DNA of 64,000 bases from a virus. Under the pieces are notes generated by a model, which searched no databases, was not told where the DNA came from, and worked only from the letters and a program-made list of their open reading frames with translations. The stretch covers positions 1-64,000 of the IMG/VR virus record IMGVR_UViG_3300025154_000063. The stretch is one strand, 5' to 3'. Below are positions 1 to 64,000 of this stretch, in pieces. Position numbers and translations under genes: made by a program. Numbering within the stretch: the stretch's first letter is position 1; each line of letters begins with the position of its first letter.

Positions 1-2
1 AC

Positions 3-539
3 TGTAAAGGTCATACTAATGGTGAGGCAATTCGTTTATCTGTAAGTGCAGAGTATATTAAACAGATTAAGAGAGCTTTACTTGCAATTGAAACTGAATT
101 GGGTACTGACCCAGCAGGGACTTTTACTAATGTAAAGGGTAGACTAGATGCAATTGATGCTGTTAGTCCTGAAAAAACACTTGTTCTTTTAAAGGTTGTG
201 GCAGAGACATCACCACTTATTGTATCCGATGGTGTTATCTCATGGACTGTACCATCTGAGCTAAATGGGGCAGAGCTTATTAATGTCGCCAGCGCTGTGT
301 ATACATCTTCTAGCTCAGGTTTACCAACAGTAGACATCACAAAGAATGGGGCTACAATGTTAGATACATTGTTGACTATTGATATTTCTCCAGACAAAAA
401 TAGTTATCAGGCAGCTACGCCAGCGGTCATTAATGCTTCTACAAAAATTGTAGCAACAGGTGACATTATTTCTGTTAATGTAGATGTTACTGGTACTGGT
501 ACAAAAGGTTTAGACGTTACTTTAACATTGAGTCTATAA
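3..539 (+). CDS. Virion (tail or fibre) protein, C-terminal part
   Basis: The reading frame is open from the first bases, so the 5' end lies outside the window and only about 178 C-terminal residues are seen. The sequence is rich in Ser, Thr, Val and Gly and looks beta-rich, with no enzymatic motif. It ends one base before two collar-domain genes, which fits a tail, baseplate or fibre role. A TTG near 99 could be read as a start, but continuity upstream argues against it. The precise product cannot be named from this fragment. Confidence 0.7.
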   Translation, partial: CKGHTNGEAIRLSVSAEYIKQIKRALLAIETELGTDPAGTFTNVKGRLDAIDAVSPEKTLVLLKVVAETSPLIVSDGVISWTVPSELNGAELINVASAVYTSSSSGLPTVDITKNGATMLDTLLTIDISPDKNSYQAATPAVINASTKIVATGDIISVNVDVTGTGTKGLDVTLTLSL

Positions 540-540
540 T

Positions 541-1425
541 ATGAAATTTATTACTGTTCAACATACTGGTGGGTGGGATGTACCAACAGGGAGCATTGTT
601 CTCTGGTATGGTTTAGCAGCTAATATTCCTGTTGGTTGGGAATTATTTATTGATGCTGATGATGCTTTTGTTATGGGAGCATCTTCTGGTAATAAAAATA
701 CTACTCCTGCAGGTGCAAACACACACACCCACACAACAACAACACCAACAGGAACAGAAGCAAATCACGGACACAGTGCATCTGGTGGTTCTGCTGCTGG
801 TAGTGGTTCTACTAATGTTGCCCCTCAGGCTGGAGACACAGCGGCAGCACCAAGTCACTCACATGCAGCTGGCTCAACATATACTGGAGATAGTGGTAGT
901 CATTCACATACCTTTAGTACTACTTCATCTGCCGATAGTATGCCCCCTTATCACAGATTGTATTGGATAAAGAAAACTTCGACTATACTCCCTATTGGAG
1001 CAATAATCTTTTGGAATGGTACTTCTGCAGCAATTCCTGCTGGATGGAGTCCTTGTGATGGTGGCACTTATAACAGTATTGTAACACCAGACTTGAGGTC
1101 TAAGTTTATTTATAGTGCATCTAGTGAAGACCATGTTGATGATGCTGGTGGGGTTGCTTCCCACCTTCATAGTAATCAAAACACATCTAGTGATGGTAGC
1201 CATTCCCATACTTGGAACTCTAGTATTGCAACTTCTAGTGGAACAACAACCGTAAACAGTGCGTCCGGTGGTTCTGGTACTGATGTTTCTCAGCGTAATC
1301 ATACACATAGTGATAGTGGAAATACAAGTACTGAATCTGCACATGCACACACTGTTCCTGATACTAGCTCTGATGGTGTTCTTCCTCCATACCTAATGTT
1401 TTATTATATTATGAGGACTATATAA
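541..1425 (+). CDS. Tail-collar-like protein with two tandem collar domains
   Basis: The 294-residue protein contains two copies of a domain (about 14-145 and 150-294). Each begins with a PxGSIVLWYG or PIGAIIFWNG strand followed by IPxGW, and each ends with PPYxxxYYI or PPYHRLYWI. Between these are glycine/serine-rich segments with many H-T-H, H-S-H and H-A-H pairs. That is the layout of phage tail-collar or microcystin-dependent-protein domains, where HxH pairs bind metal at fibre tips. The role is probably receptor binding or a tail tip. It starts one base after the upstream stop and overlaps the next gene. Confidence 0.75.
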   Translation: MKFITVQHTGGWDVPTGSIVLWYGLAANIPVGWELFIDADDAFVMGASSGNKNTTPAGANTHTHTTTTPTGTEANHGHSASGGSAAGSGSTNVAPQAGDTAAAPSHSHAAGSTYTGDSGSHSHTFSTTSSADSMPPYHRLYWIKKTSTILPIGAIIFWNGTSAAIPAGWSPCDGGTYNSIVTPDLRSKFIYSASSEDHVDDAGGVASHLHSNQNTSSDGSHSHTWNSSIATSSGTTTVNSASGGSGTDVSQRNHTHSDSGNTSTESAHAHTVPDTSSDGVLPPYLMFYYIMRTI

Positions 1426-1844
1426 TGGCTGAGTTACCTGCTGGTTCAATAATATTATGGGATGGTGGTTCTATACCAAGCGGTTGGGCACTGTGTGATG
1501 GTGCTGGTGGCACACCTAATCTTGTAGATAAATTCATTCGTGGTGCATCAGTGGATGGTGATGTTAATACTGGTGGTGGAGTAGAAACACATACCCATAC
1601 CGGCCCGTCTGCTACAAATACTGTTGCTGAACATGGTCATACTGCTGGGCCTGCTTCCGGTAGCAATAGTCCAGCACTTAATGTGGTTGGTGGTTCTGGT
1701 AGACTTCCTGCTAGTATTCACTCACATAGCTGGTCTGTAGATATTGGTAATGGTGGTGGTCACTCACACACTGTGTCAGCTACTATAGGAACAACAAATA
1801 ATCTTCCTGTTCATGTTAAGCTTTATTATATCATAAAGATTTAA
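1425..1844 (+). CDS. Single-domain tail-collar-like protein
   Basis: The 139-residue protein is a paralogue of one domain of the preceding gene. It opens with PAGSIILWDGG and PSGWALCDG, has repeated HTHT, HGHT and HSHS pairs, and ends with LPVHVKLYYI. The start ATG overlaps the upstream TAA (TAATG), so translation is probably coupled. The likely role is a fibre tip or accessory adhesin. The duplication within and between genes suggests a receptor-binding region under diversification. Confidence 0.72.
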   Translation: MAELPAGSIILWDGGSIPSGWALCDGAGGTPNLVDKFIRGASVDGDVNTGGGVETHTHTGPSATNTVAEHGHTAGPASGSNSPALNVVGGSGRLPASIHSHSWSVDIGNGGGHSHTVSATIGTTNNLPVHVKLYYIIKI

Positions 1845-1854
1845 GGAGTGAGAA

Positions 1855-2184
1855 GTGGAAAAAAGAGAAGTAGAGTTTTTTAAAAAATTTAATGAGACCT
1901 TTTCCATAGAGGGAAAAGAAGCCGAAGAAGTACTAGATGGGTTGGCTAAGATGACAAGAGAACAAGGGAATGCTCTTGATTTCATGGGAGTAATTACCAT
2001 GATGATAGCTCCACATGGCTTATTCAAATATACTGCTTCACCTAATCTTGTACACACGGTTGAAGGCTTGTCAGCAGTGGAAGCTGCTCTCTTAGACCTC
2101 ATGCGTACTGTTAACATTCAAAAAACTAAGGTTCTTCTTGGAACAGAAATGCCCGAAAAGAAACCCGCTAAGAAATCTAAGTAA
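1855..2184 (+). CDS. Hypothetical protein after the fibre genes
   Basis: This 109-residue protein is not recognised. It starts with GTG behind a good AAGGAG site. The N-terminal half is charged (KREVEFFKKF), the middle is hydrophobic and Met-rich (FMGVITMMIAPHG), and the end is lysine-rich (EKKPAKKSK). No membrane segment long enough for an anchor is evident. Its position suggests a minor tail or assembly role, but nothing in the sequence shows this. Confidence 0.6.
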   Translation: MEKREVEFFKKFNETFSIEGKEAEEVLDGLAKMTREQGNALDFMGVITMMIAPHGLFKYTASPNLVHTVEGLSAVEAALLDLMRTVNIQKTKVLLGTEMPEKKPAKKSK

Positions 2185-2204
2185 TAAACAGTACAAGGAA
2201 TAAT

Positions 2205-2780
2205 ATGATAACAAACACTGTTTCAGCAAGATTTATTGATATGTCTGGACAAAAATTTAATAGGTTATTAGTTACTACTTTGTCCGAGGAACGAACCAAG
2301 TCTGGTGGACTCATGTGGAACTGTATATGTGATTGTGGAAATAGTGTTAGGGTTTCTGCCCACGATATAAGGAGTGAACATACTAAATCTTGTGGATGTT
2401 TGAAAACTGATAAGTTGTGTTTACCACCAGAGGAGGCATCCTTTAATGCCTTGTATTACTCCTATAAGACATCTGCTGAAATGCGTAAAGGCACTAAGCA
2501 TAGAAATCTTCCGTTTGATTTAAGTAAAGAATTTTTTAAGAAAATTACTGGTATGAATTGTTTTTACTGTGGTGTAGTACCCGCTAGAATTATACCTACT
2601 AGACAAACAAACGGAATATACCCAAGAAATGGCATTGATAGAGTTGACTCATCAAAGGGTTATGTAGAAAATAATGTTGTTCCTTGTTGTAAACGATGTA
2701 ATGTTGCAAAAAATGACATGAGTATTTTAGAATTCAAAGAGTGGTTGAGTGCTGCTTATAATAATTTAGTAAAGGAATAA
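2205..2780 (+). CDS. HNH homing-type endonuclease
   Basis: The 191-residue protein has an N-terminal CICDCG...SCGC zinc cluster of the kind seen before AP2/HNH phage nucleases (about 40-72). The HNH-like core follows: CFYCG near residue 125, then NGIDRVDSSKGY and CCKRCN at about 145-168. Such proteins are free-standing mobile elements that nick DNA at conserved phage sites. It is inserted between the fibre genes and the endolysin, has a weak ribosome site (AAGGAATAAT), and its stop overlaps the endolysin ATG. Confidence 0.82.
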   Translation: MITNTVSARFIDMSGQKFNRLLVTTLSEERTKSGGLMWNCICDCGNSVRVSAHDIRSEHTKSCGCLKTDKLCLPPEEASFNALYYSYKTSAEMRKGTKHRNLPFDLSKEFFKKITGMNCFYCGVVPARIIPTRQTNGIYPRNGIDRVDSSKGYVENNVVPCCKRCNVAKNDMSILEFKEWLSAAYNNLVKE

Positions 2781-4264
2781 TGGTAATGCAAATTCAAGTG
2801 CCTTTTCGCTCTCAGTTGGGTTTTGGCTCAGACAAGTTTAGAAATGATTGCCTAATCGCATGCCTCTCTATGATACGTGGGGCATATGGTTTTCCTGTTG
2901 AAAATCCAGATGATATTTATAAGCGTCTGGGTATTGTCGGTGATTCTTACTTAAGTGTAAGTGTTGCTTCTATTGACTTACAAAGTATAGGCGTATTGAC
3001 AGATTGGAAATCCTATACAAACTTGGACACACTCAAGGCTGTGCTTACGGAAGGTAAACCCGTCATTGCCTTGGTAAAATATACCCCCCTTGTACAGGCT
3101 GGGTTGACCGAGAGCAAGACGTTCACAGGTATGCACTTCGTTGTTGTGGTTGGTTTTGATGCTACTAACATAATTTATCACGACCCATATATGATAAATG
3201 GTTCATACATCAAAGCTCCATTCAACGTCTTCGATGCCGCATGGTTAGCAGCAGGAACAGACCCGCTGGTTACGAACCCGTCCCGTGGCATCCTCATACC
3301 TCGTGACTCAATAGCTATATTTAAAGCTAAGCTAGCTTCTCAGGGCGACGGTTCTGCAAGATGGGCAAAGGTAAATGTTGATGCTCTTAACATAAGAACA
3401 GCACCAATAGTTGGCTCAGTTATCAGGTCTCTGAAACTGGGCACACAAGTTCGCATTGTCAGCGTTTCCTTAAACTGGGCAAAGATAGACTTCCCACTTG
3501 TTGGTTATTGTTTCTATCCTATGCTTACAGAAATACCAAGTGATGTCTACATTCCGCCACAACCAATCTATACTCATGGAAGGAGAGCTATTGATATATC
3601 TTATTATCAGGAGTTTATTTCTTGGGGTGCTGTTGCTGAGAGTGGTGTTAAGATAGCTTTTATAAAGTGCACTGATGGTGTGGGTCTCTTTGAGGACTCT
3701 AGGTTTCAAGCTAACTATGATAACGCCAAGCGTTCTGGTATGCCACGACTACCATACCACTTTCACTGGACAGAGACAACTCCAGAACAACAGTTTAGGT
3801 TGCTACAAAGAACTGTTGGTGGTGAGTGGGGTGATGAGTTTCCGGCTATGATTGACCTAGAAGATTACAGCTATTCACGTTCAACACTTGGAATAAACAA
3901 TGGCGCTGTGATTACAAAGACTAAGACACAGGTGCAGGATGACCTACTTAAGTTTATGAATTTAATTGAAGCTGATAGTAGTAGTGTTCCTTTGTTATAT
4001 ACTGGGTACACAGACTTTATGCAGTATATCAGTGGAGACAAACGCTTTGATAAATATCCAATTGCTTTTGCTGGTTATCCATACTACAAACTATCCACAA
4101 GAAACTACATCAGTGAATGGGACTTACTTAATTACTCTATTCAGATGCCTTTGATTCCTGAAACATTAAATATGAGCAGGGTAAAATTCTGGCAGTTTAC
4201 AGACCAAGGTAAGGTATATGGTATTAAAGGAAATGTAGACCTTAACATTGAAATTGTCTCATAA
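2780..4264 (+). CDS. Three-domain endolysin: C39-like peptidase, SH3-like, GH25 muramidase
   Basis: The 494-residue protein has an N-terminal papain-like C39-type domain, with Cys near 24 (RNDCLIACL), GMHFVVVVGFD near 117 and HDPY near 135. A bacterial SH3-like wall-binding segment spans about 195-255 (LNIRTAPIVG). The C-terminal GH25 lysozyme fold has AIDISYYQ near 270 and PAMIDLEDY near 355, giving the expected Asp/Asp/Glu cluster. It would cut both peptide and glycan bonds of peptidoglycan. No signal peptide is visible, so release should depend on the holin downstream. Two lytic domains suggest a thick Gram-positive wall. Confidence 0.85.
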   Translation: MVMQIQVPFRSQLGFGSDKFRNDCLIACLSMIRGAYGFPVENPDDIYKRLGIVGDSYLSVSVASIDLQSIGVLTDWKSYTNLDTLKAVLTEGKPVIALVKYTPLVQAGLTESKTFTGMHFVVVVGFDATNIIYHDPYMINGSYIKAPFNVFDAAWLAAGTDPLVTNPSRGILIPRDSIAIFKAKLASQGDGSARWAKVNVDALNIRTAPIVGSVIRSLKLGTQVRIVSVSLNWAKIDFPLVGYCFYPMLTEIPSDVYIPPQPIYTHGRRAIDISYYQEFISWGAVAESGVKIAFIKCTDGVGLFEDSRFQANYDNAKRSGMPRLPYHFHWTETTPEQQFRLLQRTVGGEWGDEFPAMIDLEDYSYSRSTLGINNGAVITKTKTQVQDDLLKFMNLIEADSSSVPLLYTGYTDFMQYISGDKRFDKYPIAFAGYPYYKLSTRNYISEWDLLNYSIQMPLIPETLNMSRVKFWQFTDQGKVYGIKGNVDLNIEIVS

Positions 4265-4332
4265 TTATCTGCCAAAGACCGTCTGAAATCGTTTGAAGTA
4301 AGTGTAAACAAATTAATAATAGAGGTGTCGTT

Positions 4333-4722
4333 ATGGCAGGAGAAACAAACAATGTGACAGGTGAGTTAATACTTGACCTCCTGAAAGAACAAGGATTAAA
4401 AATTGATGGGTTAGCCATATCACAAACTACATTGGTTACAAAGGTAGAACAGCTAGAAAAGAATACTGAAAGTTTAAAAGAAGGACAAAAAGAAATATCT
4501 GAAAAGCTAGAAGGCCCAGCTGGGTTAACTGTAAAGTCTGAATTATTAAAAGCAAGAGTTGATGCAATTTCATCTACATGTGCTGCACGAATTGCTAATC
4601 AACAAAACAAAGATACTAGAGCAAGAGATAATTTAAAATCAATCATAATTCCGATTGTAGTGAGTATAGTTCTGTTTATTATTTACTCAGTTATACCACA
4701 TGTTATTACAATAACACCTTAA
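4333..4722 (+). CDS. Coiled-coil protein with C-terminal membrane segment (XhlA/holin-like)
   Basis: The 129-residue protein has a heptad-rich, charged stretch from about 15 to 60 (VEQLEKNTESLKEGQKEISEKL). A single hydrophobic helix (SIIIPIVVSIVLFIIYSVIP) lies near the C terminus. That layout resembles XhlA-type lysis proteins, which assist holins. It sits between the endolysin and an LL-H-type holin, which supports a lysis role. No sequence motif proves the function. The ribosome site is AGAGGTG, 7 bases before the ATG. Confidence 0.6.
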   Translation: MAGETNNVTGELILDLLKEQGLKIDGLAISQTTLVTKVEQLEKNTESLKEGQKEISEKLEGPAGLTVKSELLKARVDAISSTCAARIANQQNKDTRARDNLKSIIIPIVVSIVLFIIYSVIPHVITITP

Positions 4723-4734
4723 GGAGAAATTACT

Positions 4735-5085
4735 ATGGCAGTTAGATTAGAAGAAGTTGTACAAACAACACAGAGAACCACTGGTTTGCTTCCAGTATTA
4801 ACACAAGCGATTGCAGAAGGTATGTACTTTGATAATAAGTCACAGAAGAATGTGGTTATTGTCAAGAATACTGGTGCTGGTTCAATCAACATCACAATTC
4901 AAACACCCGCAACTCTTGATGGTGATGCAATTGCCGAGCGTGTTGTGGCAGTAGCAGCTGGAGTAACAAAATTAATCGGCCCATTCCATAATGGTATTTA
5001 TGGACAAACAGGCGACCTTGTGTATGTCGACACAGACACATTTGCTGACACCACTTGGGGTGTTATCGCTCTGGGTGCTATCTAA
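4735..5085 (+). CDS. Phage structural/decoration-like protein, copy 1
   Basis: The 116-residue protein is beta-rich and carries the pattern FDN...VIVKNTGAGSINITIQTP...VAAGVTKLIGPF...Y...VYVDTD. It has the feel of small head-decoration or fibre-associated proteins found in many phages, though I cannot name a family. It is about half identical to the next gene, indicating a tandem duplication. Its place inside the lysis cassette is unusual. The ribosome site is AAGGAG, 8 bases before the ATG. Confidence 0.65.
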   Translation: MAVRLEEVVQTTQRTTGLLPVLTQAIAEGMYFDNKSQKNVVIVKNTGAGSINITIQTPATLDGDAIAERVVAVAAGVTKLIGPFHNGIYGQTGDLVYVDTDTFADTTWGVIALGAI

Positions 5086-5119
5086 GATAATAAATAAAAT
5101 ACCATAAGGAGATATTACT

Positions 5120-5473
5120 ATGGCAAGAGAAGCAATTGTTGCTCAATTAACAGCACGTACAGGGCTTGCCCCTACGCTAACCCCTGCAACAGCAGACGGG
5201 TTTTATTTTGATAATGCAAGACAGAACCGTATTATTCAAGTTGAAAATACTGGGGCTGGTTCTATTAATGTTACAATTCAAACACCGGCATTGGTTGATG
5301 GTAACCTGACCGTTTCAGAACGTGTTGTTCCTGTTGCTGCTGGTGTTACCCGCTATATTGGCCCGTTTAGCAACGCTGTGTATGGTCAAGTAGGAAATCT
5401 TGTATATGTTGACACAGATACTCCAGCAGATACAGACTGGGCTGTATTGGGCTTGGGTGCTATTCTAAACTAG
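5120..5473 (+). CDS. Phage structural/decoration-like protein, copy 2
   Basis: The 117-residue protein is a paralogue of the preceding gene. It shares the VENTGAGSINVTIQTP core, the AAGVTRYIGPF turn and a C-terminal VYVDTDTPADTDWAVLGLGAI. It has its own AAGGAG ribosome site. The two copies differ mostly in the N-terminal 40 residues, which could reflect different partners. A virion role is inferred from the fold-like pattern only. Confidence 0.65.
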   Translation: MAREAIVAQLTARTGLAPTLTPATADGFYFDNARQNRIIQVENTGAGSINVTIQTPALVDGNLTVSERVVPVAAGVTRYIGPFSNAVYGQVGNLVYVDTDTPADTDWAVLGLGAILN

Positions 5474-5483
5474 GAGAATTAAT

Positions 5484-5855
5484 ATGGATGAAGTTGTTGG
5501 GTTGGTTTTAACTACACTAATACAGGTGTTAGCACCTCTTGTTCTTACTTTCCTTATTCCATGGATTGTATCACAGTTACGTTTGACAAAGGCTCAAATC
5601 TCTGCAGAGAGTTTTAAAGCCGCTCGTGAGATTGTGGGTACTTTGGTATCTGCAGCCGAGCAGTCTGGGTTAGCTGGTGTATTGTCCTCTATTGGTGAGG
5701 AAAAGAAAGCATGGGTTATGGCAGCAGCCCAAGAAGAGTTTATAAAGCGTGGTATCAAGATTGATATTTGGGCTCTTGAGACCATCATTGAGGCAGCTGT
5801 GTATGACCAAATTACTATGTATAAAGATGAGCTTGCTGAAATCTTTGAAACGTAG
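5484..5855 (+). CDS. Holin, LL-H-like family
   Basis: The 123-residue protein has one long N-terminal hydrophobic segment (VGLVLTTLIQVLAPLVLTFL, about 5-28). An amphipathic, Ala/Glu-rich C-terminal region follows (AREIVGTLVSAAEQ, KKAWVMAAAQEEFIKRG). This matches the LL-H type of phage holin, which permeabilises the membrane so that endolysin can escape. It is the last gene of the lysis block and is followed directly by a strong terminator. Confidence 0.75.
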   Translation: MDEVVGLVLTTLIQVLAPLVLTFLIPWIVSQLRLTKAQISAESFKAAREIVGTLVSAAEQSGLAGVLSSIGEEKKAWVMAAAQEEFIKRGIKIDIWALETIIEAAVYDQITMYKDELAEIFET

Positions 5856-5881
5856 TTAATATTCACTATCTATAAATAATA

Positions 5882-5905
5882 GGGTAGCTTATTGCTACCC
5901 TTTTT
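5882..5905 (+). terminator. Rho-independent terminator after the lysis genes
   Basis: A 7-bp perfect stem (GGGTAGC / GCTACCC) with a 5-base loop is followed by five T. It closes the virion and lysis transcription unit just before the next promoter. Confidence 0.9.
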
Positions 5906-5912
5906 ATTTACC

Positions 5913-5941
5913 TTGACTTATTATCATAAAGGTGGTATAAT
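5913..5941 (+). promoter_or_regulatory. Promoter TTGACT-17-TATAAT
   Basis: TTGACT and TATAAT are spaced by exactly 17 bases, with the TAA extension shared by most promoters in this phage. It reads into the exonuclease gene at 5978. Confidence 0.85.
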
Positions 5942-5977
5942 TAATAGGTAAATAAATTAATCCTTTAAGGAGAGTAT

Positions 5978-6979
5978 ATGGTAGAAGAAGATGATGTAGT
6001 ATTCGATGCTTGTTACAAGGCATATATGTCTGGTGGCAGGGGAAGTGGTTCACAGTTTTGGGATGGGCTTTCTAAGAAGTATGGTGCTTTAAATGGTGAA
6101 GCTTTACGTGCTTGGTTTAAGCGCCAAATGGTAGCAAGAAACATGAAGTTCAAGAGTGCGTTGGATAAAGAACAAGATATGTCAGATAGGAGACCAAATG
6201 TTTTACTGTTTGACATTGAGACATCACCACTAGTTGTCTACTCTTGGGGTTTATATGACCTCCATTTGTCGCCGGAGAATATTATACGTGACTGGCACAT
6301 GATTAGTTGGAGTGCTAAGTGGTTGTTTGATAATGAAACTTTTGGTAGTGTTATGACACCAAAGGAAATGAAGAACGCTGACGACTCAAGACTTGTTAAA
6401 GAAATGTGGGACTTGCTGGAAGAAGCTGATATTGTAATTGCTCATAATGGTAATGGGTTTGACCTAAAGAAATTGAATGCTCGCTTTATTTTAAATGGTC
6501 TAACACCTCCAACACCATATAGGTCGATTGATACTCTTGCAACTGCCCGCTCTGTGTTTGGGTTTACCTCAAAGAGATTGGACTACATTAGTAAGGTTCT
6601 TGGTTTCTCTGGAAAAACACACACGGGTATGAAATTGTGGATGGACTGTATGTCTGGAGACCCAGATGCACTAAAGGAAATGCTTGAATATAACATCAAT
6701 GATGTTTTAATTCTTGAAGAGGTCTACTTAAGAATGCGACCATACATTAAGTCACACCCCAATCTTACTCCTTATTATGCTGACCTAGAAGAGGGTGTTG
6801 AAATTTGCCCGCTGTGTGGTTATGATGAGCTAAAGGTTAAGGGTGAGTATACTACAGATGCTAATGTATTTGAAGCTTTACGCTGTGGTAACTGTGGTGG
6901 CATTGCTCGCAGGGCTACTAGTGAGCTGTCAGCTAAGGTTCGCAAAGGGATGTTGAGACCTACGCCCAACAGAATGTAA
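5978..6979 (+). CDS. RNase H-fold 3'-5' exonuclease with C-terminal zinc ribbon
   Basis: The 333-residue protein has a DnaQ-like exonuclease core: LLFDIETSP (Exo I, about 75-83), IAHNGNGFDLKKLNAR (Exo II, about 153-168) and YNINDVLILEEVY (Exo III, about 245). It ends with two CxxC pairs (CPLCG near 278 and CGNCGG near 306) forming a zinc ribbon. It could act in recombination, DNA end processing or proofreading. It is the first gene behind a strong promoter. The ribosome site is AAGGAG, 7 bases from the ATG. Confidence 0.82.
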   Translation: MVEEDDVVFDACYKAYMSGGRGSGSQFWDGLSKKYGALNGEALRAWFKRQMVARNMKFKSALDKEQDMSDRRPNVLLFDIETSPLVVYSWGLYDLHLSPENIIRDWHMISWSAKWLFDNETFGSVMTPKEMKNADDSRLVKEMWDLLEEADIVIAHNGNGFDLKKLNARFILNGLTPPTPYRSIDTLATARSVFGFTSKRLDYISKVLGFSGKTHTGMKLWMDCMSGDPDALKEMLEYNINDVLILEEVYLRMRPYIKSHPNLTPYYADLEEGVEICPLCGYDELKVKGEYTTDANVFEALRCGNCGGIARRATSELSAKVRKGMLRPTPNRM

Positions 6980-7004
6980 TTAGTAAATAACAAATAGTGT
7001 TAGT

Positions 7005-7073
7005 CCCCATAGACCAAAGTCGCACAAAGTATATGTTTTTAGCGAATTTGAATATATCTATGGGGATTTTTTT
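7005..7073 (+). terminator. Terminator-like hairpin with an unusually long loop
   Basis: CCCCATAGA (7005-7013) pairs with TCTATGGGG (7057-7065) and is followed by A and seven T. The intervening 43 bases are AT-rich, so this may be a terminator with a small internal RNA structure or a short regulatory RNA. Confidence 0.65.
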
Positions 7074-7077
7074 ACCC

Positions 7078-7106
7078 TTGTAATTTAACTAAAAGAATGT
7101 TATAAT
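7078..7106 (+). promoter_or_regulatory. Promoter TTGTAA-17-TATAAT
   Basis: The -10 box is perfect (TATAAT) with 17-base spacing from TTGTAA. It reads into the small gene at 7133 and lies directly after the long-loop terminator. Confidence 0.75.
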
Positions 7107-7132
7107 TAACTTATAACAGCGACGGAGGAAAT

Positions 7133-7396
7133 ATGATAATAGATTACTTTGATAGCCCAGAGGAGCTAGATAATTTTCTTTTAAAGATGAAACCAGATAG
7201 CATGTTAAGAGAAGAAAAGGATGGGTTGTTTCTTGTGTCTGGTGCTAAGGTGATACCAACACAGCATGCACTTATCTTGACAGGGTATGATAACATAACT
7301 CTGGTCAAGCCCAGTGCAATAGGAGCAGAGAAAATCTTGCAGTCAATGACCCCACCTGTGTCGATAGGTTCATTCAAGAAGAGGAAGAGACATTAG
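7133..7396 (+). CDS. Hypothetical protein, 87 residues
   Basis: Not recognised. The protein is acidic at the N terminus (FDSPEELDNFLLKM) and ends with a basic tail (KKRKRH). It has its own promoter and a strong GGAGG site 7 bases before the ATG, and is followed by another promoter, so it is a single-gene unit. It lies between two DNA-processing genes. A role in replication or regulation is possible but unsupported. Confidence 0.65.
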   Translation: MIIDYFDSPEELDNFLLKMKPDSMLREEKDGLFLVSGAKVIPTQHALILTGYDNITLVKPSAIGAEKILQSMTPPVSIGSFKKRKRH

Positions 7397-7399
7397 TAC

Positions 7400-7428
7400 T
7401 TGACTTGAGAATAAAAACATGGTATAAT
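7400..7428 (+). promoter_or_regulatory. Promoter TTGACT-17-TATAAT
   Basis: TTGACT and TATAAT are spaced 17 bases apart, followed by the common TAATGTA extension. It drives the RecB-like nuclease and prim-pol pair. Confidence 0.85.
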
Positions 7429-7463
7429 TAATGTATTAAATCAACCGACACGGAGGAAATATA

Positions 7464-8504
7464 ATGCAGGAAAAGAGTTTCTTAATTCAAAATGCTTGGA
7501 ACAATGTAACACCGAAAGACTGGCCTTATAAGGCTCGTAAACACATGCGTCCATCAGAAATTGGGATGCCTTTTATAGATAGGTGGTGTTCAATGAATGC
7601 TATTCCTATCACTAATCCTTTCACACAGCGGACACTCCGCATCTTTCAAGCTGGCAATGTCATTGAGTACATTGTACTCCGTTCGCTGGCTCTCTCAGGT
7701 CTCTTGCACTCAAGTCAGCAATGGCTGGAGCTTAAGGAAACCCCTGAGCACCTAGGTATGAAGGGTCGTTTGGATGCAACCATTGGTGGGTTCGTTGACT
7801 GGGATGATGCCCGCCGCCGAGTTGATGCTAACTTGGCAGAGTTTGCTCACAGTCTTGATGAAGATGTAATTGCTGCTAAATCCACTGCTATTATTGAAGA
7901 CCTTAAGAAGCGTTTCCCCAAAGGTTTTAAAGAACAAATTATTGTTGAAGTTAAATCCATTAACTCCATGGCTTTTCATAACAGCAAAGGTAACAAGGAC
8001 TCTGATGGTGACTTTAAGGGGTATGACCACAACAAGGCACAGCTATATTCCTATTTGGAAATGGCAAAGACTCGTGTAGGTTTGTTGGTTTATATCAGTA
8101 AAGATGACTTTTGTATGGCAGAAGTTCCTGTTCGCCACGACGACAAAGAAGTTGCTGATGCTTTCTGGCATGACATTCAGGAAATGTCACGACTGTATCG
8201 TGCAGACGAAATGCCAAAGAAAGAGCCGGAAATTTCTTTTAATCAGCGAAACGGTAAGTTTGAAACAAACTGGTCTGTTGGTCGTAGTTTGTACCTGACT
8301 TACTTGTATGGTTATGAATCACAAGATGCTTATGAAAAAAGCTGGCACTACAAACTGTTGGATGTTAACCGTGCTCTTCGACACCTGCGTGTAGAGAAAG
8401 TTAAGAAGGAAGACATTCCGGTTATTGAAGAATGGAAGTTGAATGACTTCGTTAAGTTTGAAGGTGACGGAGGTTCTGAACAGGAGGAAGTAGATGCTGA
8501 ATAG
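7464..8504 (+). CDS. RecB/Cas4-like PD-(D/E)XK exonuclease
   Basis: The 346-residue protein has the three blocks of a RecB-type nuclease: GMKGRLDATI near 95-104 (the GxxD element), IIVEVKSINS near 152-161 (ExK), and a QxxxY-like HNKAQLYSYLEM near 190. It probably degrades or trims DNA ends in replication or recombination. The stop overlaps the prim-pol start by 11 bases, so the two are likely co-translated. The ribosome site is GGAGGAAATATA before the ATG. Confidence 0.8.
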   Translation: MQEKSFLIQNAWNNVTPKDWPYKARKHMRPSEIGMPFIDRWCSMNAIPITNPFTQRTLRIFQAGNVIEYIVLRSLALSGLLHSSQQWLELKETPEHLGMKGRLDATIGGFVDWDDARRRVDANLAEFAHSLDEDVIAAKSTAIIEDLKKRFPKGFKEQIIVEVKSINSMAFHNSKGNKDSDGDFKGYDHNKAQLYSYLEMAKTRVGLLVYISKDDFCMAEVPVRHDDKEVADAFWHDIQEMSRLYRADEMPKKEPEISFNQRNGKFETNWSVGRSLYLTYLYGYESQDAYEKSWHYKLLDVNRALRHLRVEKVKKEDIPVIEEWKLNDFVKFEGDGGSEQEEVDAE

Positions 8505-9408
8505 TTTGGCTGACTATGTGCGGGCTTACCGCAGACTAGGTTTCTTACCCTTCCCGCTTTCTGGTGGCACTAAAATGCCACCGGAAGGCTGTAAGTTATT
8601 CTATGCAAATGAAATTCCTTTTAAAGAGGGGGATAACATTGGCTTATTCACAGGGTCAAGCAATAGGTTTACTGTGATTGATGCTGATGATGAAAGAGCA
8701 CAGAAGAATGTTACTTGGTTCTTGAAGAAGATTGGTTTGTATGAACATCTTACTATTGTGAGGACACCAACCCGTGGTGGATTACACTTTTGGGTGAGGA
8801 TAGATGCTCCAGAGTGGGTACAAACATTCTATAAACTTCCTAGTGAGGTTGGTCATGGTGAGTTTAGGTTTAGGAGACCTGCATATGTTGTTGGTGTTGG
8901 TAGTGCTGTAGAGTCTGGTAAATATGAATTCATACAGGGTGGTATTGAAGAGTTTGTAGCACAGCCCTTACTTCCATATGACATGTTTTATAAATTACTA
9001 CCACATCACGCCAGAGAACAATCAAATAAACTTAATTACTCTGGAGACACAAGTCAATTAACCTTTGAATCCTTTGGGTTACATCCAGTAGCAAAAAATC
9101 CTAACCCACCTGTGTTAAACATCATACCATTAATCCACTCCTCCCAATATAATATACCTAAGATAAGTACTTATACTGGTAAGGTTAAGGCAGGAAAAAG
9201 ATATGCCTCACGTTCAGAGGCAGAAGCTGGTTTGGTTACAGGGTTAATAAAGTATGGTTGGTCTTTCAATGATGTACTAAAACTATTTACTGATGAGCGA
9301 TTGCCACACTTTAAATCAACACCAAACCCTGAGAAATACTTATCAGCAACATACTTAAAGTGTCTTGGGTTCTATGCACAACACATAAAAAGTCAACCAA
9401 GTTTCTAG
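8494..9408 (+). CDS. Primase-polymerase (AEP, prim-pol type)
   Basis: The 304-residue protein resembles the bifunctional prim-pol N-terminal domain. It starts with YRRLGFLPFPL...GGTKMP, then NIGLFTG and TVIDADDE (the first metal-binding acidic pair, about 64-70). TPTRGGLHFWVR follows at about 90-101 and then RRPAYVVGVGS. It would make primers for phage replication. There is no attached helicase, which is encoded separately at 11835-12839. A C-terminal region of about 120 residues is not recognised. Confidence 0.82.
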   Translation: MLNSLADYVRAYRRLGFLPFPLSGGTKMPPEGCKLFYANEIPFKEGDNIGLFTGSSNRFTVIDADDERAQKNVTWFLKKIGLYEHLTIVRTPTRGGLHFWVRIDAPEWVQTFYKLPSEVGHGEFRFRRPAYVVGVGSAVESGKYEFIQGGIEEFVAQPLLPYDMFYKLLPHHAREQSNKLNYSGDTSQLTFESFGLHPVAKNPNPPVLNIIPLIHSSQYNIPKISTYTGKVKAGKRYASRSEAEAGLVTGLIKYGWSFNDVLKLFTDERLPHFKSTPNPEKYLSATYLKCLGFYAQHIKSQPSF

Positions 9409-9418
9409 TATACTAAGA

Positions 9419-9443
9419 CCCCCAAATTAATTGGGGGTTTTTT
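9419..9443 (+). terminator. Rho-independent terminator after prim-pol
   Basis: CCCCCAA and TTGGGGG form a GC-rich stem with an AT-only loop, followed by six T. It ends the rightward replication unit where the leftward genes converge. Confidence 0.9.
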
Positions 9444-9488
9444 ATTTGCCTATGTCTTTATTGACATTTCATGTGTAAAGTTCTGAGA

Positions 9489-9514
9489 TAAAAAAAGAGA
9501 GCCTTTCGGCTCTC
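9489..9514 (-). terminator. Rho-independent terminator of the leftward replication genes
   Basis: Read leftward, GAGAGCC, a GAAA tetraloop and GGCTCTC are followed by a run of T. It faces the rightward terminator at 9419, so the two units converge cleanly. Confidence 0.9.
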
Positions 9515-9521
9515 AATTCTT

Positions 9522-10319
9522 TTAGATATTGTAAGAAAGGATTTGGGCTGCTTTAGCAACTACCTTATCTTCTTCTGTCTCAGGAATGAATTTAACTCCT
9601 GCGTTGTTGGCTACCTTACCGGCTAACCATTTAATTACTGCTGTGGAGTTTTCAATTCCTTCTACCTTTGCAAATGTCTTTCCTAAGAACTCTTTGGGCA
9701 GTGGGAGAGTCTTTGAAACAACTGTGCTCATTGCCCACTCAACTTCTGCCTCAGTTGGAGCACTACCATTAGCTGATTTAGTGTGGATATTAACCTTCAT
9801 CCATCTGCTGAATTTGCGCTTTGGTTTCTTTGCTCCCTCGGTGTAGTATGGGTTTGGCTTGAATGCCACCTTAACCAACTCATCGGCTGTTGAAAAGAAT
9901 TTGTCTGACTTTGCAGCTGCTCCTCTTTCAATTGGATTACCCTGCCAAACTGGCATACTATTAAGGGATAATCCTGTGGCTAATTCAAATGCCTCAACAT
10001 CAACATCTTCATTTAGGTACATTCCCATGGTGCGGAATTTGGCATTAGGCCCATACATGTCAATGATGGGTGTTATTCTACCATCATCTTCTTCTTTCTC
10101 ACGACGAACGAAGTATTTCATTTCCTCAATTGTCTCACCATCTTCGGCATCTGATGTCCCTACCATATCGGTTGTGAATCCAGCAGCCATCAGGCTTTCA
10201 ATCGACGTTCGAATATTTGTAGCTTGTTCGATAGTCATTGTTTGATTTGGGTTAATGGGGACGGTTACTTGTACACCATTCACAAATAGCTTAACCCAAC
10301 CAGTGTTTTCTTCTGCCAT
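9522..10319 (-). CDS. Hypothetical protein of the replication region
   Basis: The 265-residue protein is not recognised. It has an acidic central stretch (DAEDGETIEEMKY, REKEEDDGR), a basic segment (KKPKRKFSRWMKV) and no cysteines. It is expressed from its own promoter at 10357-10385 behind AAAGGAG and ends at a strong terminator, so it may be abundant. Position and size would suit a single-strand-annealing or DNA-binding protein, but no motif shows that, and an SSB is encoded elsewhere (58875). Confidence 0.65.
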   Translation of the reverse strand: MAEENTGWVKLFVNGVQVTVPINPNQTMTIEQATNIRTSIESLMAAGFTTDMVGTSDAEDGETIEEMKYFVRREKEEDDGRITPIIDMYGPNAKFRTMGMYLNEDVDVEAFELATGLSLNSMPVWQGNPIERGAAAKSDKFFSTADELVKVAFKPNPYYTEGAKKPKRKFSRWMKVNIHTKSANGSAPTEAEVEWAMSTVVSKTLPLPKEFLGKTFAKVEGIENSTAVIKWLAGKVANNAGVKFIPETEEDKVVAKAAQILSYNI

Positions 10320-10356
10320 ATATTTTCTCCTTTGTTAGAGTTTGTTTGATGTATTA

Positions 10357-10385
10357 ATTATACCACAAGATGTTAGATTATGCAA
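10357..10385 (-). promoter_or_regulatory. Promoter TTGCAT-17-TATAAT (leftward)
   Basis: The leftward -35 TTGCAT and -10 TATAAT are 17 bases apart. It lies at the 3' end of the 10378 gene and reads into the gene at 9522-10319. Confidence 0.8.
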
Positions 10386-10824
10386 GGGCTAATAAGTTAT
10401 CATACTTAGATATATTTCCTGCAGTATCAATCTTGTATGCAGGGATGTTAAACTTCACAGCAGTATCTAGCATGTGTTTTGTTCCAACGGACTTGCCGTC
10501 CCAAAAAGCAAGAAGAAGGTTTACCTCTCCTCTCTTCTCTGTTGCCAGCTTAGCCATTTCAACATTTCTTAAGATGCCTGCAGACTTTCCATACTTTTCC
10601 CAATCAGCAGGAACACATACCTGTTTAAACTTATACTCAGTAGCAAAACGAGAACCACATTCATCAGCCCCCTTAGCCCCGCCTGTGATGAATGTGATGT
10701 CGTGATGAAATACATATCCCCATATATCTTCATGCTCATAGATATGTTTAATTGCCTTTAGACACACTACAGCAACCAGTGTATAATTAGTAAATGTTCT
10801 TGAGCCTGCTATAATTATCTTCAT
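10378..10824 (-). CDS. SLOG-family nucleotide-binding protein (YspA/DUF2493-like)
   Basis: The 148-residue protein has a Rossmann-type start MKIIIAGSRTF, then FITGGAKGADECG (about 48-60), WEKYGKSAGILRNVEM (about 76-91) and LLLAFWDGKSVGT. This is the SLOG fold seen in DUF2493 proteins. The family is thought to bind nucleotide-derived ligands and occurs in phages and in nucleotide-signalling contexts. Its start overlaps the upstream stop (ATGA). The exact ligand is unknown. Confidence 0.75.
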   Translation of the reverse strand: MKIIIAGSRTFTNYTLVAVVCLKAIKHIYEHEDIWGYVFHHDITFITGGAKGADECGSRFATEYKFKQVCVPADWEKYGKSAGILRNVEMAKLATEKRGEVNLLLAFWDGKSVGTKHMLDTAVKFNIPAYKIDTAGNISKYDNLLALA

Positions 10825-11834
10825 ACTACATCCTGTCGGTTTCTGATAGGCAAGCGCCTGATTAAGTCATCCACAATCTCACGTGGAAGGTCTACAATAT
10901 CTGCATAGAACGGCACAGAAATGACCTCTACGATGTTTTTAGTTCCTGTTGCACTATCTATGCCCATTCGTACTAATTCAACCACTAGAGCGTCAGATTT
11001 TGTGTCCCACGTGTAATTTATTTCTGGTATCTCCAAGATGTCATGCTTGATAAATGACATAGCATCCTTACTACTAGCATGACCAGACACTTCTTCAAGA
11101 AGAGCTTTCATAATTGGGCGTGCTCCAGTAAACAAGGCTTCCTTGTTCTCATCTGACGGGTCAGCTAAGAACGCTGCTGACAAGTTGGCTAAGCCTTCTG
11201 CTAACTCAGGGGCTACTCGCTCTGCTACCTGTCTTAAAGCTTCTGGATTTACGGAGTCAAGACTTCCGCCTGTCCACTCACCAACAAGTTTAAGGGTCTC
11301 TTGAATAGCATAAGGGCGAGCAGTGATGATTTGGAAAGCCTCGCTCTCTGTGTACCCTAGGCTAAGAGTCCGCTCGATAGCTGCCAACCGCATGAACACA
11401 AGCCCACGTGATATGCTAGCCTCACGGCAGAACCAACCAATAAACTTCTCTTGGTTTTCAAATGGTGCTTCTGTTTCTGGATTCATAAGAGACAGATACA
11501 CAGGCACACCATCTTCTGTTAATGTCCGGCAGAATTGATATAGCCTGAATAGACCACGCTCACGAAGGATACGGGAAATGTTTACGTCACGGCTAACACG
11601 GCGGAGGGTTTCTTCTGGAGACTGACTTACATCAGGTACTTCCATGGAGAACATGTCTGTGATAGTGGTTAATAAACTAGCTAGGTTTTCCACTACATCG
11701 GGTGGTAGTAGACCTTGGATGTCCTCTCTCTGTATAGCCTCAACGAGCGGGAGAAGTTTCATTTCTGCAACCACCCGCTGAATTTCTGCGTTGGGATTTT
11801 CTGGTAACTGTAGTGCTAAGTTTTTGAATTCCAT
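10821..11834 (-). CDS. Unrecognised helical protein between helicase and SLOG genes
   Basis: The 337-residue protein is mostly alpha-helical by composition, with many Leu/Ala/Glu stretches and no cysteine cluster. It is immediately downstream of the DnaB-like helicase (adjacent stop and start) and overlaps the SLOG gene. A helicase-loader or replisome-organiser role is an inference from position alone. I see no Walker motif in it. Confidence 0.65.
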   Translation of the reverse strand: MEFKNLALQLPENPNAEIQRVVAEMKLLPLVEAIQREDIQGLLPPDVVENLASLLTTITDMFSMEVPDVSQSPEETLRRVSRDVNISRILRERGLFRLYQFCRTLTEDGVPVYLSLMNPETEAPFENQEKFIGWFCREASISRGLVFMRLAAIERTLSLGYTESEAFQIITARPYAIQETLKLVGEWTGGSLDSVNPEALRQVAERVAPELAEGLANLSAAFLADPSDENKEALFTGARPIMKALLEEVSGHASSKDAMSFIKHDILEIPEINYTWDTKSDALVVELVRMGIDSATGTKNIVEVISVPFYADIVDLPREIVDDLIRRLPIRNRQDVV

Positions 11835-12839
11835 TTAGTCAATATCTCCTATAGGTTTAGTTGTGGCACGTCCGATGAAACAACCAGATTCATCATCTAA
11901 AGGTTGCCATAAAGTAAAGCTCGAAGCTCTACGACTTTCTTCCAGAATAATTCTCATAACTCCTGAGCCAGACTCATACTTTGTAGAGATAACAGAGTTG
12001 GCTTCTTCTGCTGCTTTTGAACCACCTGCTGCCATAAGTGTACCACCGTTGCGTGATTCCCTTACAGACGTTAGAGAGACCTGTGTAAGTAAGAAGCATG
12101 CCACGTTGTAGCGAGCTACTAAGTCACCGATTGCACTGACAGACTTAATTAATTTTTCATAGCTTGATGCTTCACCCGCTATTGCATACTGTTGGGCGTG
12201 GTCAATAACAAACATATTGACACCCTCTTCTTCAATTAGCCTTACCCAACGTGATTCTGCAGGTTCTTGTGGGTCATAGGCATTGCCTAAGTCACGTGTG
12301 TTTCCTTGCATAGGGTTAGCACCATGAACAAGTAATGACCATTCAGACATAGTAGCTATAGCATAGTTAATAGCTTTGAGCTGGTCTTTTGTTCTTGAGT
12401 TGTACATCAGAAATTCTGGGGTTATGCCTAGTTGATTGCACACAGCCTGACCACAAGCGTGGCAGTGTGAGAATGGAGTGTGTCCCTCACCAAGTAAATA
12501 CCTTGTAGCCATAATAGATATAAGGCTATCTCTGTATCTGCGAGGAGGCATGCCAGACTCAAGTGTATCAATATTAATTACAGGTGGGTTAACTAGCTCT
12601 GCATTGTTACAGATGTTGGCAATTACATTTGCCATGAAAGTTGTCTTACGATTTTTCTCTTGTCCCTGAACAACAACCAATTCACCATTAAGAACATCAA
12701 CACCATAGAGTGCTCTGTCTAATTCAGGAATGCCATAAGGTACAAGTAGCTTGCGGTTGTCTTCTGGTTTGCCCCAATCATCAACACATTGTTTGATTAA
12801 GTCTCGGATATGTGGGCTGTATGCTGTAGTTTTTTCCAT
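11835..12839 (-). CDS. DnaB/RecA-fold replicative helicase
   Basis: About 334 residues from the ATG behind AGGAGG (12839); a longer reading frame to 12905 lacks a ribosome site. A Walker A variant is seen as VVVQGQEKNRKTTFMANV (about 57-74), Walker B as MFVIDHAQQY (about 207) and a sensor-like FLLTQVSL. CHACGQAVC is a possible zinc knuckle. It would unwind DNA ahead of the adjacent polymerase. The classical GKT is degenerate (KNRKTT). A perfect promoter lies at 12877-12905. Confidence 0.8.
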   Translation of the reverse strand: MEKTTAYSPHIRDLIKQCVDDWGKPEDNRKLLVPYGIPELDRALYGVDVLNGELVVVQGQEKNRKTTFMANVIANICNNAELVNPPVINIDTLESGMPPRRYRDSLISIMATRYLLGEGHTPFSHCHACGQAVCNQLGITPEFLMYNSRTKDQLKAINYAIATMSEWSLLVHGANPMQGNTRDLGNAYDPQEPAESRWVRLIEEEGVNMFVIDHAQQYAIAGEASSYEKLIKSVSAIGDLVARYNVACFLLTQVSLTSVRESRNGGTLMAAGGSKAAEEANSVISTKYESGSGVMRIILEESRRASSFTLWQPLDDESGCFIGRATTKPIGDID

Positions 12840-12876
12840 AGTCCTCCTAACTAAAGGTGCTCTGTTTATGACATTA

Positions 12877-12905
12877 ATTATATCATATTCAGAGCACCAT
12901 GTCAA
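12877..12905 (-). promoter_or_regulatory. Promoter TTGACA-17-TATAAT (leftward)
   Basis: This is a perfect consensus promoter with the common TAATGT extension, between the polymerase and helicase genes. It drives the helicase, the unknown 337-residue protein and the SLOG gene. Confidence 0.9.
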
Positions 12906-12923
12906 GTATAAGTTTGTACTAAT

Positions 12924-14720
12924 TTAGTGGGTATCTCCCCAACTAGCTCCCGCTTTCCCGTCTGCAACAAGACCCACTCTCATGCCTAGAATTTCCCCTG
13001 CCTCAACCATGTGCTTTGAAGCTACTTTAAGAAACTCTTGAGTTGATGCTTGTGGACATTCAAAGGCTAACTCATCGTGCACTTGTGCATTCATTTCAGC
13101 ACCATAGTCCTGTGCTATTGGGTGTATGTTAAGCATAGCAACCTTAACAATGTCAGCAGCAGAACCTTGAATAATCGAATTGGCTGCTTGTCTTTGAGCA
13201 GCAAATCGTAGTGAATCATCACGGGATGATAGCTCAGGCAGTCTGCGTTTTCTGCCACCTATTGTTTTAACATATCCCAAAGCGGTAGCGTGTTGTACAA
13301 CTCTCTCTTTCCACAACTTAATTGATGGGTAAGCATTATCAAAAGCATTGAGCCATGACTTGGCTTGTTTAAGTGATGGTCTAGGATTGCCACCTTTTTC
13401 GACTGTCTCTGAGATAGTCTTTGGGCCTGCTCCGTAAAATACACCGAAGTTTAGAGCCTTAGCAACATACCTTTGAACATCACCACACAGCGTTGCTGTT
13501 AATTGGTGTGGGTCACCACCATCCTCAAAGAGTTTGGTCAGGTTCTTATCTCTTGTGAAGTGAGCACCAATACGCATTTCCAGTTGTGAGTAGTCAATGT
13601 CTACGAAGTAACTATCTTCTGGTGCAATAAAGAGCTTTCGTATTTGAGCACCATCTAAACCCTTGGCGGGAATGTTCTGTAGGTTGGGGTCAGATGATGA
13701 TAGTCGACCAGTGACTGTGCCAGTCTGATTGAATGAACCATATAGTCTACCACCAATCTGCATGTCTCTAAAGGCATCAGTGTACTCAAGCAGTTTTTTA
13801 TATTTTTTTACTTGTAGTAAGGCATCAATAGAGCCTGTCTTATCATACTCTTTTAGTCTGGCTAGTGATAGGGCATCTGATGACGGTGCACCGGAGTCTG
13901 TAAACCTAGTAGGCGTGAACCCCAGTGTGGTATATAGATAATTACCAAGTTGTTTGGATGAGTTAGGATTTACTCCATTGCTCAAGCTCATCCAAGTTTC
14001 GTATGCGTGGTCACGCTTGGTAAGGAATTCCTCCGCAACTACTGGAAGATTGTTGTTATCAATATAAAAACCAACACGTTCCATGTCAAGAAGAACCTTT
14101 AGAAAAGGCATTTCAACATTCATCATTTGAGCAGTCATGCCCTCTTTCTCAACCTCATGCGTACATACTTGCTTGAGGTCTAGAGTTAGCCGAGCATCGA
14201 GACCTGCGTACTCTGCTAGCTTGGTGGGGTCTATCATGTCAATGGTTACATCAGACAGTTTCTTTAGTTTTAATTCTTTCTTAACTTCGGCAACCAAGTC
14301 TTTAAACTGTGGTAGATTTTTTGGCATACCTAGCTTTGTCTCAGCCAGTACCTTTAGCTTAAGTGTCTGGTTTTCATCAACGAGAGCTTGTGCTACCATC
14401 GTGTCATAGACTTGATTAAATTCAACTCCATGGTTGCGGAAAAAGTGCATATCAAATTTGCCATTGTGCATGATAGCAAGTTTATTAGGCTGTGCTCCAA
14501 CCAGCTTAATAGCAGCCATACCCGCTTCCAACATGTGGTGTGGAATATACCACTCATAGTTTGCTGTTGCTGTAGAGATACCATACACCTCGTCTGTTGT
14601 GAAGTTAAGACCAGTAGTTTCTAAGTCAATAGCAAATTCTGGTGCTCTCATAATACAGCGCACCATGTGGTTTATCTCTTCAACGTCCAAACATATCTTA
14701 AAGTTTTTTAGGTACTGCAT
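12924..14720 (-). CDS. Family A DNA polymerase with 3'-5' exonuclease
   Basis: The 598-residue protein lacks a 5' nuclease domain, as in T7-like polymerases. The exonuclease motifs are FAIDLETTGL (about 29-38), AIMHNGKFDMHFF and YAGLDARLTL. The polymerase motifs are GRLSSSDPNLQNIP, DIDYSQLEMR (motif A, near 393), KALNFGVFYGAG (motif B) and AQVHDELAFE (motif C). The motif B helix keeps Phe. A good AGGAGG site lies 4 bases before the ATG. This is the main replicative polymerase. Confidence 0.95.
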   Translation of the reverse strand: MQYLKNFKICLDVEEINHMVRCIMRAPEFAIDLETTGLNFTTDEVYGISTATANYEWYIPHHMLEAGMAAIKLVGAQPNKLAIMHNGKFDMHFFRNHGVEFNQVYDTMVAQALVDENQTLKLKVLAETKLGMPKNLPQFKDLVAEVKKELKLKKLSDVTIDMIDPTKLAEYAGLDARLTLDLKQVCTHEVEKEGMTAQMMNVEMPFLKVLLDMERVGFYIDNNNLPVVAEEFLTKRDHAYETWMSLSNGVNPNSSKQLGNYLYTTLGFTPTRFTDSGAPSSDALSLARLKEYDKTGSIDALLQVKKYKKLLEYTDAFRDMQIGGRLYGSFNQTGTVTGRLSSSDPNLQNIPAKGLDGAQIRKLFIAPEDSYFVDIDYSQLEMRIGAHFTRDKNLTKLFEDGGDPHQLTATLCGDVQRYVAKALNFGVFYGAGPKTISETVEKGGNPRPSLKQAKSWLNAFDNAYPSIKLWKERVVQHATALGYVKTIGGRKRRLPELSSRDDSLRFAAQRQAANSIIQGSAADIVKVAMLNIHPIAQDYGAEMNAQVHDELAFECPQASTQEFLKVASKHMVEAGEILGMRVGLVADGKAGASWGDTH

Positions 14721-14728
14721 GTTACCTC

Positions 14729-15214
14729 CTAGGAAAAGACATCTTCTTTCCTCATAATTTTATTAAGCTGCTTTTGTTGCTTAAGGTATTCTTCTTCCTC
14801 AGCATCCATAATACTAGTAACTATTGCAAGAGCTAGTGGGAAGTCAAACCTTACCTGAACCAAAGAAGTGCGTAGTTTCCAGTTAAACTTTTTATCTGAA
14901 AACAATAGAGCGATTGCCCTTATTACTTTGTTTATGTCGTGGTCAGCATCACTCAGTAGTAGCTCGGCTGTGACTAACTCACGTTTATATGTTGGTGACT
15001 TCTTGTTAATCTTAAATACTACGGGCTTACCACTCTCAGCAGTGAGGTTTTTAGATACACTGTTCTCAAGAAACTCAAGTATAGTCACAGTGGGTGATGA
15101 GCCCGTGTCTCTGTACCAAACCCCCTTGTATATACTTATAGGTTCTTTACAGTTTGGGCACAGACCTGCCACCCTTTTTGTTTGCTCTGTCTTACACATT
15201 GGACACATAGCCAT
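14729..15214 (-). CDS. Zinc-finger protein upstream of the polymerase
   Basis: The 161-residue protein begins with MCPMC and CPNC (residues 3-22), a short zinc ribbon. The remainder is helical with a lysine-rich end (QQKQLNKIMRKEDVF). It lies 8 bases upstream of the polymerase gene and overlaps the following small gene, so it belongs to the replication operon. A DNA-binding or polymerase-accessory role is plausible but not shown. Confidence 0.65.
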   Translation of the reverse strand: MAMCPMCKTEQTKRVAGLCPNCKEPISIYKGVWYRDTGSSPTVTILEFLENSVSKNLTAESGKPVVFKINKKSPTYKRELVTAELLLSDADHDINKVIRAIALLFSDKKFNWKLRTSLVQVRFDFPLALAIVTSIMDAEEEEYLKQQKQLNKIMRKEDVFS

Positions 15215-15441
15215 TATATTTTACCTGACTTTCTAAGACCATCAAAGGTCTCATCCATTTTAACTCTAGGCAATAACCTATCTTCAAACAACATTTTGAA
15301 TATTGCTAAGCGAACCCACTCACTCATAGACATCTTCCGCATTGTCATTGAGCGGACAATCATCTTGAACACTGGTGCAGACACCAGACATCTAACTGGT
15401 GTGCTGATTTTTCTATCATCATCTTTTGTTGGTCTTCCCAT
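15214..15441 (-). CDS. Small ribbon-helix-helix-like DNA-binding protein
   Basis: The 75-residue protein has the size and pattern of CopG/Arc-type regulators: a basic start (MGRPTKDDDRKISTPV), one strand-like segment, then MSMSEWVRLAIFKML, which resembles helix A of an RHH fold. Its stop overlaps the start of the zinc-finger gene. It could regulate the replication operon. The family call is tentative because the protein is short. Confidence 0.55.
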   Translation of the reverse strand: MGRPTKDDDRKISTPVRCLVSAPVFKMIVRSMTMRKMSMSEWVRLAIFKMLFEDRLLPRVKMDETFDGLRKSGKI

Positions 15442-15442
15442 A

Positions 15443-15631
15443 TTATCTGCTCCTCATTACATGCTCCCCTATTCCCACAATAGCCCTAGCTTTTTCGAAG
15501 AAAGCATCTTCACCATATGCTATGCTATTGCCACAGTCTAGTCTATGTTGGTTCTCTGCTTTCATTCCCTCAACCTGTACCAGTAATGCTTCTAACTCAC
15601 ATCGTTGTGCAAATAGATAAGCATCGTCCAT
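15443..15631 (-). CDS. Hypothetical protein, 62 residues
   Basis: Not recognised. It is a small, mainly helical protein (CELEALLVQVEGMKAEN) with a GAGGAT ribosome-site-like stretch, lying 1 base from the RHH-like gene and 1 base from the upstream gene. It is part of the same polycistronic unit started at 16321-16349. Confidence 0.5.
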   Translation of the reverse strand: MDDAYLFAQRCELEALLVQVEGMKAENQHRLDCGNSIAYGEDAFFEKARAIVGIGEHVMRSR

Positions 15632-15632
15632 C

Positions 15633-16298
15633 TTATCCTCCTGTCATTTGTTTCTTAATTTCCATGGCATCTTCCACAGCACCAATTGAAACCATCATAC
15701 TTAGGATGCTTGGTATGGTCTCTTTCCTCATAGTCGGTGGCACTGTGTATGCCAACTGCCATAGTATAGCAAGCATTTCTATATAAGGTAAAACATCTGT
15801 TGTCTTGGTTGACTTAACTAATGCCTCCTGTAATTGAACAAACAGGGGTGCTGTGTACTTGTACTCTGGTAACTTTGTTAGCGCTAGGTTTCTAAATGCT
15901 GTCTCTAGCACACCAGACATTGGTGCTCGCATTGTTTGACATAGCTTATTAAAAGCTTCTTCAACTGTTGTACACCTGTTACATATACCAACCTTTAGTC
16001 TTCGAGATACAGGCATACCAAAAGCCTTCTCCGAAATTTTTTTAGTAGCCCGCTTATCCTCAGTCTCTTGTGATGCTCCAACCCACCACTCTTCAATAGG
16101 TTGACGACGTAATACAACTGAGGCATCAACCATACGTGGTGTTCTATGGAAAGCCGAGGCATATGGTACTGGTGGAATTACTAATGTAAACATTGGAATA
16201 ATACCAGTAGCACTACCTGTACCACTGGTTATGTATAGACCATATTCTTTGCGTAGTCCACAACCACGCTTGCTAGTTGTTACTGAAACAATCTGCAT
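15633..16298 (-). CDS. Hypothetical protein, 221 residues
   Basis: Not recognised. The start chosen is the ATG at 16298 behind GGAGGG; the open frame extends to 16340 but overlaps the promoter. The central part has a basic segment and a single CNRC pair (KVGICNRCTTVEEAF). The second half is hydrophobic and helical. It is the first gene of the polymerase operon. Confidence 0.6.
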   Translation of the reverse strand: MQIVSVTTSKRGCGLRKEYGLYITSGTGSATGIIPMFTLVIPPVPYASAFHRTPRMVDASVVLRRQPIEEWWVGASQETEDKRATKKISEKAFGMPVSRRLKVGICNRCTTVEEAFNKLCQTMRAPMSGVLETAFRNLALTKLPEYKYTAPLFVQLQEALVKSTKTTDVLPYIEMLAILWQLAYTVPPTMRKETIPSILSMMVSIGAVEDAMEIKKQMTGG

Positions 16299-16320
16299 AT
16301 ACCCTCCATTTCTTACATTA

Positions 16321-16349
16321 ATTATAGCATAGAAATTCAATTAACGCAA
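16321..16349 (-). promoter_or_regulatory. Promoter TTGCGT-17-TATAAT (leftward)
   Basis: TTGCGT and TATAAT with 17-base spacing and the TAATGTA extension. It drives the polymerase operon. Confidence 0.8.
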
Positions 16350-16352
16350 GGG

Positions 16353-16934
16353 TCAATTCATGTTGTCCCTAAGCTGACGTAAGTGATTGTATGCTGAGAT
16401 AACTGTCATCCAGTTTCCTCTGAATTTTGTTGGGTGAAAAGCATTCCATGGTTGAGTATATAGTATACTGATTGTGTCAGGCCACACTTCTCTCATCTTG
16501 TCAAAGGTCTGAGCTTTATCATCTACAAACAGGTCACAGTGCAGCAGGGACTTATCGGCTATTTCAACATAGTCTTCTTTTGCCACGTCAAACCCTAGGT
16601 CATTTAATAAAGTAAACTTCCTCCCCTCTGTTCCCTGTGCCGAGTGTGTAGCATATACAATACGAGTGCCACGTTGACGCATAAGAGCAATGGCACTTAG
16701 GGCAGCAGGAAAAGCTTTAACATTATCATAGATGCTAGGTTGATACATGAGTGCCATACCCTCCTCAGCAAACTCCGGCTTAAAACATTTTTTAATATCG
16801 AAAGAAGATATTTCTTCTTTCCTTAAGTCATCATTAGCTAAGGCGTTGTACTTAACCAACCACTCATCAACTAAACCAACACAGGTATCATCAACATCAA
16901 CAACAACAGTCAACTTACGAATTGAGTATCTCAT
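16353..16934 (-). CDS. HAD-family 5'(3')-deoxyribonucleotidase-like protein
   Basis: About 194 residues from the ATG at 16934, which follows AGGAGGAAGAAG. The HAD motif I is VVVDVDDTC (about 11-19), motif II is IVYATHSA and motif III/IV is CDLFVDDKAQTF. Such phage proteins dephosphorylate deoxynucleoside monophosphates and may protect or recycle pools. ThyX, a ribonucleotide reductase and MazG are encoded at 47-57 kb. The start overlaps the upstream gene. Confidence 0.7.
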   Translation of the reverse strand: MRYSIRKLTVVVDVDDTCVGLVDEWLVKYNALANDDLRKEEISSFDIKKCFKPEFAEEGMALMYQPSIYDNVKAFPAALSAIALMRQRGTRIVYATHSAQGTEGRKFTLLNDLGFDVAKEDYVEIADKSLLHCDLFVDDKAQTFDKMREVWPDTISILYTQPWNAFHPTKFRGNWMTVISAYNHLRQLRDNMN

Positions 16935-17175
16935 CTTCTTCCTCCTCGTGCCTACATAACATATCTTTGGCAAGTAAAAATATACAGTCAGGTTCATGTT
17001 TTATGTTGCGTGTGTAATAATCATCTTCACCACACAGTGGACATTGCTCATAGTCTCTACCATTATTGTTGGATATATAGTTCATATCACAGTTTGCAAC
17101 CCCCATTAGTACTGTAAGCACATCATCATATTTCCAACCAGAAGAGTATAGTTTTTGCTCATTCGTTTGTGTCAT
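16915..17175 (-). CDS. Small zinc-ribbon protein
   Basis: The 86-residue protein (ATG at 17175 behind GGAGGACGATA) has CPLCGEDD and HEPDC, giving a CxxC...HxxxC zinc site. It ends in an acidic tail (HEEEEDEILNS). It is one of about 20 such small zinc proteins in the accessory block. Function is unknown. Confidence 0.6.
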   Translation of the reverse strand: MTQTNEQKLYSSGWKYDDVLTVLMGVANCDMNYISNNNGRDYEQCPLCGEDDYYTRNIKHEPDCIFLLAKDMLCRHEEEEDEILNS

Positions 17176-17746
17176 TATCGTCCTCCATGTATGTAACATG
17201 TACAGGGGTTACTATTCCAGCATCTATATATGCCTGTATATCTTTATGCTCCTCCGGCAGTGTGTCAACACCATCTGGTAGAACAAACTCTATACGACCA
17301 AATGGGGCAAACCCAAACACACCCATCATATATTCAATACCATATTCCTTTTCCAACTTTGTTTTAAAGAAGGTCGGAAGTGTTGATATAGCTCTTGAGA
17401 TTGTCAACATTGGCAAGGGTACGTAGTCCTCAGCTTTCAAGTTATCTCCTGTCCACCCATGGATTTTTTCCTTTTCCACATCCATAAGAGCCATGATGTC
17501 ATCAGCAACTATGGTATCCATTTCCAGCAGGGCGTAGGCTAAGTCAACAAGGTCTCTGCCTTCCGCTGTCACCCTGACGATTGCTTGCGGGTGAGCTAGC
17601 AGGACGTGGCTCTCGTATGGTACAAGACCATCTGGTATATAAGTTAGAGGTATCCTTTTAGATACCCCCATTCTCTGTGCCTCAACTATAAACTCATCAA
17701 GTCCATAGTGTTCTTCACCCACACAAAACAAAAGTGATGCTGTCAT
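17159..17746 (-). CDS. Hypothetical protein, 195 residues
   Basis: Not recognised. It is an acidic protein with a Leu/Ala-rich centre (VDLAYALLEMDTIVADDIMAL) and an acidic end (YMEDDNDTNE). No metal site or membrane segment is visible. It overlaps the next gene by 17 bases and is part of a continuous leftward operon. Confidence 0.6.
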   Translation of the reverse strand: MTASLLFCVGEEHYGLDEFIVEAQRMGVSKRIPLTYIPDGLVPYESHVLLAHPQAIVRVTAEGRDLVDLAYALLEMDTIVADDIMALMDVEKEKIHGWTGDNLKAEDYVPLPMLTISRAISTLPTFFKTKLEKEYGIEYMMGVFGFAPFGRIEFVLPDGVDTLPEEHKDIQAYIDAGIVTPVHVTYMEDDNDTNE

Positions 17747-17748
17747 TG

Positions 17749-17970
17749 TTATTCCTTTCGTAGTGGTTTGAATGTTATATTTGGGAAGTGCTCAAGTACT
17801 ATGTCTTTGATAGTACAAACTTCTTCCTCTGTTATGTGCTTGTTAGCTATCTTTATGTCAAACTTATGAGTATCACCTTCGGCAGTAGCTCTGATTACTA
17901 CTGCCCCTGTGCCAAACATCTTTCTAAAACTCTCATTTATTTCTCTGTATATGTTTATTACATTAGCCAT
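17749..17970 (-). CDS. Hypothetical protein, 73 residues
   Basis: Not recognised. The start is the ATG at 17970, behind GGAG and overlapping the upstream stop region. The protein has a helical start and an alternating hydrophobic pattern (GAVVIRATAEG, FDIKIANKHI). It lies 3 bases from the next gene. Confidence 0.5.
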   Translation of the reverse strand: MANVINIYREINESFRKMFGTGAVVIRATAEGDTHKFDIKIANKHITEEEVCTIKDIVLEHFPNITFKPLRKE

Positions 17971-18238
17971 CAATCATTCTCCGAATAAACATTCTCGTTT
18001 GTGGACACAAGGTTGTGTCGTTGTCTAAGATATGTTGCAGCATTATTTTGTCTGCCCAGATATGAGTATTTAGGCACTTTATTTCATCAATCAAACTAAT
18101 TACAATTGTCCTATCATATCCTTTACCGTCTATCCATATTGTGGTTGGTACAGGATATACTTTTTGAAAGTCCAGAGGAACAGTCATGGAATGTTTATTA
18201 AGATTACAGGGACAACCAGTATCTTTACCTTCACACAT
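17963..18238 (-). CDS. Hypothetical protein with N-terminal CxxxxxCxC
   Basis: The 91-residue protein starts at an ATG 2 bases after the upstream stop, with a weak AGGAAAG site. It begins MCEGKDTGCPC and has later Cys at KCLN and LCPQ, so a metal site is possible. The function is not recognised. Confidence 0.5.
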   Translation of the reverse strand: MCEGKDTGCPCNLNKHSMTVPLDFQKVYPVPTTIWIDGKGYDRTIVISLIDEIKCLNTHIWADKIMLQHILDNDTTLCPQTRMFIRRMIDG

Positions 18239-18239
18239 A

Positions 18240-18470
18240 TTATTCACTTTCCTTTGTAGTCCTATACATTCCAACGAATGCCGGACTTGTTGGGTTAACA
18301 GAGAATATTATTTTGTTACCATCACTCTCTGTGTACTCAAGTTGTAGCAAGTCTGCGTTTCCACGGGGCATGTTGATAACAACACATTCAATCTCAAGTC
18401 CACCACACTGAAATGGAAATACATCATTCTCATAAAATTTGACCATTACTTTATTACCATTCTCAATCAT
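18240..18470 (-). CDS. Hypothetical protein, 76 residues
   Basis: Not recognised. The beta-rich pattern (GNKVMVKFYENDVF, LEIECVVINMP, GNKIIFSVNP) suggests a small barrel. The ATG overlaps the upstream gene by 4 bases (ATGA), so translation is coupled. Confidence 0.5.
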   Translation of the reverse strand: MIENGNKVMVKFYENDVFPFQCGGLEIECVVINMPRGNADLLQLEYTESDGNKIIFSVNPTSPAFVGMYRTTKESE

Positions 18471-18730
18471 GTTATAGTCTCCTTCAAGCTATCAATTCTT
18501 TTACTTATGTCACGTAGTCCTGTAAGTGATTGCACAAGATTACTTGAAATTAATAAAAGCTCTCTTTGTGCTTTTACCTGAGTACAATACTCTTTGTGTT
18601 CAACTAAACCATTCTCTAGTTGTCTTCCAAAGCACAGGGCACATACCCGTACATGGCTGCCCACATACGGCTCAAATGTTATTGGTTCAAAGACCAGTTT
18701 TTCTAACTCAGATTTTTTTATTTTACTCAT
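18467..18730 (-). CDS. Small zinc-binding protein with helical tail
   Basis: The 87-residue protein carries CALC...HKEYC (about 30-50), a CxxC-HxxxC zinc site. A coiled, polar C-terminal helix follows (SLTGLRDISKRIDSLKE). It overlaps the upstream gene by 4 bases. The same zinc layout recurs in several genes of this block. Confidence 0.55.
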   Translation of the reverse strand: MSKIKKSELEKLVFEPITFEPYVGSHVRVCALCFGRQLENGLVEHKEYCTQVKAQRELLLISSNLVQSLTGLRDISKRIDSLKETIT

Positions 18731-18939
18731 TCTTTCACCCTCTGAAAGTAAGTTTCCACCATGTGCATTCGACCATCTGGTTTAAGCTCTCTCCTAGTAA
18801 AAGACTTTATAATGGAGCTATGTCCATTCGAGCACCTGCTGTGTGAACGGTAGCACCGACAGAATTCAGTAAGAGTAATACCACACAAAGGGCATACATC
18901 TGGTATGTCATTTACATTAGAGTAAGTCATTCCATCCAT
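18727..18939 (-). CDS. Small zinc-ribbon protein
   Basis: The 70-residue protein has CPLCGITL, then CRCYRSHSRC, a dense Cys/His cluster (about 16-36). The start ATG is 6 bases after GGAGG. It overlaps both neighbours and is part of a run of zinc-ribbon genes. Confidence 0.5.
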   Translation of the reverse strand: MDGMTYSNVNDIPDVCPLCGITLTEFCRCYRSHSRCSNGHSSIIKSFTRRELKPDGRMHMVETYFQRVKE

Positions 18940-19136
18940 TCACAACCTCCTTCAAAGTATATCCATGAGCGACACAGCCAGACAAGTTTCTTTCCCATTT
19001 GTGCCTTAAACATGTTGTCTCCGCAGGCAGGACAATACATGCTTGGATGCCACTCAGCTTCACGGATGAATTTATCTGCAGCCTGAGTGTCCGCCTCACT
19101 TAGGTTCAGTTGTGTTACATCAACTTTGTCTATCAT
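18927..19136 (-). CDS. Small zinc-ribbon protein
   Basis: The 69-residue protein has MYCPACGDN and a second pair WLC...GGC, consistent with a four-Cys ribbon. The start is the ATG at 19136 after AGAAGG; a GTG at 19145 is an alternative. Function is unknown. Confidence 0.5.
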   Translation of the reverse strand: MIDKVDVTQLNLSEADTQAADKFIREAEWHPSMYCPACGDNMFKAQMGKKLVWLCRSWIYFEGGCEWME

Positions 19137-19150
19137 CTTCTTCACCTTCT

Positions 19151-19381
19151 TTAATAGAGTGTATAATCATATTTCTTGTTTTCTTTTCCTTCCACCAAGA
19201 AGAACATATTAGGCCAGTCCCAAAACTTTTCACCTTTGTTGACCCAGAACCACCCCTTCTTAACAACCCTTTGCCACAGCTTTTGTCCTTTCCAACCACC
19301 ACGTCCCCCCAAGCATATAAACTTCTTGCCGTTCCCTGCAAAGGTTTCATATAACTTTGGTCGTATGTGTATGCTACTCAT
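19151..19381 (-). CDS. Hypothetical basic, Trp-rich protein
   Basis: The 76-residue protein has seven Trp residues and many Lys/Gly (GGRGGWKGQKLWQRVVKKGW). It starts at an ATG behind AAGGAG. The overlapping frame at 19120-19350 has no ribosome site. Composition is unlike its neighbours; a nucleic-acid-binding role is only a guess. Confidence 0.5.
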   Translation of the reverse strand: MSSIHIRPKLYETFAGNGKKFICLGGRGGWKGQKLWQRVVKKGWFWVNKGEKFWDWPNMFFLVEGKENKKYDYTLY

Positions 19382-19385
19382 TTGA

Positions 19386-20189
19386 TTACTCCTTTATGTT
19401 TGATATAACACCAGACAACATCTTGCGTATGCTATTCACTAGGTCACGTGCTTGCTTGCCAACTTGTGGGTCTACAATCACATCTTCTTGGATGGACAAT
19501 AACTCATGTGCCACACGTTCAAGCATGGCGACTGTCATTAATTCCAATGGGTTCTCTGGTGTATATTCTCCAAGAACCATCTGCTTAACCTTACCACCAG
19601 CACCTTCCATCTTGTGCATAGCTACCAGTTTCTTCACAGCCGTTACTGTCTTGGCGCTGATAACTGCTTGGGCAATTTCTTCCTGCTCTTCTTCCGGCAG
19701 GGCAATGACTTCTTCTGCAGCACTTGGTGACAGGCGACCATCGTTAACTGCTGCCCGTATCTTCGGGGATGCTGCGAGCATGGACAAGTATAGACTAACA
19801 GCAGCCTCAGACATGACCAGTTGTTCTGCAATGTCTTTTTGTTTCATACCAAGAGCCTTCATGTCGGATACAATATTAGCATTGTCGAAGTAGGTTGCAC
19901 CCACCCTGTGTTGATTCTCCGCATACTGTTGTCTAAGTAATTCAGCATTACTCTCAGGGGTGGCATCAATGATTGCATCAATTGTTTCCCACCCTAATAT
20001 CTTGGCAGCCTCCAAGCGCCTGTGACCAAAGCGAACAAAGTATTCATCATTCATAATGAATACACTGATAGGTACAAGCAAACCATTCTGTTGCATGGAT
20101 GATGTAAGCTCAGACAAGTTGTTCACATTTAGGCGTGGGTTCTTTTCAACATTGATTAACTCAATAGGTAATTGCATTATCTTATACAC
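19386..20189 (-). CDS. ParB/Spo0J-like protein
   Basis: The 267-residue protein has the ParB N-terminal domain: NPR near 18, LTSSMQQNGLLVPI and FVRFGHRRLEAAKILGW (the GxRR element, about 50-66). A helix-turn-helix follows (MKQKDIAEQLVMSEAAVSLYL, about 112-132). Phage ParB-like proteins can act in partition, regulation or as nucleases. There is no ParA nearby, so segregation is unlikely. A GTG start overlaps the upstream TAG and sits 7 bases from GGAGG. Confidence 0.8.
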   Translation of the reverse strand: MYKIMQLPIELINVEKNPRLNVNNLSELTSSMQQNGLLVPISVFIMNDEYFVRFGHRRLEAAKILGWETIDAIIDATPESNAELLRQQYAENQHRVGATYFDNANIVSDMKALGMKQKDIAEQLVMSEAAVSLYLSMLAASPKIRAAVNDGRLSPSAAEEVIALPEEEQEEIAQAVISAKTVTAVKKLVAMHKMEGAGGKVKQMVLGEYTPENPLELMTVAMLERVAHELLSIQEDVIVDPQVGKQARDLVNSIRKMLSGVISNIKE

Positions 20190-20410
20190 TATATGACCTC
20201 CAGTTTAACCCCAATAAATAGGAATGTAAGTGGCCCATCATCAGGAATGAATGTTCCTACTTGCCAGCCACAATCTTTAGGAATAAAGCTTACTTGTGTT
20301 TTGCAAGGTATAAATTCTCCAACCATACCAATGAGATTGAACATCTTCCTGTTTTCATACCAACTATCTGCAGAATGAATATCCACTATTTTATATTTCT
20401 TAGCTGCCAC
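20189..20410 (-). CDS. Hypothetical protein, 73 residues
   Basis: Not recognised. It starts with GTG behind GGAGGG (20410) and is beta-rich (KKYKIVDIHSAD, TFLFIGVKLEVI). It overlaps ParB and the upstream zinc-ribbon gene by single bases, so all three are probably coupled. Confidence 0.5.
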   Translation of the reverse strand: MAAKKYKIVDIHSADSWYENRKMFNLIGMVGEFIPCKTQVSFIPKDCGWQVGTFIPDDGPLTFLFIGVKLEVI

Positions 20411-20643
20411 TATAACCCTCCATTCAACCAGTCCCAACAATTTATACAGTAGCCATCACGTACTGCCTCAGCATCACAGTCTTCATGTTTACATTGGTTT
20501 TCTTTCTCACATTCAAGACAAGCAAAGTATACACCAGAACCAAACCCATACTCTACCATGAACGCTCCGCACTCAGGGCACTCAGGTAACTCTGCTCCCT
20601 GCTCTTCATCATACCGTGTTCTATCTAAACCACCACCCCACAT
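20410..20643 (-). CDS. Double zinc-ribbon microprotein
   Basis: The 77-residue protein has CPECG...CLEC and then CKHEDC...CINC, enough for two zinc sites. It has a good GGAGG site before the ATG. Such proteins often mediate protein-protein or nucleic-acid contacts. Its partner is unknown. Confidence 0.55.
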   Translation of the reverse strand: MWGGGLDRTRYDEEQGAELPECPECGAFMVEYGFGSGVYFACLECEKENQCKHEDCDAEAVRDGYCINCWDWLNGGL

Positions 20644-20644
20644 A

Positions 20645-20830
20645 TTATTCCTCCTCTTTGTGTTCTTTCAAAGGTACTTCAATTGCACCATCAGGCACAT
20701 CTTCTTTTAGTACTGGCGTAAAGCCAACAGGCATACCCTGTGCAAACAACATAGCTTCACGCCAAGTAATGAAGTCACGCTTATGTACTGCTACTATCCC
20801 AAAGGACATCTTAAGTATAAGTTTATACAT
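20645..20830 (-). CDS. Hypothetical protein, 61 residues
   Basis: Not recognised. The start is the ATG at 20830, directly behind AGGAGGAAA. The protein ends in an acidic/basic tail (KEHKEEE). The longer open frame to 20875 overlaps the small membrane-protein gene upstream and is less likely. Confidence 0.5.
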   Translation of the reverse strand: MYKLILKMSFGIVAVHKRDFITWREAMLFAQGMPVGFTPVLKEDVPDGAIEVPLKEHKEEE

Positions 20831-20837
20831 TTTCCTC

Positions 20838-21011
20838 CTAGCCAGCAGCCACTGTGACAAGACCACCGATACCAAAGACTGCTACAATGGGCAACAGAAC
20901 CAAAGCTACGGGGGCAAGGAAAGCAATTACCACACCGATGAAACCAATTGCCAAGACAATCACGATGGGTGCAAATATAAGAAAGCCAATCAATTTACCT
21001 AGATTTTCCAT
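20838..21011 (-). CDS. Small two-helix membrane protein, 57 residues
   Basis: A short gene starts at the ATG at 21011, 8 bases after GGAGG. After a short polar start (MENLGKL) the protein is almost wholly hydrophobic, with two membrane-length segments separated by PVA. It ends with TAG at 20838-20840, which forms part of the ribosome site of the next gene. It resembles small phage membrane peptides but has no known family. Confidence 0.65.
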   Translation of the reverse strand: MENLGKLIGFLIFAPIVIVLAIGFIGVVIAFLAPVALVLLPIVAVFGIGGLVTVAAG

Positions 21012-21022
21012 AGTGTTTCCTC

Positions 21023-21241
21023 CTAGAAAGTTTCATAAGGGACGCTGACAAACTCAGAGTTTCTCAGGTCTTCAACATAACGATTGGCATACTGCCAATA
21101 AACTTCACACGGGTTCATATCCCCAATCTCATCAAACTCTGGCAGTGATGCTGCCTCACTGGGAAACCTGCCAGTGTTAGCTACGTGCTTGGTAACTGCT
21201 GCCCGTAAAGCTTTCTTTTGTTTAACTGTTATACCATACAT
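21023..21241 (-). CDS. Hypothetical protein, 72 residues
   Basis: Not recognised. A lysine-rich start (VKQKKALRAAVTKHVANTG) is followed by an acidic second half. It is the first gene behind the promoter at 21269-21297 and has GAGGAGG upstream of the ATG, so it should be well expressed. Confidence 0.55.
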   Translation of the reverse strand: MYGITVKQKKALRAAVTKHVANTGRFPSEAASLPEFDEIGDMNPCEVYWQYANRYVEDLRNSEFVSVPYETF

Positions 21242-21268
21242 GTTATTGCCTCCTCAAACTATACATTA

Positions 21269-21297
21269 ATTATACCACACTTCCTAATAATTTTCAA
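21269..21297 (-). promoter_or_regulatory. Promoter TTGAAA-17-TATAAT (leftward)
   Basis: Good -10 and -35 boxes with 17-base spacing and the TAATGTA extension. It starts the operon containing the ParB-like gene and the zinc-ribbon run. Confidence 0.8.
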
Positions 21298-21320
21298 GTG
21301 TAAATTTCTAGGATAAAAAA

Positions 21321-21542
21321 TTATCTCATCTGCATGTAATCTCTTTTACGTCGGCGCAAGTCTCGTGTATCAATATCAGCACTCTTGCTCTTTACTTCAC
21401 GTATTGTTAGACCACACCAAGCACAGCGGATGTTATGTGGAGCAGTATCTTTGATGTAAACCTTTAGACTATTACCACATTGTGGGCATCTGAAACTTGC
21501 AATATGCCGACCATTCCCATTGGATATAATTTCTAAAGACAT
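21321..21542 (-). CDS. Zinc-ribbon microprotein
   Basis: The 73-residue protein has CPQCG and CAWCG about 21 residues apart, a typical zinc ribbon. A basic C-terminal tail follows (RRRKRDYMQMR). The start is the ATG at 21542 behind GGAGAATATA. A nucleic-acid-binding role is possible. Confidence 0.55.
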   Translation of the reverse strand: MSLEIISNGNGRHIASFRCPQCGNSLKVYIKDTAPHNIRCAWCGLTIREVKSKSADIDTRDLRRRKRDYMQMR

Positions 21543-21631
21543 TATATTCTCCTCTGTGATTGACACTATTGACAGTGACAAAAAGTGTCAGTTGTAACTA
21601 AAGCAATTTCTTTGCATGGTAGTGAGTTTTA

Positions 21632-21853
21632 TCACACTACATCTACTGCAAAACGAAAACCACACACCATTCTATTACTACAAACGAATGAATAAGTTGT
21701 CCCTGTGTATTCAAGTACATCCAAGTTATGACCAAGCAGATACTTAGCCCAATTAGTAACCGTCACAGACACGATTGGTTTGCCACATTCTGGGCAGGGT
21801 TCGTCGCTGATATAATAGTCTTGGTCGATGATTTCATATTCAGTATTAGACAT
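21632..21853 (-). CDS. CPECG zinc-ribbon protein, paralogue A
   Basis: The 73-residue protein has EPCPECGKP, then C and C in the last third (FVCSNRMVCGF). The start is the ATG at 21853 behind GGAGGATATTTA, overlapping the stop of the next upstream gene. It shares the EPCPECG start and FVCSN/YCCTE end with paralogue B, pointing to a tandem duplication. Confidence 0.55.
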   Translation of the reverse strand: MSNTEYEIIDQDYYISDEPCPECGKPIVSVTVTNWAKYLLGHNLDVLEYTGTTYSFVCSNRMVCGFRFAVDVV

Positions 21854-22035
21854 TAAATATCCTCCATAAAAGAACATTCAGTACAGCAATATTGGGTGTG
21901 ATAGTATATAACATCAACATCGTCCCCCGCATTATTAAGAGTAGTACCATAAGTTTCATACTCAGATACCAACACACTTCCCCCACATTCTGGGCACGGT
22001 TCTTTACTGGTATAGGTAGATGTTATTCTTGCCAT
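21853..22035 (-). CDS. CPECG zinc-ribbon protein, paralogue B
   Basis: The 60-residue protein has KEPCPECGGS and YCCTEC, forming a zinc ribbon. The start is the ATG at 22035 behind GGAGGAACAACT. It is the first gene after the promoter at 22131-22159 and a paralogue of the downstream gene. Confidence 0.55.
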   Translation of the reverse strand: MARITSTYTSKEPCPECGGSVLVSEYETYGTTLNNAGDDVDVIYYHTQYCCTECSFMEDI

Positions 22036-22130
22036 AGTTGTTCCTCCTGTATAAACTTGTACAACGAACATCACGCCCGCTGTGTGGTGACAAAATGCCC
22101 TATAGCAATATGCACTTGTTGTTATTATTA

Positions 22131-22159
22131 ATTATAACATGAAGACACAAATCTTGCAA
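22131..22159 (-). promoter_or_regulatory. Promoter TTGCAA-17-TATAAT (leftward)
   Basis: TTGCAA and TATAAT with 17-base spacing. It drives the two CPECG paralogues. Confidence 0.8.
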
Positions 22160-22245
22160 GCCCCAGAATACAGGACAGCAAGTAGCCTGTAAACTGGGGT
22201 TGCTTGTTAGCTGAATACACCGGACACACCTCCGATGTAAACAGA

Positions 22246-22464
22246 CTATTCCTTAGAGAGAGAAAGCAGATGCTCACACATAGTAGTGGCATCATCAAGT
22301 ACATCAATGACAGGCTCACACTTAGGACAGTTAGACATTGCACCTTTATGGTGTGGACTGTTGATATGGTTGGTGCGTGCAGTGTGCAGTAAGCTAGCAT
22401 GCAGTCTGCTGATTACGTGGGCTGCGTCATCTAGTGGGTTGTCGGTTATGAGTAATTTAGTCAT
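22246..22464 (-). CDS. Zinc-knuckle helical protein
   Basis: The 72-residue protein starts at the ATG at 22464 behind GGAGGAGAATGCT. It has several His residues, then NCPKCEPVIDVLDDATTMCEHL, a C-C...C-H pattern. The gene at 22948 has a similar layout (DCPLC...LIDLSRAHMLL), suggesting distant paralogues. Function is unknown. Confidence 0.5.
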   Translation of the reverse strand: MTKLLITDNPLDDAAHVISRLHASLLHTARTNHINSPHHKGAMSNCPKCEPVIDVLDDATTMCEHLLSLSKE

Positions 22465-22772
22465 AGCATTCTCCTCCACGAAACATACTCTCCGTCACGG
22501 GCAACCGCAACCCTATGCTCAGGACTGGTAAGAGTAATAGATGAATAACCTGCAACACCAAAGTACTCAGGAGTCTTAACATTTATCTCAATACCTATAG
22601 GTGCAGTGCGTATTGGTAACCATTCATTTTCAAGCTCTGCAATACGTTCATTAAGACGCTTGATATGTACAGTAGCACAGGCTATCAGTGTGCCTGCATC
22701 CCAGTTAGCTATGTCCTCTCCGTACTCCATGACATCTGCTAACCTCTGCATTCTAGTCTCTAGTATATTCAT
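22461..22772 (-). CDS. Hypothetical protein, 103 residues
   Basis: Not recognised as a named family. The first 50 residues are helical with a coiled tendency (HIKRLNERIAELENEWLPI). The second half is beta-rich. It starts behind GGAGGTTAGC and overlaps the next gene by 4 bases. Confidence 0.55.
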   Translation of the reverse strand: MNILETRMQRLADVMEYGEDIANWDAGTLIACATVHIKRLNERIAELENEWLPIRTAPIGIEINVKTPEYFGVAGYSSITLTSPEHRVAVARDGEYVSWRRML

Positions 22773-22947
22773 GCTAACCTCCTATATACATTAATACAAT
22801 CATACAATGATACAATAAAATAATCAATTAGTGGGCCTAACTCCGCCAGAACCAATGTCTTAAAAAATCTCTGGCGGACACAGTACCCACAGCTAACAGT
22901 CAGCTAAGAGCACCGAGCTAACAGCAAGCTGTTCGCTAGGTACTCAG
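22773..22947. other. Intergenic stretch with inverted and short direct repeats
   Basis: No gene is seen. CCGCCAGA (22843-22850) pairs with TCTGGCGG (22870-22877), a possible leftward terminator without a T run. Between about 22884 and 22955 the heptamer AGCTAAC occurs several times. The purpose is not clear. Confidence 0.45.
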
Positions 22948-23259
22948 CTAACGAGGCAGCTTAGTCACCGTTATCAGCCGACGAGTACGCAAGCTAGTCC
23001 GCTTGTCAGTTACCTCTGCCTCCCCCCTTAGCAGCATGTGTGCTCTGCTTAGGTCTATGAGGAGGTCACGAGTACCATCACACAGCGGGCAGTCGTGGTA
23101 CATAACTTCTGGATGCCCACTACTAGCAGTATAGTGATACTTCATCTGCAGGTTGAGCAGGTTAACATAGGCATCAGCACACAGGGCACTGCAGTCAGCT
23201 AACAGGTTGCCAGTTGACTTGCTCAAAGGTTTGATTTTAATAGTAAGGTTATCGCCCAT
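22948..23259 (-). CDS. Zinc-knuckle protein, 103 residues
   Basis: The protein has two Cys (ADCSALCADAY) and then HDCPLCDGTRDLLIDLSRAHML, a CxxC with His partners. The start chosen is the ATG at 23259 behind AGAGGTAAAG; an in-frame ATG at 23289 is possible. The basic C terminus (RRLITVTKLPR) may contact nucleic acid. Confidence 0.5.
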   Translation of the reverse strand: MGDNLTIKIKPLSKSTGNLLADCSALCADAYVNLLNLQMKYHYTASSGHPEVMYHDCPLCDGTRDLLIDLSRAHMLLRGEAEVTDKRTSLRTRRLITVTKLPR

Positions 23260-23398
23260 CTTTACCTCTCTTTTTATTTTTGCCGGCACGCTTTATCTGT
23301 GCCTGAATGATAGTGAATACGGAGCGGCTACCAACGACTGTGCCATGCTCTCTTTTATGTCTTGCTTTGTCCCTCTTCTTCCACTTGTCCTCTCGCAT
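23249..23398 (-). CDS. Small very basic protein, 49 residues
   Basis: A short open frame starts at the ATG at 23398 with a GGGAG-like site. It is highly basic at both ends (REDKWKKRDKARHKREHG and RAGKNKKRGKDGR). It overlaps the end of the upstream gene and the start of the downstream gene. Composition suggests nucleic-acid binding, but overlap with two genes lowers confidence. Confidence 0.4.
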   Translation of the reverse strand: MREDKWKKRDKARHKREHGTVVGSRSVFTIIQAQIKRAGKNKKRGKDGR

Positions 23399-23768
23399 CG
23401 TTAATGCTCCCTTTAAGTAGTTGTCCTTTATCTACTGTCCTCACAGCGTGGCAGTTGGGGCACAGCCATGTGTCCATCCCCTGATACTTATGATAGTGAC
23501 TCATGCCACAGCGGAAACAGTACAACCAAGTTAGCTTAGGCATAGCACCCTCGCTAACAAGATGCCTTTCAATAGTCTGCAGTATACTGCGAATGTCCCC
23601 CCTGCTTGCATCCCTTTGCTTTATCATGGTAGTCAGCTCGTCCACTAGTCCACAGTCAGCAGCTACCTGAGAGTCAGCTAGTATTCTAGCCGACAGGTCT
23701 GGGTCTGTGTTGATGTGAAGCTTTGCCATATAGATAACATCTTCTGTAGTTAATTCTCTTTGCTCCAT
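23355..23768 (-). CDS. Zinc-ribbon protein, 137 residues
   Basis: The protein has CFRCGMSH and CPNC about 20 residues apart (near 83-106) after a helical N-terminal half. It starts behind GGAGGTAAGCAC. It is the first gene behind the promoter at 23798-23826. The role is unknown. Confidence 0.6.
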   Translation of the reverse strand: MEQRELTTEDVIYMAKLHINTDPDLSARILADSQVAADCGLVDELTTMIKQRDASRGDIRSILQTIERHLVSEGAMPKLTWLYCFRCGMSHYHKYQGMDTWLCPNCHAVRTVDKGQLLKGSINDARGQVEEEGQSKT

Positions 23769-23797
23769 GTGCTTACCTCCAATTGAATATCACATTA

Positions 23798-23826
23798 ATT
23801 ATAGCATAGTTATTGCTAGCTGTCAA
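23798..23826 (-). promoter_or_regulatory. Promoter TTGACA-17-TATAAT (leftward)
   Basis: A perfect consensus with 17-base spacing. It drives the 23355, 23249 and 22948 genes and probably those beyond. Confidence 0.88.
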
Positions 23827-23867
23827 CCCCCTGTTCGCAGTGAACGCAGTACACATGTGTACTGAGT

Positions 23868-24083
23868 TTACTGCAGTATGCTTGCCGGCATGTTAGCTAG
23901 CCGGCGGATGAAGATAGTAGTAGGTGCTACACCATCTGTGAACCACGTATCATATATCTCCCATCCCTGCCCCAGTACATATGACACAGCCGCATCATAC
24001 TCACGCATATCGGGCACGTTAATGAACTGGACTTCGTACCCCTCGAACACTACGGGTACAGTTGTGTGCTTGCTCGCTGTCAT
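23868..24083 (-). CDS. Hypothetical protein, 71 residues (DUF1737-like size)
   Basis: The protein has a pattern VQFINVPDMREYDAAVSYVLGQGWEIYDTWF, like small phage proteins with a V-(xx)-L-x-x-G-W-E core. The family is not certain. The start is behind AAGGAGACAAG. No metal site is seen. Confidence 0.5.
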   Translation of the reverse strand: MTASKHTTVPVVFEGYEVQFINVPDMREYDAAVSYVLGQGWEIYDTWFTDGVAPTTIFIRRLANMPASILQ

Positions 24084-24251
24084 CTTGTCTCCTTGTCGCC
24101 TGCAAACAGGCCTAATGGTGGCTTTCAGGCTTGAGTCCGCTGTAATTGTGGTTGCCTGTTGCCACGCCTTTGTGTGGCTTTCTGGTTTAGGAGCTATTCC
24201 CCTGAGGTAGTGAGCCTCTGCTCCAAATCAATCCCCCTTGATTGATGGGTG
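24084..24251. other. Intergenic stretch with small hairpins
   Basis: No open frame with a start signal is seen on either strand. Hairpins include GCCTG-CAAA-CAGGC (about 24106-24119) and ATCAATC...TGATTGAT (about 24228-24246). It could hold a leader or a small RNA. Nothing identifies it. Confidence 0.4.
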
Positions 24252-24539
24252 CTACCACCCTTCTGTTTGTTCAGCCTCTATATAGGCACGAGCTATCTCT
24301 TCTGTTGCTATCAGCTTGCACTCTATCCTGATTAGGTTAGAGTATAACCTGCCCGCCAAGACTGTGCTGATGGTATGTGTATGGTTGGGGTTATCTTCAT
24401 TAGTGAAGTGTAGTACATCATCCACTTTCCCCACATACTTACCTCCTAGGAATGACTCAATATAACTGCCTACGTTATCCCACTCCATAGTATATTCATT
24501 CTCACTTTTGGCAGGATTACCATCGGGTAAGCGTAACAT
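24252..24539 (-). CDS. Hypothetical protein, 95 residues
   Basis: Not recognised. The middle has HTHTIST and the end is helical and acidic (EEIARAYIEAEQTEGW). The ATG follows AGGAGGTACAC, and the start overlaps the upstream gene by 23 bases. Confidence 0.5.
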   Translation of the reverse strand: MLRLPDGNPAKSENEYTMEWDNVGSYIESFLGGKYVGKVDDVLHFTNEDNPNHTHTISTVLAGRLYSNLIRIECKLIATEEIARAYIEAEQTEGW

Positions 24540-24777
24540 GTGTACCTCCTAGTCTACTTACTTTGTTCTCAAGTTCTATCACAGCACCAACAATTTCCAT
24601 GGCTACCCATGATGGGATTGTAGCCGTGGTTACTTTGTCTGCATGCAGCAGCAAGATGTTAGGGTTGAACCCTAGCAGGGTAGTCCCTGTTATCTCAGCC
24701 AACTTGTTACCAAGTCGTGTCCACCGTTTCAAAGCAACAGTATCATTACAGGTATGACCTTGTGGGTCTTTCATCAT
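24517..24777 (-). CDS. Hypothetical protein, 86 residues
   Basis: Not recognised. It starts behind AGGAGGACTAATCAT and has a helical N-terminal half. The overlap with the next gene is larger than usual, so the C-terminal few residues may be coincidental, but the ribosome site is strong. Confidence 0.5.
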   Translation of the reverse strand: MMKDPQGHTCNDTVALKRWTRLGNKLAEITGTTLLGFNPNILLLHADKVTTATIPSWVAMEIVGAVIELENKVSRLGGTHVTLTRW

Positions 24778-24781
24778 ATGA

Positions 24782-24961
24782 TTAGTCCTCCTCTACTTTT
24801 GGTGTTACTAATTCTTCCCAAGTATCAGCAGTTACTGGAATGTCTACCTCAACACCATCTTGGAAAGTGTCATCCTCAAACCCAGTTACTATCCATGCCC
24901 AGCTACCATTAGGTAGATGGTGTGGTGCAATATAAGCACCTGTTGCATATAATATAGGCAT
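24782..24961 (-). CDS. Hypothetical protein, 59 residues
   Basis: Not recognised. The start is the ATG at 24961 behind AAAGGAGGAAGTATA. The sequence is acidic at the end (WEELVTPKVEED) and has a compact beta-like N-terminal half (GAYIAPHHLPNGSWAWIVTGF). Confidence 0.5.
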   Translation of the reverse strand: MPILYATGAYIAPHHLPNGSWAWIVTGFEDDTFQDGVEVDIPVTADTWEELVTPKVEED

Positions 24962-25332
24962 TATACTTCCTCCTTTACACATGGAAAGATGTACTCAAAA
25001 CAAACACGCTCCTCTTCATCACCATTCCAAGTGGCTAATATACCCGACAGTATGCCAGACATAACCAATAAATTGGCCGCCCGTTTAGTGGTAAAGGATA
25101 TGTAGAACTTACCAGACTTCATGCTCTCCCTATCTTGTGCACTGTAGAACACAGCGTCACCCAATGGTTTATCACCAGTGTACAGGATGTGGTCTGGTAA
25201 TGCTGCAAACCCACAGCTACCACAACACTTGTGATTCTGTCGTGCCCAAATATCGTGGGTGCGAACCATCTTGAATGCTGCAGTTATCTGCTTACGGAAA
25301 GCAGCTATGTCCCTATTAGTTAATTTACTCAT
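24961..25332 (-). CDS. DUF6891-like protein
   Basis: The 123-residue protein has KCCGSCG followed by DAVFYSAQDRESMKSGKFYISF. This layout resembles the DUF6891 family found in bacteria and phages, of unknown function. The Cys cluster could bind metal. The ATG follows AGGAGGTAAACA and overlaps the upstream GP88-like gene. Confidence 0.55.
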   Translation of the reverse strand: MSKLTNRDIAAFRKQITAAFKMVRTHDIWARQNHKCCGSCGFAALPDHILYTGDKPLGDAVFYSAQDRESMKSGKFYISFTTKRAANLLVMSGILSGILATWNGDEEERVCFEYIFPCVKEEV

Positions 25333-26047
25333 TGTTTACCTCCTGTTTCTTCATAAGTTTACGCCACGCTGCCACTGCTTTGCCGGCTACTGAACCTGCA
25401 GGCTGTGTGCCGTGAATAATTATAGCATATGGTTTGGTGCAGTCAATGGCATGACTATCATCATGGTCTATTTCAAGACCTAAGTCATCAGCTTCCTGCT
25501 GACTGTAGACAATGCGAGCGTAGACTGGGTACTGGTAGGCCATCTCATCATACCTACCACCAATACTGGCAGTGATACGAAAGTTTGCCGGCATATCTGG
25601 ACGAGTTACCTTGATGAAAGGTATCATCTTGGTGTACCCATAGAAGATTATCTCTGGATGCCGCTGTGCCACACGCATCCACGCCAAGTAATAGTCAAAG
25701 TTGTAGTAGTCACCACCCACATGGATACGAATATGGGTAGCACCCTTAGGCAACGAGCTATCTATGAGGTCAGCTAACACATCAGCATTGTGACCTGCTG
25801 CCCACAGTATATCAAAGTTACGCCACACCATATCACGTAACTGTTTATACTGTACCTCCATGCTTGCCTCGAAACATCGGATAGTACCATAGTCTGTGAG
25901 TACACCATCACGAGTTACCATTGTCTTACATATGGTAGCTGCAGGGCAGGTCTTGCCGGCTGGTATAGAGAACCCAAACACCTTAGCATTCTTTATTTTA
26001 GTCAGCTTAGAGTTGCCAGAACCCTTTGAGAAAGTTAGTTTATCCAT
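25325..26047 (-). CDS. GP88-like phage protein
   Basis: The 240-residue protein begins LTFSKGSGNSKL...VFGFSIPAGKTCPAATIC, then RCFEAS and HIRIHVGGDYYN...YLAWMRVA. This pattern recurs in actinophage and other phage proteins called gene product 88, whose function is unknown. Three Cys near the N terminus could bind a metal. It is the first gene after the promoter at 26108-26136. Confidence 0.7.
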   Translation of the reverse strand: MDKLTFSKGSGNSKLTKIKNAKVFGFSIPAGKTCPAATICKTMVTRDGVLTDYGTIRCFEASMEVQYKQLRDMVWRNFDILWAAGHNADVLADLIDSSLPKGATHIRIHVGGDYYNFDYYLAWMRVAQRHPEIIFYGYTKMIPFIKVTRPDMPANFRITASIGGRYDEMAYQYPVYARIVYSQQEADDLGLEIDHDDSHAIDCTKPYAIIIHGTQPAGSVAGKAVAAWRKLMKKQEVNNE

Positions 26048-26107
26048 AGGTAATCCTCCTGTATTTAATAAGAAAGTTAAATAAACTTAATTAAAGTTAA
26101 TAAAAGT

Positions 26108-26136
26108 ATTATAAACTATTATTAACTAATTGTCAA
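26108..26136 (-). promoter_or_regulatory. Promoter TTGACA-17-TATAAT (leftward)
   Basis: Perfect -35 and -10 boxes with 17-base spacing, at the 3' end of the 26133 gene. It drives the GP88-like gene and the genes after it. Confidence 0.88.
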
Positions 26137-26405
26137 TAGCTTCTTTCACTATTATCTAATTCATCTTCCTCCTCATCTTCTTCTTCTGAGTCAAATATGC
26201 TAAGACCATAGTCTCTTCTGTCTTGATTAGCTTGCTCAATAAAGAAGTCCCGTATGTCCAAGTGTGTGGTGTCTGACATAACCCCCTCACCGTAGTGTAC
26301 TTCAAGGTGTACAGCACGAAGCAAGCGATATGCCTGCTTCATGCGTGATACCGAGAAGAGCATGCGTTCAGCTAACAGCTTCTCCATTTCTCTGTATGCT
26401 TTCAT
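26133..26405 (-). CDS. Hypothetical protein with acidic tail
   Basis: The 90-residue protein starts at the ATG at 26405 behind AGAGGTAGAC. It is helical and ends in an acidic run (DSEEEDEEEDELDN). No family is recognised. Its 3' end overlaps the -35 of the next promoter. Confidence 0.5.
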   Translation of the reverse strand: MKAYREMEKLLAERMLFSVSRMKQAYRLLRAVHLEVHYGEGVMSDTTHLDIRDFFIEQANQDRRDYGLSIFDSEEEDEEEDELDNSERSY

Positions 26406-26407
26406 GT

Positions 26408-26617
26408 CTACCTCTCTATTCCAACTAGTGCATAGAGTTCCCTCCACTCTTCTCCGCACTCTTCACATCTGCAGTCCCGTCCCAAGTCTTCACCCATAGG
26501 TGAGGTGTTGATTACTGAATACTCTGCACCACACACGGGGCAGTTGAGACCACCTGTGTCTATATACTCATGTATAACTATCTTTTCGAAGTCGTCCTTA
26601 GTGTTTGTCATTGGCAT
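26408..26617 (-). CDS. Zinc-ribbon microprotein
   Basis: The 69-residue protein has CPVCGAEY and CRCEECGEEW, a four-to-five Cys ribbon. The start is uncertain between a GTG at 26623 and ATGs at 26617 and 26611, none with a strong ribosome site. It may be translated by coupling to the overlapping upstream gene. Confidence 0.5.
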   Translation of the reverse strand: MPMTNTKDDFEKIVIHEYIDTGGLNCPVCGAEYSVINTSPMGEDLGRDCRCEECGEEWRELYALVGIER

Positions 26618-26808
26618 GTCCACCCATTCATCGTAAGCTTGTCAACTTCATCACTCACTTCTTCCTGAGTGAACAAAGCAACAGTGATTGGCGACGGTTC
26701 ATCAGGTGTAAGGTAGAGCGCCTGTGCAAATGTCCCGAAGTACCATATATACACACATGCTGAGCCATTATACATGGTCAGTACTGCATCATCTAATTCA
26801 AATATCAT
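26608..26808 (-). CDS. Hypothetical protein, 66 residues
   Basis: Not recognised. It starts behind AGGAGGAACAAA and has an aromatic, hydrophobic first half (ACVYIWYFGTFAQALYL) that might be a strand pair rather than a membrane helix. It overlaps the ArdC-like gene by 11 bases. Confidence 0.5.
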   Translation of the reverse strand: MIFELDDAVLTMYNGSACVYIWYFGTFAQALYLTPDEPSPITVALFTQEEVSDEVDKLTMNGWTCQ

Positions 26809-27634
26809 TTTGTTCCTCCTCTTTCTCAGCCAACAAGTATTCAGTTACCTTTGTTGCCAGCTTACTGGTCTTATAGAAAGACCACTCATCATCTTTGATG
26901 CGTTCCTTCCATGCTTGCAGGTACTGAGCATGGTCAGGTTGAATTTCCTTACTCACTCCGAGTGTCATACACATGTAGAGTGAGGCGAGCTCAGCTACAA
27001 GCTCCTCTTCTGCAGAGGTGTGCTTGTCAAGCCTATCTAATCGAGAGGTATGTCCTGTCCAGTGAGCAAGCTCATGCAATCTGGTTGAGTCATAACCATC
27101 CTCTGTCTTGAAAGCCTCTGCAGGTGGGCAGATTATCCTATCTGAGCTAGGAATGTAAGCTGCCTTGTTACCACCGTAGTCTATGATAACTTGGTGACGA
27201 GTGAGCAAGTCATCTACAAGCTGTGACCCTTGTGTTGCATACAAGGTGACTGTGCTTGCCGGCTCTGTCCACCCCTCAACCTGTTGAGCATTGAATAGTG
27301 CAATGGTTCTCATCAGCGGGATGGTCTTGGGGTTACCATCTTCATCCTTGCCGTTGATAATCTTCCAGAATAGCACACTGGTTGACTTCTCACCTGACTT
27401 TACGTGAGCACCGAGTCTCTTCCAACAATTGAAGTTACCCCAGTACCGTGAGGTAAAGGGAGTAGACATCAGAATGAATGGATTGAACCCTGTGTACTGA
27501 CGCTTTGATTCAGCATTGCACGGCATAGCCCCACCATAAATATCAACCCACGGCTTCATCCACCCTGTGCCGTAGGTCTCCATCATGGACAGTACCTTAT
27601 CATTGATAGCAGTCATATCAAATTTAGTAGTCAT
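26798..27634 (-). CDS. ArdC-like antirestriction protein (zincin-like)
   Basis: The 278-residue protein starts at the ATG at 27634 behind AGGAGGTAATCGA. It has the ArdC N-terminal ssDNA-binding domain pattern (GWMKPW, YTGFNPFILM, GAHVKSGEKST, VLFWK) and a C-terminal metalloprotease-like motif LHELAHWTGH (HExxH, about 195-204). ArdC-type proteins protect incoming DNA from host restriction. The HExxH is intact. Expression in an accessory block is consistent with an anti-defence role. Confidence 0.82.
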   Translation of the reverse strand: MTTKFDMTAINDKVLSMMETYGTGWMKPWVDIYGGAMPCNAESKRQYTGFNPFILMSTPFTSRYWGNFNCWKRLGAHVKSGEKSTSVLFWKIINGKDEDGNPKTIPLMRTIALFNAQQVEGWTEPASTVTLYATQGSQLVDDLLTRHQVIIDYGGNKAAYIPSSDRIICPPAEAFKTEDGYDSTRLHELAHWTGHTSRLDRLDKHTSAEEELVAELASLYMCMTLGVSKEIQPDHAQYLQAWKERIKDDEWSFYKTSKLATKVTEYLLAEKEEEQNDI

Positions 27635-27972
27635 TCGATTACCTCCTGTCTTGAGCTGGGCATAAGAGAACCTAAACAATTGTGAGGCATACCATATACC
27701 TCTGAGTTTAACACATCTTGGATAGTTTTGCAAGGGTCAATTGCTCCATGATAATAACCCTTATACTTACGGACAAACCATTTAGGTGTCTCATCTGTAC
27801 TACCCATGTACCATGTTCCGTTGCCGGACAAGAATACAAGTTTGTACTTGTCAACATATGGTTTGATTACTTCATCATACACACTTTCTATGTAAACAAA
27901 CACTGCATCACAGAAGTGTTCATACATTCTGTTGGTTACATTTTCATACTTGTTTCGGTTAGTCACTGTCAT
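27631..27972 (-). CDS. Hypothetical protein, 113 residues
   Basis: Not recognised. The start is the ATG at 27972 behind AGGAGGATTGTCAAG. It is aromatic-rich (KYKGYYHGAIDP) with scattered Cys. It overlaps the ArdC-like start by 4 bases, so the two are coupled. Confidence 0.5.
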   Translation of the reverse strand: MTVTNRNKYENVTNRMYEHFCDAVFVYIESVYDEVIKPYVDKYKLVFLSGNGTWYMGSTDETPKWFVRKYKGYYHGAIDPCKTIQDVLNSEVYGMPHNCLGSLMPSSRQEVIE

Positions 27973-28153
27973 CTTGACAATCCTCCTGTCTTGGTATTCC
28001 AATCTGCTCATGGGTCGGGTGTGAGAAGCAGTTGCACTTGGTACACTGCACAGCCACCCAAGTAATGTGGTCAGTCACAAACCCCTCACTATTGCCACAT
28101 GAAGGACAACGACCCGTGTGTGGTAATTTCATTCTAACCATTATCATTGACAT
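27959..28153 (-). CDS. Zinc-ribbon microprotein
   Basis: The 64-residue protein has CPSCGNSEG and CTKCNCFSHPTH, a ribbon with additional His. The ATG overlaps the upstream TAA (TAATG). The acidic tail QEDCQDDSD is unusual. Confidence 0.5.
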   Translation of the reverse strand: MSMIMVRMKLPHTGRCPSCGNSEGFVTDHITWVAVQCTKCNCFSHPTHEQIGIPRQEDCQDDSD

Positions 28154-28410
28154 TATTCATCATCCTTTACTATAACAAACTCACGACTGTAATCACACCC
28201 GCCCTGTGCTATTCTAGGATATATAGAAGCATTCCGTTTGAGAACACCATTAGACCTATAGAAGAATATGTTTATCCACCACACATCATCTACCGAATGC
28301 CAGACACGTGTTACGTCTTGATGTCTTGTTCTCATAGCCAACATGTTGAGTGCCTTATTCAAAACATGTTGTGGTATTTCTTCAAAGGGGATGATTTGTG
28401 TTGTTCTCAT
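28153..28410 (-). CDS. Hypothetical protein, 85 residues
   Basis: Not recognised. It has a helical first half with several His/Arg residues and a Trp-rich centre (WHSVDDVWWINIFFY). It overlaps the upstream gene by 4 bases and the downstream gene by one. Confidence 0.5.
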   Translation of the reverse strand: MRTTQIIPFEEIPQHVLNKALNMLAMRTRHQDVTRVWHSVDDVWWINIFFYRSNGVLKRNASIYPRIAQGGCDYSREFVIVKDDE

Positions 28411-28667
28411 AAGCTATTCTCCCTAAGCCCGCCCTGAATTTTTTTCAGTAGCCAGCTTGATACCGTAAAGTTATTATGTAACATGTCCATCTTGATACGG
28501 TAGAACCGTACCTTGTTCACAACATATCTCTCAGAGACAATGCCAGCCTCCTGCTCTTGGGAGAGCAGGTAGCTAGCATACTCCAGTTGCTTGCTCGCAG
28601 CTAACAAGCGTGCTATGTGTGCACGAAGTATCCTTGTCAACCATAGCATCCACAATACTATGACCAT
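28407..28667 (-). CDS. Small membrane-anchored helical protein
   Basis: The 86-residue protein starts with a hydrophobic segment (MVIVLWMLWLTRIL) followed by basic residues and a long polar helix. It is probably anchored by its N terminus. It overlaps both neighbours. The family is not recognised. Confidence 0.5.
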   Translation of the reverse strand: MVIVLWMLWLTRILRAHIARLLAASKQLEYASYLLSQEQEAGIVSERYVVNKVRFYRIKMDMLHNNFTVSSWLLKKIQGGLRENSL

Positions 28668-28843
28668 AAGTTACGCTCTCTTTCCAGCTCGTGAATCAGG
28701 TCAGTGATTTCATTGTCCACTCGCTGACAATCTACAAGGAAACTAGTACCTTGATTGACACCACTGATATGCAGTAGCAATCCACTGATTGCCATGCCTG
28801 CCTCGGACAATACCCGTAGAACTTTAGATAGTAGTTTATACAT
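28658..28843 (-). CDS. Hypothetical protein, 61 residues
   Basis: Not recognised. The N-terminal half is hydrophobic (VLRVLSEAGMAISGLLLHISG) and the end is charged (LIHELERERNLWS). The ribosome site AGGAGGCAAT precedes the ATG. Confidence 0.5.
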   Translation of the reverse strand: MYKLLSKVLRVLSEAGMAISGLLLHISGVNQGTSFLVDCQRVDNEITDLIHELERERNLWS

Positions 28844-28851
28844 ATTGCCTC

Positions 28852-29136
28852 CTAATAATTCTGTTCAATAAATGAGCGCATTCCCTCATCAGCATTGAGG
28901 ATGTCAATACCGAAGTGGTTCTGCAAGTACTCAGCTTTCTGAACACTGGATTTCCGGTGCTCGGCAACTGGTTCGAGTTCACCAGTACAGTAAGAGCAGA
29001 TGATGTCATTGTCTTTCAAGACCTCAACTGCTTTCTCAGCAGAGTCCTGCCCTGAGTTGAAGTAAGAATACTCAGAGAGAACATTCATGTTCTGCTCATC
29101 ACCACACACACTACATGTAAACTTTTTATTAGCCAT
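28852..29136 (-). CDS. Zinc-ribbon protein, 94 residues
   Basis: The protein begins KFTCSVCGDEQN and has CSYCTGEL near residue 48, a zinc ribbon spanning about 40 residues. A helical C-terminal half follows. The ATG follows GGAGGCTAAATAAC. Function is unknown. Confidence 0.55.
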   Translation of the reverse strand: MANKKFTCSVCGDEQNMNVLSEYSYFNSGQDSAEKAVEVLKDNDIICSYCTGELEPVAEHRKSSVQKAEYLQNHFGIDILNADEGMRSFIEQNY

Positions 29137-29137
29137 G

Positions 29138-29335
29138 TTATTTAGCCTCCACTACAAGTAGTCGATTAGATACCCATATTACTTCACCATTTGGAAACCT
29201 GACGAGTGTCTCACACAGGTTTGATTGGTACACATGTACTGGTGTATACACTTCTTTTGATGTATACTCCCCAGTATTACCATCATATGTTCTCATTATA
29301 TCAACTGCAAAAAGGTTTGTACCTATCTTATACAT
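29138..29335 (-). CDS. Hypothetical beta-rich protein, 65 residues
   Basis: Not recognised. The pattern (NLFAVDIMRTYDG, KEVYTPVHVYQ, EVIWVSNRLLVV) suggests a small beta barrel. GGAGGTAATGTT precedes the ATG, and this ribosome site overlaps the end of the small membrane gene upstream. Confidence 0.5.
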   Translation of the reverse strand: MYKIGTNLFAVDIMRTYDGNTGEYTSKEVYTPVHVYQSNLCETLVRFPNGEVIWVSNRLLVVEAK

Positions 29336-29339
29336 AACA

Positions 29340-29435
29340 TTACCTCCGTGTGATTTTGAATGTAGTTACTAGCCACCATAGTCCGAAGACTATGGCAGCT
29401 ATTGAAAGGAAACAGAGTAGGCTAAGTCCGTTCAT
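29340..29435 (-). CDS. Single-pass membrane peptide, 31 residues
   Basis: A very short gene starts at an ATG that overlaps the upstream TGA (ATGA). It has one hydrophobic helix (LLCFLSIAAIVFGLWWLV) and a basic tail (FKITRR), and the arrangement fits an N-out single-pass peptide. Translation is probably by coupling, as no separate ribosome site is seen. Confidence 0.5.
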   Translation of the reverse strand: MNGLSLLCFLSIAAIVFGLWWLVTTFKITRR

Positions 29436-29776
29436 ACTATCTTGTAGTATGAGGTAGCCTCTTCTTGACATTCGAAGAGTGCATCTGCAGGAACACCATA
29501 CTTGACACACATTTCAAGTAAGCGTTCGTTATTCCACAGTGGGGTGTTGGTTACTTTGAGAACTTTAGCACCCTCGCCAACTGCCTCCATGATACCAGCC
29601 AGCTCGCACTCTGCCTTGATGGTATTGCTCAAGGCTGTGGCAAACTTGCCGAGGTCTTTCAGCTTGGTCTGCAGGTCACTGGTCTGCTCAATTATCTGCA
29701 GCTTGACCTTAGTCTGCTCGGCTTTATTCCCACCGAGGTCATTCAACATCTTGGTGATACTAATCATACTGGTCAT
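29432..29776 (-). CDS. Hypothetical helical protein, 114 residues
   Basis: Not recognised. It is a mostly helical protein with a coiled-coil-like centre (LQTKLKDLGKFATALSNTIKAE). AAGGAGGAAGACT precedes the ATG. It is the first gene after the promoter at 29796-29824. Confidence 0.55.
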   Translation of the reverse strand: MTSMISITKMLNDLGGNKAEQTKVKLQIIEQTSDLQTKLKDLGKFATALSNTIKAECELAGIMEAVGEGAKVLKVTNTPLWNNERLLEMCVKYGVPADALFECQEEATSYYKIV

Positions 29777-29795
29777 AGTCTTCCTCCTTAGTTAT

Positions 29796-29824
29796 AGTAT
29801 AGCATCGAATAGTTATTTTGTCAA
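29796..29824 (-). promoter_or_regulatory. Promoter TTGACA-17-TATACT (leftward)
   Basis: Perfect -35, one mismatch in the -10, 17-base spacing. It reads into the gene at 29432-29776 and the block after it. Confidence 0.78.
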
Positions 29825-30136
29825 GGATGCTGCTGACTTGCCATGCCAACAGTTATCTACCATCCATGCCATGATTAGGTCAAGGCTATGCTCTCCACTA
29901 GTGTGGTTAGCTTCACCCTCTAGCCCCCAAGTACACACTGTGCCCTTGATTACCAGTGAACTGGTGTCCCTGCCACCATCAGGATACTCGAACAGGAAAC
30001 CTGTCCACGTGTACTGTCCATCCACTCGAATGAGTGCCAATATCTGGTCACCAAATCGCATGACTTGGTTGACATGCACATATTGTGCATAGCCAAACTT
30101 GGCGTTCACTAGCTCTAACATCTTGTCATATAACAT
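29813..30136 (-). CDS. Hypothetical protein, 107 residues
   Basis: Not recognised. The start is the ATG at 30136 behind AGGAGGATTGCA; the longer frame to 30199 overlaps a small gene. It has a beta-rich middle (QILALIRVDGQYTWTGFLFEYPDG) and a C-terminal helix with CWHGK. Confidence 0.5.
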   Translation of the reverse strand: MLYDKMLELVNAKFGYAQYVHVNQVMRFGDQILALIRVDGQYTWTGFLFEYPDGGRDTSSLVIKGTVCTWGLEGEANHTSGEHSLDLIMAWMVDNCWHGKSAASLTK

Positions 30137-30146
30137 TGCAATCCTC

Positions 30147-30254
30147 CTACCACTCACAATTGATGAGGTATTCCATACCCTCAGCAATTCGAATATCATG
30201 TCGGCGCATACGCCACAATAAGAACTGCATTATGTACATCTTGATTGTGTCCAT
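30147..30254 (-). CDS. Short basic peptide, 35 residues
   Basis: The ATG overlaps the TAA of the upstream gene (TAATG). It is amphipathic and Met/Arg-rich (FLLWRMRRHDIRIAEGM). It ends just before the ribosome site of the next gene. It is supported only by coupling and frame, so it could be a leader peptide or chance. Confidence 0.4.
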   Translation of the reverse strand: MDTIKMYIMQFLLWRMRRHDIRIAEGMEYLINCEW

Positions 30255-30496
30255 TAATAGTCCCTTATGTAATTCTCAATCTGGTCTCGCAGGATAGGTG
30301 TATCCATGTCTACAGGTATTACCATTGTTACTAATGTATCCATGAAATTATCTTCACAATCACAGTCTACCTCACAGAAGTCGTGTCTGAATGGGTCTGA
30401 CCTGTAGCATGCCCATTCAGACCATGCACTTTGTAGGTTAGAAGCAAACTCTTTATTAGAGTTTATCAACATATTGATAATCAATCCATCTGCCAT
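30254..30496 (-). CDS. Hypothetical acidic protein, 80 residues
   Basis: Not recognised. The centre is Cys-rich and acidic (FCEVDCDCEDNFMD), perhaps a metal-binding loop. The GTGAGGTG stretch before the ATG is a weak ribosome site. Confidence 0.5.
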   Translation of the reverse strand: MADGLIINMLINSNKEFASNLQSAWSEWACYRSDPFRHDFCEVDCDCEDNFMDTLVTMVIPVDMDTPILRDQIENYIRDY

Positions 30497-30499
30497 TAC

Positions 30500-30802
30500 T
30501 CACCTCACATACTGGTCAATTTCACACGGTCTGAATACTTGCTCAGCCCGTCGGTAGAATACTGTCTTGACTACCTTCTTCACAGGGTCAACACAGGCGA
30601 CAATCACGTTGCCGTTGCTAAAGTTGTCAGTAAATTTGTCCTCATCGAGTACTCTTATTATTACTTTCGCCTCCTCATATGGTGTTTCAAGTGCGGCTTG
30701 CTCACACTGGTTGATACGATAGCGGAGTAGTGAGAGACTTATGCCTCTCACCTCCGCCTCACGCTTGGCGTGCTCACTGATACGAATTGTTGGCATCCTC
30801 AT
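30500..30802 (-). CDS. Small protein resembling DUF4258/RelE-fold proteins
   Basis: The 100-residue protein has ISEHAKREAEVRGISLSLL at the start and VIVACVDPVKKVVKTVFYRR in the second half. This loosely resembles DUF4258-type barnase/RelE-like folds (helix, then beta hairpins). No partner antitoxin is visible, so a toxin role is not claimed. It overlaps the phosphatase gene. Confidence 0.45.
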   Translation of the reverse strand: MRMPTIRISEHAKREAEVRGISLSLLRYRINQCEQAALETPYEEAKVIIRVLDEDKFTDNFSNGNVIVACVDPVKKVVKTVFYRRAEQVFRPCEIDQYVR

Positions 30803-31686
30803 CTGTACTCCAATTTCTTAGTCACACTGTTCCAGTAAGGTGTGAGCTCTGCCGTTGCGGCTGGCAATACTGCATTGCCATTACCCTTATTCAGGTATGT
30901 TACTGCTGGTGATGCTCGTACTACAAACTTCTGCTCACCAATCATTGCCGCAACATATCGTTCTTGGTTGCGTGTCTCAACAGCCTCATCACAGTAGTTA
31001 GCCCTCACCCATTTCACTGGGTCAGATAACTCTGGCATCCACAGCCCCATCAGAATGGATAGTACTACACCCGTTCTGCCGTGTCCACCCATACAACATA
31101 CTAGCACATCCTTGCCACTGAGCAAGACTGCCTTGATGTCTGCTGCAAACTGTTTCCAGAATGTCCAGTCCAAGTGCTCCGGCTGACCGTAGTCTAAGAT
31201 TGGCAGTGATACAAACTGAACATTCTGCTCACTGATTGAGGGGAATAGGTCAGGTCGATTAGTGGTTGGCATTGCACCAAACACTAAGTCCCCGCCTGTC
31301 AGGTCAACTACTAGCATACCCCTGTATACCTTAGCTCCACGGGATGTGCCACCTGCATAGAGTGTGCCCTTATTCTCAAAGGATACTATACTCTTGTTGC
31401 CCCTGTGACATTCTTTTCTTGCATATGAATTCCAAACGCCAGACGTAGTAGTTTTACCACCAGTTCTGTCCCAGTAGTCTGCATAGCGCAGGTCATCATC
31501 TTCAAACTCACCCTTGTGTAGCTCAAGCCATTCTTTATCGCTGAGCTCATCATCGGCAAATCTGGTAGCAGTCTTGACAGGTGCTTTTGGATTGGCTAAG
31601 TCAGCCTCCAATTGAGTGAGATTATTACTAACCCACTCGTTGAAATTTTGCTTATCTAAACGTGATTTCTTATGTTTCTTACTCAT
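30799..31686 (-). CDS. Tyrosine/dual-specificity phosphatase-like protein
   Basis: The 295-residue protein has the signature CCMGGHGRTG (CX5R, about 195-204), preceded by strands FVSLPILDYG. It also has a plausible general-acid region. A charged N-terminal extension of about 100 residues is not recognised. It could remove phosphate from protein or RNA ends; the substrate is unknown. It overlaps the large zinc protein upstream, suggesting joint expression. Confidence 0.72.
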   Translation of the reverse strand: MSKKHKKSRLDKQNFNEWVSNNLTQLEADLANPKAPVKTATRFADDELSDKEWLELHKGEFEDDDLRYADYWDRTGGKTTTSGVWNSYARKECHRGNKSIVSFENKGTLYAGGTSRGAKVYRGMLVVDLTGGDLVFGAMPTTNRPDLFPSISEQNVQFVSLPILDYGQPEHLDWTFWKQFAADIKAVLLSGKDVLVCCMGGHGRTGVVLSILMGLWMPELSDPVKWVRANYCDEAVETRNQERYVAAMIGEQKFVVRASPAVTYLNKGNGNAVLPAATAELTPYWNSVTKKLEYR

Positions 31687-32902
31687 TGTTCACCTCTTCT
31701 TCTGTGGTAGAAGAGGCTGGTTCATCACCAGCCCCCTCTTCATTGTTCTTATCATTACATGAGGAGCATATCCAGTCACCATCCTCATTCTCGATGAGCT
31801 CATCAGCCTCATGTATATCACAGCACTGGTCACAAGTAAACTCCCAACAGTCCTGACAATACTCATCCCCCTTGTACTCCTTGCTGTCAGTGCTCCAGTA
31901 TCCACAGTTCTCACACTGTATGTAGGAATATCGTGCTGCACAACGGTCGCAGATGTAGTCGCCACCCGATGTAACCTTGGCATCCTCCTTGTACAACTCT
32001 GTACCACAGTGGTCGCAGCTTGCGTAGTCCTCATTGTAACAATCACTGCACAGTATGTCGCCCCCCTCTGTGTGATACATGTCCTCACTAGGATAACTAC
32101 TGCCACAACTCTCACACTGAGATTCTTGAGAGATTTCCTCCCAGCCCTGAGAGCCAAGTACATCAGTACCAAACATGCCGAGGTCACATGTCTCAGACAA
32201 TTTCTTGCATAAGTCTGGACGATGGTGGTAGAATGTGATGTGACCACCATTTCTCTTGCCGAAGTTTTCCAACAGCTTACGAACATCTACACTGACGTGA
32301 GCATAATACTTCTCATCATCAATCCCATTGGAAAGCAGGTCATAATTCTTCTTGAGGTCGAGGAAGTTCATCAGGGTGTTCTCACCAATATCCATATTCA
32401 GGTGCACTCGTTCGAGCACACCGTCCTTATCAAACAGTGAGCCCCCATTATGCTTGAGGTCAATGATGTGGTCTACAAAGACAGTCTTGTTCACTTTGTA
32501 GAGACTGATTGCTTTTGAAATTGACTTCCACGCATTGCCACCATACCCACTTTCCCAGTTCTGGTCGAATACCCTTATCAGTGCAGGTGCTGATGCAAAC
32601 AAGTCATATTCAATGGCGGAATCATATGCACTGCCACGTCCACCACTCGGCAGGTCACAGGGGGCTTCACCGGATGCCTTGTCATATGCGTGCCGTGCCT
32701 CACCAAATGCTGCCATGAATGCGTAGGCTACGAATGTGTCAGCCATTACATCAATTACTTTTTCGAGGTGTCCCTCTACTGCACGGCGCAGAGACCAGTA
32801 GCGAACGTCGAGGTTCTCAGCATCATCACGTGGTTTGATAGTCCACATGCGATACTCGGCGGCGTTCAGGTAGTAAAAATCGTACACTAAGCTTATGTCC
32901 AT
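31679..32902 (-). CDS. Multi-zinc-ribbon protein, 407 residues
   Basis: The N-terminal 235 residues are not recognised. From about 236 to 390 the protein has consecutive CxxC pairs (CESCG, CSDC, CDHCG, CDRC, CENCG, CQDC, CDQCC, CSSC) in a LIM- or treble-clef-like array. Such arrays usually mediate protein contacts. It is one of the largest accessory proteins and overlaps the phosphatase gene by 8 bases. An acidic tail ends the protein. Confidence 0.65.
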   Translation of the reverse strand: MDISLVYDFYYLNAAEYRMWTIKPRDDAENLDVRYWSLRRAVEGHLEKVIDVMADTFVAYAFMAAFGEARHAYDKASGEAPCDLPSGGRGSAYDSAIEYDLFASAPALIRVFDQNWESGYGGNAWKSISKAISLYKVNKTVFVDHIIDLKHNGGSLFDKDGVLERVHLNMDIGENTLMNFLDLKKNYDLLSNGIDDEKYYAHVSVDVRKLLENFGKRNGGHITFYHHRPDLCKKLSETCDLGMFGTDVLGSQGWEEISQESQCESCGSSYPSEDMYHTEGGDILCSDCYNEDYASCDHCGTELYKEDAKVTSGGDYICDRCAARYSYIQCENCGYWSTDSKEYKGDEYCQDCWEFTCDQCCDIHEADELIENEDGDWICSSCNDKNNEEGAGDEPASSTTEEEVNNE

Positions 32903-32914
32903 CTTATTGCTCCT

Positions 32915-33424
32915 TTACCAATTGGACGGGTCAGATATTTCCGGTCTAATCCAGACCGGTGATACTTTATACTTTGTAAACGGTAGTATCTTATACTCAG
33001 CAGTGAGCACATTTCGCAGGTAAATTCTGCCGCTTGTTACGACAGTCAAATGAAACTCCTGCTCCATCAAGATAGTACGAACACTATCTGGAAGTACTCG
33101 ATTAGAAACATACCATTGGGGGTTATCAAGTCTAGCGACGGTTGACCAGAATAGTGGATACAAAGAGTGTGTATAGTAGTAAGATGAGTCCTTTACCCTG
33201 CTCCATCTATCACCACAACATGGACAATCAATCTCATTCTTGACCCCATCGAAGTAGACACCAATCTTCTCAGCAATCCGATTGGCTTGCTCAGCATTGT
33301 CAGCTTGCACGTTCACTGCGAACGTGATTGCATCGTGCTGGAGCACTGGTTGCCAGTCACCTTGCGGGGACTGGTTGAAGACGTAGTATGGTACGTCTTT
33401 TGGAAACTTAGCTATTCTGGACAT
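32915..33424 (-). CDS. Hypothetical protein with CPCCG
   Basis: The 169-residue protein starts at the ATG at 33424 behind AAAGGAGGTAAGTCTC. A single CPCCGDRW cluster lies near residue 70. An N-terminal region (TFAVNVQADNAEQANRIAEKI) resembles small domains that bind peptides or nucleic acid. No named family is recognised. Confidence 0.55.
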   Translation of the reverse strand: MSRIAKFPKDVPYYVFNQSPQGDWQPVLQHDAITFAVNVQADNAEQANRIAEKIGVYFDGVKNEIDCPCCGDRWSRVKDSSYYYTHSLYPLFWSTVARLDNPQWYVSNRVLPDSVRTILMEQEFHLTVVTSGRIYLRNVLTAEYKILPFTKYKVSPVWIRPEISDPSNW

Positions 33425-33734
33425 GAGACTTACCTCCTTTGAGTAAGTTGAAATGTGTCTTGACATTATCCTGACCACTTATATAAACCATGGTTACGAT
33501 GATTGTCAGATTATCAATACGTCCACATGTACTCTTTTCTGATTTTTTGTCACCATGTTGGAGTCCACGTAGATTGATACTATCAAACAAATGATATAAA
33601 CTTTGCCACCTCTTTCCAAAAGTACAGTCCAGAATTCTTGACACGTCACTTACTGAGACGTATGTGCCACTGAGAACATGTGTCTGGTCAACGTCATAAA
33701 TATTGACCATATATGCTATCTTTCGCCAGAACAT
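33408..33734 (-). CDS. Hypothetical protein, 108 residues
   Basis: Not recognised. It has AGGTGACACT before the ATG, a beta-like start (VNIYDVDQTHVLSGTYVSVSDV) and a basic second half (QHGDKKSEKSTCGR). It overlaps the next gene by 17 bases. Confidence 0.5.
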   Translation of the reverse strand: MFWRKIAYMVNIYDVDQTHVLSGTYVSVSDVSRILDCTFGKRWQSLYHLFDSINLRGLQHGDKKSEKSTCGRIDNLTIIVTMVYISGQDNVKTHFNLLKGGKSHVQNS

Positions 33735-33742
33735 AGTGTCAC

Positions 33743-34090
33743 CTATAGTCGAACGTATCCATCACACACGGTGATTGAATAATTGACACCTTTTTGCAAT
33801 GGGCTGACCCATACACCCATCACTGTGTCAATCCAGTAATTGTCAACGTGTCCTGCAGGTATCCAGCTTACTGGTGCTCGGCAGACTTCCACTTTCCAGA
33901 TGCCAATGAACTCACGTTCAATTACACCTGAGTGCTCAGCCTTGAGAAACAGATGCCGAACCTCATCTCTGCATATGTCCATACGAATTCCTTTGAGTGT
34001 GTCGAGCATGGTGTCTGCGTTGCTGAATATTCCAGCGAAATCCAGACGACCTGCCTCGTACCAAAAGTTCACAACATAAGCATACTGCAT
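33743..34090 (-). CDS. Hypothetical protein, 115 residues
   Basis: Not recognised. The start is the ATG at 34090 behind GAGGATTGACA. Beta and aromatic residues dominate (YAYVVNFWYEAGRLDF, SWIPAGHVDNYWID). No metal site. Confidence 0.5.
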   Translation of the reverse strand: MQYAYVVNFWYEAGRLDFAGIFSNADTMLDTLKGIRMDICRDEVRHLFLKAEHSGVIEREFIGIWKVEVCRAPVSWIPAGHVDNYWIDTVMGVWVSPLQKGVNYSITVCDGYVRL

Positions 34091-34175
34091 TGTCAATCCT
34101 CCTCACTAACAGTCTGCAGCAAGTGCTACATTACAAAGTCACAGTCGCACTCCGTAACTTCGTATCGTAGTCTCA

Positions 34176-34421
34176 CTATGAAATAATATTGATTGTCACC
34201 TTACCTTTCTTGATATTTGCCATCTGGTTACCTACACCCTTGCCAACGGGGTACAGGGTCATCATGTGCACCAGTTCGTAAGTGACCTTGTTGTGAGTCT
34301 TGGCTACAACACTGTCACCCTGCAGGTGGTACACGGTTGAGTATGCCGCTGTGTCGTACTCAGCAGGCAAAGTGGCTTTCGCCTTGGAAATCAGAGCAAA
34401 GGATACATCAATGTCGAGCAT
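34176..34421 (-). CDS. Hypothetical protein, 81 residues
   Basis: Not recognised. The ATG follows AGGAGGAACT. The protein is compact and mixed alpha/beta, with a basic end (MANIKKGKVTINII). Confidence 0.5.
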   Translation of the reverse strand: MLDIDVSFALISKAKATLPAEYDTAAYSTVYHLQGDSVVAKTHNKVTYELVHMMTLYPVGKGVGNQMANIKKGKVTINIIS

Positions 34422-34429
34422 AGTTCCTC

Positions 34430-34645
34430 CTATCGAACCATTGCGATGGTCACGTCGTGTGCCATGTCACACTCAGTACATTGCACAGTGGCAACAATGA
34501 AGTCGTGCTTGTCACCACAGCCACACTCACAGGTCACAGTCTCAACAACTGTCTGACCGACCCGTGAGATTACTTCACGTCCGTTGCACTCGTGAGCAAC
34601 GAATGTCCCCTTACTGTCACGAACATTACAACCGTTGATAGTCAT
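34430..34645 (-). CDS. Zinc-ribbon protein, 71 residues
   Basis: The start is the ATG at 34645 behind GGAGGTAGCA. The second half has CECGCGDKH and CTEC, a zinc ribbon. The first half has two further Cys. Function is unknown. Confidence 0.55.
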   Translation of the reverse strand: MTINGCNVRDSKGTFVAHECNGREVISRVGQTVVETVTCECGCGDKHDFIVATVQCTECDMAHDVTIAMVR

Positions 34646-34755
34646 TGCTACCTCCATCAATGAGCAGGCACATCCTACTCTTACAAGTGTCCACGTCACC
34701 ATGGACACTGGTAAAAGTGGGAGCTGTTAGGGGTCAGCTCCCTTGACCCTACCCG

Positions 34756-35178
34756 TCAGCACCAGTAGATGCAGTCTATTAAGCTGGCTGCATCACCGTT
34801 GAGACCCAAGGATATGAGCGTGTACTCAATTACATCCTTGTCACTGACCGAACCAACGTGGTCACCCTGCTCATCGAGCGGCAGGTGCACTCGCAATTCA
34901 CCTGCGAGTCTACGACCACCTATCTCATTCATCACCCTGTGCAGTGGGTGACTTTCGAGCATCTTCCGCCATGCCATGGCTGAGTCAAAGTCCATGCCAC
35001 AAGCCTTCTCTTTCAAGCTGACCTCGATGTAGATGTCTACATCACGTGGTGACACTCGCTCATCGAGCATGACCGAGTAAATCCGTGCCATGTCTTCATA
35101 CTGGGGTCTGTATGAAGTGTGGGCGTTGCGTCCGGCAGACGCTGGGATGTTCCAACCGAAGTAGACTTGTGTAGACAT
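34756..35178 (-). CDS. Hypothetical protein, 140 residues
   Basis: Not recognised. It is a mostly helical, charged protein (PRDVDIYIEVSLKEKACG). It starts behind AAGGAGCATCTA, and its ATG overlaps the TAA of the small membrane gene upstream. Confidence 0.55.
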   Translation of the reverse strand: MSTQVYFGWNIPASAGRNAHTSYRPQYEDMARIYSVMLDERVSPRDVDIYIEVSLKEKACGMDFDSAMAWRKMLESHPLHRVMNEIGGRRLAGELRVHLPLDEQGDHVGSVSDKDVIEYTLISLGLNGDAASLIDCIYWC

Positions 35179-35303
35179 TAGATGCTCCTTAGAATTGTCA
35201 CCAGATTGTTGAGCTGGTTGAGTATGGGGGTCAGTAATTCTGACCCTGCAGTGACTGTTACCACTGCGACTATCAGGAAGAAGAGTGCTACTACTTTCTG
35301 CAT
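35178..35303 (-). CDS. Small membrane or secreted peptide, 41 residues
   Basis: A short gene with a strong AAGGAGCACC site before the ATG. The first 20 residues are hydrophobic (KVVALFFLIVAVVTVTAG), like a membrane anchor or signal. The rest is amphipathic (LLTPILNQLNNLVTIL). The stop overlaps the next start (TAATG). Confidence 0.6.
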   Translation of the reverse strand: MQKVVALFFLIVAVVTVTAGSELLTPILNQLNNLVTILRSI

Positions 35304-35328
35304 GGTGCTCCTTGAAATCTGTCTGGTT

Positions 35329-35748
35329 CTAGCGGGTGGCTACTCGGTATCCGAGCAGGAGTGCTGGGCTGCTGAATACTAGGGTACTGCCGTACATTCC
35401 ATACTTGCCGAAGGTTCGCACTGGGGCGGTCTCTGAGTACCCGTCGCACTTGCATACTGTCCCGTACTTGTCGACCTTTGCGTTGATGGCCCAGTTGCCT
35501 GCTGCCGTGATGTAGGCATCATACTTGCGGGTGTCTTCGGTGTGCTCAAGTGCTCGGTTCGCTCTGGACTGTGCGTGCCACTGTGCTCTGGCCTCGACTG
35601 GTATCGTCCGTGCTATCACTGCCTGTCTTCGCCATTTCCCGTCACTCAGATTGCAGTGCAGGGTCGTCGTCGCCTGTGCGGTGTCGCCTGCGTAGTGTAT
35701 TCCGTTCTTGTCAACTGTGGTGAAATTTCGGTTCGCTATGTAGTTCAT
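35329..35748 (-). CDS. Hypothetical protein, 139 residues
   Basis: Not recognised. The start is the ATG at 35748 behind GGAGGATACC. It has a CKCDG turn near residue 100 and a basic character. It is the first gene after the long gene-free leader at 35749-36430. Confidence 0.55.
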   Translation of the reverse strand: MNYIANRNFTTVDKNGIHYAGDTAQATTTLHCNLSDGKWRRQAVIARTIPVEARAQWHAQSRANRALEHTEDTRKYDAYITAAGNWAINAKVDKYGTVCKCDGYSETAPVRTFGKYGMYGSTLVFSSPALLLGYRVATR

Positions 35749-36430
35749 GGTATCCTCCGTGTCGCCTGTGTCTGGTTGTGGCAACCTGCCCTGTCACCAT
35801 GTCAGTAGCATGGTGTCAGGATACTTGTCACAACCCCCTGTAAAATCTGTCATTATCTCGCCGACGCTCGAAATTTCTCTCGATGAACCCTTGCTCGCAT
35901 CCCCTGCCGTCACTATAGGGGCTCGATGTCATATGGGTCTTTGTCTACTTATGGGAGTGTATTTCACGCTGCCGTGATTTATCACCGTCGATCGCTACTC
36001 GATGGGCACTCTGTGGGCGGGTCGATGGTCAGGCTGTCCATTCGTCGGTACTTTTACACCTGTGTTACTCAGCTAGGGAGACCGTTTCCTGATAGTCGCT
36101 ATATCCGCTTACCTGCCGTTCTAGTCAGGGTTCGCCGTGTTCACTAGGCACAGCTCCGCCCGCAGAATTCAAAATGGGTTCAGTTGTAAAGGTTCAGAGA
36201 CATAACTCAAGCTAGTGAAGCCGGAAGTAAAATCTCATTGATAGACAAAGTATAGCATACCCAAAACATTACGCAGAGGCACTCGGTTGGGGAAATTATC
36301 GAGGAGTTCTGGCACGTAAGTGGGTCAGACGCTCACGTTTACAGTATAAAAATATCCCGTTCGCAGCCACCTCGCTAACACGCACCCACGCCAACAGGTA
36401 ACAGCTGTCTCCGGCTGTGTCATAGTTGCA
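35749..36430 (-). ncRNA. Gene-free, promoter-driven structured stretch; candidate large phage ncRNA
   Basis: No open frame with a start signal is seen leftward, although a consensus promoter at 36431-36459 reads into it. Base composition is more GC-rich than the neighbours. Clear local helices include CACCATG-7 bases-CATGGTG (about 35796-35816), GGTTG...CAACC near its 3' end and ACAGC...GCTGT near its 5' end. It lies 3 kb from a tRNA array. GOLLD- and ROOL-class RNAs are large structured RNAs found near phage tRNAs, which makes this a reasonable hypothesis, not a proven one. A long leader is the alternative. Confidence 0.45.
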
Positions 36431-36459
36431 ATTATAAATGATGTATTGGAATTTGTCAA
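36431..36459 (-). promoter_or_regulatory. Promoter TTGACA-17-TATAAT (leftward)
   Basis: A perfect consensus promoter pointing into the gene-free stretch at 35749-36430. It is downstream of a terminator for the preceding operon, so the stretch has its own transcript. Confidence 0.88.
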
Positions 36460-36504
36460 GTGTCAATAGCCCCCTAATAACAGTTTAATTTTTTTATTTT
36501 TAGA

Positions 36505-36534
36505 TAAGAAAAATCCCTCAGTTAAGAGGGATTT
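36505..36534 (-). terminator. Rho-independent terminator (leftward)
   Basis: Read leftward, AAATCCCTC, a 6-base loop and GAGGGATTT are followed by TTCTT. It ends the unit that begins at 39121-39148. Confidence 0.85.
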
Positions 36535-36788
36535 CTCAATCTACTTGCAGTGGTCAGGTCACTGAGCTGACAGTGTATTCGCAGATTTCTAGGAAGCCGG
36601 CAAACAGCTTTCTGCTAGCTGTGGGTTCTGACTCGTGATACAGGAGCTTATAGTCTGCCTAGTCTACTGCCCTTACTGACCCACAATCACCCTGTCTTAC
36701 GTCTTAGTGGCGCACTCTCCTCACTGCACTGCAAGCAGCGAACCCAAGACCGGTATCGTGCTGACTTCAACCGACCTGAGAAACCTAA
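36535..36788 (-). other. Gene-free 3' region before a terminator
   Basis: About 250 bases lie between the stop of the 36789 gene and the terminator, with no open frame and mixed, non-AT-rich composition. It could be a structured 3' RNA or a processed small RNA. No family is recognised. Confidence 0.4.
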
Positions 36789-37001
36789 TTATTGTTTACC
36801 AAAAGCACTTTCAAAAGCTTTGTCTTCAAAGTCGTCAACAACCTTAATAATGATTGGTTCAACTAAAGTTGGACAAACTGTGTAGTGAGTAAATATCTCA
36901 TTAGAAGCTATTACCACTGGTCTCTTAAACTCGTGCATTAACAAGTTATTATGGTCTTGCCCACAACGAGAACAACTTTTAATATCTATTCTATTAGCCA
37001 T
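36789..37001 (-). CDS. Zinc-knuckle microprotein
   Basis: The 70-residue protein starts MANRIDIKSCSRCGQDHNN, with CxxC plus His, and a later Cys (HYTVCPTL). The ribosome site is weak (GGGTCTAAC). It resembles the other small zinc proteins of this block. Confidence 0.5.
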   Translation of the reverse strand: MANRIDIKSCSRCGQDHNNLLMHEFKRPVVIASNEIFTHYTVCPTLVEPIIIKVVDDFEDKAFESAFGKQ

Positions 37002-37081
37002 GTTAGACCCATATAAAATAATTTACTAACAATAAAAAGCATAAGAATTGTTACTAAAGTATAGATAAAATATTTAATCAC
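36986..37081 (-). CDS. Single-pass membrane peptide, 31 residues
   Basis: A short frame starts with GTG behind AGGAGAAAGAT. It encodes a hydrophobic helix (YFIYTLVTILMLFIVSKLF) with a short polar tail. It overlaps the zinc gene start and the upstream stop. Evidence is the ribosome site and hydrophobicity only. Confidence 0.42.
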   Translation of the reverse strand: MIKYFIYTLVTILMLFIVSKLFYMGLTWLIE

Positions 37082-37298
37082 ATCTTTCTCCTGCTCTAAA
37101 GTGTACTATGCCCTTCTCACACTCTTCACCATCTTTACCAAAGTGGTGGTCGCAGTCTAAAACTTCTGGATGTTTAAAGAGTACGTCACAGTCGCACAGC
37201 CATGTACCTTCAGTCTTAAAGAAAGTACATTTTGGAGAATGATTTTCAACTTCAACAAGTCTGGCAAGTTGCCACGCTCGCTCGAATGTCACAGTCAT
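37074..37298 (-). CDS. Cys/His-rich protein, 74 residues
   Basis: The protein has CTFF...CDCDV and CDHHFG...CEKG, suggesting one or two metal sites. The N-terminal helix is polar. Function is not recognised. Confidence 0.5.
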   Translation of the reverse strand: MTVTFERAWQLARLVEVENHSPKCTFFKTEGTWLCDCDVLFKHPEVLDCDHHFGKDGEECEKGIVHFRAGERCD

Positions 37299-37301
37299 AA
37301 G

Positions 37302-37487
37302 TTAATTCCGCATTATCAGTAGTGCTGAATATGCTACATCCTGTTGAGTATTGCTCATCTGATATTGAACCTCCAATGTGCCAGCACTAGCCTTTTGCAT
37401 TCTTTTAATTACTGTATCTAATTCCTCTTGAAAGTCAGTATCACTGAAGCTTGTGACATGTTCTACGGCTACTATTTTAACTATCAT
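37302..37487 (-). CDS. Hypothetical protein, 61 residues
   Basis: Not recognised. A strand-helix-strand pattern (MIVKIVAVEHV, ELDTVIKRMQKA, VAYSALLIM) suggests a small ferredoxin-like fold. It overlaps the upstream gene by 4 bases. Confidence 0.5.
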   Translation of the reverse strand: MIVKIVAVEHVTSFSDTDFQEELDTVIKRMQKASAGTLEVQYQMSNTQQDVAYSALLIMRN

Positions 37488-37885
37488 TTTATTTCTCCCT
37501 GAAACTTTTCTACTGTTTCAATTAACTCTGACATTGTGATTATTGTGTATTCGTCATTATTTCTATCATCTTCTCTGAAGTCACAGTGAACCCAGTCGCC
37601 AACTTTTAATTTCTTGCCGGCTTCTGTCATTGACCAGTTACCAGTATAATTGCTGACTAAGAAGTCCAAGGTCTCTTGGTCGGTGATGAAATAGAATACC
37701 CCTAACACACTGGACTGAAATGCACTTAGCTTTACCTTTTTCCACATTTCTGTAATATGTAAAGCCCGCTCGTGGTATCTACAGGAATGTTCCTGATTGA
37801 ATTCTTTTCCGTCGCTAGCTATCCAGACAACCTGTGACATAATTTGTGCTGGCACTGCAACTTCTCTAACTTCTTTCTTCATCAT
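37484..37885 (-). CDS. Hypothetical protein, 133 residues
   Basis: Not recognised. It contains WIASDGKEFNQEHSCRYHERAL, a pattern like small phage proteins that begin with a substrate-like W-x-x-D-G-x-x-F motif. The C terminus is acidic and helical. No catalytic motif is identified. Confidence 0.5.
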   Translation of the reverse strand: MMKKEVREVAVPAQIMSQVVWIASDGKEFNQEHSCRYHERALHITEMWKKVKLSAFQSSVLGVFYFITDQETLDFLVSNYTGNWSMTEAGKKLKVGDWVHCDFREDDRNNDEYTIITMSELIETVEKFQGEIK

Positions 37886-37894
37886 ATCCTCCCA

Positions 37895-38116
37895 TTAATC
37901 TTGTTCAACTTCTATAAGTTTAACACCATAGAAATAGAATTGTTCATCACTCACGTCCCCATAGCCATCTAGCACACAGGTAAACTCGCCACCTACGAAC
38001 CCGTCCTCTAGCTCACTCTCCTGCAAGAATGTTCCAATTGACCCAACTACTCCTGCATACTGGATGTAACCCTCTAAGGGGTGTAGCTCAACTATTTGAT
38101 AAAGTTGTTCGTCCAT
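37895..38116 (-). CDS. Hypothetical acidic protein, 73 residues
   Basis: Not recognised. It is strongly acidic with a GDV...YFYGVKLIEVEQD end. It lies 1 base downstream of the membrane protein gene. Confidence 0.5.
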   Translation of the reverse strand: MDEQLYQIVELHPLEGYIQYAGVVGSIGTFLQESELEDGFVGGEFTCVLDGYGDVSDEQFYFYGVKLIEVEQD

Positions 38117-38117
38117 G

Positions 38118-38345
38118 TTACTTTTCCTGTTTTCGCCACTTGATAATGCCGACGATGTTCTGTGTTAAAAACAATGAGACTAATAATAAGGTTGCCCATT
38201 CATGTTTTACTAACCAGTAGTAAACATAAATTGAGTTTCCAACCATGAACCAGAGAAAGGTCTTCCAGCTCTTTGTTCTAATTAGTACAATGTTTCCGAT
38301 GAAGATGAGTGCTGAGGCTACCCAGCTTAAAAGAGTAATGTCCAT
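38118..38345 (-). CDS. Small membrane protein with three segments (PnuC-like size)
   Basis: The 75-residue protein has three hydrophobic segments (LLSWVASALIFIGNIVLI, TFLWFMVGNSIYVYYWLV, TLLLVSLFLTQNIVGII). The order and the Asn/Trp residues recall half-size nicotinamide-transporter-like (PnuC/SWEET-like) proteins in phages. The match is loose. It is coupled to both neighbours. Confidence 0.55.
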   Translation of the reverse strand: MDITLLSWVASALIFIGNIVLIRTKSWKTFLWFMVGNSIYVYYWLVKHEWATLLLVSLFLTQNIVGIIKWRKQEK

Positions 38346-38566
38346 TATTCAATCACCACCCTAAGACCATATAAGCTGCCACCCACACGATACTGGTCAA
38401 ACTTCTCAATGAAGTCATTCTCTAACTCGAAAGCCTCTTTACCTGCTGATAAGCCTGACTCCATTCTATCAACAAGATTATCATACTCCAACAATTTCTC
38501 AGATGGTATCAGATACCAGTGGCTATCATCATCTTGACGCAAGAACCCAAACTTAATTTCCACCAT
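38345..38566 (-). CDS. Hypothetical protein, 73 residues
   Basis: Not recognised. The start is the ATG at 38566, inside the end of the upstream gene; the longer frame to 38653 runs antisense-like through that gene and is rejected. The protein is acidic with a GGSLYGLRVVIE end. Confidence 0.5.
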   Translation of the reverse strand: MVEIKFGFLRQDDDSHWYLIPSEKLLEYDNLVDRMESGLSAGKEAFELENDFIEKFDQYRVGGSLYGLRVVIE

Positions 38567-38729
38567 CAGCCTTAGCCTCCGCAGCAGCCTTAGCTTTCTT
38601 GCCTGCCTCAATGCGGGCAGCAGCGTCCACTGCAGCCAAGTAACCGAGACCACCTGTGTTCTTCTTCAAGCGTTCCAACATCTTTTGAACACGTGCCACA
38701 CCTTCGTAACTACTCAATGCTTTTGTCAT
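38553..38729 (-). CDS. Small Ala/Lys-rich helical protein, 58 residues
   Basis: A short gene has GAGGAGAATAAATA before the ATG at 38729. It is helical, with an Ala/Lys-rich end (GKKAKAAAEAKADGG). It overlaps the next gene by 14 bases and touches the upstream stop. Function is unknown. Confidence 0.58.
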   Translation of the reverse strand: MTKALSSYEGVARVQKMLERLKKNTGGLGYLAAVDAAARIEAGKKAKAAAEAKADGGN

Positions 38730-39091
38730 TATTTATTCTCCTCTTCCTGATTATATTCCCAAACCAACTCAACAATTTTCATTCGTCTTGCCAACAGCAC
38801 AGGGCTGTGACTGTGTGACTTTGGGTAAGTGTCTTCAACCAGACACTTTACAATTCCTCTTCCAGCCTTATTACGAAACTGACGATGAAAGAATTTGAGA
38901 GTGTCTTCAAATGACGGAAGGACATGAAAGCCAGAAAGATATTCTTTACCGTGAGAACCATCATTAACAATCTTCTGGTCGGCATCCATCCACTCATTAA
39001 AGGTAAACTTTCTACTACCCTGATTACCATGGAATAGTGAATAGAAATTCCCCTTCTTAATTTCAACAATACGATAAGCTACTTCTGCCAT
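38729..39091 (-). CDS. Hypothetical protein, 120 residues
   Basis: Not recognised. The start is the ATG at 39091 behind AGGAGGAAACAA. It has a mixed pattern with basic residues and His pairs (HSHSPVLLARRMKIVEL). It is the first gene after the promoter at 39121-39148. Confidence 0.55.
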   Translation of the reverse strand: MAEVAYRIVEIKKGNFYSLFHGNQGSRKFTFNEWMDADQKIVNDGSHGKEYLSGFHVLPSFEDTLKFFHRQFRNKAGRGIVKCLVEDTYPKSHSHSPVLLARRMKIVELVWEYNQEEENK

Positions 39092-39120
39092 TTGTTTCCT
39101 CCTGTTTAATTGATACATTA

Positions 39121-39148
39121 ATTATACTACAAAACCCGTGGTTGTCAA
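39121..39148 (-). promoter_or_regulatory. Promoter TTGACA-16-TATAAT (leftward)
   Basis: Perfect boxes with 16-base spacing and the TAATGTA extension. It drives the block from 39091 down to the terminator at 36505. Confidence 0.85.
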
Positions 39149-39151
39149 GGG

Positions 39152-39508
39152 CTAATCCCAAGACCACGGGTTTTCATATTTCTGCCCTTTGATTTCTTTA
39201 ATTGCGGGTTTCTCATCTTCAATATCTTCAAGAGCATCAATCATGTTAAAGAGCTCTTGGCGGGTTACACCACCATATTTTCTTGGAACATTTGGCATTC
39301 TGGAATTCGTGCTTGGGGTAGTTGCCATAATACCAATAACATCAGGCTTTTCCCAAGGGGGAGTTTCTTTCTTACGCCACCAGTGACCGGCGTGCCAGAA
39401 AGGGTTTTCGTACTGTGCCCAAGTCATGTGACCTTCTTTCATCCGGCGCACAGCCTCAGCTTTGTGTTTCTTGGTTTGATGAATACGAAAAGCTCTAGTG
39501 CGGTACAT
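39152..39508 (-). CDS. Hypothetical basic protein, 118 residues
   Basis: Not recognised. The N terminus is basic (RIHQTKKHKAEAVRRMKEGH), followed by a Trp-rich segment (NPFWHAGHWWRKKETPPW). A good AAGGAGGCAT lies before the ATG. It is the last CDS of the unit carrying the distal tRNAs, directly downstream of tRNA-Arg(ACG). Confidence 0.55.
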   Translation of the reverse strand: MYRTRAFRIHQTKKHKAEAVRRMKEGHMTWAQYENPFWHAGHWWRKKETPPWEKPDVIGIMATTPSTNSRMPNVPRKYGGVTRQELFNMIDALEDIEDEKPAIKEIKGQKYENPWSWD

Positions 39509-39539
39509 ATGCCTCCTTGAATATTAGAGGATAAAAAGA

Positions 39540-39610
39540 GCGCCTGAGAGGTGCTGCCCCCCCGTTTCTTCGTTCGTAGCGAAGTGCCCTATCTGTTGGA
39601 CGACAGGCGC
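39540..39610 (-). tRNA. tRNA-Arg(ACG)
   Basis: Acceptor GCGCCTG/CAGGCGC pairs perfectly. The anticodon stem CTTCG/CGAAG encloses CTACGAA. The T loop is GGCAGCA, lacking the usual TTC. Anticodon A34 would need deamination to inosine. Confidence 0.85.
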
Positions 39611-39620
39611 ATATTATATA

Positions 39621-39706
39621 GTTGGAAAAGTCTACCAGATATTCCCGCTTGAGCACGTCCGGCTATCCTAGTCGTGGCGGACTTTTTAAAGGGGCTCATA
39701 ACCAAC
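39621..39706 (-). tRNA. Possible permuted class II tRNA-like element (weak)
   Basis: The outer ends GTTGG (39702-39706) and CCAAC (39621-39625) can pair like anticodon-stem strands. A Leu-type D loop (GGAATATCTGGTAGA) lies near the 3' end, and a T-loop-like CACGACT lies nearer the 5' end, i.e. in permuted order. The acceptor is not convincing. It fills the gap between tRNA-Glu(CTC) and tRNA-Arg(ACG). Confidence 0.3.
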
Positions 39707-39712
39707 TAGAGT

Positions 39713-39783
39713 GCTCTACGTCGGAGTCAAACCGGCGTTACTGCGTTGAGAGCGCAGCGTACTAATCACTATACTAGTAGAGC
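39713..39783 (-). tRNA. tRNA-Glu(CTC)
   Basis: Acceptor GCTCTAC/GTAGAGC is perfect. The anticodon stem CTGCG/CGCAG encloses CTCTCAA. The T loop is TTTGACT, with T instead of C at position 56. Confidence 0.88.
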
Positions 39784-39787
39784 GTGT

Positions 39788-39860
39788 GCAGCTAGCAGGA
39801 GTCGAACCTGCAGATTTCACTTTTTGAAAGTGCTGCCTATGCCTATTCGGCTATAGCTGC
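39788..39860 (-). tRNA. tRNA-Leu(CAA) with short variable loop
   Basis: Acceptor GCAGCTA/TAGCTGC and T arm GCAGG-TTCGACT-CCTGC are perfect. The anticodon loop is TTCAAAA on a CACT/AGTG stem. The D loop is long (GAATAGGCATA), but the variable loop is only 5 bases, unlike the usual class II Leu tRNA. Confidence 0.82.
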
Positions 39861-39863
39861 ATA

Positions 39864-40079
39864 TTAAATTTTAACTGGGTCAATTATACACTTTCTAACA
39901 CTTAAATATACATATGAACCATAGTCACCACATCCTGCCATATCCTCATCACCATCCCACTTATGAGCAATTTCTTTCAAGATATATTCTTCCGGCTCTA
40001 CACTTAACACTATTGGCCCATAATGGTCTCCACTTTCTGATGTAGCTAAGATAACCCAAACTTCTGTTCCAGATAACAT
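39864..40079 (-). CDS. Hypothetical protein inside the tRNA array, 71 residues
   Basis: Not recognised. The ATG at 40079 follows AGGAGGACAC. The beta-rich pattern (TEVWVILATSESGDHYGPIVLSV, YVYLSVRKC) suggests a small domain. It lies between tRNA-Arg(TCT) and tRNA-Leu(CAA), 3 bases from the latter. Confidence 0.55.
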   Translation of the reverse strand: MLSGTEVWVILATSESGDHYGPIVLSVEPEEYILKEIAHKWDGDEDMAGCGDYGSYVYLSVRKCIIDPVKI

Positions 40080-40099
40080 GTGTCCTCCTAAATATAAGA

Positions 40100-40175
40100 G
40101 CAAGCGGCGGGGGTCGAACCCGCATTTTCATCCTTTATGCACGTGGTGCTTAGAAGGCACGGCCATTACGCTCGC
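40100..40175 (-). tRNA. tRNA-Arg(TCT), D arm apparently missing
   Basis: Acceptor GCGAGCG/CGCTTGC pairs and the T arm GCGGG-TTCGACC-CCCGC is perfect. A GTGC/GCAC stem carries the classical Arg loop CTTCTAA. Only about 8 bases separate the acceptor from this stem, so there is no D arm, and the variable region is about 22 bases. Confidence 0.6.
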
Positions 40176-40181
40176 ATGAGT

Positions 40182-40254
40182 GCCAGAGGAGGGAGTCGAA
40201 CCCTCAGACCTAGAGGTTTAAGCTCTCTGCATATGCCTATTCTGCTACACTGGC
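40182..40254 (-). tRNA. tRNA-Leu(TAA) with short variable loop
   Basis: T arm GAGGG-TTCGACT-CCCTC is perfect; the acceptor GCCAGTG/CTCTGGC has one mismatch. The anticodon loop is CTTAAAC. The variable loop is 5 bases. The D arm (GCAGAATAGGCATATGC) resembles that of tRNA-Leu(CAA). Confidence 0.82.
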
Positions 40255-40268
40255 TTGTATTACTGTGT

Positions 40269-40348
40269 GCTCCTGAGAGGACTCGAACCTCCACACCTTG
40301 CGGCACTTGCTTCTAAGGCAAGCGTGTCTACCGTTCCACCACGGGAGC
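40269..40348 (-). tRNA. tRNA-Leu(TAG)
   Basis: Acceptor GCTCCCG/CAGGAGC, anticodon arm CTTGC-CTTAGAA-GCAAG, a long class II variable arm and a T arm with TTCGAGT. A fully regular Leu tRNA, in contrast to the two short-variable-loop Leu tRNAs beside it. Confidence 0.93.
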
Positions 40349-40369
40349 ATAACCCTCTTTCGAGGGATG

Positions 40370-41464
40370 TTATCCTGTTGCTTTGAAGTTATAGATAGGC
40401 TTAATAACTTCTATTATATCTGCTGTTGGTGCTATATCATCTACAATTGTTTGCATTGACTTGTAAGCATTTGGTGCTTCATCCAGTGTGGATGCTCCTA
40501 CAGTACTACTATAAACACCCTTCATGCTACTAACAAACTCATCTAAGTCCAGAGTCTTCTTTGCAACATTTCTTCCCATCAATCTACCTGCTCCGTGGGG
40601 AGCTGATAAATTCCAATCTTCATTTCCTTTACCAACACATATTAAAGAACCATCACGCATATTGATAGGGACAATAAAGATTTCATCTTTCTTTGCTGAC
40701 ACAGCGCCCTTTCTTATCATACCCTGTGACACGTAGTTATGAATTGTTTCAAAACGTCCGATGTTCTGGATGCCAACAAACATGAAGTTTACAATAAGGT
40801 TTGATATTACTTCCCTATTAAGGCTAGCATATTTTTGACATATCTCCATGTCGTGTAAGTATCCCTCACGTGCTTCACCTGTTAAGTAACACAGGTCTTT
40901 TGGAACACTTGCATCACAAGAGTCAACAGCTACCTTCTGCCAGTACTCAGCAACCTGCTTTCCTAGGTTACGGCTTCCAGAGTGAACAACTAAGTAGATA
41001 TTGCCGTCTGTGTCTTTGTCAAGCTCGATGAAGTGGTTACCACCACCTAGTGTTCCTATCTGCAGTGGAAATACCTGCTGCTTCTTTAACTTCTTGTAAC
41101 AATATAGGTCTACTATATCCCCGAAGTTTTTTACAACTGTTAGGTGTGAGTTATGTCCACTTGGAATTATTGTGTGTACTGCATTGTCAAAAGCACGTAG
41201 GTCTAGCTTTACTTTTCCTAAGTTGGTAACGTGCATTCCACACCCAATGTCAACTCCAACAAGGTTAGGAATTACTATCTCTCCCAGCTCTGCAGTAAAC
41301 CCTATTACACATCCTGCCCCAGCATGGTAGTCTGGCATAATACGAACGCTCTTTCCATGTGTAAAGCTCTGGTTAAGTAATTCAATTATCTGACTTACTG
41401 CCTTATCTTCCCCAACATCAGAGAATACTTTTGCTGTTGCATATTGTCCTGTTAATTCAAACAT
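40370..41464 (-). CDS. rtcB: RtcB-type RNA-splicing ligase
   Basis: The 364-residue protein has the RtcB hallmarks: LVGVDIGCGMHV (metal-binding Asp/Cys, about 68-79), GGGNHFIEL (near 148), VVHSGSRNLGK (near 163) and SAPHGAGRLMGR with the GMP-accepting His (near 291). RtcB joins 2',3'-cyclic phosphate or 3'-phosphate RNA ends to 5'-OH ends and seals tRNA halves in archaea and animals. Here it is embedded in the tRNA array, between tRNA-Leu(TAG) and tRNA-Glu(TTC). AGGAGGAAGTT precedes the ATG. It is likely to act on tRNAs, whether repair of cleaved tRNA or maturation. Confidence 0.92.
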   Translation of the reverse strand: MFELTGQYATAKVFSDVGEDKAVSQIIELLNQSFTHGKSVRIMPDYHAGAGCVIGFTAELGEIVIPNLVGVDIGCGMHVTNLGKVKLDLRAFDNAVHTIIPSGHNSHLTVVKNFGDIVDLYCYKKLKKQQVFPLQIGTLGGGNHFIELDKDTDGNIYLVVHSGSRNLGKQVAEYWQKVAVDSCDASVPKDLCYLTGEAREGYLHDMEICQKYASLNREVISNLIVNFMFVGIQNIGRFETIHNYVSQGMIRKGAVSAKKDEIFIVPINMRDGSLICVGKGNEDWNLSAPHGAGRLMGRNVAKKTLDLDEFVSSMKGVYSSTVGASTLDEAPNAYKSMQTIVDDIAPTADIIEVIKPIYNFKATG

Positions 41465-41494
41465 AACTTCCTCCTGTACAAATTTATATTAAGT

Positions 41495-41565
41495 GCTCTG
41501 TAGGGGAGTCGAACCCCTGTTACTTGGGTGAAAGCCGAGCGTCTTAACCGCTGGACTAACAGAGC
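41495..41565 (-). tRNA. tRNA-Glu(TTC)
   Basis: Acceptor GCTCTGT/ACAGAGC is perfect; the anticodon loop is CTTTCAC; the T arm is GGGG-TTCGACT-CCCC type. It lies just upstream of the rtcB start. Confidence 0.92.
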
Positions 41566-41572
41566 ATGCCCC

Positions 41573-42409
41573 CTAATATTCTTTTAAAACCATCCCGTAG
41601 TTATTCACACCATTAGGTATAGAAAGACCAGCTTTTCTTATCAGTTGGTTATTCAAGAATGGCTTATAATTAACATCGTGATGCCACCTACCATACCTGA
41701 AAACAACCTTTACTACATCTGGATGCTGGCGCTGCAAAGACTCAGCAAACTCTTTCCTATTGTCCCCTGTGTTATAGATGGTGTCAGTATTGCCACCCGC
41801 CATGGTCATTGTTCCTGCCTTATTCTGCAGGAATCCCTGAAACAACACAGTGCACCAACCATCTTTTAGTGCTCTTAAGGATATGTCTGTATCCTCATTA
41901 TACTTTCCACGCCATCTGTAAGGTATGCTATTGTTTACAAGAATACAAGAATACGTCCTAGTGTTTAGCCTGAATGGTGCTTTTTCTCTTCGTGCTCCAC
42001 CAGCAAACTGACGGTACTCAAAGCTAGCTAAGGCAACATTAGTATACCTGTCAACAAAGTCCTCAGCACACTTGAAAATAGTGCCTGATGTTACCTTTGC
42101 TCGCACGTTCCTGTTGAGTCTTTCAAAACCATTGATGTTATCGTCAAGTATCCAATGTCTTTCAAAACCTGCAGCCATGGAGTGTTCCCATACCCAATTG
42201 CGAGCAGGGGTAGAACCTAAACCTAAGTTACTAAAAGGCAAAACATATATCTTACTTCTTGGTGTATCCTTAGAGTAGTCGTTGTATTCCTGCGGTTCAA
42301 TCACTAACTTGTAAGGTACACCTATCTCTTCTAGCTTGTGGGCTGTGGTGTGGTTATGTGCCCTGCCCTTAGAGATTATGTATACGGGATACTCAGGATT
42401 CATCCACAT
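41573..42409 (-). CDS. GREB1/TAGT-like glycosyltransferase
   Basis: The 278-residue protein has YPVYIISKGRA at the start, KLVIEPQEYNDY, LGLGSTPARNWVWEHS and HWILDDNINGF (a DxD-like site near 98). It later has RWRGKYNEDTDISLRALKDG. This is the pattern of TET-associated (GREB1-related) glycosyltransferases found in phages, which add sugars to modified bases. No TET/JBP oxygenase is seen in this window. The start could be the ATG at 42409 or 42403. Confidence 0.72.
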   Translation of the reverse strand: MWMNPEYPVYIISKGRAHNHTTAHKLEEIGVPYKLVIEPQEYNDYSKDTPRSKIYVLPFSNLGLGSTPARNWVWEHSMAAGFERHWILDDNINGFERLNRNVRAKVTSGTIFKCAEDFVDRYTNVALASFEYRQFAGGARREKAPFRLNTRTYSCILVNNSIPYRWRGKYNEDTDISLRALKDGWCTVLFQGFLQNKAGTMTMAGGNTDTIYNTGDNRKEFAESLQRQHPDVVKVVFRYGRWHHDVNYKPFLNNQLIRKAGLSIPNGVNNYGMVLKEY

Positions 42410-42617
42410 ACTCCCGCAGTATTTTGTCTGTCTTTACTGGGAAAAATATACCCTTAGTTTTCATGGTAATTTTTCTACCAATCAATTTTGAGAAAGCATC
42501 CATATCTTCAAGAGATTCAAAGTGTACCATCACACCCTTTATGCTTTCTTTATCTTCTTGCACAAACTCTGGCATATCTTGCCACTCATTAAATATCTCT
42601 TGCTTGCCTTTAAGCAT
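42393..42617 (-). CDS. Hypothetical protein, 74 residues
   Basis: Not recognised. The start is the ATG at 42617 behind AGGAGGACTT; the frame is open further upstream without a ribosome site. It has acidic helices and a basic middle (KLIGRKITMKTKGIFF). It overlaps the glycosyltransferase start. Confidence 0.55.
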   Translation of the reverse strand: MLKGKQEIFNEWQDMPEFVQEDKESIKGVMVHFESLEDMDAFSKLIGRKITMKTKGIFFPVKTDKILREYVDES

Positions 42618-42719
42618 AAGTCCTCCTGTTAAAAGTATACCCAGTTTCGCCATGCCCTCACCCACCCAACTGTAAAGTCTTCATTGTGAGGTAGTGTGTA
42701 GCTGCAGTACTTTAAAGGC

Positions 42720-42790
42720 AGTCCTAGATAGTTTCGGGCTATCAACCTTCTCGCTCAGAACGAGTTGCTCTACCTTTGAGCTATAAGACT
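42720..42790 (-). tRNA. tRNA-Gln(CTG)
   Basis: Acceptor AGTCTTA/TAGGACT (one G-U), anticodon loop TTCTGAG, T arm GATAG-CCCGAAA-CTATC. The T loop starts CCC, not TTC. The D arm GCTC/GAGC is regular. Confidence 0.85.
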
Positions 42791-42793
42791 AGT

Positions 42794-42863
42794 GCGGGTG
42801 ACAGGATTTGCACCTGCACAGGCTGGGTGGAAGCCAGCAATGCTACTGTTACACCACATCCGC
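42794..42863 (-). tRNA. tRNA-Gly(TCC)
   Basis: Acceptor GCGGATG/CACCCGC (one mismatch), anticodon arm GCTGG-CTTCCAC-CCAGC and T arm GCAGG-TGCAAAT-CCTGT. G55 replaces the usual T55, as in Staphylococcus cell-wall tRNA-Gly. Confidence 0.88.
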
Positions 42864-42870
42864 ATATATT

Positions 42871-42940
42871 GGGAGCGTCCTGCCATTAGACTAACAGACC
42901 CATAAGGTGCTGTAGGGGTATTGAGCCCACTGTTTCTCCC
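42871..42940 (-). tRNA. Candidate circularly permuted tRNA, element 1
   Basis: Read leftward, the parts of a class I tRNA appear in permuted order with normal spacing. They are anticodon-stem 3' strand GGGAG; 5-base variable loop; T arm GTGGG-CTCAATA-CCCCT; acceptor 3' strand ACAGCACC; linker TTATG; acceptor 5' strand GGTCTGT; TA (8-9); D arm GTCT-AATGGCA-GGAC; base 26; anticodon-stem 5' strand CTCCC. CTCCC pairs with GGGAG at the outer ends, and the acceptor pairs with one bulged C. The anticodon cannot be fixed because the loop is split between the two ends. Confidence 0.6.
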
Positions 42941-42944
42941 ATGA

Positions 42945-43014
42945 GCGGAATATCGGATTTGAACCCATACTCAATGCTCGGCAAGCATTTGCGCTACCGT
43001 TACGCCAATTCCGC
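42945..43014 (-). tRNA. tRNA-Gly(GCC)
   Basis: Acceptor GCGGAAT/ATTCCGC is perfect; anticodon arm AATGC-TTGCCGA-GCATT; T loop TTCAAAT with one stem mismatch. The permuted element 1 begins 4 bases after its 3' end. Confidence 0.9.
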
Positions 43015-43070
43015 AATATAATATTTCTATGCTTGAATGATACTAATGAAATATTAAAACAGTCCATTGT

Positions 43071-43151
43071 GGGCAGAGAGGGATTTGCACCCCCAAGACC
43101 GAAGTCGGGCGGGTTACAGCCGCTGAGTGTCACTATTCACTGCTTCTACCC
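43071..43151 (-). tRNA. tRNA-Tyr(GTA)
   Basis: Acceptor GGGTAGA/TCTGCCC, anticodon loop CTGTAAC, a long class II variable arm (CGACTTCGGTCTT) and T arm GGGGG-TGCAAAT-CCCTC with G55. Confidence 0.9.
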
Positions 43152-43321
43152 ATATTTTGTCTGTTCACAGCATCCCGTCAAGGTCGGATTGCCATCATTC
43201 TCTACTTTGTCTCAGGTAGGGTTTCTACATACTGCCTATAATCAGTACCCACCATTGCTCGCCTTGGCCTTTATTGACATTTCAAAGAATGGACGCAGGA
43301 CAGACTTGTCCTTGTCACTGT
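43152..43321 (-). other. Unassigned structured gap in the tRNA array
   Basis: About 170 bases between tRNA-Lys(TTT) and tRNA-Tyr contain no convincing tRNA or gene. Nested helices are visible, for instance TACTG...CAGTA inside GGGT...ACCC near 43210-43245, and CAAGG...CCTTG around it. It may be a decayed tRNA pair or another RNA. Confidence 0.4.
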
Positions 43322-43394
43322 GACCCTGAGAGGATTTGCACCTCCAACCCTCCGCTTAAAAGGCGGTTGCAATATCTACTCTTGCTACAAGGCC
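43322..43394 (-). tRNA. tRNA-Lys(TTT)
   Basis: Acceptor GGCCTTG/CAGGGTC (two G-U), D stem GCAA/TTGC, anticodon loop CTTTTAA, T arm GGAGG-TGCAAAT-CCTCT with G55. Confidence 0.9.
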
Positions 43395-43400
43395 GTAAGT

Positions 43401-43472
43401 GCTCCCAGCAGAGTCTGAGTCTGCATTAGATGATTAAGAGTCACCTACATTTTCCGTTTATGTTATGGAAGC
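43401..43472 (-). tRNA. tRNA-Lys(CTT), 5' end inside the HNH gene
   Basis: Acceptor GCTTCCA/TGGGAGC (one G-U), D arm ACAT-AAACGGAAA-ATGT, anticodon arm GGTGA-CTCTTAA-TCATC, T arm GCAGA-CTCAGAC-TCTGC. The first 15 bases of the tRNA double as the last codons and stop of the HNH gene. Confidence 0.85.
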
Positions 43473-43853
43473 AAGTTTTATTTTTTGTTTATATTCTTTA
43501 TTATGTTTTGATTTTGTTGTAACACACTCAATGCAACGACAATATCTATAAGAAGATAATGTACCATGAGTATTTTTTGCATTACTTCTTCCTAGGTTTG
43601 ACAATGTTTTTTCTATGTGACAATCTACACATAATAATTGACATTTTTCTAACTCAATAATAAGACTTTTAATTGAGCCAACCAGCATATCTGATATGTT
43701 TTTATTTTTTGTGTTTGGGTCAATGTGGTCAAACTCTAACCCTTTATCAGAACCACAAATAGTACATACATTTCCAAGCTGTTTTTCTGCCCATGCTCTT
43801 CTAGCAGCATATCTTGTATTCATATATACTCGCATATACTCATTAGTTGACAT
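43458..43853 (-). CDS. HNH endonuclease inserted in the tRNA array
   Basis: The 131-residue protein has VCTICGSDKGLEFDHIDP (about 30-47) and LLCVDCHIEKT (about 74-84), the HNH/zinc pattern. A basic tail follows. It is a free-standing mobile nuclease gene. Its stop codon lies within tRNA-Lys(CTT), so the gene ends by using tRNA sequence. GGAGCTTAT precedes the ATG. Confidence 0.82.
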   Translation of the reverse strand: MSTNEYMRVYMNTRYAARRAWAEKQLGNVCTICGSDKGLEFDHIDPNTKNKNISDMLVGSIKSLIIELEKCQLLCVDCHIEKTLSNLGRSNAKNTHGTLSSYRYCRCIECVTTKSKHNKEYKQKIKLASIT

Positions 43854-43886
43854 ATAAGCTCCAACACTAATTTACTAAACTTAAGT

Positions 43887-43958
43887 ATTGTTGAGTGGAG
43901 TCGAACCACCAACCAGCTGGATATAAGCCAGATGCTCTAACCATTGAGCTACAACAAT
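43887..43958 (-). tRNA. tRNA-Ile(TAT)
   Basis: Acceptor ATTGTTG/CAACAAT is perfect; D arm GCTC/GAGC; anticodon loop CTTATAT; T arm GGTGG-TTCGACT-CCACT. Confidence 0.93.
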
Positions 43959-43970
43959 ATATTACAAGGC

Positions 43971-44041
43971 GGCTCGTACGGGTACTGACCCCGCTACCAT
44001 CCGCTCGACAGGCGGGCGCTCTTCCGGTGAGCTAACAAGCC
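43971..44041 (-). tRNA. tRNA-Asp(GTC)
   Basis: Acceptor GGCTTGT/ACGAGCC (one G-U), anticodon arm CCCGC-CTGTCGA-GCGGA, T arm GCGGG-GTCAGTA-CCCGT. It is the first tRNA after the internal promoter at 44059-44087. Confidence 0.9.
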
Positions 44042-44058
44042 AATTAACTTACTTATTA

Positions 44059-44087
44059 ATTATACAGCATGTAAAGCCCTTTGTCAA
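44059..44087 (-). promoter_or_regulatory. Internal tRNA-array promoter TTGACA-17-TATAAT
   Basis: A perfect consensus promoter between tRNA-Arg(CCT) and tRNA-Asp. It drives tRNA-Asp, tRNA-Ile(TAT), the HNH gene and the tRNAs beyond. Confidence 0.88.
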
Positions 44088-44103
44088 GGGGCAATTTCAA
44101 AGT

Positions 44104-44182
44104 GCCTGTTGAGGGAGTCGAACCCACATTCACAGCTCCGTTTACGTATAGTAGTTTAGGAAACTACCTCGGCTAAACAGGC
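44104..44182 (-). tRNA. tRNA-Arg(CCT), D arm apparently missing
   Basis: Acceptor GCCTGTT/AACAGGC is perfect, T loop TTCGACT, anticodon arm GTAGT-TTCCTAA-ACTAC perfect. Only about 8 bases lie between acceptor and anticodon stem, and the variable region is about 23 bases, the same unusual layout as tRNA-Arg(TCT). It sits between a terminator and a promoter. Confidence 0.6.
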
Positions 44183-44186
44183 AAAT

Positions 44187-44219
44187 AAAAAGAGAGCTAA
44201 CTTTAGTAAGCTAGCTCTC
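44187..44219 (-). terminator. Rho-independent terminator inside the array (leftward)
   Basis: Read leftward, GAGAGCTA and TAGCTCTC form an 8-bp stem followed by five T, ending 5 bases before tRNA-Arg(CCT). It should limit read-through from the upstream part of the array. Confidence 0.85.
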
Positions 44220-44261
44220 ATGGTTGCCGTTCCCTAATACGGCAAAGAAAAGTTTTGCTTA

Positions 44262-44375
44262 CTACTTGGTAATATCCATGAGTGTCCCTTGTTCATAGGC
44301 AATACCAAATATAATGGTCTGTGTATCTTGACCATCTAATCTATACTCACCTATGCGTTTATCAAAGTTACTCAT
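44262..44375 (-). CDS. Hypothetical protein, 37 residues
   Basis: A short gene in the array: ATG at 44375 behind TAGGAGTATTTA. Polar start (SNFDKRIGEYRLDGQD) and a hydrophobic middle (TIIFGIAY). Followed by a terminator. Not recognised. Confidence 0.5.
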   Translation of the reverse strand: MSNFDKRIGEYRLDGQDTQTIIFGIAYEQGTLMDITK

Positions 44376-44384
44376 TAAATACTC

Positions 44385-44477
44385 CTAGATATATTCATCT
44401 TCTTTAAATCGCCACAACACAGCGGCGAGTCTTCTTGATATAATTACTACAATCACAAAGCATAACTTATTGAGCAT
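44385..44477 (-). CDS. Single-pass membrane peptide, 30 residues
   Basis: A short frame with AAGGATAGCC before the ATG overlaps the end of the upstream gene. It has one hydrophobic stretch (KLCFVIVVIISRRLAAVL) and an acidic end (WRFKEDEYI). Evidence is modest. Confidence 0.42.
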   Translation of the reverse strand: MLNKLCFVIVVIISRRLAAVLWRFKEDEYI

Positions 44478-44802
44478 TGGCTATCCTTAGTAAAACATCT
44501 TGCATGGAGTTACACCTGTTGTCACCAAATTTCAAGGGAATGCAATGACACCCTATACAAAATATTGTATCAACATTATGGTCATTATGTGGGGCTACTT
44601 TATAACCATATAACATTGAACCATTACACATGTAATAATGAGACACAATAATTGGTATTTCTTCTATCAACACACTTCCAAGATAAAACTCTCGCAACAA
44701 AGAATTTATAGTCTCTATATTCTCAACCCATGTTTTGCGAGTTTGAATAGATAGTTGAGGTTTTGTAAACGGTGTTTTTATTTCCACCACCTCTAGGAAC
44801 AT
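44467..44802 (-). CDS. Hypothetical protein, 111 residues
   Basis: Not recognised. It starts behind AAAGGGGCAAGAT, has a mixed pattern and two Cys in IFCIGCHC that may bind metal. It lies inside the tRNA array between tRNA-Ala and the terminator. Confidence 0.55.
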   Translation of the reverse strand: MFLEVVEIKTPFTKPQLSIQTRKTWVENIETINSLLREFYLGSVLIEEIPIIVSHYYMCNGSMLYGYKVAPHNDHNVDTIFCIGCHCIPLKFGDNRCNSMQDVLLRIANAQ

Positions 44803-44842
44803 ATCTTGCCCCTTTCAACCTGATAATATAAAACATAATAGT

Positions 44843-44912
44843 GGAGCTAAGAGGAGTCGAACCTCCGTCAGATGCGTGCAAGGCAACTGTAATCCCGTTA
44901 TACGACAGCCCC
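44843..44912 (-). tRNA. tRNA-Ala(TGC)
   Basis: Acceptor GGGGCTG/TAGCTCC with two G-U, D stem GTA/TAC, anticodon loop CTTGCAC, T arm GGAGG-TTCGACT-CCTCT. The anticodon stem has one T-T mismatch. Confidence 0.87.
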
Positions 44913-44924
44913 AGACTTACTAGC

Positions 44925-44995
44925 TCACCTACGTGGATTTGCACCACGAACCCTTCGGGTAACAGCCGAGCGCTCTACTATTGAGCTATAAGTGA
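44925..44995 (-). tRNA. tRNA-Asn(GTT)
   Basis: Acceptor TCACTTA/TAGGTGA (one G-U), anticodon loop CTGTTAC, T arm CGTGG-TGCAAAT-CCACG with G55. Confidence 0.9.
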
Positions 44996-45001
44996 ATATG
45001 G

Positions 45002-45190
45002 TTACTTACATAATTCTTCATATTTCCATTTAAATTCTTGAAGTGCTGTTACTGCAACTTTCAAGGTGGCATTATGTTCTTCTAATGCTACAATGTAATT
45101 CTTTATTACTACGGCTAATTTCTGGTCAAGAACATAGGCAAGTGCTATATTAGCTTTTTCTCTTTCTACTGACAATTGCTCTTCTGCCAT
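45002..45190 (-). CDS. Small helical protein inside the array, 62 residues
   Basis: Not recognised. The ATG at 45190 follows CAGGAGAAATGTG. It is a single long helix by composition (EEQLSVEREKANIALAYVLD, VALEEHNATLKVAVTALQEF) with coiled-coil character. Confidence 0.55.
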   Translation of the reverse strand: MAEEQLSVEREKANIALAYVLDQKLAVVIKNYIVALEEHNATLKVAVTALQEFKWKYEELCK

Positions 45191-45225
45191 CACATTTCTC
45201 CTGTACAAGTTTATACTACTAAGGC

Positions 45226-45296
45226 AGTCCTGAATGGATTTGCACCACTAACCTTATGCTTCAAAGGCATCTGCTCTGCTGTTGAGCTACAAGACT
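45226..45296 (-). tRNA. tRNA-Gln(TTG)
   Basis: Acceptor AGTCTTG/CAGGACT, D arm GCTC/GAGC, anticodon loop CTTTGAA, T arm AGTGG-TGCAAAT-CCATT with G55. Confidence 0.9.
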
Positions 45297-45303
45297 ATAA
45301 GGC

Positions 45304-45374
45304 GGGAAAGGTGGGAGTTGCACCCACATCTTGCAGTTTTGGAGACTGTTATCCTGCTATTAAACGACTCGCCC
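45304..45374 (-). tRNA. tRNA-Trp(CCA)
   Basis: Acceptor GGGCGAG/CTTTCCC (one mismatch), anticodon loop CTCCAAA on a CAGT/ACTG stem, T arm GTGGG-TGCAACT-CCCAC with G55. Confidence 0.85.
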
Positions 45375-45382
45375 GTGGAGTA

Positions 45383-45452
45383 TGGTAGGGATTTACACCC
45401 AATTTTACTATCAACCAATTACGGTCAATCTACGCCTATACGCTCATACAAG
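45383..45452 (-). tRNA. tRNA-like element, anticodon unassigned
   Basis: A TTGGG-TGTAAAT-CCCTA T arm and a 5-bp GTATG/CATAC acceptor core are visible. The anticodon arm folds best with a TTGAC/GTTGA stem and an 8-base loop (CGTAATTG), so the anticodon cannot be fixed. It may be a decayed tRNA or one with an enlarged loop. Confidence 0.5.
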
Positions 45453-45453
45453 T

Positions 45454-45522
45454 AGCGGGTGAGAGAGTTGCACTCTCAGGGTCAGGCTTATGAGGCCTGT
45501 TGTCAACTGCTGACTACCCGCT
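45454..45522 (-). tRNA. tRNA-Met(CAT)
   Basis: Acceptor AGCGGGT/ACCCGCT and anticodon arm CAGGC-CTCATAA-GCCTG are perfect; T arm GAGAG-TGCAACT-CTCTC with G55. The D arm is short without a GG pair. A CAT anticodon could also be initiator or lysidine-type Ile. Confidence 0.85.
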
Positions 45523-45583
45523 ATGCTGGTGTCCCCTATATGAGGACACTGAATATCTTTTGTACACATGGTACATAGACTGA

Positions 45584-45655
45584 GCCGCAGGTCAGAACTG
45601 CCCTGACAACCATCCGCTTACAAGGCGGGCGCTCTACTAATTGAGCTACAACGGC
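45584..45655 (-). tRNA. tRNA-Thr(TGT), 5' end used as a stop codon
   Basis: Acceptor GCCGTTG/CTGCGGC (one mismatch), D arm GCTC/GAGC, anticodon loop CTTGTAA, T arm GTCAG-GGCAGTT-CTGAC lacking TTC. The CDS at 45646-45849 ends at the TAG formed by tRNA bases 8-10. Confidence 0.87.
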
Positions 45656-45849
45656 ATATTAACTTCTTCTACTTCTGAGAGGTCAATTATATTCTCGTGG
45701 TTAATTGCACCCCAACGAAAGTAATCGTGACCACCATCAACAAACACTTCGCCACACTTACAGCTTACCCAATCATGCCTATAATGACTTTCAATGACAT
45801 CACTACACAGCTTGCACTGCACCCTGTTATGAATAATATTTGTCGTCAT
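45646..45849 (-). CDS. DUF7695-like zinc protein inside the array
   Basis: The 67-residue protein starts at the ATG at 45849 behind AGGAGGCAAT. It has NRVQCKLCSDVIESHYRHDWVSC followed by CGEVFVDGGHDYFRWG, which resembles the DUF7695 phage family and probably binds zinc. Its last codons and stop overlap the first 10 bases of tRNA-Thr(TGT). Confidence 0.65.
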   Translation of the reverse strand: MTTNIIHNRVQCKLCSDVIESHYRHDWVSCKCGEVFVDGGHDYFRWGAINHENIIDLSEVEEVNMPL

Positions 45850-45877
45850 ATTGCCTCCTGTGTTGATAAATAAAGGT

Positions 45878-45948
45878 CGAGGAAAGTGGAGTTGCACCAC
45901 CATTTTCTCGCTTCCAAAGCGAGGCTCTTGCTTTTAGAGGACTCCTCG
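45878..45948 (-). tRNA. tRNA-Pro(TGG)
   Basis: Acceptor CGAGGAG/TTCCTCG, D arm CTCT-AAAAGCA-AGAG without GG, anticodon arm CTCGC-TTTGGAA-GCGAG, T arm GGTGG-TGCAACT-CCACT with G55. Confidence 0.87.
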
Positions 45949-46003
45949 ATAGGGGGGTATTATCCCGCCAACCACATAGTGGACGGAGGTACAACACCCA
46001 AGA

Positions 46004-46075
46004 GTTCGGTGTGGGAGTCGAACCCACCAATTACCCTTTTGCAGAGGGCAGCCTAAGCCGCTTGGCATACCGAGC
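46004..46075 (-). tRNA. tRNA-Cys(GCA)
   Basis: Acceptor GCTCGGT/ACCGAAC (one mismatch), D arm GCC/GGC, anticodon loop CTGCAAA, T arm GTGGG-TTCGACT-CCCAC. Confidence 0.9.
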
Positions 46076-46082
46076 ATACTGT

Positions 46083-46153
46083 GCCACCGACTGGTATCGA
46101 GCCAGTCTGGCCTGCTTTTCAGACAGGAGCTAATCCGTCTCAGCTACAGTGGC
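46083..46153 (-). tRNA. tRNA-Phe(GAA)
   Basis: Acceptor GCCACTG/CGGTGGC, D arm GCTGAGACGGATTAGC, anticodon loop CTGAAAA, T arm ACTGG-CTCGATA-CCAGT. Confidence 0.92.
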
Positions 46154-46468
46154 ATATTATTAAAGAGGTATCCGAAGCACGGGTAATACCCTCTTTGTCG
46201 TGGTCTTTTACACCACATGCTCGACTTTTCATTTAGAACCATTCCAACGCTGGTAAACTGCTGGCTGACTAGAGGTTAGGTGAATTGCGTGTCATGCTCA
46301 CACCTGTCGTACCTTATTGGACTCCATACAATAAAGTAGTTGCCTTTGTGTCCTTACAGTTTTTAGAGACTACCCTTTTCTGACACTCACCCTTTCGGGA
46401 AGTTGGATGATTCTTAGAACCCATTAGTAGTGGATTCTACGAACAGAGCTGTGCCTAGTGAACAAGGC
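46154..46468 (-). other. 315-base gene-free structured gap in the tRNA array
   Basis: No tRNA or CDS is convincing here. Inverted repeats are present: AAAGAGG...CCTCTTT near 46162-46196, AGAATCC...GGGTTCT near 46413-46435 and GTGGT-7 bases-ACCAC near 46199-46215. It could hold decayed or permuted tRNAs or another RNA. Confidence 0.4.
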
Positions 46469-46554
46469 GGAGCAGGAGAGAGTCGAACTCCCAATGCCTT
46501 TAACAGCGAATTCGTTTTCAAGACGGGTTTCGTCACCATTCGATTTGCTGCTCC
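46469..46554 (-). tRNA. tRNA-Ser(TGA)
   Basis: Acceptor GGAGCAG/CTGCTCC is perfect; anticodon loop CTTGAAA; long class II variable arm; T arm GGGAG-TTCGACT-CTCTC. Confidence 0.9.
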
Positions 46555-46685
46555 GTATTTATATCCTGAGACTCCCGCTTCTCCACTCAGGTTTGCACCA
46601 TGCACAGGCTGTATCATCCGTGCTATTATAGCCATTGCTGTGATGCAGTTTTATTTTATATAGCGTCTATCTAAACTAATACAGA

Positions 46686-46771
46686 GGAGAAGAAAGGATT
46701 TGAACCTTCGGGGGATTTCTCCCCTCCCGCTTTCTAGGCGGGTGCATTAAGCCAGACTCTGCCACCTCTCC
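46686..46771 (-). tRNA. tRNA-Ser(AGA)
   Basis: Acceptor GGAGAGG/CTTCTCC, anticodon arm CCCGC-CTAGAAA-GCGGG, long variable arm, T arm GAAGG-TTCAAAT-CCTTT. A34 would need deamination. Confidence 0.9.
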
Positions 46772-46923
46772 GAATTACCAAATGGCCTTGCGGGAGTCAA
46801 ACCCGCCTTCCGATTAGCCGCATTATCGTTGTACTAGTAAGCGTGCACACTCGCTAGCCTTACGAAGTCAGCAGGGTCTCAGTGTGCTTCGTACACTAAA
46901 CGCCCATGTGAAACTTACAGGCT
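46772..46923 (-). pseudogene. tRNA fragments between two Ser tRNAs
   Basis: A perfect T arm (GCGGG-TTTGACT-CCCGC) with a 3' acceptor strand AAGGCC lies near 46782-46807, but no matching complete 5' half is adjacent. Upstream, GGGCGTT-TA plus a GTGT/ACAC hairpin, and CGCTTAC-TA plus a D-like arm, look like 5' fragments. I cannot assemble one tRNA; it may contain an insertion or be decayed. Confidence 0.45.
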
Positions 46924-47005
46924 GAGAATAAGGGAATTGAACCCCTGCGTCCTTGCGGGCGACTACGGTTTAGCAAACCGTTGCATTACCTCTCTGCCAA
47001 TTCTC
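46924..47005 (-). tRNA. tRNA-Ser(GCT)
   Basis: Acceptor GAGAATT/TATTCTC (one mismatch), anticodon arm ACGGT-TTGCTAA-ACCGT, long class II variable arm and a T loop TTCAATT. Confidence 0.9.
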
Positions 47006-47066
47006 AAAGCTGGGTGGAGGGAGTCCCACCCTCTGCTGCCGTGTTACAAGACACCACCCATAAGGT
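47006..47066 (-). pseudogene. Mini tRNA-like remnant without D arm
   Basis: TGGGTGG and CCACCCA can form a 7-bp acceptor. Between them are a small hairpin with a TGT-containing loop (GTGT-CTTGTA-ACAC) and an AGGG-TGGGACT-CCCT T-like arm. It is about 50 bases long, too short for a normal tRNA. Confidence 0.4.
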
Positions 47067-47139
47067 GCTTAACCTCTGATTCGAACAGAGAACCTTCCGT
47101 GTATCAGACGGGTGCGCTGACCAATTGCGCCAGTCAAGC
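47067..47139 (-). tRNA. tRNA-Ile(GAT)
   Basis: Acceptor GCTTGAC/GTTAAGC, D stem GCGC/GCGC, anticodon loop CTGATAC, T arm CTCTG-TTCGAAT-CAGAG. A fully regular tRNA. Confidence 0.94.
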
Positions 47140-47154
47140 ATTTTTATTACAAGT

Positions 47155-47226
47155 GCCCATAGAAGGACTCGCACCCTCAACCCTCTGTGTGTAGGACAGA
47201 CGCTCTAACTGTTGAGCTATATAGGC
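47155..47226 (-). tRNA. tRNA-Val(TAC)
   Basis: Acceptor GCCTATA/TATGGGC, D stem GCTC/GAGC, anticodon arm TCTGT-CCTACAC-ACAGA with C33 instead of T33, T arm GAGGG-TGCGAGT-CCTTC with G55. Confidence 0.87.
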
Positions 47227-47232
47227 ATAATA

Positions 47233-47313
47233 CTCAGTTCCTGACCTATTAGATGAAGACCCATTTGTGCTGTTCCTGCACGAGCCTACGGGAGTCGAAC
47301 CCGCATTACTGAG
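47233..47313 (-). tRNA. Candidate circularly permuted tRNA, element 2
   Basis: Read leftward: anticodon-stem 3' strand CTCAG; variable TAAT; T arm GCGGG-TTCGACT-CCCGT with a consensus T loop; acceptor 3' strand AGGCTCG; 18-base linker; acceptor 5' strand GGGTCTT; CA (8-9); D arm TCT-AATAGGTCA-GGA; base 26; anticodon-stem 5' strand CTGAG. CTGAG pairs perfectly with CTCAG at the outer ends. The acceptor pairs at 5 of 7 positions including G-U. The D arm resembles that of permuted element 1. It fits exactly between tRNA-Thr(GGT) and tRNA-Val. Confidence 0.6.
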
Positions 47314-47316
47314 GTG

Positions 47317-47390
47317 AGCCAAAGGTGGGAGTCGAACCCACAGCTGCTTACTTACCAAGTAAGAATTCTACCACATGAATTTCTTCGGCT
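47317..47390 (-). tRNA. tRNA-Thr(GGT)
   Basis: Acceptor AGCCGAA/TTTGGCT, D stem AATT/AATT type, anticodon arm CTTAC-TTGGTAA-GTAAG, T arm GTGGG-TTCGACT-CCCAC. Regular; permuted element 2 starts 3 bases after it. Confidence 0.93.
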
Positions 47391-47401
47391 TATTATAAGG
47401 T

Positions 47402-47472
47402 CAGGTAGGTGGGACGTGCGCCCACTTTCTCCGGTTCACAGCCGGCCACATTACTACTTATGCTACTACCAT
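47402..47472 (-). tRNA. tRNA-His(GTG)
   Basis: The first tRNA behind the array promoter. Acceptor core GGTAG/CTACC, anticodon loop CTGTGAA on a CCGG/CCGG stem, T arm GTGGG-CGCACGT-CCCAC. The 5' end is approximate because the outer acceptor pairs are weak. Confidence 0.82.
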
Positions 47473-47510
47473 GATGGGGTACAAACTTGTACTGAATTAA
47501 CTATACATTA

Positions 47511-47539
47511 ATTATACACTATTATAAAGCTTTTGTCAA
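47511..47539 (-). promoter_or_regulatory. Main tRNA-array promoter TTGACA-17-TATAAT
   Basis: A perfect consensus promoter pointing into tRNA-His and the rest of the array. It has the common TAATGTA extension. Confidence 0.9.
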
Positions 47540-47658
47540 GTACCAATTTTACAGGATTAAATCGGCGACTACTACAATCATTTTGTTTATATTATTGTAA
47601 TGGCTCACAGAAATTAATCCATGAGCCACTAATAATATATTGGTTAATTAAATATCTG

Positions 47659-48555
47659 TTAACCTTTAAGGATAAGTGGGCCGTCAGCCGGCTTCTGATG
47701 AAGTGCTTTCAGCACAATCTCCCTATTATTAATATCCCTATTCTCCACAGACATTTCTTCAATACGGGCTCTTACGTTTGACCAACCATACGTGCGCTCA
47801 CGAAAGAAATATATGTCTTCCGCCTTGTTACAAATAGCCGACAGTAATGGCTTAGTGTTATAACTAGCACAGTGCTCGAACGGCGACATGTGATTATCTT
47901 TCTTAAGACGCTTAGTTAAAGCAACTGCCTTCTCTTTATCGTTCCCTTCGCTACCAAGTGACAAGCGAGCTATGCGACCCACGGCAACGAAGTAGTCTTC
48001 TCCGTCCTCTGCCAGCGGGTAGTGATTAAAGTTAACATCCCATTTGATTCCTTTTATCTGCTCCCGCATCATATGTGCCACCCTCTGCATGGCTGTGTCG
48101 GCTTGCAGCGAGTCTCGAAGCATGAGCATCTTGCGCCAAGCATCCTCAGTACCAGTAAGCATTCCACGCATCATCTTAAATGTCGGTAAAACCCTATTGG
48201 CTTGTTCCCTACTTACTCCCAGAGCGGTAAGCTGCTCGACGGCTTTTACAGCGTGTGCCCATGCTGTCTCCCATATCTGCATAGCAATGGAAGAGTCATC
48301 AAGATTAAGCAAGTGTGAAACCCCCTCTTTATCTTTGTTCGTCCAGAATACTTGGGGGTTATAGTGCCCCATGGCAACATGCTTATTTGCACTCTGGTAA
48401 CGGCTTGATGAGGCATTCCTAGCAAACCTCTTATGTGTTAATAGCTCCATCCAGATGTACGCAGGTACATCAAGTACCATGGAGATTAAACCATTGGGAG
48501 CATTCTCAAACCCTCTGGTTGCTTTTACTACTGTTGCACTTATGTTCTCACTCAT
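47659..48555 (-). CDS. thyX: Flavin-dependent thymidylate synthase (ThyX-like)
   Basis: The 298-residue protein has the ThyX signature region as THKRFARNASSSRYQ (about 37-51), and SPFEHCASY and YFFRERTYGWSNVR further on. ThyX makes dTMP from dUMP using FAD and methylene-tetrahydrofolate. The signature is the phage-type variant: the usual RHR...S is HKR...A, while N, S and R of the core are kept. It is longer than cellular ThyX. It fits the nearby nucleotide-metabolism genes. Confidence 0.85.
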   Translation of the reverse strand: MSENISATVVKATRGFENAPNGLISMVLDVPAYIWMELLTHKRFARNASSSRYQSANKHVAMGHYNPQVFWTNKDKEGVSHLLNLDDSSIAMQIWETAWAHAVKAVEQLTALGVSREQANRVLPTFKMMRGMLTGTEDAWRKMLMLRDSLQADTAMQRVAHMMREQIKGIKWDVNFNHYPLAEDGEDYFVAVGRIARLSLGSEGNDKEKAVALTKRLKKDNHMSPFEHCASYNTKPLLSAICNKAEDIYFFRERTYGWSNVRARIEEMSVENRDINNREIVLKALHQKPADGPLILKG

Positions 48556-48806
48556 TTTATTACCCTTTCAACTGCTTGTTTCCAATTTTCCACGGATATT
48601 GTAAAACCATGTCTCAGCCCGTAGAGTGATATAATTCTATCTGCCTCAACTATATTTAATTTTAACTTAAATATATCTGACTGTAAACATCTGGTGCAAA
48701 CCCCATCTACCAAGACATCCCCCCATTCAGCATGTCCGCACTGTACACAGTCTTCTGGAACACAGGGCTCTAGTGCACTATAGCTACCAACTCTTTTAAT
48801 GCTCAC
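48552..48806 (-). CDS. Zinc-ribbon protein, 84 residues
   Basis: It starts with GTG at 48806 behind GGAGGGATAACT. It has CVQCGH and CTRC (about 22-42), a zinc ribbon, and a C-terminal helix. It overlaps the ThyX start by 4 bases. Confidence 0.55.
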   Translation of the reverse strand: MSIKRVGSYSALEPCVPEDCVQCGHAEWGDVLVDGVCTRCLQSDIFKLKLNIVEADRIISLYGLRHGFTISVENWKQAVERVIK

Positions 48807-48808
48807 AG

Positions 48809-49306
48809 TTATCCCTCCCCAAACTTTTCCAGCCACTCACGGCTGTCTTTTCTCAAAGGCTCACTTGTCTCATCCGAACCATTTACAGTGCTAATTATAT
48901 CCTCTGCACCACTTCTAGCAGAACGTAAGTTACAATAAACATCTACAGCATCTTTCACAGCCTTATCTAAACCATGCTCTGCTTCATAGTGCCCACCATC
49001 ACGGTGTACATATGCTAGTAGTATGGATAGCCTATCATGCAGTCTACTATTTTCTGCTTTCAATTCAGCAATTACAACAGCTGTAGCATAGTCATTAACC
49101 CACTTATCATAGGCATCTTCACCGGAAATATTAGTAAGTATTGTTGCTTTATCTCGGTTAAGGTCGTAGAGAAGCCCTTCGGTAGGCTGCCTGATAATAT
49201 CTTTAACAGGCATTCCCATAAGACCTTCCATTCCCTGAAACACTACGTTGCCCTTTTTTTCTTCTTCCAAAACAATTTTCTTAAATTCTTCTGCTCTATT
49301 ACTCAT
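48809..49306 (-). CDS. Hypothetical helical protein, 165 residues
   Basis: Not recognised. It is charged and helical (AEEFKKIVLEEEKKG, VVIAELKAENSRLHDRLSIL) with coiled-coil tendency. CAGGAGACAGC precedes the ATG. No catalytic motif. Confidence 0.6.
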   Translation of the reverse strand: MSNRAEEFKKIVLEEEKKGNVVFQGMEGLMGMPVKDIIRQPTEGLLYDLNRDKATILTNISGEDAYDKWVNDYATAVVIAELKAENSRLHDRLSILLAYVHRDGGHYEAEHGLDKAVKDAVDVYCNLRSARSGAEDIISTVNGSDETSEPLRKDSREWLEKFGEG

Positions 49307-49408
49307 GCTGTCTCCTGTTAACTGCCAGCGTGGTTACTTGTTATCTGTTGGCTGGCACGTCGGCTTGTTTGCGTGGTTGCTTGTGCCCTGTGGGTGCTGA
49401 GGTGGTGA

Positions 49409-49639
49409 TTAGACTAGATTTCCCGGCCCATTTAGGAAGTCTAATAAATTCGTGATAGCCGCTTGAGCAGCTGTGTTGTCCCCTTTAGCCCTAGCCTCAC
49501 GTATTTTTCTTGCCATAAATACAGCAATACGATAACGAATAGAAACAGATTTAACTTTAAGAATATACAATAAAAGTGCCTCAAATAACTTATTGTATAA
49601 CCATAAAAATGGGGCTTTAATTCTATCTAACAGATTCAT
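49409..49639 (-). CDS. Hypothetical basic helical protein, 76 residues
   Basis: Not recognised. A hydrophobic helix near the N terminus (FLWLYNKLFEALLLYILKV) is followed by basic residues (RKIREARAKG). Possibly membrane-associated. It overlaps the upstream gene by 17 bases. Confidence 0.5.
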   Translation of the reverse strand: MNLLDRIKAPFLWLYNKLFEALLLYILKVKSVSIRYRIAVFMARKIREARAKGDNTAAQAAITNLLDFLNGPGNLV

Positions 49640-49910
49640 TTTTTAACTCCTCATCTATAGTATTAAGTAACTTTCCTAACTCACACACTGGGGTGTGACC
49701 AATCCTTGCAGAGTCCTTATATTTCCTACCCCTATCTCCACCACACACGGCGCACATAAATGTTATGGGTGGGACAACTACTACAGGCCACTCCATCTTA
49801 TTATGTGCAAGCAAGTCCCGCAGTTGTCTAAGTAATTTATGACTACTGGACGGGACTGGCTTATGGATAATCTGCAGGGCTTCTTTAAACCAAGCAGGCT
49901 GTGTTATCAT
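49623..49910 (-). CDS. Small zinc-knuckle protein, 95 residues
   Basis: The protein has MCAVCGGDRGRKYKDSARIGHTPVC, a CxxC...HxxxC site, near 52-76. The rest is helical. It overlaps the RNA-ligase start by 4 bases (ATGA), so it may be co-translated with the ligase. Confidence 0.55.
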   Translation of the reverse strand: MITQPAWFKEALQIIHKPVPSSSHKLLRQLRDLLAHNKMEWPVVVVPPITFMCAVCGGDRGRKYKDSARIGHTPVCELGKLLNTIDEELKNESVR

Positions 49911-50980
49911 TTAAACTCACTACCACCTTTTCTAGCAAGATAGGCAGCACTAACACTCTTTAAAACTTTGCGACCAACCTTCCAATGATTAGTCTCATCA
50001 AGAGAACGAATAACAATACCCTCTCTCATTTGTTTGTGGTCAAAGTATGATTGCCCTTCTGTTAGCATATCAACCGTGTGCTGGTTGAATACACCAATAT
50101 ACATTGTTGGCACAGTTGGAATGTTGTGTTTTAGTGAAAATTCCACAACCTTTTCCCAAGGTAGGTAAACACCATTTTCTTTAATATCAAAGATAGCTAC
50201 CTTGATGTCACTAAGACCATACTCTAGGTCTTGAATTCCTTTCCCGTAAACCTCTCCATAGACAATAACACCATTAGGGATTATTTCTTTGAAGTTATAT
50301 TTATCTACTATCTTAGCATAAACATCCATTTCATAGTAGTTTCTTCCCCTGCCTGCCAACTGTACGTTGTGTGAACCATAACAAAACTCATATTTCTTAC
50401 CAAAGAGTAACTTAATTCTAGCAAGAACACGATACCACCAAGGCTGACCAGCATCAATTTCTATTGGCAACCAACCAGCACACCAGTTTGAACCATGGAT
50501 TTTTTCTGTTATTACAACGTGGTCATCTTCTGTAAATACATCAGGAAAATTTTTAATATTTTCCATTTCGAAGTACTTAGAAAAGTGAGGATTCATACGT
50601 TTTCTAGTAGCTCTAGGAGCACCTTGTATAGTACGTTCCGGCTGCACATACTTAGTAATTCCCATTACCTCAGCAACATCATCACCCTCTTTGTATTTTC
50701 CTTTTGGCACAGGCAATACTAGCCCTTGTGACAAGTATCCACGTAGACGAACAGTACCGGTTCTCTTATTACCTTTAAGATAAGTTAATTCGTGCTCATC
50801 TATTAGACTATCTGGGAGAACACAATCAGGTGGAATGAATACAACCAAGTCATCAACTTTGTAGCTATCTTTTTGGATGATACAATTCCAACCCTTTATA
50901 ACAGCAATATCCAATCTATCAGCATTTGGATGTGGCTGTACATCTTTTACTTTACAAACTTCAACAATTAAACTTGACAT
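49907..50980 (-). CDS. DraRnl/Rnl5-type RNA ligase
   Basis: The 357-residue protein has an N-terminal OB-like domain (about 1-110: NADRLDIAVIKGW, VVFIPPDCVLP). The ligase core follows: motif I EKIHGSN (lysine nucleophile near 160), AGRGRNYYEM, GEVYGKGIQ, motif IV REGIVIRS (near 320) and motif V HWKVGRKVLK. This is the layout of Deinococcus DraRnl-like ligases, which seal nicked RNA with an OB domain upstream. Its position 2.5 kb from the tRNA array suggests tRNA repair or processing together with RtcB. Confidence 0.85.
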   Translation of the reverse strand: MSSLIVEVCKVKDVQPHPNADRLDIAVIKGWNCIIQKDSYKVDDLVVFIPPDCVLPDSLIDEHELTYLKGNKRTGTVRLRGYLSQGLVLPVPKGKYKEGDDVAEVMGITKYVQPERTIQGAPRATRKRMNPHFSKYFEMENIKNFPDVFTEDDHVVITEKIHGSNWCAGWLPIEIDAGQPWWYRVLARIKLLFGKKYEFCYGSHNVQLAGRGRNYYEMDVYAKIVDKYNFKEIIPNGVIVYGEVYGKGIQDLEYGLSDIKVAIFDIKENGVYLPWEKVVEFSLKHNIPTVPTMYIGVFNQHTVDMLTEGQSYFDHKQMREGIVIRSLDETNHWKVGRKVLKSVSAAYLARKGGSEFK

Positions 50981-51082
50981 AATTCTCTCCTATATTAAAC
51001 ACACGGTTTTCTCTTGTTCCAAGTCAGCAGCCTCTGCTCCACCCAACCGAGAAGTCCTGCTCTGCAGAGTAGCACTAAACTA

Positions 51083-51289
51083 TTACAGCTTAGTAACTTC
51101 TAGTTTAATGTGGTAAGACAGTTCATTAAACCCTGTTGTTGAATTAATAACAACAGTGCTGCCTTTAGACAAATGTTGATTTGAAAAAACCTGTTCCAAC
51201 AAGTCCACACATTTTCCGGTTATAGTTTCCCTAACTGCAAGAAAGTCTTTTAAAGCACCCATATCTTTAATAATAAATTTTGTTCCCAT
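51083..51289 (-). CDS. Hypothetical protein, 68 residues
   Basis: Not recognised. The ATG at 51289 follows GAGGAGTGAGC. Mixed alpha/beta pattern with a helical centre. It ends before a 100-base gap upstream of the RNA ligase. Confidence 0.5.
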   Translation of the reverse strand: MGTKFIIKDMGALKDFLAVRETITGKCVDLLEQVFSNQHLSKGSTVVINSTTGFNELSYHIKLEVTKL

Positions 51290-51291
51290 GC

Positions 51292-51873
51292 TCACTCCTC
51301 TAACATATTTGATTTTTTATCTAAAGAAAAACGGTGAAGGTTTTTATAAGAGATATTCAACGAGTCTTTTAAAAACTCTTTATTATTAATTGTGTCTATG
51401 TCACCTGCTTTCCACAACTTCACATGTGGGCTGGTTAGCCACTCATTTTTATTTATCCACCCACACAGCCACACATTACTAAGGTCAAGCACTGTTGATA
51501 AAAAAGCATAGTAATCAACCTTAAAGTCTGTCTGGTAGGAAAATACTGAGGCATCAAAATGTGGTTTAGGTGTTACACTACGAAGCTTACACTTGACATC
51601 TACAGTTACAATTTTTTCACCATTAAAAAGTGTCAGGTCATATAAACTGGTTTTTTTACCTGAGAAAGCTGCAGAGCTACCAAAGAATTTCTTAAACACA
51701 TGTTCGCCTAGTATTCCTGCCAACCTAACTTCTCTGGTAGTGTATACTGTATTTCTATTTAAGGTTAGCATACTACCAGCGCTTTCAAACTTTTCAACTA
51801 CCTCATCAATGTCTTCCTTAGTAGTCTTATATCTGATAAACCCATTTCCATCTACTGTGAATTGACTGTTCAA
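51292..51873 (-). CDS. PD-(D/E)XK nuclease-like protein
   Basis: The 193-residue protein has GILGEHVFKKFF, then SLYDLTLFNGEKIVTVDVKCKL, a D...DxK nuclease core (about 77-98). This loosely matches restriction-type or endonuclease-like phage proteins. The TTG start follows CAGGAGTAAATAA. The target is unknown. Confidence 0.6.
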   Translation of the reverse strand: MNSQFTVDGNGFIRYKTTKEDIDEVVEKFESAGSMLTLNRNTVYTTREVRLAGILGEHVFKKFFGSSAAFSGKKTSLYDLTLFNGEKIVTVDVKCKLRSVTPKPHFDASVFSYQTDFKVDYYAFLSTVLDLSNVWLCGWINKNEWLTSPHVKLWKAGDIDTINNKEFLKDSLNISYKNLHRFSLDKKSNMLEE

Positions 51874-51877
51874 TTAT

Positions 51878-52384
51878 TTACTCCTGAGATTGCAAACTCC
51901 TCATTCTTACTACAACATCATCATAGCTGAATGGGTAAAAATTATTTACATCCACACCAACATTCATACACTGACCATTTTTAATTACATAGTTATTGTG
52001 AATGTGCCCATACAAGTGCCAAGAACCTTTAAACTTACCATCCCAATCATATATAGGGTAATGACACATAATTATTTTCTGGTGGTTTACATTAAGCTTT
52101 GCATAACTTCCAAGTAGACTTTCTTCTGGCCACAGATTATGCTTATGGTCATGGTTTCCTCGGACAAACTTCTTCTTCCCCTTTAAAAGTTTAAGGTATG
52201 GAGTTGGGTCAACAAAACTAAAGTCTCCTAAAAAGAATACTGTGTCGTTGTCCTTAACAACAGAGTTAAACCTATCTATCATCTGGCTTTGCATTTCCTC
52301 CAGAGAAGCGAATGGTCTGTTACAAATATTTATTATATTTGCGTGGTCAAAGTGTTGGTCTGATGTAAACCACATATTACTCAT
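51878..52384 (-). CDS. Calcineurin-like metallophosphoesterase
   Basis: The 168-residue protein has FTSDQHFDHANII (about 6-18), FFLGDFSF, FVRGNHDHK, IIMCHYPI and LYGHIHNN, the full set of metallophosphoesterase motifs with Asp, His and Asn ligands. It may hydrolyse 2',3'-cyclic phosphates, nucleotides or signalling molecules. It lies near the RNA ligase, so an RNA-end role is possible but inferred. Confidence 0.85.
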   Translation of the reverse strand: MSNMWFTSDQHFDHANIINICNRPFASLEEMQSQMIDRFNSVVKDNDTVFFLGDFSFVDPTPYLKLLKGKKKFVRGNHDHKHNLWPEESLLGSYAKLNVNHQKIIMCHYPIYDWDGKFKGSWHLYGHIHNNYVIKNGQCMNVGVDVNNFYPFSYDDVVVRMRSLQSQE

Positions 52385-52385
52385 T

Positions 52386-52667
52386 TTATACCTTCTTTCT
52401 TGTAACCTCCACATAATGTTCTGAGGCTAATTTTGCTTTTTCAGTAAGCTTAACTACTAGTTTTAAGCCACCCTTTTCTTTGTTTGATGCTAGAACACCA
52501 GACTGTTTTATGCACAGGTCTACAAACTCACGAGCTTCACCAATAGCAGTACCTTTCTTAAAGTCAAAAGCAAGTAAGATGTCTGCTCTTTCCTCGTCTG
52601 TCTCAGTGACTTTTAACGAACGCAATAGCTTTCTGTATGCTTCTGTATACTTACTCATTCTTCCCAT
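52386..52667 (-). CDS. Hypothetical protein, 93 residues
   Basis: Not recognised. It is lysine-rich and helical (KYTEAYRKLLRSLKVTETDEE, LKLVVKLTEKAKLASEHY). CAGGAGAATATT precedes the ATG. It is the first gene after the promoter at 52695-52723. Confidence 0.55.
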   Translation of the reverse strand: MGRMSKYTEAYRKLLRSLKVTETDEERADILLAFDFKKGTAIGEAREFVDLCIKQSGVLASNKEKGGLKLVVKLTEKAKLASEHYVEVTRKKV

Positions 52668-52694
52668 AATATTCTCCTGTGATAATGTATATTA

Positions 52695-52723
52695 ATTATA
52701 TCATAGTTATTGTTTTATTGCAA
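52695..52723 (-). promoter_or_regulatory. Promoter TTGCAA-17-TATAAT (leftward)
   Basis: Good boxes with 17-base spacing. It drives the unit with the metallophosphoesterase, nuclease, RNA ligase and ThyX. Confidence 0.82.
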
Positions 52724-53065
52724 GTATCTCTTATGTATCTCCACACCCGCAAGACGAACACCATCAACATTTTTGCCATCCATACGAAACACGTGCCAAA
52801 ACCAGTCTTTAAAAGACCCGTAGTCATATAGAATTTTGTATCCAAACATATAGTTTGTGAGTAGCCACTCCCTTAGTATAAGTAAACGAGTTACCACCTT
52901 TGGTGAGTTTGGTTCATACCATGCCCAATTCCAACCACACACCTTACATACAAACATGCCGTTTGAATATTTCCATAAAAAGTGACCATACCACCAACAG
53001 ATTAGGACGTGTTTTACCACGTCCAACCTGCTTCGTCCCATAATTAAACCATTATTTTTTCTCAT
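52715..53065 (-). CDS. Hypothetical aromatic protein, 116 residues
   Basis: Not recognised. It is very Trp/Tyr-rich (CWWYGHFLWKYSNG, CGWNWAWYEP) with a CKVCG pair. The start is the ATG at 53065, overlapping the upstream stop; an ATG at 53041 is also possible. Confidence 0.5.
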   Translation of the reverse strand: MRKNNGLIMGRSRLDVVKHVLICWWYGHFLWKYSNGMFVCKVCGWNWAWYEPNSPKVVTRLLILREWLLTNYMFGYKILYDYGSFKDWFWHVFRMDGKNVDGVRLAGVEIHKRYLQ

Positions 53066-53525
53066 ATTCTGGCCACTTTCCATCAGCCATTAAGTAACCG
53101 ATGATACCATAGTTTGCCACATCCATAAATGTATCAACTACAGACTCATCCTTTACTAAAGGTTGAATGTTATTTCTTGTTAGATTTAGCATGCGTTCTA
53201 TCTTATCATTAAGTCTGACAATAACACCAACTATCCAAGTTTTAGATAGATTAGCACTCCCATAGTCATGGTTCTTCTGTTTAAACAAACTAAATATTTT
53301 TTGCATTCCACGGAGCATATGCTGTTCTAGCTGAATATTTCCAGATGTGCCATCAGCTAGCAATGCCCAGTCATCAGAAACTTTGGCAATGCTAATTAGT
53401 AACTCTTTGTTACTGATGTTTCTAACTATCTTTTTATACTTTATAAGAGCTATAAGGTCTATATAAATAAACCCCACCAGTAAAATGAAAAGAACAATCG
53501 CAACTACTACCATTTTATCTATCAT
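53052..53525 (-). CDS. Membrane-anchored DUF1599-like protein
   Basis: The 157-residue protein has an N-terminal helix (VVVAIVLFILLVGFIYIDLI) and then FKQKNHDYGSANLSKTWI and VIVRLNDKIERMLNL, with DESVVDTFMDVANYGII. This is the DUF1599 (nucleotide-modification-associated) pattern, with conserved acidic residues of an all-alpha NTP-PPase-like fold. The membrane anchor is unusual for the family. It is coupled to MazG. Confidence 0.7.
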   Translation of the reverse strand: MIDKMVVVAIVLFILLVGFIYIDLIALIKYKKIVRNISNKELLISIAKVSDDWALLADGTSGNIQLEQHMLRGMQKIFSLFKQKNHDYGSANLSKTWIVGVIVRLNDKIERMLNLTRNNIQPLVKDESVVDTFMDVANYGIIGYLMADGKWPEYEKK

Positions 53526-53857
53526 CGTTTGTCTCCACTTCCACCAAGCACACCCCGAATTTGTCTATCTGCCAACTTCTGTAAATTAAGTGCAGCAACA
53601 GCATTCAAAGGTATTCCCAAGTCTGTACACAGCTGTGACAGATACCAGAGAACGTCACCAATTTCCGAAGCTATTATATTAATTGCCTCTTGTGAATAAA
53701 AGTCGCCGTCGCTGTCCCTGATAATCTTCTTTATCTTTCCAGCAACTTCTCCAGCCTCATTTGTAAGACCGAGAGCTGTGTAGATTACTTTTGATGATTC
53801 TGGATATATTGCAGTTTCGGCTGCAAGCCTTTGATATGTGTCAAACTCTATTCCCAT
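53522..53857 (-). CDS. MazG-like nucleotide pyrophosphohydrolase
   Basis: The 111-residue protein has LTNEAGEVAGKIKKIIRD (EEGEV-like, near 32-49) and IASEIGDVLWYLSQL (EIxDVLxY, near 64-78), the metal-binding motifs of MazG. It would cleave NTPs or dNTPs, or lower ppGpp-type signals. It overlaps both neighbours and sits beside a ribonucleotide reductase. Confidence 0.82.
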   Translation of the reverse strand: MGIEFDTYQRLAAETAIYPESSKVIYTALGLTNEAGEVAGKIKKIIRDSDGDFYSQEAINIIASEIGDVLWYLSQLCTDLGIPLNAVAALNLQKLADRQIRGVLGGSGDKR

Positions 53858-54558
53858 CAATTACCTTCCTTTGCCTCGGCTAACCACCTGTAGGCTGTGC
53901 GTGTTGAAACTTGATATATATCTGCGATTACTTCTGGTGTTGCCTTTGAACCACTAGCTTCTAACATTGCTCTTAATTCACCGGAAGCTACATCCTTTTT
54001 AAACTGTTTCTTACCACTAGCATCACTAGTCACAGGGGCTGACAGCCTTTCTGCTTTTCGCTCTGCTTTATCTCTCTCTACAGACTTTATTAATTCGGAG
54101 TGCTGTGTCCTAGTAGCCAACAAGATAGCAGCTGGTATAGATAACAGAGTCAACAGACCCCTTGCAGACACGATGAACCATGGAAGAGCACTATCAGAAC
54201 CTATTAGAGCTGAGTCCAAAGCAATGTTAACCACAATAATAACTGTGAAGTAAGATACAAATGAGACTATTGCTAGCCCCATTGGTGCTTTCTTATATTC
54301 TGCCTTATTTCTCTTATTGTAGCTCCAGAAGGATATGATTGTTGACACAGTTGAGAGACCGAGAATTTCTACTGCTAGGGCTACAAAGAATGCAATTACT
54401 GGTGGGTATGACAGTGTTTGTGTCATGTGACCCCAAGTTGTATATGCAGGGGCTAAAGGAGCAATCCACGGTGCAATCGCTGACAATAAGTTAACTAGAG
54501 AAGCATCACTGTCACGAATGAACCTGTTTGCTCTATCAAAAATGTTTTCATTTTCCAC
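53857..54558 (-). CDS. Membrane protein with C-terminal HTH
   Basis: The 233-residue protein has about four membrane segments (for example VIAFFVALAVEILGLSTVST, LAIVSFVSYFTVIIVVNIAL, GLLTLLSIPAAILLA). A charged linker and a C-terminal helix-turn-helix follow (ATPEVIADIYQVSTRTAYRWL). It could tether DNA or sense membrane state. This combination is not a family I recognise. It overlaps MazG by TGATG. Confidence 0.6.
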   Translation of the reverse strand: MENENIFDRANRFIRDSDASLVNLLSAIAPWIAPLAPAYTTWGHMTQTLSYPPVIAFFVALAVEILGLSTVSTIISFWSYNKRNKAEYKKAPMGLAIVSFVSYFTVIIVVNIALDSALIGSDSALPWFIVSARGLLTLLSIPAAILLATRTQHSELIKSVERDKAERKAERLSAPVTSDASGKKQFKKDVASGELRAMLEASGSKATPEVIADIYQVSTRTAYRWLAEAKEGN

Positions 54559-54562
54559 ACTA

Positions 54563-54826
54563 TTATGCCTCCTTTCCTACAAAGATGCTGTTTATTGTTA
54601 CATCTTCTGATACTTCTACAGGAATATACTTATTACTAAATTTTATTGTCTTAAGCTCACTGCCAAGCAGGTCTGCTATATTTACTTCTATTAGGTCAGG
54701 CAACATGTTGTATTTTTTAACATAATACTCTACAGCAATTAAGATTTTATCTGTAAACTGCTGTAGAGTCTTGTTTTTGCCTGTCCACCATAGCATATAT
54801 ATTATTGTCTTTGGTGGAGTTGTCAT
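54563..54826 (-). CDS. Hypothetical protein, 87 residues
   Basis: Not recognised. It has a helical N-terminal half and beta-rich end (YIPVEVSEDVTINSIFVG). A GGAG-containing region lies before the ATG. It is between two membrane-protein genes. Confidence 0.5.
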   Translation of the reverse strand: MTTPPKTIIYMLWWTGKNKTLQQFTDKILIAVEYYVKKYNMLPDLIEVNIADLLGSELKTIKFSNKYIPVEVSEDVTINSIFVGKEA

Positions 54827-54827
54827 A

Positions 54828-55472
54828 TTAGTCCTCCCAAGGGAGTAACTGAGAGCCCTGTTTTACCGGCAAGCCTGCAATATTGCCAAAGTTAACTTGT
54901 TTACGTGCACTAACGTGCTTATCAGCCAAAGTCATTGGCTTATTTGGTGCTACTTTGTTAAAATTATTTGAAACATTTCCTATATATGGCTTATGTGCTG
55001 TTGGTGTAGTAGTAACTTTCCTATGTGTATTTCCTCCAGCCACAGTTTTAAGACTTCCTGACTTACACAGCGCCCAAATTAACATTTTCTCAGGGGCAAT
55101 ATCCATAACAGATGCCATTAAAACAAAACCAAGTAAGATAAATGGGGAGTCAAGCAACTGTGAAATGGTCATTCCACGACCAGCAGTAAGCCCAAGGATA
55201 TTTGTGAAGATTGAATAGGCATATCCTAGTAAACCCAGACCATATAAGGCTCTTAAAACCTCATCATGCTTGATGTCTTTAACATCAATTGTGTTAAAGA
55301 TAAACTCAAGGATTGTCATTGTAATTGCAAGGGCAATACCAACCCAAGCACGACTTGCAATAAATGAAAACCCGTCTTTTGAAAAAGCCATACTACCAAT
55401 TAAGACTACTACCGATGTTATTGCTGCAATGATTTTTAAAACTGTTAGATAGCTTGTTTTACTAATGTTCAT
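54828..55472 (-). CDS. Multi-pass membrane protein, 214 residues
   Basis: About four membrane segments lie in the first 135 residues (VLKIIAAITSVVVLIGSMAF, AWVGIALAITMTILEFIF, LYGLGLLGYAYSIF, FILLGFVLMASVMDI). A polar, basic C-terminal tail follows. It is the first gene after the promoter at 55501-55529, behind AGGAGGAACAAA. Not recognised. Confidence 0.65.
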   Translation of the reverse strand: MNISKTSYLTVLKIIAAITSVVVLIGSMAFSKDGFSFIASRAWVGIALAITMTILEFIFNTIDVKDIKHDEVLRALYGLGLLGYAYSIFTNILGLTAGRGMTISQLLDSPFILLGFVLMASVMDIAPEKMLIWALCKSGSLKTVAGGNTHRKVTTTPTAHKPYIGNVSNNFNKVAPNKPMTLADKHVSARKQVNFGNIAGLPVKQGSQLLPWED

Positions 55473-55500
55473 TTTGTTCCTCCTGTTTTAATTTACATTA

Positions 55501-55529
55501 ATTATATCATAAACTGTACTGGGTGTCAA
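55501..55529 (-). promoter_or_regulatory. Promoter TTGACA-17-TATAAT (leftward)
   Basis: A perfect consensus promoter in the gap after the ribonucleotide reductase. It drives the membrane/MazG unit. Confidence 0.9.
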
Positions 55530-55534
55530 GAGTA

Positions 55535-55897
55535 TTATCCAACTTCACATAAAGAAAAGTCACAAACAGAGCAATGCTTACATCCAGCCTCTTTAATTAA
55601 AGCCTCTCCACACACGGGGCATAGGTCTTTCTTAATATTCTTTGGGGTAAGTACTTCTACCTGCCTAGACTGATTTCTGTACACAGTTATACCCTTAATG
55701 CTCGGCATATGATATGCCATCATAAACATTTCAGCAACCGTTGAGCGCCTAGTTAGCTGTGGGCAGTTAATAGTTTTCGAGACACCGGCATCCACGAATT
55801 CCTGTGCTGCTTCAAGTGTTAATATGTGTTCTTGCCATGTTACTTCTTTACCCCCATTACTTGACACAGCGCAGCGGAAGTGTGGAGCAGATGCCAT
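55535..55897 (-). CDS. nrdJ: Class II ribonucleotide reductase, C-terminal piece after an in-frame stop
   Basis: The 120-residue frame continues the reductase in the same reading frame, 7 codons after a TAA. It has WQEHILTLEAAQEFVDAGVSKTINC, then SIKGITVYRNQSR and a CPVC...CKHCSVC zinc/redox tail. These match the C-terminal part of B12-dependent reductases, including the segment with the redox cysteines. No ribosome site precedes its ATG, so it may be made by read-through, re-initiation or not at all. Confidence 0.75.
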   Translation of the reverse strand: MASAPHFRCAVSSNGGKEVTWQEHILTLEAAQEFVDAGVSKTINCPQLTRRSTVAEMFMMAYHMPSIKGITVYRNQSRQVEVLTPKNIKKDLCPVCGEALIKEAGCKHCSVCDFSLCEVG

Positions 55898-55918
55898 TGG
55901 ATGTTCTATTTGATATGT

Positions 55919-57226
55919 TTATGTTTTATCTGCACGTTCCATGATTTCAGAAAAGATAGGTTCAATACCAGACGAACAACCAGCCAAAATTGAAATAGTA
56001 CCCGTTGGTGCAATTGATAGGAGTGTTACATTCCTACGTGGTTTTGGCATACTGATTGTATTCTTTGGTTGACCAAATATCTTGCCCAAATAGATAGACT
56101 CTTCCTCGGCAATTGCTGCAATACCACCCATTACTTGAGACAAAAGACCAATAGCTTGTTTAGAACCATAAACTATTCCAGATTCTAATAAGCAGTCTGC
56201 ATATCCCATGATACCAATACCAATACTACGGTTATCCTTTGCCCACTGTGCAATCTCTGGAGTTGGATAAGAATTAACAGAAACAACAGCATCTAAGAAA
56301 CGTGTAGTAAGACGAACAGTTTTCTCAAGAAGCTCATAATTTATCTTTCCATCTACCATGTGTTTTGATAGGTCAATACTCGCCAGATTACACACCCCAT
56401 ACTTAGGAAGTCCTTGTTCACCACATGGATTTGTTGCATCTATTACTTGTGCTGAGTAAGTATATGGTGATTTATTTACTTTCTCTTTAAAGATTAGGCC
56501 AGGCTCACCATTTTCCCATGCCCCATCAACAATTAAATTAAACACGTCACGAGCTTTTAATTTTTCATAGCTTATACCATTAAACTCTGTATAGTAGCTA
56601 CTATCAGATTCAACAGCTGCCATAAATTCATCATCTACCATTACCGAGATATTAGTATTTGACATAATACCTTCTTGTGTTTTGGCAGATATAAATTTTA
56701 GAATATCTGGATGCCTGACTGACATAACCCCCATCATTGCCATAGCCCTAAACCCAGACTGTGTTATTACTTCCATATCTTTACAGATTGTGCTGAAAAA
56801 CCCAACAGGCCCACCTGAATATCCATGGGCAGAACCAGAAACTTTTGAACCTTGCGGACGTATATTAGACAAGGTAGTACCACATCCACCACCCTTACGG
56901 GCTATTTTTGCAAAGTCATACTTTGTTTTATAGATGTCGTCAATCGTGTCATCAAACGGGAGAACAAAGCAGGCTGATAAACCACCATTTACTGTACCAC
57001 TATTAACAAGTGTTGGTGAATTTGGTAACATAAACCTGTGGTATAACATGTCCCTTGTTTCGTCAAAGTCTATACCACCTTCTGGAAATACATGAGCCAT
57101 TACTCTATCTACAACTTGACTCCACCTCCACTCCCCTGTGTGGAAATATCGTTTCTTTAATACATTTTTAGATACATCATCCAACCTGCGAACAGGTTTA
57201 TATTTTGGGCCTGCTATACTATTCAT
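55919..57226 (-). CDS. nrdJ: Class II (B12-dependent) ribonucleotide reductase, main piece
   Basis: About 435 residues from the ATG at 57226. It has PNSPTLVNSG, GGGCGTTLSNIRP (substrate-site Cys), NPCGEQ (active-site Cys/Glu, near 263), and SIAPTGTISILAGCSSGIEP near the end. It would convert ribonucleotides to deoxyribonucleotides with adenosylcobalamin. The frame ends at TAA after MERADKT, 7 codons before the in-frame continuation at 55897. Confidence 0.9.
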   Translation of the reverse strand: MNSIAGPKYKPVRRLDDVSKNVLKKRYFHTGEWRWSQVVDRVMAHVFPEGGIDFDETRDMLYHRFMLPNSPTLVNSGTVNGGLSACFVLPFDDTIDDIYKTKYDFAKIARKGGGCGTTLSNIRPQGSKVSGSAHGYSGGPVGFFSTICKDMEVITQSGFRAMAMMGVMSVRHPDILKFISAKTQEGIMSNTNISVMVDDEFMAAVESDSSYYTEFNGISYEKLKARDVFNLIVDGAWENGEPGLIFKEKVNKSPYTYSAQVIDATNPCGEQGLPKYGVCNLASIDLSKHMVDGKINYELLEKTVRLTTRFLDAVVSVNSYPTPEIAQWAKDNRSIGIGIMGYADCLLESGIVYGSKQAIGLLSQVMGGIAAIAEEESIYLGKIFGQPKNTISMPKPRRNVTLLSIAPTGTISILAGCSSGIEPIFSEIMERADKT

Positions 57227-57479
57227 CCTCAATTACTTCCTTTATTAATTCACTATAATTGGATAACCAATTCTTTGCAGCCGATGTGTCAACACCCTCA
57301 AGTATAGCCACAGCCACGATTAATGCCAGCGCTAGCCTATTTGCTTTTGCATCTTTAATTGAAATACACTGCATGGCAGCATCCATACTATCCCACTCTG
57401 GACTACTAACTTGTATGCCATCCATGTAGTCACAAAAGAATTTATCTAAAGCATCTACAGGCTCTTCTGAATTACTCAT
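57219..57479 (-). CDS. Hypothetical protein, 86 residues
   Basis: Not recognised. It is acidic and helical, with ISIKDAKANRLALALIVAVAILE in the middle and an acidic end (KEVIEDE). It overlaps both neighbours by a few bases. Confidence 0.5.
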   Translation of the reverse strand: MSNSEEPVDALDKFFCDYMDGIQVSSPEWDSMDAAMQCISIKDAKANRLALALIVAVAILEGVDTSAAKNWLSNYSELIKEVIEDE

Positions 57480-57828
57480 CTTCTACCTCAACCTCACACT
57501 CAGCACAATCTAAAAAGAACTTACAAAAGTCGTCCAATGTCATTGACACTATACTCTGCCCATAGCGCCAACCCTTTTTATGTATAACAGATATAGGCAA
57601 CTCACCCTTATCTTCTCTTGCTATACGTGCTTGTTCAATAGCATTTACAATTAAACCAAAAGAAGGGCTCTTACTATGTTTTATTTCTACTGATAGTGGT
57701 GCAGATGTAATAACGTCTGACTTACCACCAGCTCTAAAGCGCTGTTTAAAGTCAGCTCCCCTTCTTTGACCATCAGGAAAATATTTTGCAATCTCCCGCT
57801 CAACCTTTTTCCACGTCTTATCAGTCAT
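57472..57828 (-). CDS. Holliday-junction resolvase-like nuclease
   Basis: About 118 residues from the ATG at 57828. It has KVEREIAKYF, then RRGADFKQRFRAGGKSDVI and LSVEIKHSKSPSF (E...D...ExK, about 40-62), and ISVIHKKGWRYGQSIV. This matches Hjc-like PD-(D/E)XK resolvases, which cut branched DNA. The start is chosen from overlap with the upstream TGA; a longer frame to 57921 lacks support. Confidence 0.68.
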   Translation of the reverse strand: MTDKTWKKVEREIAKYFPDGQRRGADFKQRFRAGGKSDVITSAPLSVEIKHSKSPSFGLIVNAIEQARIAREDKGELPISVIHKKGWRYGQSIVSMTLDDFCKFFLDCAECEVEVEDE

Positions 57829-57997
57829 CTTCTTCATCCTCATAAACAAAGAACAACCCTTCCTCATTCTTGAAGAAAAAGCTGTCTCTATCATAATTAT
57901 CAAAATAATGAAGTGCTCCACTTGCTGTCACTTCCTCAACTGTAACCACATCCCCAATGTAGTTTCCGAGCGTTTCACAAATTATTCTAATTTTCAT
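57821..57997 (-). CDS. Hypothetical acidic protein, 58 residues
   Basis: A short gene whose ATG overlaps the upstream TGA (ATGA) and whose TGA overlaps the next ATG (ATGACTGA). It is acidic and aromatic (YFDNYDRDSFFFKN, FVYEDEEDD). Not recognised; the double coupling supports it. Confidence 0.55.
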   Translation of the reverse strand: MKIRIICETLGNYIGDVVTVEEVTASGALHYFDNYDRDSFFFKNEEGLFFVYEDEEDD

Positions 57998-58383
57998 AGT
58001 AATTCTACAATTGGTTTTGATGGAATAATAAAGTGTGGATTTATAGGAGTTTTATTAGCTTGTTTTCTAATATGCTCTATCCATTCCATTTCCAACTTTG
58101 GTACGTCTCCCTTAATTGGGTGTGGATGATGCTTTCTACAAACGCACATAAGGTTAGTATAGTGTTCCCTATAATCTCCGGCAACAATACCCCTACCAAA
58201 TACATGGTGTACTTCTTCTCTATTCACTCTTAGACCGTCAGTAAAATAACAAACAACACACAGGCTGTTATCACGACTTATAGCTAGGGCTGCTTGTACA
58301 CGTCTGTACTGAATTAATTCACTGTGTTTTGTCTTTTGTTCTGCTATCCTATCTGACTTTTTTGGTTTTGGTGATGGGGGCAT
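57994..58383 (-). CDS. HNH endonuclease-like protein
   Basis: The 129-residue protein has CVVCYFTDG, EEVHHVFGRGIVAGDYREHYTNLMCVCRKHH, the HNH/zinc pattern (about 42-88). Such HNH proteins near terminases can assist packaging, but here it lies 2.4 kb before the terminase on the other strand. It is probably a recombination or mobile nuclease. Confidence 0.75.
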   Translation of the reverse strand: MPPSPKPKKSDRIAEQKTKHSELIQYRRVQAALAISRDNSLCVVCYFTDGLRVNREEVHHVFGRGIVAGDYREHYTNLMCVCRKHHPHPIKGDVPKLEMEWIEHIRKQANKTPINPHFIIPSKPIVELL

Positions 58384-58416
58384 ATGTTACCTTCTTTACG
58401 TTAATTCGTTTGTAGG

Positions 58417-58605
58417 TTAAGCCTCGTCGCTATTACCCATGAGAGAAAGAATTGTCTGCATAGCTTGACCACACAGATTATCCAACTCCTCTTTACCTAT
58501 CCCCTTTACTTCCGCCGCCATTGCTACGGCTGCGGGAACGGTCAGGTCAATAGTTAAACTAGCATTAATACCTTCCATAAGTTGATACTTAAGTTTTGCT
58601 TTCAT
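58417..58605 (-). CDS. Hypothetical protein, 62 residues
   Basis: Not recognised. The ATG at 58605 follows AAAGAGGTCAG. It has a hydrophobic beta/helix pattern (ASLTIDLTVPAAVAMAAEV, AMQTILSLMG). Confidence 0.5.
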   Translation of the reverse strand: MKAKLKYQLMEGINASLTIDLTVPAAVAMAAEVKGIGKEELDNLCGQAMQTILSLMGNSDEA

Positions 58606-58900
58606 CTGACCTCTTTCCAAACTTTGTTACCTTGCTAGTGTCAAGTGGATAACTTTTTATATTCCTGCGGATTATCTGTGCCTGTCTAAATAGTTTTTGA
58701 ATTTCAAGGACTAAATTTACTCCACCTAATGTAGTAGTTTCACCAAGTTCTGATAGCTTCTTTGCTGCCAAGTAAGCAGCTGCCAGAGATATAAGCAAAC
58801 TGGCTGACGGGTCAGTTGCCTGCTTGTCGTCAGCCAGAGTGGATACCTTATTGATGTCTACTTCATACTGCTGGCTAGAACGGAAACTCGTCTTCGCCAT
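58589..58900 (-). CDS. Hypothetical protein, 103 residues
   Basis: Not recognised. The start is the ATG at 58900, which overlaps the SSB C terminus. It is helical with an Ala/Leu-rich part (ASLLISLAAAYLAAKKL) and a basic end. The longer frame to 59011 overlaps SSB deeply. Confidence 0.5.
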   Translation of the reverse strand: MAKTSFRSSQQYEVDINKVSTLADDKQATDPSASLLISLAAAYLAAKKLSELGETTTLGGVNLVLEIQKLFRQAQIIRRNIKSYPLDTSKVTKFGKRSDESKT

Positions 58901-59324
58901 CTTGAGTACCGAAGTCTTCTGTGAATTGCTCTTCTTCGGTTGCAGTTTTCTTGGCAGCGGGTTTAGAATTTTTAGCACCAGAGTAGTTTTCATCTTTTGC
59001 AAACTCTGCAACTGTGAAACTACGAATTAAGAAAGAGTGACCATACTTTGTCTCACCATCTTTCTCATATTTGTAGGTGCTATAAATAGCACTGACAAGA
59101 ATTTTTGCACCCTTCTTTGCAAGCTTGGCTAAGTTTTCAGCAGTCTTTCCGAGAGCTGTTAACTGAACCCAAGTGGTTTCTTTAGTCCACTCATCATTGA
59201 CTTTCTTTGCCATGTCGAGAGCAATGCTACAGGTGGCACGCATAGTACCATTTGGCGTGTGTTGAACCTCAACATCCTTGCCAAGTCGACCCAAGAACAT
59301 ACAGTTATTTAACAATTCATTCAT
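58875..59324 (-). CDS. ssb: Single-stranded DNA-binding protein
   Basis: The 149-residue protein has an OB-fold SSB pattern: NNCMFLGRLGKDVEV, TMRATCSIALD, TTWVQLTALGKTAENLAKLAKKGAKILVSA and YEKDGETKYGHSFLIRSF. It ends with an acidic tip GEDEFPF, which recruits partner proteins in bacterial SSBs. GGAGGAAATAAAAA precedes the ATG. It is the first leftward gene from the divergent promoters. Confidence 0.92.
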   Translation of the reverse strand: MNELLNNCMFLGRLGKDVEVQHTPNGTMRATCSIALDMAKKVNDEWTKETTWVQLTALGKTAENLAKLAKKGAKILVSAIYSTYKYEKDGETKYGHSFLIRSFTVAEFAKDENYSGAKNSKPAAKKTATEEEQFTEDFGTQDGEDEFPF

Positions 59325-59369
59325 TTTTTATTTCCTCCGTTTAGGGTTAGTTTATGACTTACGATATTA

Positions 59370-59398
59370 ATTATACACTATATTTACATCTGTGTCAA
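59370..59398 (-). promoter_or_regulatory. Divergent promoter, leftward TTGACA-17-TATAAT
   Basis: A perfect consensus promoter back to back with the rightward one at 59419-59447. It drives SSB and the genes down to the ribonucleotide reductase. Confidence 0.9.
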
Positions 59399-59418
59399 GG
59401 GGCAATATTTTTATCCCC

Positions 59419-59447
59419 TTGCAATTATTTTGTTTTTATGGTATAAT
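59419..59447 (+). promoter_or_regulatory. Divergent promoter, rightward TTGCAA-17-TATAAT
   Basis: Good boxes with 17-base spacing. The two promoters are 20 bases apart, so a regulator bound here could control both directions. Confidence 0.82.
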
Positions 59448-59485
59448 TATACCATTATATATTCTATTTGTAAAGGGTGTGTGTA

Positions 59486-59731
59486 ATGATTAGTTTAAGT
59501 AGTGATAACTTTGTATCAGTAGATACAGAAATCTCCCTCAAAGAATTAATACAGGTTGGACTAATCATAATGACTATTCCAGAAAAGCTGGCTGTAGTTA
59601 TGTATATAGATGGTTTTTCAAAGGGTGAAACAGCAGAGATACTTGGCTTTCATAGGGCTACTGTGAGTTCACATACAAAATCTGCTCTTGCTAAAGCACG
59701 TACAGTATTCCTAGAAAATTTGGAGGTTTAA
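59486..59731 (+). CDS. Sigma-70 region 4-like HTH protein
   Basis: The 81-residue protein has PEKLAVVMYIDGFSKGETAEILGFHRATVSSHTKSALAKAR (about 35-75), a helix-turn-helix like sigma factor region 4 or LuxR C termini. Alone it may be an activator or a sigma-like adaptor for late genes. It is the first gene of the rightward packaging unit. The start is the ATG at 59486 with a weak AAAGGG site. Confidence 0.75.
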   Translation: MISLSSDNFVSVDTEISLKELIQVGLIIMTIPEKLAVVMYIDGFSKGETAEILGFHRATVSSHTKSALAKARTVFLENLEV

Positions 59732-59733
59732 AT

Positions 59734-59940
59734 ATGCGAGGTCACAGATGCCTAGCCGGTTGTGGAAAAGCAATAACTTATAGGTTTGCTATTTGTTCAG
59801 ACTGTGAAAAGATTTATGGTAGAAGTTCTTTACAGTGGCCAGAGTGGTTACGTTACTCATGGAAACAAACACAGAAAGACCGCAGGAAAGAAAAGAAACA
59901 CAAGCAAAACTGTATCAACATTACGTTTAATGACATTTAG
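59734..59940 (+). CDS. Small zinc-binding basic protein
   Basis: The 68-residue protein has CLAGCGKAI and CSDCEK (about 6-24), then a highly basic stretch (WKQTQKDRRKEKKHKQN). It has GGAGGTTTAAAT before the ATG. It is likely to bind nucleic acid; the role is unknown. Confidence 0.6.
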   Translation: MRGHRCLAGCGKAITYRFAICSDCEKIYGRSSLQWPEWLRYSWKQTQKDRRKEKKHKQNCINITFNDI

Positions 59941-60002
59941 TGACAATTGTGACATATTGACAAAAACTGTCAAATTTATGTCATTTACTCTGTGGAGGTT
60001 TT

Positions 60003-60818
60003 ATGGTTAAAAATAAAGATTTAGCAATTAGAGAAGACGCAGATTGGAATACCCTTGTATCTGCTTTAATTGATGAGATGGATACACAAGATATGCCCGA
60101 CAAAGTTATAACAGCTACGGAGTTATTACTGTGTGGATACCCAACAACAAAAGTAGCTAAAGAAATTGGAGTTACATCACAAACAGTTAGAAACTGGCTG
60201 TCATCATACCCTATAATGTCAGACATAATTGCTAGAGGAAAACCGCTCTTAGCACAGTGGCGCATGTCCAAACTTGAACAACAATTCTTTAAAGCAATTA
60301 ATAGGTCTGAGGATATACTTGGCGTTTCTTTAAGTGGCATTGACACAAAGACTGGTGAAAAAGTAGATGCAAAAATACTTACTGTTGTTGCAGCACAAGC
60401 CAGATATATTATTGGATTGTTTGCTGGTCAGCAATCTAATGTTAATGTTAGACACGAGCTTGATGACTCATTACTGCTTGCTCACACGGATGCACTAGAC
60501 TATATTACTCTACAGATGAAGAAACATCGTGAAGCAAATGAACCTATTGATGCAATAGTCAGAGTTATTGATGCTAAAGTTGATAACACAGCTCCCATGC
60601 TTGATGAAAATGGTGATGCACTATATGGAAAGCTCGGAGAAATTGATAAAACAGAAGATGGTATTCTTTGTCATGTTTGTGGCAAACGTCTACGAGGGTT
60701 CTCAGCACACATATCAACAGCACACACAATGACTGCAGACGATTATGAACTGATATTTGCTCTACCAACAAACTTACTTTCAAAAGCAGAAGACTACTGG
60801 AAAAATAAAAATGATTAA
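60003..60818 (+). CDS. Terminase small subunit-like protein with zinc finger
   Basis: The 271-residue protein has an N-terminal HTH (PTTKVAKEIGVTSQTVRNWLSS, about 48-69) as in small terminases. Near the C terminus it has CHVCGKRLRGFSAHISTAH, a C2H2 (Ros/MucR-like) zinc finger. It would recognise phage DNA for packaging. It directly precedes and overlaps the large subunit. The zinc finger is an unusual addition. Confidence 0.72.
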   Translation: MVKNKDLAIREDADWNTLVSALIDEMDTQDMPDKVITATELLLCGYPTTKVAKEIGVTSQTVRNWLSSYPIMSDIIARGKPLLAQWRMSKLEQQFFKAINRSEDILGVSLSGIDTKTGEKVDAKILTVVAAQARYIIGLFAGQQSNVNVRHELDDSLLLAHTDALDYITLQMKKHREANEPIDAIVRVIDAKVDNTAPMLDENGDALYGKLGEIDKTEDGILCHVCGKRLRGFSAHISTAHTMTADDYELIFALPTNLLSKAEDYWKNKND

Positions 60819-62691
60819 GATTAATGAGGAGCTAGCAAGTCTAGCTAGAAAAGACCCACTAGTTTGGGGTATTTTGCACGTTGATTTGGGGGATGGAAAA
60901 AAGTGGGAAGTTGAAACAAGAGCATGGATGAAAGAGATATATTCTGTTGTTAATCCATATGATATTGAAAGGTCTCCAGAAGGGTTAGCAAGGCGTATGT
61001 CTGTCATAAAAAGTACACAGTCTGGTCTTAGTACCATGGGTGTTGTTCGTATGCTACACTTTTTAACATCTTGGCCTAGTAGAGTAATTTACACACTACC
61101 TCGCCAAATGGACTCTATTGATTTTGCAACCACTCGTCTTGACCCCATCCTAAGGAAGTCACCATATCTTCGTGGACTACTTGGTTCTCCAGACTCCGTA
61201 CATGCTAAACGTATAGGAGATAGTTTTGCTTACATACTAGAAATGAGTGTTGAGCCTAGGTCTATCCCAGCAGATATTATCTTTATTGATGAGGTAGATT
61301 TGTCTGACCCAGCCAACATATCAACAGCACTCAACCGTCTCGATGCGTCTCGCTGGAAACTAAACTATTTCTTTAGTACCCCAACATTACCAGCTTATGG
61401 AATTCACTCCATCTATGAGGGAAGTGACATGAGGGAGTGGCTTGTTAAATGTCCAACATGTAACCACGAACAACTCATAGAATGGGAAACACACCTAAAG
61501 ATTGTAGGAACAAACCATAATCCAGAGAAGGTTTATTTTGGTTGTATAAGATGTGGTGCTGAAATAACACTGCCACATATACAAACAGGTAGATGGATTG
61601 CACAAAAACCAGACCTATCAAATCATCATATTGGCTTTCATGTATCCCAGATATTGTCATACTCTGCTTGGGATTTGTATAGGATTTTCCGTGACCCACA
61701 GACAAACATCATGGAATTTTATAGAAAACGTCTTGGTATGCCATATGAAATCAGTGGTGGTTCTATAACCCGTGATGACATTATGGAACAATGTTTTCTA
61801 GAACCATATCCAGAAGAAGACATTAGAGATAAAGACTCACAATACTTCATGGGTGTTGACCAAGGAAATGAATTACAGGTTCTTATAGGAAAGTTAGAGC
61901 CCGAATCAAACGTACCTAAATTGGTACACGCTGAACTCGTTCCAATGGAAAAGGGGTTCGACCGCATAGGTCAGCTTATGAATATCTTTAAAATAAAGCG
62001 CTGTGTTGTTGATGCAAACCCTAACAGACATGAGGCAGTAAGATTGGTTAAAGCATTTCCAAATAGGGTACTTATTGCAGACTACATTGAACAAAAGGAA
62101 ATGGTTAAGATTAAAAAATCTTTACTTGAGCTTCCTAAGCTCTTCACAGGTGTTGCAATAAACAGAACACTTGGATTTGATGCACTTGTAGCAGACATTA
62201 AAGATGGTAAATGGATGATGGCTGGTGAATTACCTAACCTAAGCTCTGAAATGGAACTGGTGATTGACCAGATGACCGCCATAAAGAGAGACCTAGAAAC
62301 AAGAAAGACCCCATCAGGTGAAGTACAAGTAGCTGTGTGGCGAAAGATTAGAGCAGACCACTTTGCACACTCTTGGCTATATCTAAAGACCGCCATTGAT
62401 GCCTTTAAAAAACGTGGTATGCGTATTGCTGTCATAGGAAAAACAGATATTGTTGAGGAAAGCTTGACAGAGATACTAGAAGATGATATAATTAAGAAAG
62501 CTATTTCTTCTTTGGCAGAAGTTCCACTTATTCAGCTTGCAGATTACTTAGCAAACTGGGAGTCAGAGGACTATGAGTACCCGTTCCCATTAAGCCATAA
62601 GATAGATGTTTGTAGAACATACGGTATTGGTGAACAGTATATTTTAAAGGCAATGGAAAAATTGGTCATTGACTCTAAACCAAAACTATGA
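60811..62691 (+). CDS. Terminase large subunit, GpA type
   Basis: About 626 residues from the ATG at 60811. It has a Walker A-like KSTQSGLST (about 66-74), Walker B IIFIDEVDL (about 157-165), a CPTC...CIRC zinc pair (about 214-247) and nuclease-region aspartates in GVDQGNE and VVDANPNR. This is the lambda GpA-like terminase layout. It cuts concatemers and drives DNA into heads. An in-frame ATG at 60757-type position upstream overlaps the small subunit and is rejected. Confidence 0.92.
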   Translation: MIKINEELASLARKDPLVWGILHVDLGDGKKWEVETRAWMKEIYSVVNPYDIERSPEGLARRMSVIKSTQSGLSTMGVVRMLHFLTSWPSRVIYTLPRQMDSIDFATTRLDPILRKSPYLRGLLGSPDSVHAKRIGDSFAYILEMSVEPRSIPADIIFIDEVDLSDPANISTALNRLDASRWKLNYFFSTPTLPAYGIHSIYEGSDMREWLVKCPTCNHEQLIEWETHLKIVGTNHNPEKVYFGCIRCGAEITLPHIQTGRWIAQKPDLSNHHIGFHVSQILSYSAWDLYRIFRDPQTNIMEFYRKRLGMPYEISGGSITRDDIMEQCFLEPYPEEDIRDKDSQYFMGVDQGNELQVLIGKLEPESNVPKLVHAELVPMEKGFDRIGQLMNIFKIKRCVVDANPNRHEAVRLVKAFPNRVLIADYIEQKEMVKIKKSLLELPKLFTGVAINRTLGFDALVADIKDGKWMMAGELPNLSSEMELVIDQMTAIKRDLETRKTPSGEVQVAVWRKIRADHFAHSWLYLKTAIDAFKKRGMRIAVIGKTDIVEESLTEILEDDIIKKAISSLAEVPLIQLADYLANWESEDYEYPFPLSHKIDVCRTYGIGEQYILKAMEKLVIDSKPKL

Positions 62692-62697
62692 TATAAT
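62669..62697 (+). promoter_or_regulatory. Promoter TTGACT-17-TATAAT inside the terminase 3' end
   Basis: Good boxes with 17-base spacing and the TAATGTA extension, overlapping the last codons of the terminase gene. It reads into the gene-poor stretch at 62698-63121 and the genes beyond. Confidence 0.85.
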
Positions 62698-63121
62698 TAA
62701 TGTATAAGTTTTTACAATGGTTTTCCACGGTCAGAGGATTACCTACATACTGGCAAGAAATCGCCTTCGGACGATGAGTCTCAAGGAACTACTTGAAGTA
62801 GTTCGCAAAACTCGTCTAGGTACAGTGGCTGACGCACGGATGTTGACTCTGTTATGGAGACTTTCAACAAGACGCACTCACACCCAACGTGCAAAAAGTG
62901 GGTGCGTCTATAATTTATATGCACATGAACACTAGAAACCCCCCGTCCTCGTATGGGGAACACAGTGAGTCTGGTAAAGCGAGACTTGGGCAGATGCTCT
63001 AATTGAGCGTAGCTGTGTTCTTATTTCCCCTTTGTTTGGCAAGGGGGGAATATATCAATTTACTTTTAGTATATATTTATACTTATTTTTAAAGCACGTC
63101 ACAGAGCACTTAGGAGATAAA
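62698..63121 (+). other. Gene-poor, promoter-driven structured stretch with tRNA-like hairpins
   Basis: A promoter leads into about 420 bases without a convincing CDS; a 72-codon frame at 62717-62935 has no ribosome site. Inverted repeats are strong: GACGCAC...GTGCGTC (62871-62911 region), GAACACAG...CTGTGTTC enclosing two smaller hairpins, one of them GCTC-TAATT-GAGC (about 62958-63023), and TTCCCC...GGGGAA (about 63024-63052). Read leftward, the middle part has a tRNA-like acceptor and D arm but no anticodon arm. It may be an ncRNA, a packaging-related element or a tRNA remnant. Confidence 0.42.
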
Positions 63122-63340
63122 ATGATATTTAATTTAGTAACAAAAAGTGATTTAGAAAAATCTATATTAAAAGGAATAATGGAAAGTATTATTACTTTAG
63201 ATAAATCTAAATCATATATTCTGGTGTTTCCAGAAGAATTAGAACTTTCAGTAGACATAGCTAAACAGTTAGCAGAGTTTACTAAAGAGCATAATATGTT
63301 TATTATACAGTCAAATAATCTTAAATTAATTGAACTGTAA
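63122..63340 (+). CDS. Hypothetical protein, 72 residues
   Basis: Not recognised. The ATG follows TAGGAGATAAA. The strand-helix pattern (SKSYILVFPEELEL, MFIIQSNNLKLIEL) suggests a small alpha/beta protein. It leads the rightward unit after the structured stretch. Confidence 0.55.
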   Translation: MIFNLVTKSDLEKSILKGIMESIITLDKSKSYILVFPEELELSVDIAKQLAEFTKEHNMFIIQSNNLKLIEL

Positions 63341-63366
63341 TTTTCATGTGTAAAGGAGTGTGAACC

Positions 63367-63954
63367 TTGAATAAGTTGTTGAAGAATGTTTTGGTTTTGT
63401 TAGTTGCTTTTTCTTTTTTGTTGTCATCGTGTGATGCTGTACCGGCTGATTACCAGACAGCTATAGCTAGTGGTGAGGTCAGGGAGCAGGAGTGTGTAAG
63501 TGCTCCATCAGATAATGGTAAAATGTGGGCTATGAATAGCTGTGTGTGGGTATCTACAGTGGCTTATGAAGTTACTGTACGTATTAGTGATGACCTGCTA
63601 AGCACACAGACAATTAATTCTGAATCATATGGTTCTGTAGTAGGCATGGGAGGCTCAGTATATGGGTCATCTAGCTCACGAATGTGGACAGAGGGCAAGG
63701 GAACAGTACCAGTTAAACTATTAAATATATCACATGAGTTTCCAATGGTTGAGGTTGGTCAATTAATTATACTAAAAACTACCGACTTAAAAGCAATCTC
63801 TTTACCTGTTGGAGCTATTGTACTGTTCGTTTGCAGTCAGGATGCTGAGGTAACTTCACCAGTGTACTCTGGTCAACTGTTAACTACTGATAGAGTTACT
63901 TATGAATTGGATAACTGCAGAATGAAGTCGCCGGCGTTTACAATGGGAGAATAA
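63367..63954 (+). CDS. Phage-encoded lipoprotein
   Basis: The 195-residue protein starts with TTG behind AAAGGAG. It has a signal peptide (NKLLKNVLVLLVAFSFLL) ending in the lipobox LSSC near residue 22. The mature part is beta-rich with several Cys. It would be exported and anchored to the membrane, perhaps acting in superinfection exclusion or host-surface change. It lies before the virion genes. Not recognised as a known family. Confidence 0.7.
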   Translation: MNKLLKNVLVLLVAFSFLLSSCDAVPADYQTAIASGEVREQECVSAPSDNGKMWAMNSCVWVSTVAYEVTVRISDDLLSTQTINSESYGSVVGMGGSVYGSSSSRMWTEGKGTVPVKLLNISHEFPMVEVGQLIILKTTDLKAISLPVGAIVLFVCSQDAEVTSPVYSGQLLTTDRVTYELDNCRMKSPAFTMGE

Positions 63955-63955
63955 T

Positions 63956-64000
63956 ATGGCAACAATAGTTGGGCAGAAATTCCGTGTGTACGTAGTTGCA
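63956..64000 (+). CDS. Start of a gene cut by the window end
   Basis: An ATG with a GGGAGAATAAT site begins MATIVGQKFRVYVVA. Only 15 codons are present. Its location after the lipoprotein suggests a virion or DNA-packaging gene. Confidence 0.55.
   Translation, partial: MATIVGQKFRVYVVA

Follow-up and report, generated by a model that had tools for sequence, protein, structure and literature searches.

A permuted tRNA-Glu-like element in a viral tRNA array, tentatively read as an anticodon-less tRNA mimic

The tRNA array and its two permuted elements

The window, the whole stretch of 64,000 nucleotides analysed here, belongs to a virus record of 88,993 bases. An array of tRNA genes is present on the minus strand at 39.7-47.5 kb; an RtcB gene is embedded in it, and a gene for an RNA ligase lies close by. 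The array holds an element, c1, between two tRNA-Gly genes, and a second element, c2. Intact tRNA-Glu(UUC) and tRNA-Glu(CUC) genes are both encoded already by the phage. The genes and elements referred to below are:

42871-42940, minus strand: element c1, permuted tRNA-Glu-like module, 70 nt
42943-43014, minus strand: tRNA-Gly(GCC), directly upstream of c1 (ARAGORN)
42792-42863, minus strand: tRNA-Gly(TCC), directly downstream of c1 (ARAGORN)
41493-41565, minus strand: tRNA-Glu(TTC), the nearest to re-assembled c1 among 1640 distinct tRNAs
40370-41464, minus strand: RtcB RNA ligase gene, within the tRNA array
49907-50980, minus strand: ATP-dependent RNA ligase gene (phrog_968)
47233-47313, minus strand: element c2, second permuted Glu-like module, its acceptor closed by an extra hairpin, GTGC..GCAC

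Read on the minus strand from 42940 to 42871, the letters of c1 are GGGAG AAACA GTGGG CTCAATA CCCCT ACAGCACC TTATG GGTCTGT TA GTCT AATGGCA GGAC G CTCCC. The order is a 3' half, then a short linker, then a 5' half, with the following parts, assigned from the sequence and, for the T arm, also from the fold:

42936-42940, minus strand: GGGAG, equivalent to the 3' strand of the anticodon stem (39-43); 5' side of the outer stem, paired with 42871-42875
42914-42931, minus strand: T arm, A-G-(U bulge)-GGG, CTCAATA loop, CCCCT
42906-42913, minus strand: ACAGCACC, acceptor 3' strand including the former A73-C74-C75 tail, with one bulged C (aligned with tRNA-Glu(UUC))
42901-42905, minus strand: TTATG linker, which closes the acceptor stem and resembles the TTAT spacers of the array
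42894-42900, minus strand: GGTCTGT, acceptor 5' strand
42877-42891, minus strand: D arm GTCT AATGGCA GGAC, of the Glu/Gln type
42871-42875, minus strand: CTCCC, equivalent to the 5' strand of the anticodon stem (27-31)

These letters match exactly the permuted order described in an earlier, sequence-only reading of the locus. The complementarity of GGGAG and CTCCC was confirmed in 5/5 pairs, and T42941-A42870 extends the outer stem to six. The acceptor stem, described as fully paired with one bulged C and joined by a five-base linker, was found as such both in the letters and in the RNAfold minimum-energy structure. The T arm is present; its stem as originally drawn contains a U:C mismatch, and AG(U)GGG/CCCCU gives 5 bp with one bulged U. 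The gap between tRNA-Gly(GCC) and tRNA-Gly(TCC) is 79 bases, of which c1 fills 70. The seven bases said to separate the element from the next tRNA were found, whereas the upstream distance, given as four, is two by the ARAGORN tRNA ends.

Two independent loci had been said to share one design. Element c2 is of the same layout and leaves 2 and 6 nt in its inter-tRNA gap; full independence did not hold, as c1 and c2 are both Glu-derived and lie in one array.

Several tRNA-like genes in the window were missed by ARAGORN. They include an Arg(TCT)-like gene with almost no D arm (40098-40179), an Arg(CCT) gene with a long variable arm (44103-44182), a Ser(TGA) gene (46469-46554) and a type II Tyr(GTA)-like gene (43060-43160). 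Two short structured inserts were identified between tRNAs (47007-47063 and 45949-46001), one of them a mini tRNA-like piece with an acceptor and a T-like arm and without an anticodon arm, the other a long hairpin (GGGTGTT...AATACCC). The long noncoding gaps of the array at 43015-43319, 46154-46683 and 46772-46919 have strong apparent structure, and no Rfam family besides tRNAs was identified in them at a permissive threshold. An HNH endonuclease gene, possibly a homing endonuclease, is present amid the tRNA genes at 43458-43853.

Folding, chance pairing and relation to tRNA-Glu

The RNAfold minimum-energy structure of c1 is the permuted-cloverleaf design of four helices; the T stem carries a bulged U and the acceptor stem a bulged C. 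The outer stem had a probability of ~1, and the remaining stems 0.4-0.6. The fold energy was ordinary (z ~0, against a mean of -1.4 for the tRNAs of the array).

A descriptor of the layout gave c1 and c2 as the top scores in the window; on shuffled sequence it returned one match with a score of at least 18 in ~2.1 Mb, both strands included. The relevant chance null is the pairing of halves taken from different real tRNAs. For such halves, 5/5 pairing of the anticodon stem was seen in 2-3% and a seven-pair acceptor with a bulge in ~1%. Both pairings occurred jointly in 0/552 pairs from the window and in 0.026% of all pairs, or 0.1% under a looser acceptor rule. An origin of c1 from two unrelated truncated tRNAs was rejected by this null (0.03-0.1%). 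Among 237 inter-tRNA gaps from all fetched loci (same strand, 55-160 nt), modules with a score of at least 15 were present in six, including those of c1 and c2, compared with 0.6 expected per shuffled pass; at a score of at least 18 there were four, compared with none in the shuffled gaps.

A covariance model built from the elements of other phages, with c1 excluded, placed c1 first in the window with exact ends (31.0 bits, E 1.8e-6). This score alone is weak and was rejected as proof, because ordinary tandem-tRNA junctions score up to 26.4 bits in the window and ~53 elsewhere with the same model. The helix statistics of the phage elements were likewise set aside as proof, because those elements had been chosen by a pairing descriptor. 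An exact search of viral contigs for c1 gave no match. Close relatives were sought via the terminase and DNA polymerase and none was found, nor was any relative carrying the c1 locus; a distant blastn search of c1 in phages returned just short matches of the 5' half to tRNA-Gln.

When the two halves of c1 were compared one at a time with the array's own tRNAs, both matched tRNA-Glu(TTC) best, and re-assembled c1 was nearest to this same gene among the distinct tRNAs of the fetched loci. The claim that both halves stem from one tRNA type is supported by these matches. Element c2 is also nearest to tRNA-Glu genes, but those of another phage. Although c1 differs from its nearest tRNA at about a quarter of positions, no stem difference from tRNA-Glu(TTC) disrupts a pair: 30-40 and 31-39 are swapped on both sides, and mismatches at 29-41 and 13-22 are repaired. 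The acceptor 3' strand has a 2-nt deletion, compensated by a new GGU:ACC pairing with the former tail. This pairing would make sense only in a permuted context, which is suggestive but is not proof, the comparison being with the nearest tRNA and not with a known direct ancestor. From these alignments we strongly infer that the sequence of c1 was derived from the phage's own tRNA-Glu.

Descent from tRNA-Glu also accommodates the main rival to a tRNA mimic, and a serious one, namely that c1 is a relic. A tandem tRNA-Glu pair would have lost the 5' half of its first copy and the 3' half of its second, with nothing made from the remainder, and the inner halves would pair because both stem from the same tRNA. 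The Glu-like character of both halves, the spacer-like linker, the indels and the ordinary fold energy are consistent with such a remnant, as are the often imperfect tRNAs and other remnants in the array. However, the ends of c1 and c2 coincide exactly with the anticodon-stem position and both elements sit flush in their gaps, all pairs are kept in c1 despite its divergence, and other phages use the same layout functionally. We regard a relic as plausible, though on balance doubtful.

The same layout in other phages

Scans of viral contigs, followed by the descriptor and a tRNA-overlap filter, gave ~20 further elements free of ordinary tRNAs. They are present in loci L102, L118, L178, L191, L193, L205 (two), L206 (up to three), L235 (three), L242, L255 (two), L262, L265, L277, L336 (two), L374, L439, L441 and L460. 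Most of the phage elements examined have an additional basal stem outside the anticodon stem. YrlA RNAs comprise D, T and acceptor arms, with the two RNA ends forming a basal stem (PMC8394870), and phages carrying YrlA have been reported before (PMC7765460). The Rfam YrlA model, RF02553, matched in 8/9 loci searched, with E values of 1.5e-2 to 4.5e-7 (L255, 45.9 bits; L262, 40.4; L102, 35.9; L178, 34.3; L235, 34.0; L205, 33.3; L206, 32.6; L118, 29.7); all eight matches fall below the model's gathering score of 69 bits, and the ninth locus, L374, gave no match. Where other phages show the c1-type layout, it is that of the tRNA-like module in YrlA-type Y RNAs, which mimic tRNA and are linked to the Ro60 protein. 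Seeming permuted tRNAs in phage tRNA arrays are mostly Y RNAs, missed by standard gene finders and by the Rfam threshold.

Ro60-type genes (TROVE or DUF2828/DUF7788) were present in 12/18 module-bearing records and in 4/18 tRNA-rich records without a detected module (Fisher p 0.018), an association taken as supporting evidence only, because the records are mostly fragments, the controls were searched for modules only in part, and L441 and L460 were reassigned from the controls once modules were found in them. The module directly adjoins a Ro60-type gene in L118, L374 and L178.

Direct repeats beside L178 and L255, and the RAGATH-27 RNA beside L102, had raised the possibility that self-cleaving ribozymes on either side, or a permuted group I intron, act as a circularising device. 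The repeats are the basal regions of Y RNAs, and a permissive Rfam search of five module-bearing loci returned no family of ribozymes or introns.

Other features were noted in these contigs. In L102, which encodes RtcB, a RAGATH-27 RNA (RF03100, 5-86) lies directly upstream of the YrlA-like module (162-230). A 350 kb phage record, that of L235, has three YrlA-like modules in a tRNA array (9175-9244, 11939-12007 and 12307-12376) and also a TROVE gene. In L206, a ROOL RNA (8971-9618) is located in a tRNA array, 34 nt upstream of a YrlA-like module. GOLLD RNA is present in two RtcB-encoding tRNA-rich contigs (L151 and L153, 5532-5976). A Ro60-like open reading frame in L479, from the record of L336 (60213-61409), has one in-frame TAG, perhaps reflecting stop-codon recoding. 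Several Y-RNA-like units with common flanks, ACAGCAAA...CUGUUGAAU, lie upstream of the Ro60-like (DUF2828/DUF7788) gene of L374 (5700-6180), and similarly in L118, L439 and L460. In one such unit the tRNA body is replaced by an anticodon-arm-like hairpin, TTAGA CTCATAA TCTAA (CAU, U33), possibly a decoy anticodon arm.

Given the common layout, and a Ro60-type gene in most phages with such modules, c1 might be an ordinary YrlA Y RNA whose Ro60 partner would come from the host or be encoded in a stretch of the phage genome still to be sequenced. Several results stand against this. RF02553 gave no match to c1 even at E<=10, and 12.7 bits for c2, the level of tandem tRNAs. Neither the leftover bases nor a motif scan provided a Ro60-binding basal stem for c1 or c2, and the conserved GGUUAYY or ACAGCAAA flank is absent at c1. 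The 89 kb record, possibly only a fragment, yielded neither a TROVE, DUF2828 or DUF7788 gene nor a relative of the L374 protein. The neighbouring tRNAs are just 2 and 7 nt away; only c1 and c2 sit flush, with 2+7 and 2+6 bases left, compared with 19+26 in L235, 33+22 in L460 and 64+13 in L441. We consider an ordinary YrlA role highly improbable.

Interpretation and comparison with known systems

In c1 a 3' half stands upstream of the 5' half of the same tRNA, as in a permuted tRNA gene. The array contains RtcB, with an RNA ligase close by, and c1 and c2 could be the first permuted tRNA-Glu genes in a virus: one of these phage enzymes would join their ends, producing circular tRNA-like RNAs or, once the linker is lost, mature tRNAs, which would protect against anticodon nucleases; this we think unlikely. 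Equally improbable, in our estimation, is a true permuted tRNA gene in which RNase P cuts the joined circle within the linker and trimming then yields a tRNA that decodes. The permuted order and five-base linker fit such a gene, but no bulge-helix-bulge motif was identified at the c1 junction, and an outer 4-bp helix has no room in flanks of only 2 and 7 nt. Joining the ends gives no seven-base anticodon loop with U33, since each split of the adjacent bases places A or G at 33 in both c1 and c2. The ACC tail is base-paired in the acceptor stem, and the phage already has both tRNA-Glu genes intact. The earlier suggestion of a permuted precursor circularised into a tRNA was therefore not supported. 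RtcB renders joining of the c1 ends conceivable; the product would not decode.

A tRNA mimic, or what is left of one, is a likelier reading of c1 than a functional permuted tRNA gene. Our tentative best explanation, to which we give a little less than even odds, is that the phage's own tRNA-Glu gave rise to c1, a Y-RNA-like tRNA mimic lacking an anticodon, with c2 a second. A tandem or circular tRNA-Glu copy that lost its outer halves is the likely route of origin. An RNA of ~75-80 nt would be freed by the normal processing of the two flanking tRNA-Gly. It would present the tRNA elbow, and could be neither decoding nor charged because it has no anticodon loop and no free CCA end. Such an RNA may occupy elbow-binding proteins, including tRNA-cutting or tRNA-degrading nucleases, modification enzymes and the phage RNA-repair ligases. 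The permuted order with its pairing intact, the two elements filling their gaps flush and the layout common to ~20 phage elements argue for a mimic, as do the tRNA-Glu matches of both halves, the stem changes that keep every pair, the RF02553 matches and Ro60-type genes of the other phages, and the likeness to the L374 module. Against it are the lack of a basal stem, of a Ro60 gene in the record and of an RF02553 match, the ordinary fold energy, two indel blemishes in c1 (the U bulge and the acceptor deletion) and the degenerate tRNA-like pieces elsewhere in the array.

The YrlA layout and the idea of a competitive inhibitor have been published (PMC8394870, PMC7790460). Elements c1 and c2 connect two puzzles, the presence of RNA-repair enzymes in tRNA-rich phages and the role of the tRNA-like half of Y RNAs without Ro60. 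If expressed, they would be natural stripped-down tRNA mimics without anticodon or CCA, and would offer a direct test of Y RNA modules as competitive inhibitors of tRNA-cutting enzymes.

In the permuted tRNA genes of algae and Thermofilum, a bulge-helix-bulge is cut by the splicing endonuclease and ligation regenerates a full tRNA (Soma 2014, PMC3978253). Element c1 has the 3' half first and a short linker, as these genes do, but neither the bulge-helix-bulge motif nor an anticodon loop. In bacteria, YrlA is often close to rtcB (PMC8394870). Element c1 resembles YrlA (RF02553) in its D, T and acceptor arms, its loop-closed acceptor and a chain that ends at the anticodon-stem position; it differs in its source, the phage's own tRNA-Glu, and in the absence of the basal Ro60-binding stem, the family match and a Ro60 gene in the record. 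Among individual elements, the one most like c1 is that of L374 (6042-6111). Unlike c1, this element has a flanking basal stem with ACAGCAAA...CUGUUGAAU and is located 136 nt upstream of a Ro60-like (DUF2828/DUF7788) gene. The two share a length of 70 nt, a GTCTAATGG D arm, a U-rich linker and an acceptor of 7 bp in which a single pyrimidine bulges at the same position.
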